Source: Alphaproteobacteria bacterium (GTDB lineage: Bacteria > Pseudomonadota > Alphaproteobacteria > UBA9219). From it: a DNA stretch of 32,139 bases. Positions within the stretch are counted from its first letter, which is position 1, and each line of letters starts with the position of its first letter. The stretch is taken from NCBI GenBank assembly GCA_009779135.1, contig WREW01000013.1:1-32139 (forward strand), written 5' to 3'. The translations under genes and the position numbers were made by a program. The notes under the pieces were generated by a model. That model was given only the letters and a program-made list of their open reading frames with translations, had not been told where the DNA came from and ran no database searches. Shown here in pieces: positions 1 to 32,139 of the stretch.

Positions 1-10
1 CCTCTCTCTC

Positions 11-120
11 TTGTCATCCTCGGGGCTTGCGAAGCAAGAGCCCGGGGATCTGACGGCAGAACATCGCTCCACTGTCAGATCCCCGGCTCAACCGCTTTGC
101 GGTTGCCCGAGGATGACAAG
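11..120. repeat. Type A intergenic repeat, copy 1 (three-hairpin palindrome)
   Basis: The outer 12-base inverted repeat is TTGTCATCCTCG at the left end and CGAGGATGACAA at the right end. Inside are a left hairpin around GCTTGC-GAA-GCAAG, a central stem (GGGGATCTGAC with GTCAGATCCCC) and a right hairpin CAACCGC-TTT-GCGGTTG. A CT-rich tract precedes it. It lies just past the lolD stop. No convincing gene is seen in it, and nothing else is recognised in bases 1-144. Confidence 0.85.
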
Positions 121-144
121 AAGGGCCTAGGTGGGGTCTCAATC

Positions 145-828
145 TCACCCCTCCACCAACACCCCGTCCTGCAAATGAATCGTTCGATCCATCCTCGCCG
201 CCAGATCATAATTATGCGTTGCCATCAAAAGCCCAAGTTCCTGCGCGGCGACAAGATCTTGAAGGCAGGAAAACACATAAGCGGCTGTCTGCGGATCAAG
301 ATTACCTGTCGGCTCATCCGCAATCAAAAGCATCGGCTTGTTGGCCAGCGCCCGCGCAATGGCGATACGTTGTTGTTCACCGCCTGAAAGCTGCGCCGGA
401 CGATGATCCGTGCGATCACGCAGTTGAATAAGATTTAAGAGCTTATCCGCGCGTGTCTTTGCGGCCCGCGCGGACGTTCCGGCGATAAGCTGGGGCAGCA
501 TGATATTTTCTCGCGCCGAAAATTCGGGCAGCAGATGGTGGAATTGATAAACAAACCCGATACGGGACAAACGCAAAGAAGTGCGCCCTTTATCATCAAG
601 CTTTCCTGCCTTGTGATTGCCGATCAAAATATCGCCTTCATCAGGACGCTCCAAAAGTCCGGCGATTTGCAGCAAAGTCGATTTCCCCGAACCGGACGGC
701 CCGATCAGCGCCAGCTTTTCCCCGCGCGCAACGCTCAGATCGCACCCGCGCAGCACCTCAAGCTTTTTGCCGCCTTGCGTGAAACTGCGGCGTATATTGT
801 GAAGGCGAAGGATGGCTTTATTACTCAT
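145..828 (-). CDS. lolD: Lipoprotein-releasing ABC transporter ATP-binding protein LolD
   Basis: The 227-residue protein is the cytoplasmic ATPase that powers release of outer-membrane lipoproteins from the inner membrane to the carrier LolA. Visible motifs are Walker [10 protein letters not shown], a Q-loop around [10 protein letters not shown] (the LolD/MacB subgroup usually has a similar segment), signature [15 protein letters not shown] and Walker [13 protein letters not shown]. Length is close to the E. coli protein (about 233). The ATG at 828 was chosen over a longer reading because it overlaps the upstream permease stop by 8 bases (ATGAGTAA), which indicates translational coupling, and because the product then starts like other LolD proteins. 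It is the second gene of a lolC-lolD pair. Confidence 0.93.
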
Positions 829-2074
829 AACGCAAAGCCTCCACCGGATCCATTTTCGCCGCCCGCCATGAAGGATAAAGCGTGGCAAGAAAAGACAAAG
901 TCAAAGCCATGATCGTCACCTGCAAAACTTCAGCAGAGTCCAGCCGCGCGGGAAGGCGCGAAAGGAAATAAACTTCGGGCGAGAACAAATCCGTCCCCAT
1001 GAGTTTTTGTATAAGCTGCCGGATGGTTTCGATATTTTTCGCAAAAGCCACGCCCAGAAGAACCCCGACGCTTGTGCCCAGAACGCCGATGCTCGCGCCG
1101 GTCAGGAAAAAGATCCGCATAATCATCCCGCGCGTGGCGCCCATCGTGCGCAGAATGGCGATGTCGTGGCTCTTATCCTTCACAAGCATAATCAGGCTTG
1201 AGATAATATTAAAAGCTGCCACAAGAATAATCAGAGTCAAAATCAGAAACATAACATTTTTTTCAACCTGCAGCGCGGTGAAAAAGCTGGCATTGCTTTG
1301 CTGCCAGTCTAAAAGCCGCGTATTTGTATCCATCAGCGCTTCAATCAGACGGCGCTTGATAGGATCAAAATTATGCGGCGCATCGACATAAATCTCAAGC
1401 GAGGTCACGCCCGAAAAAGTCATGAAAAAGCTTTGCGCCGCCGCAAGCGGCATGAAAACAAAACCATTATCATACTCAAACATGCCCACATCAAAAATCA
1501 CAGCCACAGGATAAGCCTTCATCCTCGGCGCCGTCCCGAACACCGTAGCCTTGCTTGAAGGCGAAATCAGAGTCAGAGAATCTCCGACTTTAAGCCCGAG
1601 CCTTGCCGCCATGCGCGAGCCGATAGCAATCCCGTCATCTTCAAAATGCGCAAGATCGCCCGCTGTAACATTCGCGGCGATAATCTCACGCTTGCGGAAA
1701 ATCTCCGGCTCCACCCCGCGCACCAAAGCGCCCGAAGCTATACCGTTGGCCGAGATCAAAGCCTGTCCCTCAACGGCAGGGGAGACCAAAAGCACGCCCT
1801 GCACTTTTTGAATCTTTTCCATCAAAGCCCTGTAATTATCCAAAGGATAACCATCAAGACTATAGACATTGATGTGCCCGTTCAGGCCGAGGACTCGCGC
1901 AAAAAGCTCGGCGCGAAAGCCGTTCATCACGGCCATGACGATAATCAGCGTGGCCACGCCAAGCCCGATGCCCAGCAGGGAAAACCAGCTGATAACCGAG
2001 ATAAACCCCTCACTCCGCCGCGCGCGCAAATAGCGAAAAGCTACCATGCGCTCAAAAGAAGAAAAAATTGTCAT
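821..2074 (-). CDS. lolC: Lipoprotein-releasing ABC transporter permease, LolC/LolE family
   Basis: This 417-residue inner-membrane permease partners LolD in extracting lipoproteins from the inner membrane. The N-terminus (MVAFRYLRARR, then EGFISVISWFSLLGIGLGVATLIIVMAVMNGF) is characteristic of the family, with one N-terminal membrane segment. A large periplasmic domain follows (about residues 50-265), then three C-terminal membrane segments: around MFLILTLIILVAAFNIISSL, near GASIGVLGTSVGVLLGV, and before the terminal [19 protein letters not shown]. That terminal motif is the usual FtsX/MacB-type ending. Only one permease gene is present, as is common in alphaproteobacteria where a single protein serves for LolC and LolE, so the symbol is a convention. 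It is upstream of, and overlaps, lolD. Confidence 0.9.
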   Translation of the reverse strand: MTIFSSFERMVAFRYLRARRSEGFISVISWFSLLGIGLGVATLIIVMAVMNGFRAELFARVLGLNGHINVYSLDGYPLDNYRALMEKIQKVQGVLLVSPAVEGQALISANGIASGALVRGVEPEIFRKREIIAANVTAGDLAHFEDDGIAIGSRMAARLGLKVGDSLTLISPSSKATVFGTAPRMKAYPVAVIFDVGMFEYDNGFVFMPLAAAQSFFMTFSGVTSLEIYVDAPHNFDPIKRRLIEALMDTNTRLLDWQQSNASFFTALQVEKNVMFLILTLIILVAAFNIISSLIMLVKDKSHDIAILRTMGATRGMIMRIFFLTGASIGVLGTSVGVLLGVAFAKNIETIRQLIQKLMGTDLFSPEVYFLSRLPARLDSAEVLQVTIMALTLSFLATLYPSWRAAKMDPVEALRYE

Positions 2075-2096
2075 CGTTTTGTTTTACTCTCTCCTC

Positions 2097-2204
2097 TTGT
2101 CATCCTCGTGCAACCGCGAAGCGGTTGACACGGGGATCGGACACCAGAACATCTCTCTATCGTCAGATCCCCGAGCGCTTGCTTCGCAAGCCGCGAGGAT
2201 GACA
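2097..2204. repeat. Type A intergenic repeat, copy 2
   Basis: It has the same outer 12-base stem as copy 1 (TTGTCATCCTCG / CGAGGATGACAA). The side hairpins are exchanged: left is CAACCGC-GAA-GCGGTTG and right is GCTTGC-TTC-GCAAGC. The central loop reads CCAGAACATC, as in copies 1 and 3. It fills the gap between proS and the lolC permease and is preceded by a CT-rich tract. Confidence 0.85.
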
Positions 2205-2211
2205 AAAGGGG

Positions 2212-3723
2212 CTAATAAGCCCGCGCAAAGATAACATCCTGCGTGGCCTTCTGGCCAGTCAAAACGCAAACGCCTTCACGTCCATCCTGATCGAAAGGAA
2301 TACAGCGCACCGTCACGCCCAAAGCATCGAGCTTGATAAGAGATTCTTCATCCCCGCACCATTTGGCCCGCACAAAACCCTTGCCCGAGGAAAAGCCGTT
2401 CACATCTTCCTTGGCAAAATAGGCCTCAAACGCATCCCAATCCGTGATGTCGGTCACCATCCGCGACTGCTGGAAGGCAAGAGCATCCTCAAAAAGCCTG
2501 TTGTGGATAGAGTCCAAAATGCCCCCCGCCTGACCCAGAAACTCCGCGCGTTCTTCAAAGATCTTGCCTTGCTTGAGGTCATCGCGGCGTGAATAGCAGA
2601 CTTTTTCCTCCTCAACCTCGCGCGCGCCGATCTCAAGAATAAGCGGCGCGCCTTTTTTGATCCAGCTCCAGCGCTTGTCCGCAGCAGGGCTGTCATGCAG
2701 ATCAACCTTCACGCGCAGAGTCTGCCCGTCCATGGTGACAAGAGAAAGATCCGCGCGCAGCATCTCACAATATTCAAGCACAGCCTGCTGGTCTGTGTCC
2801 TCGCGCAAAATAGGAAGAATGACAATCTGCCAAGGCGCAATGCGCGGCGGCGTGCGCATCCCGTCATCATCCGCATGAGTCATCACAAGCGCCCCTAAAA
2901 GCCGCGTGGAAACGCCCCATGATGTCGTATGCACATATTCAAGCTCCCCCTGACGGCTTTGGAATTGAATATTGAAAGCCTTGGCAAACCCATGCCCCAG
3001 ATAATGCGAAGTTCCCGCCTGCAAAGCGCGCCCATCCTGCATCATGGCCTCAATGCAGTAGGTATTCACCGCCCCCGGAAACCGCTCGGATGGGATTTTT
3101 TCGCCCTTGATAACGGGAAGAGCAAAAGTATCCTCGCAAAAAGTCGCGTAAATATCGAGCATCTGCAGCGTCTCATCCATGGCCTCTTTAAAGGTCTCGT
3201 GCGCCGTGTGGCCTTCCTGCCAGAGAAACTCCATCGTGCGCAAAAGCAACCGAGGCCTCATCTCCCACCGCACCACATTGGCCCATTGGTTGAGCAAAAG
3301 AGGAAGATCGCGGTAAGACTGAATCCACTTGCTCATGGCTTGACCGATAATGGTCTCGGAGGTCGGGCGCACAACCAAAGGCTCCTCAAGCTCCCCGTCA
3401 GGAACGAGCTTCCCGCCTTTTTTGACGAGGCGGTGATGAGTCACAACAGCCATCTCCTTGGCAAACCCATCAACATGCGAAGCCTCGCGCTCGAAATAGC
3501 TTAGCGGGATGAAAAGAGGGAAGTAGTAATTCTCATGCCCCGTCTCCCGAAACCGCCGGTCCATGTCGCGCTGCATCAACTCCCACATCCCATAACCCCA
3601 AGCCTTGAGGATCATGCACCCGCGCACCTCAGAGAGCTCAGCCATATCAGCCGCCCGCACGACTTTCTGATACCATTCATTGTAGTTTGCAGCGCGTGTA
3701 GGCGTGATAGCAGTTTTGGTCAT
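2212..3723 (-). CDS. proS: Prolyl-tRNA synthetase, archaeal/eukaryotic-like type
   Basis: This 503-residue class II synthetase charges tRNA-Pro with proline. It belongs to the archaeal/eukaryotic-like ProRS architecture: it opens with NYNEWYQKVV, has the VRPTSETIIGQAM segment (about 118-130), motif 2 with EFLWQEGHTAH (about 165-175), motif 3 with WGVSTRLLGALVM, and a C-terminal domain ending in Tyr (FARAY). It lacks the large editing insertion of the E. coli type. In the C-terminal zinc-type domain, Cys of WCGDEES, RCIPF and GVCVLTG are present, but the second Cys of the usual WCGDxEC and CxxCG pairs appears replaced (S and G/T), so zinc binding is doubtful. The ATG at 3723 has only a weak ribosome site. 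Most alphaproteobacteria are expected to carry a bacterial-type ProRS, so transfer is possible. Confidence 0.93.
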   Translation of the reverse strand: MTKTAITPTRAANYNEWYQKVVRAADMAELSEVRGCMILKAWGYGMWELMQRDMDRRFRETGHENYYFPLFIPLSYFEREASHVDGFAKEMAVVTHHRLVKKGGKLVPDGELEEPLVVRPTSETIIGQAMSKWIQSYRDLPLLLNQWANVVRWEMRPRLLLRTMEFLWQEGHTAHETFKEAMDETLQMLDIYATFCEDTFALPVIKGEKIPSERFPGAVNTYCIEAMMQDGRALQAGTSHYLGHGFAKAFNIQFQSRQGELEYVHTTSWGVSTRLLGALVMTHADDDGMRTPPRIAPWQIVILPILREDTDQQAVLEYCEMLRADLSLVTMDGQTLRVKVDLHDSPAADKRWSWIKKGAPLILEIGAREVEEEKVCYSRRDDLKQGKIFEERAEFLGQAGGILDSIHNRLFEDALAFQQSRMVTDITDWDAFEAYFAKEDVNGFSSGKGFVRAKWCGDEESLIKLDALGVTVRCIPFDQDGREGVCVLTGQKATQDVIFARAY

Positions 3724-3798
3724 GGTTTAAAGGCCTTTTTCTGGTGAAATAAAGTCCCATCATAAAGGGATAGGAGCAGGAAGGGCAAGGAAAAATAC

Positions 3799-3818
3799 TG
3801 TCATTGCGAGGAAAGCCG
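3799..3818. repeat. Truncated left end of a type B repeat
   Basis: TGTCATTGCGAGGAAAGCCG here matches the left end of the full type B copies, but no right half follows. After it come TAATCCCT and a C-tract that leads straight into a complete copy at 3837. It is probably a remnant of an older or nested insertion. Confidence 0.6.
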
Positions 3819-3836
3819 GTAATCCCTCCCCCCCCC

Positions 3837-3954
3837 TTGTCATTGCGAGGAAGGCCGTAAGGCCTGACGCGGCAATCTCGCTTACCCACATCACCGAGAG
3901 ATTGCCACGTCAATCCCCCTTCGCTCCGCTCCGGCGGCTTTCCTCGCAATGACA
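3837..3954. repeat. Type B intergenic repeat, copy 1
   Basis: The outer inverted repeat runs from TTGTCATTGCGAGGAA to TTCCTCGCAATGACA. The left hairpin is AAGGCC-GTA-AGGCCT-like, the central stem pairs GGCAATCTC with GAGATTGCC, and the right arm is GC-rich. It is preceded by about eight C residues. With the type A copy at 3967 it fills the 363-base gap between valS and proS; no gene was seen there. Confidence 0.8.
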
Positions 3955-3966
3955 GTTTATGGTTTC

Positions 3967-4074
3967 TTGTCATCCTCGTGCAACCGCTTCGCGGTTGACA
4001 CGGGGATCTGCCACCAGAGCATCGCCCACCGTCAGATCCCCGGCTGCTTGCTTCGCGAGCCCCGAGGATGACAA
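3967..4074. repeat. Type A intergenic repeat, copy 3
   Basis: The outer 12-base stem matches copies 1 and 2. The left hairpin is CAACCGC-TTC-GCGGTTG, the right is GCTTGC-TTC-GCGAGC, and the central loop is CCAGAGCATC. It lies 13 bases after the type B copy and ends 12 bases before the valS stop. Confidence 0.85.
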
Positions 4075-4086
4075 AAAGGGGAAAAC

Positions 4087-6696
4087 CTACCCCAACGCCC
4101 TAAGCGCCGTGCCTAGTTTTTCCTCCATCGCACGCGCCTGCGTAAGCCGCTCCTGATGTTCTTCAAGAACTTCTTGCGGCGCGCGGGCGGTGAAGTCTTC
4201 ATTTGCAAGCTTGGCAGCCGTTTTCTCCGCAAGATCGGCCCATTTGGCGGCCTCTTTTTGCAGCCTTACACGCTCTTTGTCAAAATCAATCACGCCTTCA
4301 AGCGGCATAATAAGCGTGATGCCGTCCACCACATCAACGGCTGAAGCGCGCGGAACATTTTCCGTGAACGCGATGCTGTCAAGCCGCGCCAGTGTTTGTA
4401 TCAGCTCCTTATGTGCCTCAAACGTCTGCGCGTCAGCGTCTTTCACAAGAAGAGGAATCTTTGCCCCCGCCGGCACATTCAAAGCTGCCCGCGTGGCGCG
4501 GATGGCGGAGATGATATTGATGACCTTGTTGATCTCCTCCGTGGCTTCTGTCCGCGCGCTCATCTTATAAACCGGCCAGTCCTGCTTCATCAAAAGCGAA
4601 CCACCCTCCACAAACGGCTCCCACAACGCCTCGGTAATAAAAGGCATAAAAGGATGCAGAATCTTGAGGATCTGAACCAAAACCCACGCCGTGCAGGCTT
4701 TCACTTCCGCTAAATCACGAACGGGTTTTGTAAACTCAAGATACCAGTCGCAGAATCTGTGCCAGACAAACTCATAAACCTCCTGCGCGGCGAGATCCAA
4801 TCGGTATTCTTCAAGATGCGCGCTCACCCCCCGCGCGAGGCTTGCCGTTTCGCGCGTGATCCATTGATTGACCGTCTGCGTGACTTTGTCCGGATCAAAC
4901 TTGGGATCATAGCGGCAATCATTCATCTGCGCATAACGTGCCGCCGACCAAAGCTTGGTTGCAAAATTGCGGTTGCCTTCCACCCGCGCAACATCAAGTT
5001 TGATGTTTCTTCCTGGCGTTGACATCGTGCAAAACGTAAAACGCAGGGCATCGCAGCCGTAGCTGTCGATAATTTCCAAAGGATCAATAATATTGCCCTT
5101 GGATTTGGACATTTTCTGCCCTTTTTTATCCCGCACCAGCGCGTGGATATAGACCGTTTTAAACGGCACATTGCCGGTGAAATGCAGCCCCATCATCATC
5201 ATCCGCGCAACCCAGAAAAAGATAATGTCAAAGCCCGTCACCAGAACGGAAGTCGGATAATAACGCGCAAGCTCCGGAGTCTGCTCGGGCCACCCCAAAG
5301 TCGAAAAAGGCCACAACGCCGCAGAAAACCATGTATCCAGAACATCCTCATCCCGCTGCAGAGCGGTTTCCTTCCCGTAAACCTCCAAAGCCTCTTTCTG
5401 CGCTTCTTCTTCGTCATGCGCGACAAAGATTCGCCCGTCCGGCCCATACCAAGCGGGAATCTGATGCCCCCACCAAAGCTGGCGGCTGATGCACCAAGGT
5501 TCAATATTGCGCATCCAAGCATAATAAGTGTTCGCCCACTGCGCGGGGACAAAATTGGTTTGTCCCTCTTCAACAGCGCGCAGGGCAGGGGCGGCGAGCG
5601 TTTGCGCATCGCAATACCATTGCTCCGAAAGCCAAGGCTCAATCGGCACGCCCGAGCGATCGCCATGGGGAACCGTATGCACATAAGGCTCGATCTTGTC
5701 CAAAAGCCCAAGCTCTTCCATCGCCGCGACAACGGCCTTGCGCGCTTCAAAACGATCCATGCGGCGGAAAGCCTCCGGCACTTCGTCATTCAGGCGAGCA
5801 TGCGCATCAAAAATATTGATTTTGGGAAGATCATGCCGCTTGCCCACTTCAAAGTCATTGAAGTCATGCGCAGGCGTAATCTTCACCGCGCCCGTGCCTT
5901 TTTCAGGATCAGCGTAATCATCGCCCACAATCGGAATCAACCGCCCCACCAAAGGCAGACGCACATTCTTGCCGATAAGGGATTTAAGCGCAGGATGCTC
6001 GGGATGCACCGCCACAGCCGTGTCGCCGAGCATGGTTTCGGGTCGCGTGGTGGCCACGATGATAAAATCATCGGAACCCTCAACAGGATATTTAAAATGC
6101 CACAAATGGCCTTTGATCTCGCGCTGTTCAACTTCAAGATCAGAAATGGCAGTTAACAGCTTGGGATCCCAGTTCACAAGGCGCTTGTCTTTATAAATAA
6201 GACTCTCGCGGTAAAGCTGAACAAACACCTTGTTTACGGCGCGGTTCAGGGCAGGGTCCATCGTGAACCGCTCGCGCGGCCAGTCAAGCGAAGCGCCAAG
6301 ACGCCGTAATTGTCGCGTGATGGTGCCGCCGGACTCCTCTTTCCACGCCCAGACGCGTTCAAGAAAAGCCTTGCGCCCCATACTGCGGCGATCAAGCCCC
6401 TCTTGCGCCAGCTGGCGCTCCACCACCATCTGCGTGGCGATTCCGGCGTGATCTGTCCCGGGCTGCCACAGCACATCATAACCCTGCATGCGCTTGAAAC
6501 GAACCAGCGTATCCTGCACCGTAAAAGTCAGCGCATGCCCCATATGAAGCGAGCCCGTCACATTAGGCGGCGGAATCATAATACAATAGGGCCCGGCCTT
6601 TGAATCCGGATCACAGGCAAAAGCCCCCGATTTTTCCCACCGTTCATAAAGAGGCCCTTCAAAAGCCGAGGGATCATAATTTTTTTCCAAAGCCAT
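4087..6696 (-). CDS. valS: Valyl-tRNA synthetase
   Basis: This 869-residue class I synthetase attaches valine to tRNA-Val and edits mischarged threonine. The HIGH-type motif is HMGH at 51-54 within PPPNVTGSLHMGHAL. The editing (CP1) domain includes VATTRPETMLGD near 214-225 and ITPAHDFNDFEVG near 273-285. The KMSKS motif is at 528-532 in GQKMSKSKGN. The last 70 or so residues form the usual charged, coiled-coil-prone tRNA-binding arm (for example ERVRLQKEAAKW). Length is normal for a bacterial ValRS, and the N-terminus MALEKNYDPSAFE is typical. It is followed by repeats and then proS on the same strand; joint transcription across the repeats is uncertain. Confidence 0.96.
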   Translation of the reverse strand: MALEKNYDPSAFEGPLYERWEKSGAFACDPDSKAGPYCIMIPPPNVTGSLHMGHALTFTVQDTLVRFKRMQGYDVLWQPGTDHAGIATQMVVERQLAQEGLDRRSMGRKAFLERVWAWKEESGGTITRQLRRLGASLDWPRERFTMDPALNRAVNKVFVQLYRESLIYKDKRLVNWDPKLLTAISDLEVEQREIKGHLWHFKYPVEGSDDFIIVATTRPETMLGDTAVAVHPEHPALKSLIGKNVRLPLVGRLIPIVGDDYADPEKGTGAVKITPAHDFNDFEVGKRHDLPKINIFDAHARLNDEVPEAFRRMDRFEARKAVVAAMEELGLLDKIEPYVHTVPHGDRSGVPIEPWLSEQWYCDAQTLAAPALRAVEEGQTNFVPAQWANTYYAWMRNIEPWCISRQLWWGHQIPAWYGPDGRIFVAHDEEEAQKEALEVYGKETALQRDEDVLDTWFSAALWPFSTLGWPEQTPELARYYPTSVLVTGFDIIFFWVARMMMMGLHFTGNVPFKTVYIHALVRDKKGQKMSKSKGNIIDPLEIIDSYGCDALRFTFCTMSTPGRNIKLDVARVEGNRNFATKLWSAARYAQMNDCRYDPKFDPDKVTQTVNQWITRETASLARGVSAHLEEYRLDLAAQEVYEFVWHRFCDWYLEFTKPVRDLAEVKACTAWVLVQILKILHPFMPFITEALWEPFVEGGSLLMKQDWPVYKMSARTEATEEINKVINIISAIRATRAALNVPAGAKIPLLVKDADAQTFEAHKELIQTLARLDSIAFTENVPRASAVDVVDGITLIMPLEGVIDFDKERVRLQKEAAKWADLAEKTAAKLANEDFTARAPQEVLEEHQERLTQARAMEEKLGTALRALG

Positions 6697-6784
6697 ACCA
6701 AAACCTGCTAAAGATTTAAGAACTGTTCATCAAGGCAGGATAAGAAGAAAAGTCCACAAAGTCCATACGCGAAGGAGAAAAATC

Positions 6785-7210
6785 ATGGCCTACACCGACC
6801 CCAGCCACGAGGAAATGATAAATATCCTGCACGGCGTGAAAACCATCGCCCTGATAGGGGCCAGCGATGATCCCGATCGCCCTGCGCATCACGTCATGGC
6901 CTATCTTATGGCGCGCGGCTATCAGGTTTTTCCGGTCAATCCGCGCATGGCGGGGAAGGAGCTTTTCGGCTGTCCGGTCTATGCCTCGCTGCTGGAAATA
7001 AAGACCCCGATTGACATGGTTGATCTCTTCGTCAACAGCAAAGCGGCCCTTGAAGTCACGCAGCAGGCCATCGAAAAAGAGGCCAAAATCCTGTGGATGC
7101 AACTCGGCGTCATCAACCACGAAGCCGCCGATCAGGCCTTGGCGCGCGGCCTAAAAGTCATCATGAACCACTGCCCGGTGATTGAGCTTGAGCAGGAAGG
7201 GTTAGCCTAG
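6785..7210 (+). CDS. CoA-binding domain protein, YccU-like
   Basis: This 141-residue single-domain Rossmann protein is of the CoA-binding type (E. coli YccU, about 137 residues). Family features are the early VKTIALIGASDDPDRPAHHVMAYL segment (a succinyl-CoA-synthetase-alpha-like nucleotide loop), GYQVFPVNPR, IDMVDLFVN, ILWMQLGVIN and the terminal VIMNHCPVIE. The cellular role of this family is not established; it is presumed to bind CoA or an acyl-CoA. A good ribosome site (AAGGAG, 6772-6777) precedes the ATG. It is divergent from valS, and its 3' end overlaps the convergent small gene on the minus strand by 9 bases. Confidence 0.88.
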   Translation: MAYTDPSHEEMINILHGVKTIALIGASDDPDRPAHHVMAYLMARGYQVFPVNPRMAGKELFGCPVYASLLEIKTPIDMVDLFVNSKAALEVTQQAIEKEAKILWMQLGVINHEAADQALARGLKVIMNHCPVIELEQEGLA

Positions 7211-7405
7211 ACCAAGAAAACGGCAAACCCGCTTCACGACAGAAGTTTTTGGGCGGTGACGATAACGCTCGTTCATCCACTCCTCAAGACGCGCGTCGGC
7301 TGCGTCCAATTCTTCCTGCGTAATAGGGTTTTTCCGCGCATATTCTAGGAGAGCATCGGGCATGGATATAAAACTTATTCTTATTTTTTTGCGCTCATCA
7401 CTCAT
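7202..7405 (-). CDS. Small unknown protein downstream of dut
   Basis: This gives a 67-residue, basic, probably soluble protein starting MSDERKKIRISFISM and ending VCRFLGLG. I do not recognise a family. The middle (NPITQEELDAADARLEEWM) looks like an amphipathic helix, and no membrane segment or signal peptide is seen. The ATG was chosen because it lies one base after the dut stop (TAAGATG) with purine-rich AAGAAGGCGGG upstream as a ribosome site, pointing to co-translation with dut. The longer open frame upstream lies within dut in another frame and was ignored. The stop overlaps the end of the convergent CoA-binding gene. Confidence 0.6.
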   Translation of the reverse strand: MSDERKKIRISFISMPDALLEYARKNPITQEELDAADARLEEWMNERYRHRPKTSVVKRVCRFLGLG

Positions 7406-7406
7406 C

Positions 7407-7868
7407 TTAACCCGCCTTCTTAGCCGCAACGCCCGTAGATCCAAACCCCCCGCCGCCACGCGCGGTTTCATCAAGGCTTTCAACTTCGCGCCATGTCGCG
7501 CGCGTGTAAGGGGCGACAACCATTTGCGCAATGCGCATGCCGCGCGTAACCGTAAAAGCCTCATCGCTTAGATTGGCGAGAATAACGCAAACCTCACCGC
7601 GATAGTCGGCATCAATAGTGCCCGGGCTGTTCAGCACCGTAATCCCGTTTTTCAGCGCAAGCCCTGAACGTGGCCTCACCTGCGCCTCAAACCCTTCCGG
7701 CAGCGCGATGGCAAGGCCGGTCGGGATCAATTTACGCGCCCCAGCCTGAAGCACAACATCGCTTTCCACCGCCGCACACAAATCCATTCCCGCCGCATGA
7801 TCGCTGGCATAAGCAGGAAGGGGGAGGTCTTGCGCATGCGCAAGTTTAACAATCTCCACACTCAACAT
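7407..7868 (-). CDS. dut: Deoxyuridine 5'-triphosphate nucleotidohydrolase (dUTPase)
   Basis: This 153-residue trimeric-type dUTPase hydrolyses dUTP to dUMP and pyrophosphate, supplying the dTMP precursor and keeping uracil out of DNA. All five conserved motifs are visible in order: [22 protein letters not shown] with its catalytic Asp, RGMRIAQMV, and the C-terminal P-loop-like [10 protein letters not shown] that closes over the substrate. Length matches bacterial homologues. It lies downstream of coaBC, as in many proteobacteria where coaBC (dfp) and dut are adjacent, although here a type A repeat separates them. The stop is one base from the start of the small downstream gene. Confidence 0.96.
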
Positions 7869-7894
7869 TTTCTTTTAACCTCTCTATCTCTATC

Positions 7895-8011
7895 TTGTCA
7901 TCCTCGTGGCTTGTCCGCCTATGGCGGACAAGAGCACGGGGATCTGACGGTAAAGCTATGCTCTGGCGTCAGATCCCCGGGTTCTTGCTTCGCAAGCCCC
8001 GAGGATGACAA
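7895..8011. repeat. Type A intergenic repeat, copy 4 (inverted orientation)
   Basis: The outer stem is again TTGTCATCCTCG / CGAGGATGACAA. The left hairpin is a perfect 10-bp stem CTTGTCCGCC-TAT-GGCGGACAAG not seen in the other copies; the right one is CTTGC-TTC-GCAAG. Judged by the central loop, this copy lies in the opposite orientation to copies 1-3. It sits between coaBC and dut. Confidence 0.85.
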
Positions 8012-8018
8012 GCGGTTT

Positions 8019-9278
8019 TTAAGCCGCATCCCTTTTCACCTGCGCAAAATACTGTGCAACCTGCAAGGCCAACCGCTCCGCAACATCCTGCTTACTCAGC
8101 CTTGGCCAAGGTTCAACAGCAATCTCATCATGCGCAAGGCGTTTGAGGAAAATGATTTCATTGTCATCCTTGCCGAATCCTAGTTCCTGTCCGACCTGAT
8201 TGGCAAGAATCCAGTCGCATCCTTTTTTAAGAAGCTTGGCTTTGGCGTAATCAACCACATGATCCGTTTCAGCGGCAAAGCCGACAACAAGCCGCGCGCG
8301 GTTCATCTGCTGCGTGGCAAGCGTTTCAAGAATATCCGGATTGACCGTCAGCATGACAGAAGGCGGCAAAAGCCCCTTTTTCATTTTTGTATCCGCGCTC
8401 AAAACAGGCCGCCAGTCCGCCACAGCCGCCGCACAGACAACCACATCAACGGCCCCCGCTTTTTGGCAGGCCTCAAGCATCTGCCGCGCCGTTTGAACAT
8501 GAATAGTGTGCACATGCTTGGGATCTTCAAGACAGGTCGGCCCGGAAACAAGAGTCACATCAGCCCCTTGCGCGGCCAAAGCTGCCGCAATGGCATGACC
8601 CTGCTTGCCCGAAGAGTGATTGCCGAGAAAGCGCACAGGATCCAAAGGCTCATACGTCGGCCCGCTTGTTACAAGCGCGCGAAGGCCGGAAAGCGCGCCC
8701 GTCATAGTCTGATCGGAGGGCGCCGCGTTTTGAAAAAAACCACGCACGGCATCGAGGATCTCCAAAGGCTCAACCATGCGCCCTTCACCTTCCTCACCAC
8801 ACGCCAAAAATCCACGGGCAGGCCCGACTTGCAGGACTCCACGCGCGCGCAGCGTGGCAATATTGGCCTCTGTCGCAGGATGGGCCCACATCACGCTGTT
8901 CATGGCCGGTGCGACAAGAACAGGCACGTTTGACGCCAGCAAAACAGCGCTTGCCAGATTATCAGCAAGACCATGCGCCATTTTGGCAAGTAAATTGGCG
9001 GTAGCGGGCGCCACAACAATCAAATCATTTTGACGCGAAAGGTTGATATGGGAAAGCCTTTCATCATCATCAGAGCTGAAAAGATCCGTAGCAACGGGCG
9101 CGCCCGTAAGGGCCGAAACGCTTAAAGGCGTGATAAACTTTTGCCCGCCCTGCGTCAGCAGGCCGTGCACGATCGCGCCCTCTTTTTGAAGAAGGCGAAC
9201 CAGCTCAAGAGATTTATAAGCCGCAATGCCGCCCGAAATAATCAGGAGCACCCGCCGCCCGAACAAGGAACCTTCCAT
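8019..9278 (-). CDS. coaBC: Bifunctional phosphopantothenoylcysteine decarboxylase / phosphopantothenate-cysteine ligase
   Basis: This 419-residue two-domain enzyme carries out two steps of coenzyme A synthesis: it joins cysteine to 4'-phosphopantothenate (CoaB, C-terminal) and decarboxylates the product (CoaC, N-terminal flavoprotein). The CoaC part shows SGGIAAYKSLELVR, the flavin-site PAMNSVMW and the ACGEEGEGRM segment with the active-site Cys. The CoaB part begins near residue 200 with TSGPTYEPLDPVRFLGNHSSGKQG and contains the KMKK segment and VGFAAET. Length is normal. The ATG at 9278 has GGGAGA upstream. It begins 14 bases after the SH3 protein gene and precedes dut on the same strand. 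Confidence 0.96.
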   Translation of the reverse strand: MEGSLFGRRVLLIISGGIAAYKSLELVRLLQKEGAIVHGLLTQGGQKFITPLSVSALTGAPVATDLFSSDDDERLSHINLSRQNDLIVVAPATANLLAKMAHGLADNLASAVLLASNVPVLVAPAMNSVMWAHPATEANIATLRARGVLQVGPARGFLACGEEGEGRMVEPLEILDAVRGFFQNAAPSDQTMTGALSGLRALVTSGPTYEPLDPVRFLGNHSSGKQGHAIAAALAAQGADVTLVSGPTCLEDPKHVHTIHVQTARQMLEACQKAGAVDVVVCAAAVADWRPVLSADTKMKKGLLPPSVMLTVNPDILETLATQQMNRARLVVGFAAETDHVVDYAKAKLLKKGCDWILANQVGQELGFGKDDNEIIFLKRLAHDEIAVEPWPRLSKQDVAERLALQVAQYFAQVKRDAA

Positions 9279-9292
9279 CCTGCTGTCTCCCG

Positions 9293-9790
9293 CTAACCAA
9301 AAACCTCAGCCCTGTAAGCGCCCCAAAAAGAGCTTTTCGGTAGATAGCCTTTAAAACGCCCAAACACAAGAAAACAAGAATCACGCGCACAACGGCGAAT
9401 CTCCCCCACGACCCCGGGCTGCAGATAAGCCACTACCGCAGAATCAAGGTCTTCATTCGCCATAAGGGGCTGATCCGTCTGGCCGATCACGATGCCGGTA
9501 CGCCGCCCGCGCAGGACGCTTTTATGAATCCAACCTTCTGAGCCTTCCCAGTCACGCACGCGGCGCCAGACATCATATTCGGCGGTGATTTCCAGCGGCA
9601 TGCCTTCAAGCCTGTAAACCCACTCAATAGGATAGCGCGTCCCCGGCCCCGTGCGTAAATTGGCCTCATCCGCCTGCAGTGAGGCAAAGCGCGGCAAAGG
9701 CAGCCCCGTTGTTAAAGGAGATTCCGACCCCGCCCAAGCCATCCATGGCGCGGAAAGAAAAACAACAAAGAACAAAAAACGAAGATTCAT
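9293..9790 (-). CDS. Secreted SH3-domain protein
   Basis: This 165-residue exported protein has a clear signal peptide (MNLRFLFFVVFLSAPWMAWA). A bacterial SH3-type domain follows with LRTGPGTRYPIEWVY, DVWRRVRDWEGSEGWIHKSVL. A second, more divergent SH3-like unit starts near PLMANEDLDSAVVAYLQPG and ends GRFKGYLPKSSFWGAY. Domains of this type commonly bind peptidoglycan or proteins in the periplasm; the exact role is unknown. The ATG at 9790 was chosen because the signal peptide starts exactly there, whereas the longer upstream reading adds a basic stretch without the look of coding sequence. It is probably co-transcribed with coaBC and divergent from the histidine kinase. Confidence 0.82.
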   Translation of the reverse strand: MNLRFLFFVVFLSAPWMAWAGSESPLTTGLPLPRFASLQADEANLRTGPGTRYPIEWVYRLEGMPLEITAEYDVWRRVRDWEGSEGWIHKSVLRGRRTGIVIGQTDQPLMANEDLDSAVVAYLQPGVVGEIRRCARDSCFLVFGRFKGYLPKSSFWGAYRAEVFG

Positions 9791-9910
9791 AACAACCGCA
9801 TTAAATCCTTGGTGACGCCGCCGCGCAAGCCCCGAACATAGCAATAAAGAATGCAGCCGTAGGCGCGCGTTTAAGCCTTTTTGTACCAAATCAGCTTTTC
9901 ATCTCTGATT

Positions 9911-11866
9911 ATGGCTTTTCTTGACAAACAAACAACAGAGCGGGAACTCAAGGCCGAGCGCGCAGGCGCCCTTTACGCCGCCGCCATCCAGACGATGCGG
10001 GTAGGCGTCCTCATCCGTGACATGAGCATATCAGAACATCCCATTGTTTTCATTAACGATGCCTTCACAAATCTGACAGGCTATAGTTTGGAAGACATCC
10101 ACAAAAACAGCACCGGCTTTCTGTTCGGCGCGCAAACAGATCAAAGCGCCATCCGCGCCTTTCACAAAGCCCTGCAGGAAGGCAAGGCCTTAACGCAGGA
10201 GATTCTCCTCTACCGCAAAAACGGCAGCCCCTTCTGGGCCGAGTGGTTTTTAACACCCATGCATGATAATGAAAACAAGCTCACCTATTTTGTAAGCCTG
10301 TTTTACGACATTTCGGTGCAGCATCAGGCGCAGGAAGATCTGATGGCCGCCAAGTTTCAGGCCGAGCACGCCAATGCGGTCAAAACCAATTTCCTTGCGA
10401 TGATGAGCCATGAAATCCGCACGCCTATCAATGGGATTCTGGGCATTCTTTATCTTTTAAAAGATACGAAACTCGATCAGGAACAACGCCATCTTCTCGA
10501 GATCGCAACCAGATCAAGCGATGTCCTGCGCGGCATTATCAACGACATTCTGGACTTCGCCAAAATGGAAGCCGGCAAGGTAGAGATCATCAATGAACCC
10601 TTTTCCCTGCACAGCCTGCTTGGCGAGGTCGCCGCTCTGGGACAGACTCTGGTGGGGCAAAAGCATCTCGACCTTACCTTGGAACAAGCCCTATCCTTGC
10701 CGGACGGAGTCTGCGGCGATGCCGCGCGGTTGAGGCAGATTTTCCTCAATCTTTTATCCAATGCCATCAAGTTTACGGAAAAGGGCGCAATTACGATCCG
10801 CGCCGCGCCGGCAGGTTCCCCAAAAATCCGCTTTGAGATTGAAGACACAGGCATCGGAATCAGCGAATCCGACCAGTCCCGATTGTTTTTAGAGTTCAGT
10901 CAGGTTGAGCGCTCTTTCACCCGAAGATTCACCGGCACCGGTCTGGGGCTTGCGATTTCGCGCAAGCTCGTCACGCTGATGGAAGGCGAGATCGGCGTTG
11001 AAAGCCGCCTTGGGCGAGGAAGCCTTTTCTGGTTTACACTTCCCATGCGGGAAGGGGAGGTTGCCCAACCTCTTCAGGAAACAAAAAGCCAGAGCCACAA
11101 GCTTGATCTGTCCGCCGCGCGGATTTTGCTTGTGGAAGATAATGATACAAACCGCCTTGTGGTAAGGCGCTATCTTGAAAAAGCCGGCTTTAGTCCGGAC
11201 GAAGCACAAGACGGCGAGCAAGCGCTTGAGATGACCCAAAGCACGGCTTATGACGTTATTCTGATGGATGTCTCCATGCCGGTGATGGACGGGCTGATGG
11301 CGGCAAGCCGCATCCGCGCCTCAAAAGGCCCCAACAAAGACACAACCATCATCGCGTTGACGGCCCACGCCATGGAAGGCGATCGCCAGCGCTGCCTTGC
11401 CGTGGGCATGAATGATTATCTTGAAAAACCTCTGGCCTATGACAAGCTTGTCGCAGCGCTTGAACGTTGGCTTGCCGTCACGATCAAAGACCGGCCTTTG
11501 CAGATCACAGCCGAAGAAGATAGCGAGATCCCGCTTTTAGATCCTCAAATCCTGCAGCGCATGCGTGACGAGCTGGGCGGTAGTGCTGTGCAGGAAGTCA
11601 CGCAAAGCTTTCTTGACGATACGCCCGCGCGCCTGGCGGCGTTTGAATCCGATCATGATATGGACGCCATGCGGCAGGCGGCGCATGCGCTTAAAAGCTC
11701 AAGCGCAAGCTGCGGCCTTATCAAGCTCTCCCGATTGATGGAGAGTCTTGAAATCGCCGCCACCCGCAAAAACAAACGCACCGTAGCCACCTTGCTGCCT
11801 TTGATTAAATCCGCCTACGCAACATCCACCCAAACCCTACGTCAGGAACGAACCAGATTTATCTAA
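9911..11866 (+). CDS. Soluble hybrid sensor histidine kinase (PAS/LOV-like, HisKA, HATPase, REC, HPt)
   Basis: The 651-residue protein has no membrane segment, so it senses a cytoplasmic signal. In order: a PAS domain (about 20-137) resembling LOV domains (NDAFTNLTGYSLEDI, FGAQTD, NGSPFWAEWFLTP, FVSLFYDIS); HisKA with His167 in MMSHEIRTPINGIL; HATPase_c with the N-box LRQIFLNLLSNAIKFT, DTGIGI and GTGLGLAI; a receiver domain with ILLVEDNDTN, phospho-acceptor Asp in LMDVSMPVMDG and EKPL; and a C-terminal HPt domain with AAHALKSSSASCG. This is a complete four-step phosphorelay, as in ArcB/BarA-type kinases. The position matching the LOV flavin-adduct Cys is not Cys. The ATG at 9911 was preferred over an in-frame TTG at 9881. 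No partner response regulator gene is adjacent; the target is unknown. Confidence 0.92.
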   Translation: MAFLDKQTTERELKAERAGALYAAAIQTMRVGVLIRDMSISEHPIVFINDAFTNLTGYSLEDIHKNSTGFLFGAQTDQSAIRAFHKALQEGKALTQEILLYRKNGSPFWAEWFLTPMHDNENKLTYFVSLFYDISVQHQAQEDLMAAKFQAEHANAVKTNFLAMMSHEIRTPINGILGILYLLKDTKLDQEQRHLLEIATRSSDVLRGIINDILDFAKMEAGKVEIINEPFSLHSLLGEVAALGQTLVGQKHLDLTLEQALSLPDGVCGDAARLRQIFLNLLSNAIKFTEKGAITIRAAPAGSPKIRFEIEDTGIGISESDQSRLFLEFSQVERSFTRRFTGTGLGLAISRKLVTLMEGEIGVESRLGRGSLFWFTLPMREGEVAQPLQETKSQSHKLDLSAARILLVEDNDTNRLVVRRYLEKAGFSPDEAQDGEQALEMTQSTAYDVILMDVSMPVMDGLMAASRIRASKGPNKDTTIIALTAHAMEGDRQRCLAVGMNDYLEKPLAYDKLVAALERWLAVTIKDRPLQITAEEDSEIPLLDPQILQRMRDELGGSAVQEVTQSFLDDTPARLAAFESDHDMDAMRQAAHALKSSSASCGLIKLSRLMESLEIAATRKNKRTVATLLPLIKSAYATSTQTLRQERTRFI

Positions 11867-11885
11867 AAGCCATATCCCCCCTAAC

Positions 11886-11986
11886 TGTCATTGCGAGGAA
11901 AGCCGCCACAGGCGGCTTGACGCGGCAATCTCTGCAGACATCGCCGAGATTGCTTCGTTGGGCCTTGCGGCCGCCTCGCAATGACA
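11886..11986. repeat. Type B intergenic repeat, copy 2
   Basis: The ends are TGTCATTGCGAGGAAAGCCG and CCGCCTCGCAATGACA. The left hairpin is AGCCGCC-ACA-GGCGGCT, the central stem pairs GCAATCTC with GAGATTGC, and the right hairpin is GGCC-TTGC-GGCC. A run of six C residues precedes it. It lies just after the kinase stop. Confidence 0.82.
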
Positions 11987-12000
11987 AGAGGGCCCTCTAA

Positions 12001-12041
12001 GCCCTCCCCCCTCGCAGGGGAGGGCCCGCGTGGAGGGGGAA
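12001..12041. repeat. GC-rich palindrome (type C repeat)
   Basis: GCCCTCCCC and GGGGAGGGC arms surround CCTCGCA, with a G-rich tail (GCGTGGAGGGGG). Closely similar sequence occurs beside the type B copies at 19931 and 26737. It may act as a terminator-like or structured element, but no T-run follows. Confidence 0.6.
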
Positions 12042-12057
12042 GAAGGGAATCCCCCCC

Positions 12058-12087
12058 TTGCAACCCGCCCAAATTATGCTCTAAAAT
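12058..12087 (+). promoter_or_regulatory. Possible sigma-70 promoter for the CDC48-like gene
   Basis: TTGCAA (12058-12063), 18 bases, then TAAAAT (12082-12087) gives a plausible -35/-10 pair about 30 bases before the ATG. An AGAGG ribosome site lies at 12104-12108. The match is by eye only. Confidence 0.35.
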
Positions 12088-12118
12088 GAAATCCCCGCCT
12101 TAAAGAGGTTCCCGCCTT

Positions 12119-14140
12119 ATGTCTGCCGCCCCTCTGTCGCTTACATTGATCGAATCGCCGGAAATTGAAGACGGCGTTGTGCATCTTGATAACGCCGATC
12201 AGCGTGCTTTAACCGTTGTGGAAGGGGATATTATAAGAGTGGACGGCGCGCGCTCGGCCTATTTGAAAATCCGTCCGGCTCTGGTCGGCGACCACAACCA
12301 GCGAATCGCAAAAGTCAGCCTGCTTACGGCCCATAATCTCGGCCTGCAAAGCGGCCAGAGCCTTCAGCTTTATCATGAGCATGTCGCACCGCCTTATGCC
12401 GAGCGCATCACACTTGCCGCGCTTGATGATATTGACCGGATTCACATTCTGGCGCGTATCAAGGCGCTGGCCTCTTTCTGCCATGGCCGCGTTGTGGATA
12501 GCGATGATTCCATACGCATTCCCGCGCTGGGCCGTTTTCCTCTTTTAGCCAAGGTGAAAGCGGTTCAGCCGCAGGGCCCCGTGCAAATCACGCGGAGCAC
12601 AAGCTTTGTCGTCGAAACAGGCCTTAATCTGAGCGAAACCCTCCTCCTCGGCGGGATGCGGGATGCGTATAAGACCTGCGCCATGCTGGTTGAAAAGGGC
12701 CTCAAGAAAAAAGACCCTCATATAAGGCGCCGGATTTTGCTTTGCGGCCCCTCGGGCCTTGGAAAAGCAAGGCTGACCGCGCGCTTGGCGCAGGATTTTG
12801 AAGTTCAGCATCATGTCATCGACTGCTTGCAGATCCTTGAGCACGCGCAGGAGGGGAAGGAGTCAAAACTCAGCACGCTTTTGGTGGATCTGAGCCGTCT
12901 GGGCCCGACCCTTTTGGTTTTGGATCACATGCAAGCGCTTTCCGCGCGGCAGGATGTGAGCGCGGGCATGCTGCGCGCCCGCCTGCAGGTGAATAATTTG
13001 CTTGAAGAGGTATGGTCTTATCCGAATGTGATGGTTTTCGGCATTACATCGGACTCTTTCGAGGAGCTTGCGCAAGATGACCATATCGCGCCGGAGCTTT
13101 TCGACTTTATCCTGCCCATCGATAATTTAACGCGGTGGGAGCGGCTGGAGGTTCTCAACATCGCCGCGCGTAAGATTGAGCTTGCCAAAGACGTCGATCT
13201 TTCCCTGATTGCAGCCCTTATGCCCGGGGCAAGCGCGCGGGATCTGACCAAACTGGTGCGCAGCGCGGCGGATTTGTCGTTCGGCCCACGGGTAACGGCT
13301 TTGGATTTGCGGGAAGCCATGCGCTCCTGTCCGGTGCCTTCATCGCCCGCTATCATGTGTGACGTTCCTGACGTAAACTGGAACGATGTAGCGGGGCTTG
13401 AGGATATCAAGCATTTAATGCTCGAAACCTTGAACTGGTCGCTTTTCCAGAACGACAAGTTTATGGCCGCCGGAGTCAAACCGCCGCGCTCGGTCTTGAT
13501 GTCGGGCGGCGTAGGGACGGGCAAAACCACGCTGGCGCGCGCGCTTGCAAGCCGCATGGCCGCAAACTTTATTGAAATATCCTGCCCGCTTTTACACGCG
13601 CAGCATGGGCGGTCTGGCGCTTGTTATCTTCAAAAAGCCTTCGCTCTGGCGCGGCGCAAACCGCCTTGCATTATTTTTCTGGATGATATGGATGCGCTTT
13701 TTGAAGTCCTGTTTACGCCCGAGCTGGTGGAGCCGCCGGAACAACCCGTTGCCACACAGCTGATTGCCGAGCTTGACGCGCTCAGCGCTTTGACAGGCGT
13801 TGTGGTGATTGCGGCCACCAACAGGCCTGATCGTTTAACGCCCGAGATTCTGCGTCCCGGGCGGTTTGACTATGCCTTGACTCTTCCGATGCCGGACAAA
13901 AGCGCGCGCAAAAAGATTTTAAACATCCATGCGCGTAAACTTCTTTTGGAAGCGGATGTTGATTTCGACAGGCTAGCGCAAAACACGCAAGGCATGTCAG
14001 GCGCCGAGATTTCGGGCCTGTGCAACCGCGTCGGCATGATGGCCCTGCGCCGCACCTTGGCGGAGAATGCGGGGCCCGGCACCATGCCCGTCGTTACAGC
14101 CGACCTTTTCGATCAGGCCTTGCGAGGACGCAAGGGATAA
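12119..14140 (+). CDS. CDC48/VCP-like tandem AAA ATPase with degenerate D1
   Basis: The 673-residue protein has the CDC48/VAT layout: an N-terminal double-psi-barrel-like domain (about 1-90, with VVEGDIIRVDG and AYLKIRPAL), a linker domain to about 165, D1 (about 170-400) and D2 (about 415-670). D2 is a recognisable AAA module: Walker A GGVGTGKT (463-470), Walker B IIFLDD (518-523, second acidic residue Asp rather than Glu), sensor-1 ATNRPD and arginine fingers in RPGRFD (578-583). D1 is degenerate: Walker A GPSGLGKA (210-217) lacks the Ser/Thr, Walker B ends DH (269-270), and no RPGRFD-like finger is seen. The usual aromatic pore-loop residues are missing in both rings (D2 reads HAQHG where Cdc48 has an aromatic pair before Gly). 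The family unfolds or extracts proteins with ATP; here D1 is probably structural, and threading activity is doubtful. The substrate is unknown. Confidence 0.85.
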   Translation: MSAAPLSLTLIESPEIEDGVVHLDNADQRALTVVEGDIIRVDGARSAYLKIRPALVGDHNQRIAKVSLLTAHNLGLQSGQSLQLYHEHVAPPYAERITLAALDDIDRIHILARIKALASFCHGRVVDSDDSIRIPALGRFPLLAKVKAVQPQGPVQITRSTSFVVETGLNLSETLLLGGMRDAYKTCAMLVEKGLKKKDPHIRRRILLCGPSGLGKARLTARLAQDFEVQHHVIDCLQILEHAQEGKESKLSTLLVDLSRLGPTLLVLDHMQALSARQDVSAGMLRARLQVNNLLEEVWSYPNVMVFGITSDSFEELAQDDHIAPELFDFILPIDNLTRWERLEVLNIAARKIELAKDVDLSLIAALMPGASARDLTKLVRSAADLSFGPRVTALDLREAMRSCPVPSSPAIMCDVPDVNWNDVAGLEDIKHLMLETLNWSLFQNDKFMAAGVKPPRSVLMSGGVGTGKTTLARALASRMAANFIEISCPLLHAQHGRSGACYLQKAFALARRKPPCIIFLDDMDALFEVLFTPELVEPPEQPVATQLIAELDALSALTGVVVIAATNRPDRLTPEILRPGRFDYALTLPMPDKSARKKILNIHARKLLLEADVDFDRLAQNTQGMSGAEISGLCNRVGMMALRRTLAENAGPGTMPVVTADLFDQALRGRKG

Positions 14141-14174
14141 TCATTCTACCCCCGATACGACATACACATATATG

Positions 14175-14220
14175 TTGCCACGCGCATAGAATCAGACAAA
14201 AATAAGCAAAATCTGATTCT
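14175..14220 (+). promoter_or_regulatory. Inverted repeat and possible promoter upstream of the chaperone-usher genes
   Basis: A perfect 9-bp inverted repeat, AGAATCAGA (14188-14196) and TCTGATTCT (14212-14220), encloses an A-rich 15-base spacer. A weak -35/-10 pair (TTGCCA at 14175, 17 bases, AAAAAT at 14198) would place the -10 inside the spacer, so a protein bound to the repeat could control the locus. It could instead be a terminator for the AAA gene, although no T-run follows. Confidence 0.4.
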
Positions 14221-14250
14221 TAACCCCTTGCCAGCGCGAGCGAGCTTTCT

Positions 14251-15063
14251 ATGCGTATCAAAATATTTCTTGGTTTTTTGCTGTGTTTTTCAATCATGGC
14301 CACAGCTCCGGTTTTTGCCAATATAGCCATCACCCCGTTTTTTATTGATTTTGACGCGGCGTCCAACAAACGTGTCGTAAGCGTCAGGCTGACGAACACG
14401 ACTGATACAAAACAAACCTACCGCGCCCATTTTATCAATTACCGGCAAAACCCCGACGGCTCGCTGGTGGAGCTTACGAAGGACCAGGAAGATCCCGCCG
14501 CGCCCTTTGCCGATACATATCTGACGGTTTCGCCGCGCCAGTTTTCTATTGGCCCGGGCATTATGCAGACCGTCAATGTTGGCCGCAAACCGATGCCGAG
14601 CGCGCCGGACGGCGAATATGTCTCTTATTTGATGGTGCGGGAAATCACGCCGCCAACGCCGATAGAGCAGACAGAAGCCTCCGATCAGGAATTCGGCGTC
14701 AATATCAAAGCACTCTACGCCGCCGCCATACCCGTGCTTCTTGTCAAGGGGCAGGTGACTGCGGCCACAGCCATAGCCGGCGTTGAAAGTGCCGGTACCT
14801 CAACAAAAGACAACAACGCCCTTATTGCGGTGACGCTTGAGCGGAAAGGAACGCGCTCTTCCTATGGCAGCATTCAGATTATGGACGGCCGCAATGTCGT
14901 GGGCGAGATAAAAAACCTCCGTGTTCTTCTGACAACGAAAACACGGCGGGTTGTCATCCAGCTTAAAAAACCGGAAAGCGAGCTGAAAGGCCGGGCTTTA
15001 AAAGTCGTCTTCAAAGATGGTCGCACAGGAGAAACAATTACTGAGGAGAAAGCGGTTTTCTAA
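14251..15063 (+). CDS. Periplasmic pilus-assembly chaperone, PapD-like
   Basis: The 270-residue protein has a signal peptide (MRIKIFLGFLLCFSIMATAPVFA). Two immunoglobulin-like domains follow: the first has IAITPFFIDFD, RVVSVRLTNTTDTKQTYRAHF and LTVSPRQFSIGPGIMQTVNVGRK, corresponding to the F-G strand region that donates a strand to pilins; the second begins near IPVLLVKG. In the chaperone-usher pathway such proteins fold and cap pilin subunits in the periplasm and deliver them to the usher. The low similarity I can see to PapD/FimC, and the pairing with DUF4402 proteins, suggests a divergent branch. It is followed directly by the usher gene, whose start overlaps this gene's end. The stop is TAA at 15061. 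Confidence 0.82.
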   Translation: MRIKIFLGFLLCFSIMATAPVFANIAITPFFIDFDAASNKRVVSVRLTNTTDTKQTYRAHFINYRQNPDGSLVELTKDQEDPAAPFADTYLTVSPRQFSIGPGIMQTVNVGRKPMPSAPDGEYVSYLMVREITPPTPIEQTEASDQEFGVNIKALYAAAIPVLLVKGQVTAATAIAGVESAGTSTKDNNALIAVTLERKGTRSSYGSIQIMDGRNVVGEIKNLRVLLTTKTRRVVIQLKKPESELKGRALKVVFKDGRTGETITEEKAVF

Positions 15064-18000
15064 ATGGCTTTACCGAAACTTCGGTATTTTTCTGTTTCTG
15101 GGACTGCTTCTGGCGGTGAATTATGCCAGAGCAACGGAAAAAGAGTCCGAAGCGGGGCCTGAAGGAGAATACTTAATCCTTGAACCTTCAATCCAAAAGC
15201 ACAGGATGGAAGAGTATCTCTATGCGTGGTCGGAACATGACAGGATTTTCATTCCCATCCTGCAGCTTTCCCAGCTTGTAGGCTTTAAGCTTGAGGAAAA
15301 AGAAAAGCTCCAAGGCTATTTTCTATCGGAACAGCGGAAGTTTGAAATTGATTTCAAAAAAATGACGGCCCTTGCGGCGGACGGCAAAAGCTTTAGCTTT
15401 ACCCGCAAAGACGTCATCGAACAGGACGGCCATGTTTATTTCACGCCGGAGTTTTATGCGCAGCTTCTTCCCATCAAAATCACCGTTAATTCCATAGATC
15501 TGGTTTTGTTTGTCGAAGCGGAAGAAAAACTGCCCCCCACCATCCGCCTTGAAAAGGAAAAACGGCAGAGGAAAGGAACCGTAGATCGCCAAAAAGATTC
15601 ATTTAGGGATTATGAGTTTGACAACCGCTGGTTCACAAAGCCCGTTGTGGATTTGCGCTATGCCAAAGGTTTCGGCAAAACGAATATAGGCCGTTCGAAT
15701 GAAACGACAAGCAACTTTGACAGTTATGCTGTGAATGTCGGCATGCTTGCGGCGGCGCTGGACACCCAGCTTTATGTGTTCGGCAACACGATGATTAATG
15801 ACGCCGCGCCCCGCATGAGGCTGACCATGGGCCGCACATTTTTGGAGGAGCCGAAAAACCCTCTTAATCTGACGCAGTTTGCCATCGGCGACATTCGCGG
15901 ATTTGGAACGACCTTTTTTACGCAAACCGGCAGCGGCCGAGGCTTTTACGCAAGTTCGTTCAAAGACCTTGTCATGGCGGCGGACAAAACCATCGATATT
16001 ACAGGCCCCCTTGCCACCGGCTGGGAGGTTGAGCTTTACGATCACGGCGCACTTATCGGCTTCCGCCAGACGTCAACAACAGGCAGGTATGAGTTTTTGA
16101 GCGTGCCCGTTTCCTTCGGTCAAAACACGTTCAGCCTCGTTTTCTACGGCCCCTATGGCGAGACCTATACGGAAGACCGCCAGTATTACGCCGGCACATC
16201 CCCTGTAAAAACCGGCGAGTTCGGCTACCAGACCAATCTCTACCAGCAAGATCGTTATTTGATTGAAGATAATGAACCCTTGGTTTCAAACACGAACATC
16301 CCCGTCTTTAACGCAACAGGCTATTACGGCATTACGGATAATATTTCCGCTATTTTCGGCTATGAATCCACGCCTGATGCGGAAAATAATCGTGTGAACA
16401 GACAATTTGCGACAGTAGGCTCCCAGTTCGTTTTCTCCGGCGCGTCGCTTCAGTATAATTTTCTCTATGATCTGGAATCCGGCAAAACCGGCCATAATTT
16501 CGAAGCGCAGGGCGATGTCCGTATAGGCGATCTTTTTGCCCGCTATGTCATGTATAATGATCTGCGCGCGCCTTCATCCTATCGCGGCGAATATTTGACG
16601 TCTTTTTTTGAAGGCCGATTTTCCAGCAATCTCCCTTGGGTCAACATGCCTTATTATGTCAGCTATCAGCATGGAAAGCTGGAATCAGGGGACAGCACGG
16701 ATTCTGTAACAGCAAGACTTTCTTCGACCGTCTGGCAGAACTACCACTTCACGCTTGAAAACCGCTATGAACGCCTGCTGTGGAACGAAACCAACGACGT
16801 TTCCGTCCTGTTTCAAACCCAGTTCGGCCGGCTCGGCACGCGCGGAAAAATCAGATACCGCACTTTGCCGGAGTCAGAGCTGAACAATATAGGGCTAAGA
16901 GCAGACTATCGCTGGGACAGGCACACCTATTTTACGGCCACATGGGACTGGGATTTTGTGAAAAACCAGCGCGACGTGAATCGCTTTTCCGTCAGCGGCG
17001 CTAGGATTTTCCCGTTCGGCGGTCTGACGCTGCAAGCTGCCGCAGACACGAACAGGAATATTTCGGTTGTTTTGGGCTATAATATAGGCTTCGGCCACAC
17101 CGAAAAAGGCCTCTTCGCTGACGCCACGAATATGCTGAGCGAGCGCGCAACCATCTCAGCCTTTGTCGAAGATGAACACGGCAATCCCATCCCTGACGTT
17201 ATGGTTATGGTCAATGGCGCGCACACAAAAGCCGTGACGGACGAACGTGGCGAAGCGATTATCACGGACATAGAGCCTTACCAGAAATCCATCGTCACCA
17301 TAGATAAGGAAACAGTCGGCGATGTCGTGCTGCAGCCTGTTTTGGATGAACAAAAACTGGTGCTTCGCCCGGGTGTCGTGACGGAAGTGCGTATCCCCTT
17401 TGTTCATAAAGGCGCTATTGAAGGACAGCTTACCCAAAATATAGAAAAACCCCGCCTTATGGGCTACACGGTCAAGGCCCAGAATAAGGATGGCGACACA
17501 ATCTTGGAAACCCATACAGACGCGGATGGATTATTTATTTTGGACTCGCTTGATTTCGGCACCTATGACCTGAAAATTACCAGAGGGATGCAGGAAGTAA
17601 AAACGGTAGAAAATATCGTCCTCGATGATTTCGTCCACAGCGTGAACCCCTCGATTGAGATCCCATCCAAGTTTGCCTTCCGCTCTTATCTTAACCCCGA
17701 GGAGGGCGAGGACAGCGAAGAGAATATTGCCATAGCCTCCGCAGAAGAGCCGCAGGACGAACTAAAATCCGCCGCTGTTGCCACCCCTTATTTTAACCCC
17801 GAGGAAACCGACACGCCGCCCAAAGATGAAACTGTCCTGACCGCCATGGAAGAGCCGCAGGATGAGCCGGAAGTGGAAAGCAATATTGTGCTGACAGCTG
17901 AAAACGTAGCCGCGCTGAAAGAAGTGCCCATCATAGACCTGCGTAAAAAACTTAAAACAACCATCATCGTCCCCGTAACCGTGGAAAAAGAAGAGGGGGG

Positions 18001-18127
18001 TACCGAGGAGCTTGAAGTCACCCTCATCATCCCCTTGCCGACCGAAGCAGAAATAAACACTGCGCGGAAGTCGCCTTCCGCGCAGTGGCATCAAGATCAA
18101 AGCCGTAGGCTTAGTTACAGATATTAG
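15017..18127 (+). CDS. Outer-membrane usher-like protein with C-terminal extension
   Basis: The 1036-residue outer-membrane protein has a late signal peptide (KRFSKWLYRN, then FGIFLFLGLLLAVNYARA). Residues about 48-175 form an N-terminal domain that I cannot match to the FimD-type usher N domain. Beta-barrel sequence runs from about 207 to 705, interrupted by an usher middle/plug domain near 327-395 (WEVELYDHGALIG, GRYEFLSVPVSFGQN, LVFYGPYGE). Two Ig-like, carboxypeptidase-regulatory-type units follow (ISAFVEDEHGNPIPDVMV near 713; GAIEGQL near 798). An acidic segment has a roughly 34-residue imperfect repeat (890-960), then a last segment to 1036. Its expected role is the pore that assembles and secretes fibre subunits. 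The start is uncertain: ATG 15017 overlaps the chaperone by 47 bases and has a poor ribosome site; a later non-ATG start (CTG 15041, GGAG upstream) would keep the signal peptide. Confidence 0.8.
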   Translation: MVAQEKQLLRRKRFSKWLYRNFGIFLFLGLLLAVNYARATEKESEAGPEGEYLILEPSIQKHRMEEYLYAWSEHDRIFIPILQLSQLVGFKLEEKEKLQGYFLSEQRKFEIDFKKMTALAADGKSFSFTRKDVIEQDGHVYFTPEFYAQLLPIKITVNSIDLVLFVEAEEKLPPTIRLEKEKRQRKGTVDRQKDSFRDYEFDNRWFTKPVVDLRYAKGFGKTNIGRSNETTSNFDSYAVNVGMLAAALDTQLYVFGNTMINDAAPRMRLTMGRTFLEEPKNPLNLTQFAIGDIRGFGTTFFTQTGSGRGFYASSFKDLVMAADKTIDITGPLATGWEVELYDHGALIGFRQTSTTGRYEFLSVPVSFGQNTFSLVFYGPYGETYTEDRQYYAGTSPVKTGEFGYQTNLYQQDRYLIEDNEPLVSNTNIPVFNATGYYGITDNISAIFGYESTPDAENNRVNRQFATVGSQFVFSGASLQYNFLYDLESGKTGHNFEAQGDVRIGDLFARYVMYNDLRAPSSYRGEYLTSFFEGRFSSNLPWVNMPYYVSYQHGKLESGDSTDSVTARLSSTVWQNYHFTLENRYERLLWNETNDVSVLFQTQFGRLGTRGKIRYRTLPESELNNIGLRADYRWDRHTYFTATWDWDFVKNQRDVNRFSVSGARIFPFGGLTLQAAADTNRNISVVLGYNIGFGHTEKGLFADATNMLSERATISAFVEDEHGNPIPDVMVMVNGAHTKAVTDERGEAIITDIEPYQKSIVTIDKETVGDVVLQPVLDEQKLVLRPGVVTEVRIPFVHKGAIEGQLTQNIEKPRLMGYTVKAQNKDGDTILETHTDADGLFILDSLDFGTYDLKITRGMQEVKTVENIVLDDFVHSVNPSIEIPSKFAFRSYLNPEEGEDSEENIAIASAEEPQDELKSAAVATPYFNPEETDTPPKDETVLTAMEEPQDEPEVESNIVLTAENVAALKEVPIIDLRKKLKTTIIVPVTVEKEEGGTEELEVTLIIPLPTEAEINTARKSPSAQWHQDQSRRLSYRY
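18058..18087 (-). terminator. Rho-independent terminator for the DUF4402 pilin-like gene
   Basis: A perfect 13-bp stem (CACTGCGCGGAAG / CTTCCGCGCAGTG) has a 4-base loop. Read on the minus strand, it is followed by TTTATTT and lies 36 bases beyond the pilin-like stop. On the plus strand it sits inside the 3' coding end of the usher, with no T-run. Confidence 0.75.
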
Positions 18128-18639
18128 GTACCATAGACAACAGCCACAGTGTAGGTGCCGCTATAGGCCCCCACTTCCTGACTGTTGTTGATGTTCAGCT
18201 GAGCGCCGACCTTAAATGTGGCTTCACCTATACCACTAAGTGCCGGTGTAGCGCCTGCATCATGGTTAAAGGCCGTGGCCGTCATGGTTTCTGTGGGGCC
18301 TTGCAGGGTGACAGCCGAAGACGGCAGTGTTATGACAATAGACGCAAGGTTCGTTCCGACAACTTTGAACTCACCAGGTACCTGTGTACCAGCATAGTGG
18401 CGTGCAACCGCCGTACCGGTAATAACGCCGGCAGGACTCATGATGATTGTTCCGGCAGCGACATCTGTTGTAATTTTACCAAAGTCCATTTGGGTTTCTT
18501 CGGTCAATGTCAGCGTAGCCACGATCTCAGCTTTGACAACGGCATCATCTACGATTTCAGCGCGCAGAGCTGTCGAAGAAGCTGACAGGGCAAAAGCTGA
18601 CACAGCAGCTAATCCCAGTATTTTGCTCATATTAGACAT
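18124..18639 (-). CDS. DUF4402 pilin-like secreted protein (single domain)
   Basis: The 171-residue exported protein has a signal peptide MSNMSKILGLAAVSAFALS..ALRA. The mature part has DUF4402 features: a first strand ATLTLTEETQMDFGKI, then an all-beta domain ending in GTYTVAVVYGT, a pattern like the last strand of fimbrial subunits with a penultimate aromatic. DUF4402 proteins are small beta-rich secreted proteins of unknown function; next to a chaperone and usher it is inferred to be the main fibre subunit. It has no Cys. The ATG at 18639 has AAAGGA 8 bases upstream and starts the signal peptide, so the longer reading was rejected. It is convergent with the usher, the stops overlapping by 4 bases, and ends at the terminator within the usher gene. 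Confidence 0.82.
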   Translation of the reverse strand: MSNMSKILGLAAVSAFALSASSTALRAEIVDDAVVKAEIVATLTLTEETQMDFGKITTDVAAGTIIMSPAGVITGTAVARHYAGTQVPGEFKVVGTNLASIVITLPSSAVTLQGPTETMTATAFNHDAGATPALSGIGEATFKVGAQLNINNSQEVGAYSGTYTVAVVYGT

Positions 18640-18818
18640 GTTGTATTCCTTTCTAGAAGGGGGTCTTATCAGTGCACACAACCACAAAGTGAATTGCGAA
18701 TCACTGAACACCCCGACAGATTAAGGGAGAAAGGTTAATACATCGCTAAGTATGCGAAACTTTTATATTTTGTTTGGTTAAGAGAATATTAATACTCTTG
18801 TATATAATAAATCGCCCG
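18640..18818 (-). promoter_or_regulatory. AT-rich leader between the two DUF4402 genes
   Basis: This 179-base gap has no gene. It is clearly more AT-rich than its surroundings near 18760-18820, as expected for a promoter of the downstream pilin-like gene, but I could not pick one -35/-10 pair with confidence. It also holds a 16-base near-palindrome GTGAATTGCGAATCAC (18689-18704) and an AT-rich partial inverted repeat near 18780-18800. Confidence 0.4.
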
Positions 18819-19739
18819 CTAATAATTTACCGCGATCACATAATGCCCCAGATAATGCCCTGCGGGCTGGTTTGCGCTAACGACAAGATCACCCCCCACA
18901 TTGATGTCCAGATAGCCGTTGGAAGCAATAACGGGATTAGAGGTGGAAGGGTATCTGGTCAGATTTTCCGCCATCATGGTAGCGCCGCCATCAGAATGAT
19001 AAATCGTTACGGTAGCGGGAAGAGATATAGTTATAGCCGAATTGGCAATACCCGTAACCCTGAATTGCCCCTGACCGGATGTGCCATTGTCCAGATTGAC
19101 CGAGCCATCGACAAGGGTGCGCAAGCCCGTAGCAGGATTGATCCTGACACGCCCCCCCATACCGGCCACAAGCTGCATTCTTCCGAAATCCAAGGGGGAA
19201 AGCTCTTCCGCACTCAGACGCGGCAGAATGATAAGGCTGATGGGAATATTGAGCGAAGCCGTCAAATTGCCGCGTTTGATATTCAGCCCGACAAAGCCGC
19301 TATATGTCCCCGGAAGGAGTCCGGAAGTAATAGTTGCCGTCCCGCCGATAGAGTTTTCAAGCTGCGCGATACCCCCCACGGGGTTCGGGGTCTCTTTGGC
19401 GTTAAATAAAGCAATATTTGTGATGTTAAGGGTTCCGCCGTTCGACCCCTGCAGCGTAACCGAAGTGTTGGCAAGCGTATATTGTATCTGCCCGTTGGTG
19501 ACGTTTGTTGTGACGAGTATGATCCCGCAAGAACCGACAACAAAGGGCTGTACGGACGAATTGGATTGCCCCGTGGTAGAAATCGTCACCGTAGCCGAAG
19601 CGCCAGTTCCCGTATAGATAAAGGTACCAAAATTAAGCGGCTGCAAAACCTCGGCATTCATATAATTCTGCGCCTGAGCCTCCGCAGGCGAAAAAATCAG
19701 GACAAGGAGCGCGCCTATAAAAAGCAACCAACGCCGCAT
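18819..19739 (-). CDS. DUF4402 secreted protein with two tandem domains
   Basis: The 306-residue exported protein has signal peptide MRRWLLFIGALLVLIFSPAEAQA. It contains two DUF4402-like units: the first starts near VLQPLNFGTF and runs to about residue 165 (GTYSGFVGLNIKR); the second starts at ELSPLDFGRM and ends at YVIAVNY. The repeated LxPLxFGxx opening and the Gly/aromatic-rich last strand show the duplication. It has only one Cys in the mature part. Inferred role: a two-domain fibre component, possibly tip or adaptor, made with the single-domain protein encoded 179 bases downstream. The start has GGGGAG just upstream (spacing short). Two-domain proteins at the tip are known in classical pili, but nothing here shows ligand binding. 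Confidence 0.78.
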   Translation of the reverse strand: MRRWLLFIGALLVLIFSPAEAQAQNYMNAEVLQPLNFGTFIYTGTGASATVTISTTGQSNSSVQPFVVGSCGIILVTTNVTNGQIQYTLANTSVTLQGSNGGTLNITNIALFNAKETPNPVGGIAQLENSIGGTATITSGLLPGTYSGFVGLNIKRGNLTASLNIPISLIILPRLSAEELSPLDFGRMQLVAGMGGRVRINPATGLRTLVDGSVNLDNGTSGQGQFRVTGIANSAITISLPATVTIYHSDGGATMMAENLTRYPSTSNPVIASNGYLDINVGGDLVVSANQPAGHYLGHYVIAVNY

Positions 19740-19814
19740 CCACTCCCCCTTGCCGTTAACACACGCCCGTAAACAATCTTACCCCGTTTACGAGAACATG
19801 CAACCCCCCCCACC

Positions 19815-19919
19815 TTGTCATTGCGAGGAAAGCCGCCGCAGGCGGCTTGACGCGGCAATCTCGTTCCCGATATCGCCGAGATTGTCACGTCAGCCCTTAC
19901 GGCCTTCCTCGCAATGACA
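19815..19919. repeat. Type B intergenic repeat, copy 3
   Basis: The ends are TTGTCATTGCGAGGAAAGCCG and GGCCTTCCTCGCAATGACA. The left hairpin is AGCCGCC-GCA-GGCGGCT, the central stem pairs GGCAATCTC with GAGATTG, and the right arm contains CCCTTACGG. A C-rich tract precedes it. With the next repeat it fills the 242-base gap between the two-domain DUF4402 gene and the endonuclease gene. Confidence 0.82.
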
Positions 19920-19930
19920 TGTTTTTTTAA

Positions 19931-19970
19931 GCCCTCCCCCCCTCGCGGGGGAGGGTTGGGAGGGGAGGGA
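19931..19970. repeat. GC-rich palindrome (type C repeat), copy 2
   Basis: CCCTCCCCC and GGGGGAGGG arms flank CCTCGCG, followed by a second G-rich part (TTGGGAGGGGAGGGAG). It resembles 12001-12041 and again lies directly beside a type B copy. It ends 11 bases before the endonuclease stop and could help end that transcript. Confidence 0.6.
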
Positions 19971-19981
19971 GCCCGCCGCCT

Positions 19982-20875
19982 TCAGCCCTTCCAGAGGGTG
20001 AGGTCAATAGATTGTGCTATCCTCTTATAAACGCGCTTTCTTTTTGAAGCTTTGGGATCAAGCTTATAAACACCAATAAACCTGTATGCTTTGCGCCCTA
20101 ATATATCCGTGCTTTTAGCAAAAGTAATGCGCGGCCGCATTCTACTTGTTTTATCGAGGCTGAGCATCTTTTCCGGATCGTCATTTTTTTCAAAGATATT
20201 CTCCCAATCTTCTGACAATGTATTGACCCATCCTCTTGCCACAGATCGAGGTTTCCCATCAGCATCAGCAACCGCGAGTTTCGGACACCATAACTGGCAT
20301 CCTTGCCCGATATAAAAATAAGCTTGTTGCATGCGCTTGGGATTTCTTCCAAAACAGCGACATATGTCCACAATTTTTCCAAATGCAAGCCTGTCCTTAA
20401 TATGGATACACCCTTTTTTTAGAGCGACCTTATAAGGATCTTCATCGAAGTTCCAAGCAGGCGGATTTTTTCGCTGGATTTTATTTTTGATGGCCTTTAC
20501 GACATCATTAATTTTCTTCTCGATATGTTCTATACCCTTATAAGCTTCTATTCTGTAAAGTTTAAAATCCTTGGTTTCATCATAAACCGAAAGCATTTCT
20601 TCCATCGTAAGCGTGCGGTCTAAATCTTTCTCCGCGTTTTTAGTGTGATGAAACTCATCACATTCAACACCGATGCCAAGCTGCGGAAAATATAAATCCA
20701 CAAGGGCGTATTTTCCATCTGATCTTTTTATGAATTGCTGTGTGACAGGCTGAATATCGCTTCGATCAAGTTTGTGCCAAATCGCGTTCAGAATATAATT
20801 CTCATAGTCTTTCCGCTTCGTGCGAGAAAATGTCCTAACCAAATATTCACGCTTCGCATCATCGACTTTCGCCAT
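19982..20875 (-). CDS. Probable modified-cytosine-dependent endonuclease, PvuRts1I/AbaSI-like
   Basis: The 297-residue protein is the usual length for PvuRts1I-type enzymes, which cut DNA containing 5-hydroxymethyl- or glucosylhydroxymethylcytosine. The N-terminal half looks like their Vsr/PD-(D/E)XK-like nuclease: YENYILNAIWHKL (24-36), PVTQQFIKRSDGKYALVDLYFPQ (43-65, Asp60), and GIGVECDEFHH (67-77) with acidic and His residues suited to metal-dependent cleavage. The C-terminal half (about 150-297), with AYRFIGVYKLD near the end, fits the SRA-like base-flipping reader. Recognition is from memory of the family, without a search. It starts 13 bases after the rpoD stop with a strong GAGGGG ribosome site, so it is likely transcribed with dnaG-rpoD. 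Its base composition is visibly more AT-rich than its neighbours, suggesting transfer. Likely role: defence against phages with modified cytosines. Confidence 0.72.
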   Translation of the reverse strand: MAKVDDAKREYLVRTFSRTKRKDYENYILNAIWHKLDRSDIQPVTQQFIKRSDGKYALVDLYFPQLGIGVECDEFHHTKNAEKDLDRTLTMEEMLSVYDETKDFKLYRIEAYKGIEHIEKKINDVVKAIKNKIQRKNPPAWNFDEDPYKVALKKGCIHIKDRLAFGKIVDICRCFGRNPKRMQQAYFYIGQGCQLWCPKLAVADADGKPRSVARGWVNTLSEDWENIFEKNDDPEKMLSLDKTSRMRPRITFAKSTDILGRKAYRFIGVYKLDPKASKRKRVYKRIAQSIDLTLWKG

Positions 20876-20888
20876 TATAACGCCCCTC

Positions 20889-23285
20889 TTACGTATCCAA
20901 AAAGCTCCTTAGCTTGCGCGAGCGGGAAGGGTGCTTGAGTTTGCGCAATGCCTTGGCTTCGATCTGGCGGATGCGTTCGCGCGTGACGTTGAATTGCTGG
21001 CCGACTTCCTCAAGCGTGTGGTCTGTGTTCATACCGATGCCAAAGCGCATGCGCAAAACACGCTCCTCGCGCGCGGTGAGGGTGGCTAAAACGCGCGTGG
21101 TGGTTTCGCGCAGATTGCCCAAAATCGCCGAATCCAAAGGCTGCACCGCGTTCTTATCCTCGATAAAATCGCCAAGATGCGAGTCTTCCTCGTCACCGAT
21201 GGGCGTTTCAAGACTGATAGGCTCCTTGGCGATTTTAAGAACCTTGCGCACTTTTTCGAGCGGCATATGAAGTTTTTCGGCAAGCTCCTCAGGCGTGGGC
21301 TCGCGTCCGATTTCATGAAGCATCTGGCGGCTTGTGCGCACAAGCTTGTTGATGGTTTCAATCATGTGAACAGGAATGCGGATCGTCCGCGCTTGGTCAG
21401 CGATGGAGCGCGTGATCGCCTGCCTGATCCACCAAGTGGCATAAGTTGAAAACTTGTAGCCGCGCCGATATTCGAACTTTTCAACGGCTTTCATCAGGCC
21501 GATATTGCCCTCTTGAATAAGATCAAGGAACTGCAAACCGCGATTGGTATATTTTTTGGCGATCGAGATCACAAGACGCAGGTTCGCCTCAACCATTTCC
21601 TTCTTGGCGCGGCTTGATTCACGTTCGCCCTTTTGAACGGTCGTAACAATGCGTTTGAAGCTTTCGAGCGGCAAGCCCGCCTCATCACAGATAGCCGAGA
21701 TTTCCCCGCGCAACCGTTCAACCTCACCCTCGTGACGCTCAACAAACTTAGTCCATGCCTTGACATTGGCGGGCGCGGTTTTGACGGGTTCATCCTCCTG
21801 CATGGACATGGCGCCGGTGTCCGTGCCGTCTTTCTTTCCGCCGCTTTTCTTTTTCTTGGGCGCATCCTGCTTTTTGGGATTAAAAACGGATGCCAGCCAG
21901 TTTGAATCCAGCTCGTGATGCGCATAGCGCGCAAGAAAATCCTCGCGTTTGACACCGCAATCCATGGCAAGGCGCAAAATGCGCCCCTCAATGCCGAGCA
22001 AACGCCGGTTCAGCGTGTAAAGCTGCTGGACAAGCTGCTCAAGACGATGGTTGTTCAGTCGCACCGTGCGCACCAGCGCAACAAGCTCGGCCTTGATGGC
22101 GTCGTATTTTTTGTTGGACTGTGCCGACATCTCCTCGCCACGCGCAAGTGCGGCATGACGCTGCGTCTGAAGGCGTGAGAGTTTGTTATAGGTGGATGAA
22201 ATCTTGTCAAACACCTCCATCACTTGGGGACGCAGTTTTTCCTCAAGCATGGAAAGAGAAAGATTTTCCTCATCATGATCGAGATCATAATCGGACTCTT
22301 CCTCATCCTCTTCACCCTCGAGCATCGAGGATTCTTCAGTTTCTTCCGGACTTGCCTGCGCGGCAAGAAGATCTTCCTGACCATCAATCGCGCCGCCATA
22401 GGTGGCCTCAAGATCAATCACATCGCGCAGCAGCATCTTGCCTTCAACCAAAGCATCATGCCAGCCGAGCAGGGCATAAATGGTCAAAGGCGATTCACAA
22501 ATGCTGCTAATCATCATCTCGCGGCCGGCTTCGATGCGCTTGGCGATGGCGATTTCGCCCTCGCGGCTTAAAAGCTCAACCGTGCCCATTTCGCGCAAAT
22601 AAAGGCGCACAGGATCATCCGTGCGACCGGCCTCGGCGCTGACATTACCTTTGACCTCTTCCTCGCCCTCAAGCGGTTCTTGTTCCTCATTCGAAGGGGG
22701 CGGTTCGTCATCTTCGCTGTCAACGACATTGATTCCCATGTCGGACAGCAACGCCATCGTATCTTCAATAACGTCCGAATTGATTTTATCCTGCGGCAAA
22801 ACGGCGTTGATTTCATCAACCGTGACATAGCCGCGCTCCTTGCCGCGCGCGATCATGCGCTTGACGGCATCGGGGCCGGTTTCGATGACGGGAGATTCAA
22901 CGGCGGAATCTTCTTGCAAAACCTCATCGGAATCTTTGGACGGCGCGGGCCGCGCCGCTTCTTTAGCGTCCGGCTTGGCGCTCTTTTTTTCCTCAGGTTT
23001 GGGCGCTTTGGTTTTAAGAGGCTTTTCCTTGACCACTTTAAGCGGCTTGGTTTCCTTGACAGGCGCTTTAACGGGCGCTTTGGGCTTGCTTTTCTTTTCA
23101 AGCGCAGGTTTTTTGGCCGGAGGCTTGGCAAGCTTGGCTTTCATCGCAAGCGCCTTGAGACGCGCAAGAGGTTTCAGCGCTGCGGGCTTGCTTAAAGTTT
23201 TTGCGGCAATTTTTGTTTTTGCCGCCGCGCTTTTAGGAGCGGGCTTTTTCGCTCTAACGGGTGCCTTGGATGTTTTCTTGGCCAT
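20889..23285 (-). CDS. rpoD: RNA polymerase sigma-70 factor RpoD with long basic N-terminal tail
   Basis: This is the primary sigma factor, 798 residues, longer than the usual alphaproteobacterial RpoD of about 650-690. Residues 1 to about 115 are Lys/Ala/Pro-rich and resemble a histone H1-like tail. Region 1.1 starts near 137 ([27 protein letters not shown]). Region 1.2 has [11 protein letters not shown]; an acidic non-conserved region follows; region 2 has [33 protein letters not shown] and [14 protein letters not shown]; region 4 has LRMRFGIG and the helix-turn-helix [23 protein letters not shown]. The ATG at 23285 was chosen: its MAKKTSK start is natural, and the longer reading runs into the dnaG 3' end. 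It starts 25 bases after the dnaG stop, and an endonuclease gene follows closely. Confidence 0.96.
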
Positions 23286-23310
23286 GATTGTCTCTCGTTT
23301 ATAAAACCTT

Positions 23311-25191
23311 TCAGCCGCCCGCCGGAGCGGATTCCTGCTGATCGCCATCAACGGCAGCCGCCTGTGATTCGCGCGACAAAGATTCAAGCTGCTGACGAAG
23401 AGCCATCAACCTCGTCATATTGGCATCCGAGGGATCATCGTGCCAAAGGCGGGTTGCGGCTTTCAAATCAGCATGAAGCTGTTCTTGTAAGTATGTGTTC
23501 CAGATGGATTTCCAACCCCACCGTGCTTGCTCGATCGAACGCGAGGGCCGCGCAAAACCAGCATGAAGATAAGTGGATTCGGAAAAGATCTGATCCAGCT
23601 TTTCTGTCACGCCATGCGCATGATCCCCTGCGGAGAATTGGCGATAAAGGGCCTCCACGTCAAGAGTTTCGTAGCCTTCTGTTGCAAAAATCTGCACCAG
23701 CTGTTGCGCCACTGTGGCCAGAGCCGGATCTGCAAAGGCGATTGTGGCAAAATCCTCGCCGAAATCCTCGAAAAGAGGGGGGTAATTAACCATAAGCGCC
23801 AGCAAAATCTTCTGGCGCATCTGCTGCGGCGGCGCCAGCGGCGGCACAGGCGGGGCAGGGGGCGTGAAGGAGCGCGCTTTGCCGCCATGCCAGCCGAAAG
23901 CGCTGGAAAAACGCCGCTCCATCTCGTTTTTATAAAGGGCGCGCACGCTTTCATCCTTAATCTGCGCGATTTTAAGGCGCAAAGCGCGGGCGGCCCCCGC
24001 GCGCTCCTCAGGCGTGCCAAGCCGCCGTCCGGAAAGAGTCATATCCCAAAGCGCGTCAATCATGGGCTTGGCCTGATCCAAAACCGCCTGCATGGAGGCG
24101 CGTCCCTGACTGCGCAAAAGACTGTCGGGATCTTGCCCGGCAGGCAAGTAGGCAAACCGCACGCTTTGTCCGGCATTAAGAAGGGGCAAAACACGCTCCG
24201 CCGCGCGCGTTGCGGCGCGCAGCCCCGCTTGATCGCCGTCAAAACACAGAATAGGGCTGTAATCGCGGGAAGGGTCACGCCCGTCCACAGACGGCAAAAG
24301 GCGCCAAAGAACCGCCAGCTGGTTTTCAGTCAGCGCCGTACCCAAAGGCGCAAGAGCCCCCATAAAACCGGAATCCGCCAAAGCGATCACATCCATATAG
24401 CCTTCCACAACGATCAAAGGCTGCCCCGCCTGCAAAGCAAGCCGCGCGCGCGAAAGCCCGTAAAGAAGCTGCCCCTTGTGAAAAAGCGGATGGTCGGGGG
24501 AGTTCAAATATTTCGGTTCACTTTTATCCAAAACGCGCCCGCCGAAAGCGACAGTGCGTCCACGCTTGTCCGCCACAGGAAAAATCACGCGCCCGCGAAA
24601 AAAGCTGTAATAATCATCCTGCCGCTCGGATTTTTTGATAAGCCCGACTTCGACCATGCTCTCGGTCGTAAAGCCTTCGCTTGAAAGGCTGCGTATAAGA
24701 GCCTTGGATTCCGAAGGCGCAAACCCAAGGCGGAAACCGCGTATGCGCTCCGCCGAAAGCCCGCGTTTTTGAAGATAGGCAAGCGCCGCGCTGCCCGCCG
24801 GTTGCCAAAGCTGATCTTCAAAAAACAAAGTGGCGCGCTCAAGAAGATCGTAAAGATGCTTTTCCTTGTCAAACTTGGCCCGCATGGCCGGCGTGTTGGA
24901 AGGAACGACAAGCCCCGCCTGCGCGGCGAGATTTTCAACAGCCTCGGGAAAACTCTGCCCGTCCATGCGCATGGTAAAGCCGATCACATCGCCATGCGCG
25001 CCGCAGCCGAAGCAATGGAAGAATCCTTTTTCATCATTCACAGTGAAGCTGGGAGTCTTTTCCTTATGAAAAGGACAGCATCCTTTAAACTCGCGTCCGG
25101 CGCGGGCAAGCCGCATACGCCGCCCGATCACCTCGGAAAGGTGAAGACGCTCGCGCAAACTGTCAAGAAAAGCCGAAGGAAAGCTCGTCAT
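23311..25191 (-). CDS. dnaG: DNA primase
   Basis: The 626-residue primase makes RNA primers at the replication fork. The N-terminal CHC2-type zinc finger has Cys39, His42, Cys60 and Cys63 ([11 protein letters not shown] ... FHCFGC). The RNA polymerase core follows with [23 protein letters not shown] and [17 protein letters not shown]. The Toprim part has [11 protein letters not shown] and the metal-binding acidic pair in [13 protein letters not shown]. The C-terminal part (from about 430, after a Pro-rich linker) is the helicase-binding region and is less conserved. The ATG at 25191 has a nearby AAGGAG. It is the first gene of a minus-strand dnaG-rpoD pair, the usual macromolecular-synthesis order. 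Confidence 0.96.
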
Positions 25192-25294
25192 GGGAAGGAG
25201 TTATACCCCAAAACAAGTCCGAAAAGGAAAGATTTTAACACCCGCACCCCTGTAGGGCCATTAACCATAAAAGACTAACAAAATACTTTCTTTC

Positions 25295-25324
25295 TTATCG
25301 CCTTTTCTGTTTATTGCCTATAAT
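25295..25324 (+). promoter_or_regulatory. Possible promoter for the unknown gene at 25363
   Basis: A perfect -10 TATAAT (25319-25324) lies 38 bases before the ATG. The best -35 at normal spacing is weak (TTATCG, 25295-25300, 18 bases). The site is in the divergent gap between dnaG and this gene. Confidence 0.45.
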
Positions 25325-25362
25325 GCAGCGATTCTGGAACATTCTTTCAAAAAGAGGTGAAA

Positions 25363-26226
25363 ATGCCAGTAAATTATGACCTTTTAGATAAATTGCCCAT
25401 GCGGGCTGTCCTCAGAGAGTTCAGAGCCGCCGCGAATCATTTTGTTCTACGTCAAAGCCGCCCTGACGGAAACTGGAAAAAACAATGGTCGCGCGATGCG
25501 CTTGTGATGAAAAAAGTTGTCGTCTGTCTGGAAAATATCAAAGACCGCGCAACAGAGATCAATAAAACCGACGCGCTCACCTGCGTCCATGACAGCCATA
25601 AGATTCTGGGCCGCATTGAAGAGCTGAGGAAAAAATATGTCGCCGCAAGCAACGGCCTCAAGGATCATTTTAATGATTACTTTAACGATTATCTGGGCCG
25701 CACTATTCAGTGCTATGGCGATCTGGCGCTAAAAATATATAAGCCTTCTCAGGAAAAACAAAAACCCACGCCGCAAATAACACCAAGGCGTGACTTCATG
25801 AAGATTTTAGGCGAAAGGCTTCTTGGCGCGCGCACAAAAAGCGAGACTTTAAAGCTGGCAAGAACCATTGACAAAATGACACAAAAACAGCTGTCGAGCA
25901 TAAATCCTGTTCATCTTGAAACGGCCTGCTGGAATAATGTCACCGTCTTTGGAAAACTCCATGACTTTGACCTAAGCAAAAGCGAAAAACCGATTTACGC
26001 CAATCTGGCCGGAAATGTCGCAAGCCTTTTGCAGGAGCTTAGGGATCTTGATCACTTCGGTTATGAGGAAAAAACAAAAGCCATGGCCGCCATCATCTGG
26101 GCGGAATATAAAAAGACGCCTCTGGGCGCAGCCTGCAAGAACTTCTTGACGGGGGAAAGGCAGCCCGTAAGATATAACCCGAAAAGAACCCTCCGCGCGC
26201 AGCCTCAACCCACAGGAGTTCAGTAG
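25363..26226 (+). CDS. Unknown protein, mostly helical, soluble
   Basis: The 287-residue protein has no signal peptide or membrane segment, is rich in Lys and looks largely alpha-helical. I do not recognise a family or catalytic motif. An N-terminal half (1 to about 125; KKVVVCLENIKDRATEI, IEELRKKYVAA) is joined by a Gln/Pro/Thr linker (EKQKPTPQITPRR, about 128-140) to a second helical half (MKILGERLLGARTKSETLKLARTIDKM to about 265), then a basic Pro/Gln-rich tail. The ATG at 25363 has AGAGGTGA upstream; a GTG two codons earlier overlaps that ribosome site and was rejected. The lipoprotein gene begins two bases after its stop, so the two are co-expressed. They interrupt what is often a direct yqeY-dnaG neighbourhood. 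Confidence 0.75.
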   Translation: MPVNYDLLDKLPMRAVLREFRAAANHFVLRQSRPDGNWKKQWSRDALVMKKVVVCLENIKDRATEINKTDALTCVHDSHKILGRIEELRKKYVAASNGLKDHFNDYFNDYLGRTIQCYGDLALKIYKPSQEKQKPTPQITPRRDFMKILGERLLGARTKSETLKLARTIDKMTQKQLSSINPVHLETACWNNVTVFGKLHDFDLSKSEKPIYANLAGNVASLLQELRDLDHFGYEEKTKAMAAIIWAEYKKTPLGAACKNFLTGERQPVRYNPKRTLRAQPQPTGVQ

Positions 26227-26228
26227 CC

Positions 26229-26639
26229 ATGTTCAAACGCACACTTGCCTTGTTTTGCTTTATGCTTGTCACGCTTGCGGGATGCGGCGACGGCACAGAC
26301 CGCGTCTGGGGCGGCTGGGTTTCCGAAAAGCCCAGTTTGCTAGGCCAGCATGATGTGATTCTTCTGACAAAAACTCAGGCCAACATCAACGGCAAGGAAA
26401 CCGGAGTCATTTATGAAGCTGTGGCCGAGCAGGTGAATGTCATCAATGCAGGCCATAAAAACACGATACTGATTTTCACGGACATCAAGAAAGATTCCGC
26501 CACCATCGACCGCAGCGGCTTCATAGGCAAAAAGACGTTTAAGCGAGTCCCCGAAAAGAAAGTCCGCGAAATCCTCGAAGCCCTCGAAGCCGGCAAAATA
26601 ACCCCCGAAAAAATCAAAAACCTCTTTTCCCCCAAGTAA
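26229..26639 (+). CDS. Small predicted lipoprotein
   Basis: The 136-residue protein has a type II signal peptide: basic start MFKRT, hydrophobic LALFCFMLVT and lipobox LAGC with Cys19 as the lipidation site. The mature part is hydrophilic, with no recognised domain; the middle (VILLTKTQANINGKETGVIYEAV) looks beta-rich and the C-terminus (KKVREILEALEAGKITPEKIKNLF) is helical. It starts two bases after the unknown gene, suggesting a shared function at the envelope that cannot be named from sequence. The final 130 bases before yqeY hold a hybrid repeat. Confidence 0.75.
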   Translation: MFKRTLALFCFMLVTLAGCGDGTDRVWGGWVSEKPSLLGQHDVILLTKTQANINGKETGVIYEAVAEQVNVINAGHKNTILIFTDIKKDSATIDRSGFIGKKTFKRVPEKKVREILEALEAGKITPEKIKNLFSPK

Positions 26640-26652
26640 TCGCTCCCCCCAC

Positions 26653-26768
26653 TTGTCATTGGCAGGAAAGCCGCCGCAGGCGGCTTGACGCGGCAATCTC
26701 GGCGATGTTGCAGAGATTGCCACGTCAACCCTAAAGGCCCCCCTCGCGGGGGAGAGCCTGCGTGGGGG
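26653..26768. repeat. Hybrid repeat: type B left part joined to type C palindrome
   Basis: The left end TTGTCATTGGCAGGAAAGCCGCC, hairpin AGCCGCC-GCA-GGCGGCT and central GGCAATCTC...GAGATTGCC match type B. The expected right end (TCGCAATGACA) is absent; instead AAAGGCCCCCCTCGCGGGGGAGAGCC, a type C palindrome, follows from about 26737. It fills the gap between the lipoprotein and yqeY and abuts the yqeY stop. A C-tract precedes it. Confidence 0.75.
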
Positions 26769-27224
26769 TCACCCTAACAACCCCTTCACAACCACCCCCG
26801 CCTTGGCAAAATCCATCTGTCCGGCGTAACCGCTTTTCAGCGCCCCCATCACTTTACCCATATCCTTAATGCTGCTGGCGCCGACTTCCGCAATGGCTTT
26901 CTCAACTGCCGCTTTGATCGCGTCATCATCCATCTGCGCGGGGAGAAAGCGTTCGATCACAGCGATCTCGGCCTCTTCCTGCGCTACGAGATCGGGGCGG
27001 TTGCCTTGCTTGTAAAGCGCAATGGATTCATGGCGCTGTTTCATCATGCCTTGCATCATGGCGCAAATCTGTTCGTCCGAGATGGGATCAGCCTTACCCG
27101 CGCCGCGCGCTTCAATATCCTTTTCCTTCAGCTTGGCCAAAATCAGGCGGATGGTTCCTAAAGCCTTGTCATCTTTGGCGCGCATGGCGTCTTTCATGCT
27201 TTCGGTAAGTTGCTGGCGCAGCAT
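26769..27224 (-). CDS. yqeY: GatB/YqeY domain protein
   Basis: The 151-residue protein belongs to the YqeY family, related to the tail domain of the GatB subunit of Glu-tRNA amidotransferase. Typical features are an N-terminal helix LRQQLTESMKDAMRAKDDKALGTIRLILAKLKEKDIEARG, then EICAMMQGMMKQRHESIALYKQGNRPDLVAQEEAEIAVIERFLPAQM and the C-terminal IKDMGKVMGALKSGYAGQMDFAKA. A role in tRNA-dependent amidation is suspected but not proven for the stand-alone protein. A strong AAAGGAG ribosome site precedes the ATG. It is divergent from carA, an order common in alphaproteobacteria. Confidence 0.93.
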   Translation of the reverse strand: MLRQQLTESMKDAMRAKDDKALGTIRLILAKLKEKDIEARGAGKADPISDEQICAMMQGMMKQRHESIALYKQGNRPDLVAQEEAEIAVIERFLPAQMDDDAIKAAVEKAIAEVGASSIKDMGKVMGALKSGYAGQMDFAKAGVVVKGLLG

Positions 27225-27323
27225 GGAATGCTCCTTTCAAAAGCTGTAATTTTGGTCTTGCAAAGCAGAAGATATACGCCTAAGGTTCGGGCGTTTTGCG
27301 CACAAAAAATAAAGCCGGAGCGT

Positions 27324-27851
27324 ATGAAAAAACAGCTTTGTCGAACTCGTCCTAGCACGCCTTGGGCTGATTCCCAAACGGAATCCCTCAAGGCTTCTAT
27401 AAAAGCCGTGCTTGTTCTCGCGGATGGCACGGTTTTTTGTGGCCAAGGGGCAGGGGCCACCGGCAAAGCGATCGGCGAGGTCTGTTTTAGCACCGCCATG
27501 ACCGGCTATCAGGAAGTTCTGACAGATCCCACCCATGCAGGAAAGCTTGTCATCTTCACCTTTCCCCATATCGGCAATGTCGGCACCAATGACGAGGATG
27601 GCGAGGCCAAAGCCCCGACCGTGCGCGGCATAATCCTGCGCGCCGCTATAACGCAGCCTTCATCATGGCGCGCGCAAAAAGATTTTCAAACATGGCTTGA
27701 GGAACATAAAATCATCGGCATCAGCGACATTGATACAAGAGCTTTGACCGCCCATATCCGCGATGGTGGCGCAATCAAGGGCGTGATCTGCCACGCGCCT
27801 GACGGCAATTTTGATCTCGAGGCGTTGAGAAAAGAGGCTGCTCATGCCTAA
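27324..27851 (+). CDS. carA: Carbamoyl-phosphate synthase small subunit, N-terminal domain only
   Basis: The 175-residue product compares with about 380 for a normal CarA. After a 25-residue leader it matches the CarA N-terminal domain throughout: [77 protein letters not shown]. It ends at [12 protein letters not shown], just where the family passes into the class I glutamine amidotransferase domain. That domain, with its catalytic Cys-His-Glu triad, is missing; the stop overlaps the carB start by 8 bases (ATGCCTAA), so it is not hidden downstream in another frame. The enzyme should be unable to use glutamine in this form. Either a real domain loss (ammonia-dependent, or amidotransferase supplied elsewhere) or an assembly deletion. 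The ATG at 27324 has GGAG close upstream; an earlier start at 27210 would overlap yqeY. Confidence 0.85.
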
Positions 27852-30800
27852 ACGCACCGACCTTAAATCCATCTGCATCATCGGCGCCGGCCCCATTGTG
27901 ATCGGCCAAGCCTGTGAGTTTGATTATTCAGGCGTCCAAGCCTGCAAAGCGCTCAAGGCCGAAGGCTATCGCGTGATTTTGATAAACTCCAACCCCGCCA
28001 CAATCATGACAGATCCGGAGCTTGCGGATGCGACCTATATCGAGCCGATCACGCCGCAAATGGTGACCAAGGTTTTGGAAAAAGAAAAACCGGATGCGCT
28101 TTTGCCCAATATGGGCGGACAGACCGCGCTGAACACGGCGATGGCGCTTTCCAAAGACGGCACGCTTGAAAGGCTTGGCATCGCGCTCATCGGCGCCAAA
28201 GCCGATGTCATCGCCAAAGCCGAAGACCGCCAGCTTTTCCGTCAGGCGATGGATAAAATAGGGCTTGAAAGCCCGCGCAGCATGATTATTCGCACGCTTG
28301 AAGAAGCGCAAGAAGCGCTGAAAGAAGTCGGACTTCCCGCCATTATCCGCCCAAGCTTTACCCTTGCCGGCACAGGCGGCGGCGTTGCCTATAACAAAAC
28401 CGAGTTTCAGGAGATTGTCGCCGGCGGCCTTCTTGCAAGCCCCACGCACGAAGTCCTGATTGAAGAGTCAGTTTTAGGCTGGAAAGAATATGAAATAGAA
28501 ATCGTGCGGGACAGCAAGGATCATTGCATCATCGTCTGCTCGATTGAAAATGTAGATCCCATGGGAATCCACACGGGTGACAGCATCACGGTAGCGCCCG
28601 CCATGACTCTGACGGACAGGGAATATAAGCGTCTGCGCGAAGCCTCGATCGCCATTGTGCGCGAGATCGGCATGGATACGGGCGGCGCGAACGTCCAGTT
28701 TGCGGTTAACCCGCAGGACGGACGCCTTGTGGTGATCGAGATGAATCCGCGCGTCAGCCGCTCCTCAGCGCTCGCAAGCAAGGCGACAGGATTTCCGATT
28801 GCAAAAATCACGGCGCGTCTGGCGGTAGGCTACACGCTGGACGAACTTGTCAATGATATAACAGGCAGAGCAGCAGGTTTTGATCCGGCCATTGACTATG
28901 TCGTCACCAAAATCCCGCGCTTTGCGTTTGAAAAGTTCCCGGGTACCGAGCCTGTTTTAACAACAGCCATGAAATCAGTCGGCGAAGTGATGGCCATAGG
29001 CCGCACCTTTCAGGAGTCTTTGCAAAAAGCGCTGCGCAGTCTTGAGATTGGCCTGACAGGTCTGGATGAGGTGATTATCGAAGGACAGGACAAAGCCTCG
29101 CTGCGCGCCGCTCTGGCCAAAGCCGTGCCGGAGCGTCTTTTGATCGCCGCCCAAGCTTTGCGGCAGGGGATGAGAGTTGAAGATATATGCAATGTCTGCA
29201 AATATGATCCTTGGTTTATCCGCCAGATAGAAGAACTTATTCAAGCAGAAAATCTGGTTAAAGCGCATGGCCTGCCGGACAAAAACAACCGCGCCGCCTT
29301 TTTAAAGCTCAAAGCCATGGGCTTTGGCGATGCGCGCCTTGCCAAGCTTGCATGTTTAAGCGAAGCCGAGGTCGCCGCCCAACGCCACGCCCTCAACATC
29401 CGTCCGGTGTTCAAACGTGTAGATACCTGCGCCGGAGCGTTTGCTTCAACTACACCCTATTTATATGCCTGCTACGAACCTGAATCAACGCCACACGCCA
29501 ACGAAGCCAACCCCTCCGACAAAAACAAAGTCATCATCCTTGGCGGCGGCCCCAACCGCATAGGGCAGGGGATCGAGTTTGATTATTGCTGTGTCCACGC
29601 GGTGCAGGCTTTGCATGAATCCGGCTATGAAGCCATCATGATTAACTGCAATCCCGAAACCGTATCGACAGACTACGACATCTCAGACCGGCTTTATTTC
29701 GAGCCTCTGACAGAAGAAGACGTGCTTGAAATCGTCCATCTCGAACAAAGCAAAGGCAAGCTTCTGGGCGTCATCGTGCAGTTCGGCGGACAAACGCCGC
29801 TGCGGCTTGCCCAAGCCTTGCAAAACGCGCAAATCCCCATTTTAGGCACACAGCCGGACGCCATTGATCTTGCCGAAGACCGCGAGCGCTTCCAGCTGCT
29901 TTTGCATGAGCTTCATCTTAAACAGCCCGCCAATGGCCTTGCCCGCACACAAAGCGAAGCTGTCGAGGTCGCCGAAAAAATCGGCTATCCCGTCGTGATC
30001 CGCCCCTCTTATGTCTTGGGTGGCCGCGCGATGGAAATCGTTTACGACACGCCCGCGCTTAATCGTTATATCGATCAGGCCGTGCATGTCTCGGGCGACA
30101 ATCCGGTTTTGATCGACCAGTATCTGCAAAACGCGACCGAGCTTGATGTTGATGTGCTTGCGGATCAAGAGGCCGTCTATGTCGCCGGCATTATGGAGCA
30201 TATCGAGCAAGCGGGCATTCACTCGGGCGACAGCTCATGCGCCTTGCCGCCTTATTCGCTTTCCGGCGCGATTATGCAGGAGGTTAAGCGGCAAGCTGAA
30301 TCTCTTGCGCGCCGCATCGGCGTGATCGGCCTGATGAACGTCCAGTTTGCGATTAAGGATGAAGAGATTTTTATTCTTGAAGTAAACCCCCGCGCAAGCC
30401 GCACGGTGCCCTTTGTCGCCAAAGCCACGGGTGAGCCTGTAGCGCGCATGGCCGCGCGCATCATGGCGGGCGAAAGCTTAAAAACCGTATGCGACAGCCA
30501 GATCAAACGCAAGAAACCGCACGGATGGGTCGCTGTCAAAACGCCCGTTTTTCCTTTCGCGCGTTTTCCGAATGTGGATGTTGTTTTGGGCCCTGAGATG
30601 AAATCCACGGGCGAGGTGATGGGCCTTGACTATGATTTCGCGCACGCCTACGCCAAAGCGCAAATAGGCGCAGGGCTTCACTTGCCCAAAGAGGGCGTCT
30701 GTTTTATCTCGGTGAAAAATGAAGACAAGAATATGGCCGTGATTTTGGCCCGCCGCCTTGTGGCCATGGGCTTTAGCCTGCGGGCCACGCGCGGCACAGC

Positions 30801-31098
30801 CACGGCGCTAAGCAAGGCCGATGTGCCCGTCACGCCTATTAATAAAGTCTATGAAGGCCAGCCGCATATCGTGGATGCCATGATTAACGGGCAAATCGCC
30901 CTTGTGATTAACACAACGGAACAGAACGCCCAGACCTTGGCGGACAGCTTCAGCATCCGCCGCACAGCCCTGATGGAGGGCATACCTTATTATACAACCA
31001 TGACGGCGGCCACGGCGGCTGTCGAGGCCATTGCGGCCCTGCGGGCTGATTCGCTTGAAGTTGAGTCGATTCAGTCGTATCTTCGGACAAACAGGTAA
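27844..31098 (+). CDS. carB: Carbamoyl-phosphate synthase large subunit
   Basis: The 1084-residue protein is normal full length. It makes carbamoyl phosphate from bicarbonate, ammonia and two ATP for arginine and pyrimidine synthesis. Two homologous ATP-grasp halves are seen: the first opens [17 protein letters not shown] and has AGTGGG and [19 protein letters not shown]; the second opens near residue 565 with [20 protein letters not shown] and has [19 protein letters not shown]. An oligomerisation region lies between them, and the C-terminal MGS-like regulatory domain starts about 940 ([22 protein letters not shown]). No truncation or frameshift is seen. It is translationally coupled to the shortened carA and followed by greA after 82 bases. 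Confidence 0.96.
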
Positions 31099-31180
31099 AA
31101 ACGCACGCGCTTGCTGCCCTTTTGGGAGGGGGAAGAGCGGGTGGTCTTTACTGCGTTTATAAAAGAAAAGGAAGGATGCC

Positions 31181-31660
31181 ATGACAGATAAAGTCCCCAT
31201 GACCATCCAGGGCCATTTGCGGCTTGAGGCGGAGCTTAAAGACCTTAAAACCATGCAGCGTCCTGCCATTATCAAAGCGATTGCGGAAGCGCGCGATCAT
31301 GGCGATCTGTCTGAAAACGCGGAATACCACGCCGCGCGCGAACGCCAGAGCTTTGTCGAAGGCCGCATTCAGGATCTCGAAAACAAAATCAGCCGCGCCG
31401 AAGTGATCGACGTCAGCAAGCTAAGTGGCGAGTCCGTGATGTTCGGCGCATGGGTCACCCTCGTGGACGAAGAAACCGAAGAAGAAGTCCGCTACCAGAT
31501 CGTGGGCGATGAGGAATCCGACATCAAAAGCGGCTTCCTGTCCGTATCTTCACCTCTTGCGCGCGCCCTAATCGGCAAGAAAAAAGGCGAAAACGTAGAA
31601 GTCAACACCCCCAAAGGCCTGCGCACTTATGAAATCGTAACCCTCTCCTTCGCCGAATAA
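31181..31660 (+). CDS. greA: Transcription elongation factor GreA
   Basis: The 159-residue protein rescues backtracked RNA polymerase by stimulating transcript cleavage. The N-terminal coiled coil carries the acidic tip in [20 protein letters not shown], and [19 protein letters not shown] completes the second helix. The FKBP-like C-terminal domain has [36 protein letters not shown] and a typical Tyr-rich ending. Length is the family's usual. A GGAAGG ribosome site precedes the ATG. It follows carB, a common alphaproteobacterial order. Confidence 0.97.
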
Positions 31661-31670
31661 CCCCCCCCAC

Positions 31671-31775
31671 TTGTCATTGCGAGGAAAGCCGGCGCAGCCG
31701 GCTTGACGCGGCAATCCCTGCAACATCGCCAAGATGGCGTCCGTCAGGCCTTACGGCCCGCCTCGCGGGTGACAA
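31671..31775. repeat. Type B intergenic repeat, copy 4
   Basis: The left end is TTGTCATTGCGAGGAAAGCCG, with left hairpin AGCCGGC-GCA-GCCGGCT. The right hairpin is GGCC-TTAC-GGCC, and the end CCTCGCGGGTGACAA is degraded relative to other copies. Eight C residues precede it. It lies between greA and the gene running in from the right edge. Confidence 0.78.
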
Positions 31776-31782
31776 TGGGGGT

Positions 31783-32139
31783 CTATCCTCCCCGCCTGAC
31801 ACAACGGACAACATGACTGTCTGTTCTGGCCTTGACGGAAGGGGAGCTGGAGATTTGGCCTATTTTCCTTGCCGTATTAGCATCCGACTCTGTGGACGTC
31901 CAATAACTAGCACTCCCACTAAATCCGTTGGCCGTACCATAGGCAGCCCCCCAATAAAGTGTGTATAACTCATCAAAGGCCGGCAGATACCAGTCGCTAT
32001 GCCCGCTTGCCGTCAGCTCATCACAAGCCCGCGCCGCGCGATAAGGCGCAGGCGATGGCCCATTACCAAACGCGGCAAGTCCCGCTGTATTCGCGGGTCC
32101 TGTGATCGGGGATGTGAATCCTCTAAAGACAGTATCAGG
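31783..32139 (-). CDS. DUF1566 (Lcl-type C-terminal) protein, 3' end only
   Basis: The minus strand is open from the right edge of the window to a TAG at 31783, giving the last 118 residues of a protein. The segment has the DUF1566 pattern: ACDELTASGHSDWYLPAFDEL, then SASYWTSTESD and the terminal SHVVRCVRRGG. Such domains are found in secreted or surface proteins of many bacteria and are thought to have a lectin/sulfatase-modifying-factor-like fold; the function is unknown. The two Cys (in ACDEL and RCVRR) are the conserved ones. The N-terminus, signal peptide and other domains lie outside the window. Confidence 0.8.
   Translation of the reverse strand, partial: PDTVFRGFTSPITGPANTAGLAAFGNGPSPAPYRAARACDELTASGHSDWYLPAFDELYTLYWGAAYGTANGFSGSASYWTSTESDANTARKIGQISSSPSVKARTDSHVVRCVRRGG

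What the first reader, a model, noticed from the sequence alone, without database searches (positions are those of the whole stretch)
14251..19739. Chaperone-usher fibre locus built around DUF4402 proteins, with subunits on the opposite strand
A PapD-like chaperone and a large usher (plus) converge on two DUF4402 genes (minus), and the usher and pilin stops overlap by 4 bases. Classical loci put subunit, chaperone and usher in one operon. DUF4402 has no assigned function; its last-strand pattern and location argue that it is a pilin class assembled by this pair. The convergent layout lets subunits and assembly machine be controlled separately and could give antisense interference at the overlap.
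Basis: partly seen in the sequence, partly recalled or inferred. Interest (0 to 1): 0.62.

Follow-up and report, generated by a model that had tools for sequence, protein, structure and literature searches.

The report
Unrecognised pilus system using DUF4402 subunits
Four genes encode a complete bacterial pilus factory in which a protein family of unknown function (DUF4402) supplies the building blocks, and the same kit occurs in many bacteria where databases do not yet name the pore protein or the subunits as pilus parts.

Summary
The locus is real and is a chaperone-usher (CU) pilus system. It has a PapD-like chaperone, a very divergent usher, a one-domain DUF4402 pilin and a two-domain DUF4402 protein, most likely the tip adhesin. 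DUF4402 is shown here to be a CU pilin family by three lines of evidence. It sits beside this usher in 76 of 81 loci from several phyla (four of the other five are cut by a contig end). Its predicted fold matches only CU pilins in the first 33 Foldseek ranks. Its profile aligns full length with the archaic pilin family SCPU. The usher escapes Pfam's Usher model and RefSeq calls its relatives 'carboxypeptidase regulatory-like', but its model matches FimD (E 1.8e-30). In a tree DUF4402-linked ushers form one clade apart from classical, SCPU-linked and EcpC ushers. One-domain subunits carry an alternating N-terminal donor strand; two-domain ones lack it. The convergent layout is not general: 61 of 81 loci are ordinary pilin-chaperone-usher operons, and the window's layout is derived, shared only with one close relative. 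The 4-base overlap is not conserved; a terminator hairpin at the junction is. Antisense control has no support. Verdict: pilin reading supported, regulatory reading not; a new variant of a known kind.

The parts
14251..15063 (+). Periplasmic PapD-like pilus chaperone, 270 aa with signal peptide
   Evidence: 16 of 25 family members match PapD_N; profile matches FimC/CupB2/CfaA chaperones weakly; adjacent to usher in nearly all relatives. Invariant superfamily Pro (P95) kept; the GEYR arginine of non-classical chaperones is V here
15017..18127 (+). Outer-membrane usher, 1036 aa: N-terminal domain, beta barrel, plug, two C-terminal beta domains, disordered tail
   Evidence: AF2 model pLDDT 74.6 matches FimD 3rfz E 1.8e-30, PapC; first 18 hits all ushers; profile hits FimD CTD; no Pfam Usher hit alone
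15989..16147 (+). Inferred plug segment of the usher (residues about 325-377), most conserved part (GRYEF..VP...G.N.F..VFYGPQGE)
   Evidence: alignments A1, A5; position by analogy with FimD/PapC, inference
17114..17662 (+). C-terminal domains of the usher, scored by Pfam as CarboxypepD_reg/SdrD_B
   Evidence: profile aligns to FimD residues 683-745
17699..18127 (+). Low-complexity disordered usher tail (pLDDT mostly below 45); its last part reads through the pilin terminator
18124..18639 (-). Major pilin: one-domain DUF4402, 171-aa precursor (ATG 18639; longest ORF starts at GTG 18711)
   Evidence: Pfam E 5.2e-26; AF2 pLDDT 94; Foldseek ranks 1-33 all CU pilins
18505..18561 (-). N-terminal extension of the mature pilin (AEIVDDAVVKAEIVATLTL), predicted donor strand
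   Evidence: alternating hydrophobic pattern in 105 relatives; structural alignments start at about residue 14
18819..19739 (-). Two-domain DUF4402 protein, 306 aa, predicted tip adhesin without a donor strand
   Evidence: two DUF4402 stretches; short N-terminus shared with two-domain relatives
18048..18087 (-). Rho-independent terminator of the pilin operon: perfect 13-bp stem, 4-nt loop, T-rich tail, lying inside the usher 3' end
   Evidence: equivalent hairpin in L086 with compensatory changes
18124..18127 (.). 4-nt overlap of the usher and pilin stop codons; not conserved in L086

Best explanation
The locus encodes a minimal chaperone-usher pilus. The chaperone (14251) binds DUF4402 subunits in the periplasm and completes their unfinished immunoglobulin-like fold (inferred). 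The usher (15017) recruits chaperone-subunit complexes, and the N-terminal donor strand of each incoming pilin replaces the chaperone strand in the previous subunit, so that a fibre grows out through the pore (inferred from homology). The one-domain DUF4402 protein (18124-18639) is the polymerising rod subunit. The two-domain DUF4402 protein (18819-19739) lacks a donor strand and therefore can only be the first, tip subunit; its N-terminal domain probably binds a surface. Shown here: homology, fold, linkage, donor-strand pattern and its absence in two-domain members. The chaperone, usher and pilins belong to a family distinct from the sampled classical, SCPU-linked (archaic) and EcpC (alternative) systems. 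The convergent gene order is a lineage-specific rearrangement; a terminator ends pilin transcripts just inside the usher gene.
For: Linkage: 76 of 81 usher loci from Alpha-, Beta- and Gammaproteobacteria, Desulfobacteraceae, Nitrospinaceae, Holophagaceae and Elusimicrobiota carry a DUF4402 pilin beside the chaperone and usher; four of the other five are truncated by contig ends. 50 of 50 representative pilins match Pfam DUF4402. In 385 genomes of the class, 11 of 14 DUF4402 genomes hold this usher versus 11 of 371 others (Fisher p 4e-13); SCPU, the archaic pilin, is not linked to it. Fold: pilin model pLDDT 94, Foldseek ranks 1-33 all CU pilins; usher model matches FimD E 1.8e-30. Profile-profile DUF4402 to SCPU: probability 90%, E 1.7e-6, against 0.3% and 0.2% for reversed and chaperone controls. 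Donor strand: alternating A-A-A-I pattern before the FG motif; distance from signal-peptide core to FG is 33 residues (median) in 104 one-domain and 18 in 16 two-domain proteins. Usher clade monophyletic, support 0.954.
Against: No experiment shows fibres. Pilin Foldseek E-values are modest (best 3.5e-3) and VIA Z is 7.2, in the range where common arrangements also score, so fold alone would not settle it. The window chaperone lacks the arginine that anchors subunits in non-classical systems (V instead), so its binding mode is not the documented one. Some DUF4402 genes lie away from ushers (several in G312, one each in G175, G191 and G358), and L102 shows no pilin within 1.6 kb upstream of its chaperone.
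Confidence: 0.93

Rival explanations
1. The convergent layout is a regulatory device: usher and pilin transcripts overlap and interfere, so assembly machine and subunits are controlled separately.
For: Opposite strands and a 4-nt overlap are real; the layout is kept in L086 at about 75% usher identity. Separate promoters are implied by the layout.
Against: Rare among relatives (window and L086; one more pilin convergent to an usher in Micavibrio L113). The overlap is absent in L086. A conserved hairpin terminator lies 37-66 nt past the pilin stop, limiting antisense reach into the usher. No RNA data.
Confidence: 0.1
2. These are ordinary archaic (sigma) chaperone-usher pili, with DUF4402 merely a divergent part of SCPU.
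For: DUF4402 and SCPU profiles align full length; DUF4402-usher profile finds SCPU-linked ushers at E 4e-6; many chaperones share the GEYR motif that aligns with CfaA YR.
Against: SCPU and DUF4402-type ushers occur in different genomes, with one genome (G191) holding both over threshold; the usher tree separates them; ushers fail Pfam Usher in 22 of 24 cases, best 1.9e-6.
Confidence: 0.25
3. The large protein is a carboxypeptidase-regulatory-domain outer-membrane protein unrelated to ushers, and DUF4402 a secreted matrix protein that happens to lie nearby.
For: Single-sequence Pfam gives only CarboxypepD_reg and similar domains; RefSeq uses that name for relatives.
Against: First 18 structural hits are all FimD/PapC; profile links to FimD and to PF00577-positive ushers; a chaperone sits next to it in nearly all loci.
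Confidence: 0.02

Closest known systems
Archaic (sigma) chaperone-usher pili, e.g. Csu of Acinetobacter baumannii (PMC4654587, PMC9452303)
   Same: Homologous pilin fold, alternating N-terminal donor strand, two-domain tip adhesin, PapD-like chaperone, usher; wider family chaperones keep GEYR, aligned with the CfaA YR motif (the published Arg89/Arg90 position, inferred)
   Different: Pilins are DUF4402 not SCPU; ushers form their own clade and are missed by Pfam Usher; the window's clade of chaperones has V in place of that Arg; usher C-terminal domains score as CarboxypepD_reg/SdrD_B
Classical chaperone-usher pili (type 1/Fim, P/Pap)
   Same: Usher architecture (model matches FimD, PapC), pilin fold, donor-strand logic, chaperone superfamily
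   Different: Very low sequence identity (about 10-14% in structural alignments); no separate adaptor subunits in the window; tip protein is a tandem DUF4402
DUF4402 (Pfam PF14352)
   Same: Both minus-strand genes are members (E 5.2e-26, 1.8e-31)
   Different: Pfam gives no function; here assigned as chaperone-usher pilin/adhesin

Membership tests
Chaperone-usher pathway (general) | Usher: barrel with plug, N- and C-terminal domains | tested here: met
   AF2 model and Foldseek to FimD/PapC, E 1.8e-30
Chaperone-usher pathway (general) | PapD-like two-domain chaperone with the invariant proline | tested here: met
   PapD_N in 16 of 25 members; P95 invariant in A4 and aligned with a proline of CfaA; no own structure predicted
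Chaperone-usher pathway (general) | Subunits with CU-pilin fold | tested here: met
   Pilin model and Foldseek ranks 1-33; SCPU profile match
Chaperone-usher pathway (general) | N-terminal donor strand with alternating hydrophobic residues on polymerising subunits | tested here: met
Chaperone-usher pathway (general) | Donor-strand complementation and exchange, fibre on cell surface | not testable with these tools
   needs biochemistry and microscopy
Archaic (sigma) CU clade | Pilins of the SCPU family | tested here: not met
   All 50 representatives score as DUF4402 and SCPU is not among their Pfam matches; own genome has no SCPU
Archaic (sigma) CU clade | Usher groups with SCPU-linked ushers | tested here: not met
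   separate clade, support 0.954; beta and kappa clades not sampled
Archaic/alternative chaperones | Super-conserved Arg in strand F of domain 1 (CsuC Arg89) | tested here: not met
   window chaperone has V (GEYV), as do 21 clade relatives; 51 of 78 chaperones in the wider family have R. Position equated through the CfaA alignment, E 0.35
Pfam Usher PF00577 | Score above curated cut-off | tested here: not met
   no hit for window usher; none in own genome; 2 of 24 relatives at E 0.1 or better
DUF4402 PF14352 | Score above curated cut-off | tested here: met
   92.2 and 109.9 bits against 25.2

The most novel reading that the evidence does not exclude
DUF4402 pilins with their cognate chaperones and 'carboxypeptidase-regulatory' ushers form an unclassified major clade of the chaperone-usher pathway, beside the six published ones, spread over several phyla; and within its gut-bacterial branch the chaperone has replaced the arginine that anchors the subunit C-terminus in non-classical systems, implying a different capture mechanism.
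Probability: 0.6. Interest if true: 0.66.

Novelty: new variant of a known kind. Interest (0 to 1): 0.56.

Why it matters
It gives a function to a family of unknown function and to an outer-membrane protein that annotation pipelines label by an irrelevant domain, so a whole class of pili in environmental, marine and gut bacteria is currently invisible in genome surveys. It also offers a minimal two-subunit pilus for studying donor-strand exchange, and a chaperone branch without the expected anchor residue. The convergent layout itself is a local curiosity.

Tried and rejected
Literature: no paper in the library mentions DUF4402, PF14352 or IPR025514; further searches found nothing linking this usher type to pili. 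Absence there is not proof of novelty, since most subscription papers are missing. Single-sequence searches of the PDB failed for chaperone and usher; profiles were needed. PDB sequence search with the pilin profile gave no meaningful hit. Antisense control at the overlap: considered and set aside because the overlap is not conserved. A sigma-70-like promoter on the minus strand between adhesin and pilin was not found by the scan, whose total count is close to shuffled expectation. The first automatic signal-peptide cleavage guess was too noisy and was replaced by the distance from the hydrophobic core. Composition gave no sign of recent foreign origin (GC 0.50-0.52 versus 0.54). The first genome scan with a 12-sequence usher alignment had no usable stretch. 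Rfam and tRNA scans of the window were empty.
Full report
OBSERVATION. The four genes are at the stated coordinates and strands. DUF4402 is beyond doubt in both minus-strand genes, and the stop codons of usher and pilin overlap by 4 nt. The chaperone and the usher are not recognised by Pfam when taken singly: the usher shows only CarboxypepD_reg-type domains, the chaperone only a weak similarity to TcfA. The pilin most probably starts at ATG 18639 behind AAGGAA, giving a 171-residue precursor.

OWN GENOME AND CLOSE RELATIVES. The window is one contig of a 1.55-Mb, 40-contig genome whose only DUF4402 genes are these. In the 24 genomes of its family, the seven with DUF4402 all have this usher, and an eighth (G006) has the usher at a contig end. 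G003 has the same-strand order pilin-pilin-chaperone-usher-pilin, and G013 has pilin-pilin-chaperone-usher on one strand with one more pilin divergent from it. Only G004, a metagenome-assembled genome whose contig was also fetched as L086, shares the convergent layout, with 76-80% identical chaperone and usher.

BROAD LINKAGE. In 385 genomes drawn from the class, 14 carry DUF4402 over the Pfam cut-off and 22 carry this usher with more than 350 bits; 11 carry both (Fisher p 4e-13). The archaic pilin SCPU, run on the same genomes, is over its cut-off in 26, of which one (G191) holds this usher, so the pairing is specific. Several usher-bearing genomes without a Pfam hit have pilins below Pfam's threshold that the iterated profile finds. 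A scan of 84,980 species genomes gave 80 named loci: ruminant-gut and other gut Alphaproteobacteria, Rhodospirillales, Kiloniella, Sphingomonadales, Massilia, Vibrio splendidus, Rheinheimera, Bowmanella, Desulfobacteraceae, Nitrospinaceae, Holophagaceae and Elusimicrobiota. With the window that makes 81 loci; 76 have a DUF4402 pilin beside chaperone and usher. Four of the remaining five are cut by contig ends; L102 is the one possible exception. Fifty representative pilins from these loci all match Pfam DUF4402. Sixteen of 25 chaperones match PapD_N. Two of 24 ushers reach Pfam Usher at E 0.1 or better, the best at 1.9e-6.

STRUCTURE AND REMOTE HOMOLOGY. The mature pilin was modelled with a 50-sequence alignment (pLDDT 94). 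Foldseek ranks 1-33 in the PDB are all chaperone-usher pilins (CfaB, Caf1, CsuA/B, FimG, PapA and others; best E 3.5e-3). VIA-align gives Z up to 7.2 to FimG and 7.1 to the Csu pilus subunit, with most alignments starting at about residue 14 of the model; these Z-values alone would not be decisive. By profile-profile alignment DUF4402 matches SCPU over its length (probability 90%, E 1.7e-6), while reversed SCPU and the chaperone give 0.3% and 0.2%. The usher model (pLDDT 74.6, disordered tail from about residue 895) matches FimD at E 1.8e-30, and the first 18 hits are all ushers. An usher family profile also reaches the FimD C-terminal domain by sequence (E 0.003).

MECHANISM. In CsuA/B an alternating hydrophilic-hydrophobic N-terminus was the mark of its donor strand (PMC4654587). 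The DUF4402 pilins show the same: counted back from the conserved FG motif in 105 proteins, positions -24, -22, -18, -16 and -14 are mainly A, A, A, A and I/V, with polar residues between. Two-domain DUF4402 proteins lack this stretch: the distance from the signal-peptide core to the first FG is 18 residues (median of 16) against 33 in one-domain proteins (median of 104; p 1.4e-7, not corrected for relatedness). A subunit without a donor strand can only sit at the tip. [quoted passage not shown] So I read 18124-18639 as the rod subunit and 18819-19739 as the tip adhesin. Assembly by donor-strand exchange at the usher is inferred, not shown.

PLACEMENT. A tree of 49 ushers separates the DUF4402-linked ones (support 0.954, with the DUF4402-linked G301 ushers L058/L059 outside them as neighbours) from SCPU-linked archaic ushers, PF00577-positive relatives, E. 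coli FimD, HtrE, YraJ, and EcpC. At this divergence, midpoint-rooted and without beta or kappa members, it supports a distinct clade but does not prove a seventh one. The chaperones of the wider family keep a GEYR motif whose arginine aligns with CfaA's YR. The literature calls an arginine in this strand the hallmark that anchors the subunit C-terminus in non-classical chaperones (PMC4654587). The window and 21 related chaperones have V there, so the anchor must differ in this branch; the equivalence of positions rests on a weak alignment.

LAYOUT. The usher tree puts the window and L086 inside a gut clade in which most loci are same-strand operons. The convergent order is therefore derived. 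Both carry a perfect hairpin beyond the pilin stop (13-bp stem in the window at 18058-18087, 11-bp in L086, same loop size, with compensated stem changes and a T-rich tail on the minus strand). No shuffled 6.1-kb sequence of 200 held such a stem. This is a good intrinsic terminator for the pilin transcript. In L086 the usher stops just before it. In the window the corresponding TAA is still visible but out of frame, and the usher runs on through the hairpin to overlap the pilin stop. The overlap thus looks like a by-product of change in a disordered tail. Nothing supports antisense control.

ANNOTATION STATUS. On annotated plasmids the same operon appears as 'DUF4402 domain-containing protein', 'molecular chaperone' or 'fimbria/pilus periplasmic chaperone', and 'carboxypeptidase regulatory-like domain-containing protein'. 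No paper in the library names DUF4402. The system is visible in genomes but, as far as these tools show, not described.

Noticed in passing
window 11886-11986, 19812-19925, 26652-26747: A palindromic repeat of about 105 bp present in about 40 copies in the window's genome; one copy lies between the adhesin gene and the restriction gene, upstream of the pilin operon.
   Followed up: partly
window 19982-20875 (-): PvuRts1I-like modification-dependent endonuclease with SRA domain (Pfam E 9.7e-37 and 3.8e-33) directly beyond the pilus locus.
   Followed up: no
window 12119-14140 (+): CDC48/p97-like protein with two AAA modules and weak CDC48 N-domain matches, just upstream of the chaperone; unusual for a small alphaproteobacterium. 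Not present beside the locus in L038/L086.
   Followed up: no
L187 1906-9509 (Polaromonas sp. JS666 plasmid 2): The DUF4402 chaperone-usher operon lies between two IS6-family transposase genes on a plasmid typed as conjugative, suggesting it can move as a unit.
   Followed up: no
L094, L104 (Elusimicrobiota): Ushers from Elusimicrobiota fall inside the gut alphaproteobacterial branch of the usher tree, suggesting transfer between gut bacteria.
   Followed up: no
L039 7866-12470, L040 7383-11684: Ushers of 1433-1534 aa whose extra N-terminal part resembles a second copy of the N-terminal domain and plug-like segment.
   Followed up: no
window 15017-15063 and relatives L086-L107: Chaperone and usher reading frames overlap by exactly 47 nt in the window, L086 and many gut relatives at 36-40% usher identity, a sign of translational coupling.
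   Followed up: partly
G312 loci L049-L056, L084: A 0.9-Mb genome with at least ten DUF4402 genes on many contigs, most without a nearby usher although the genome has two.
   Followed up: no
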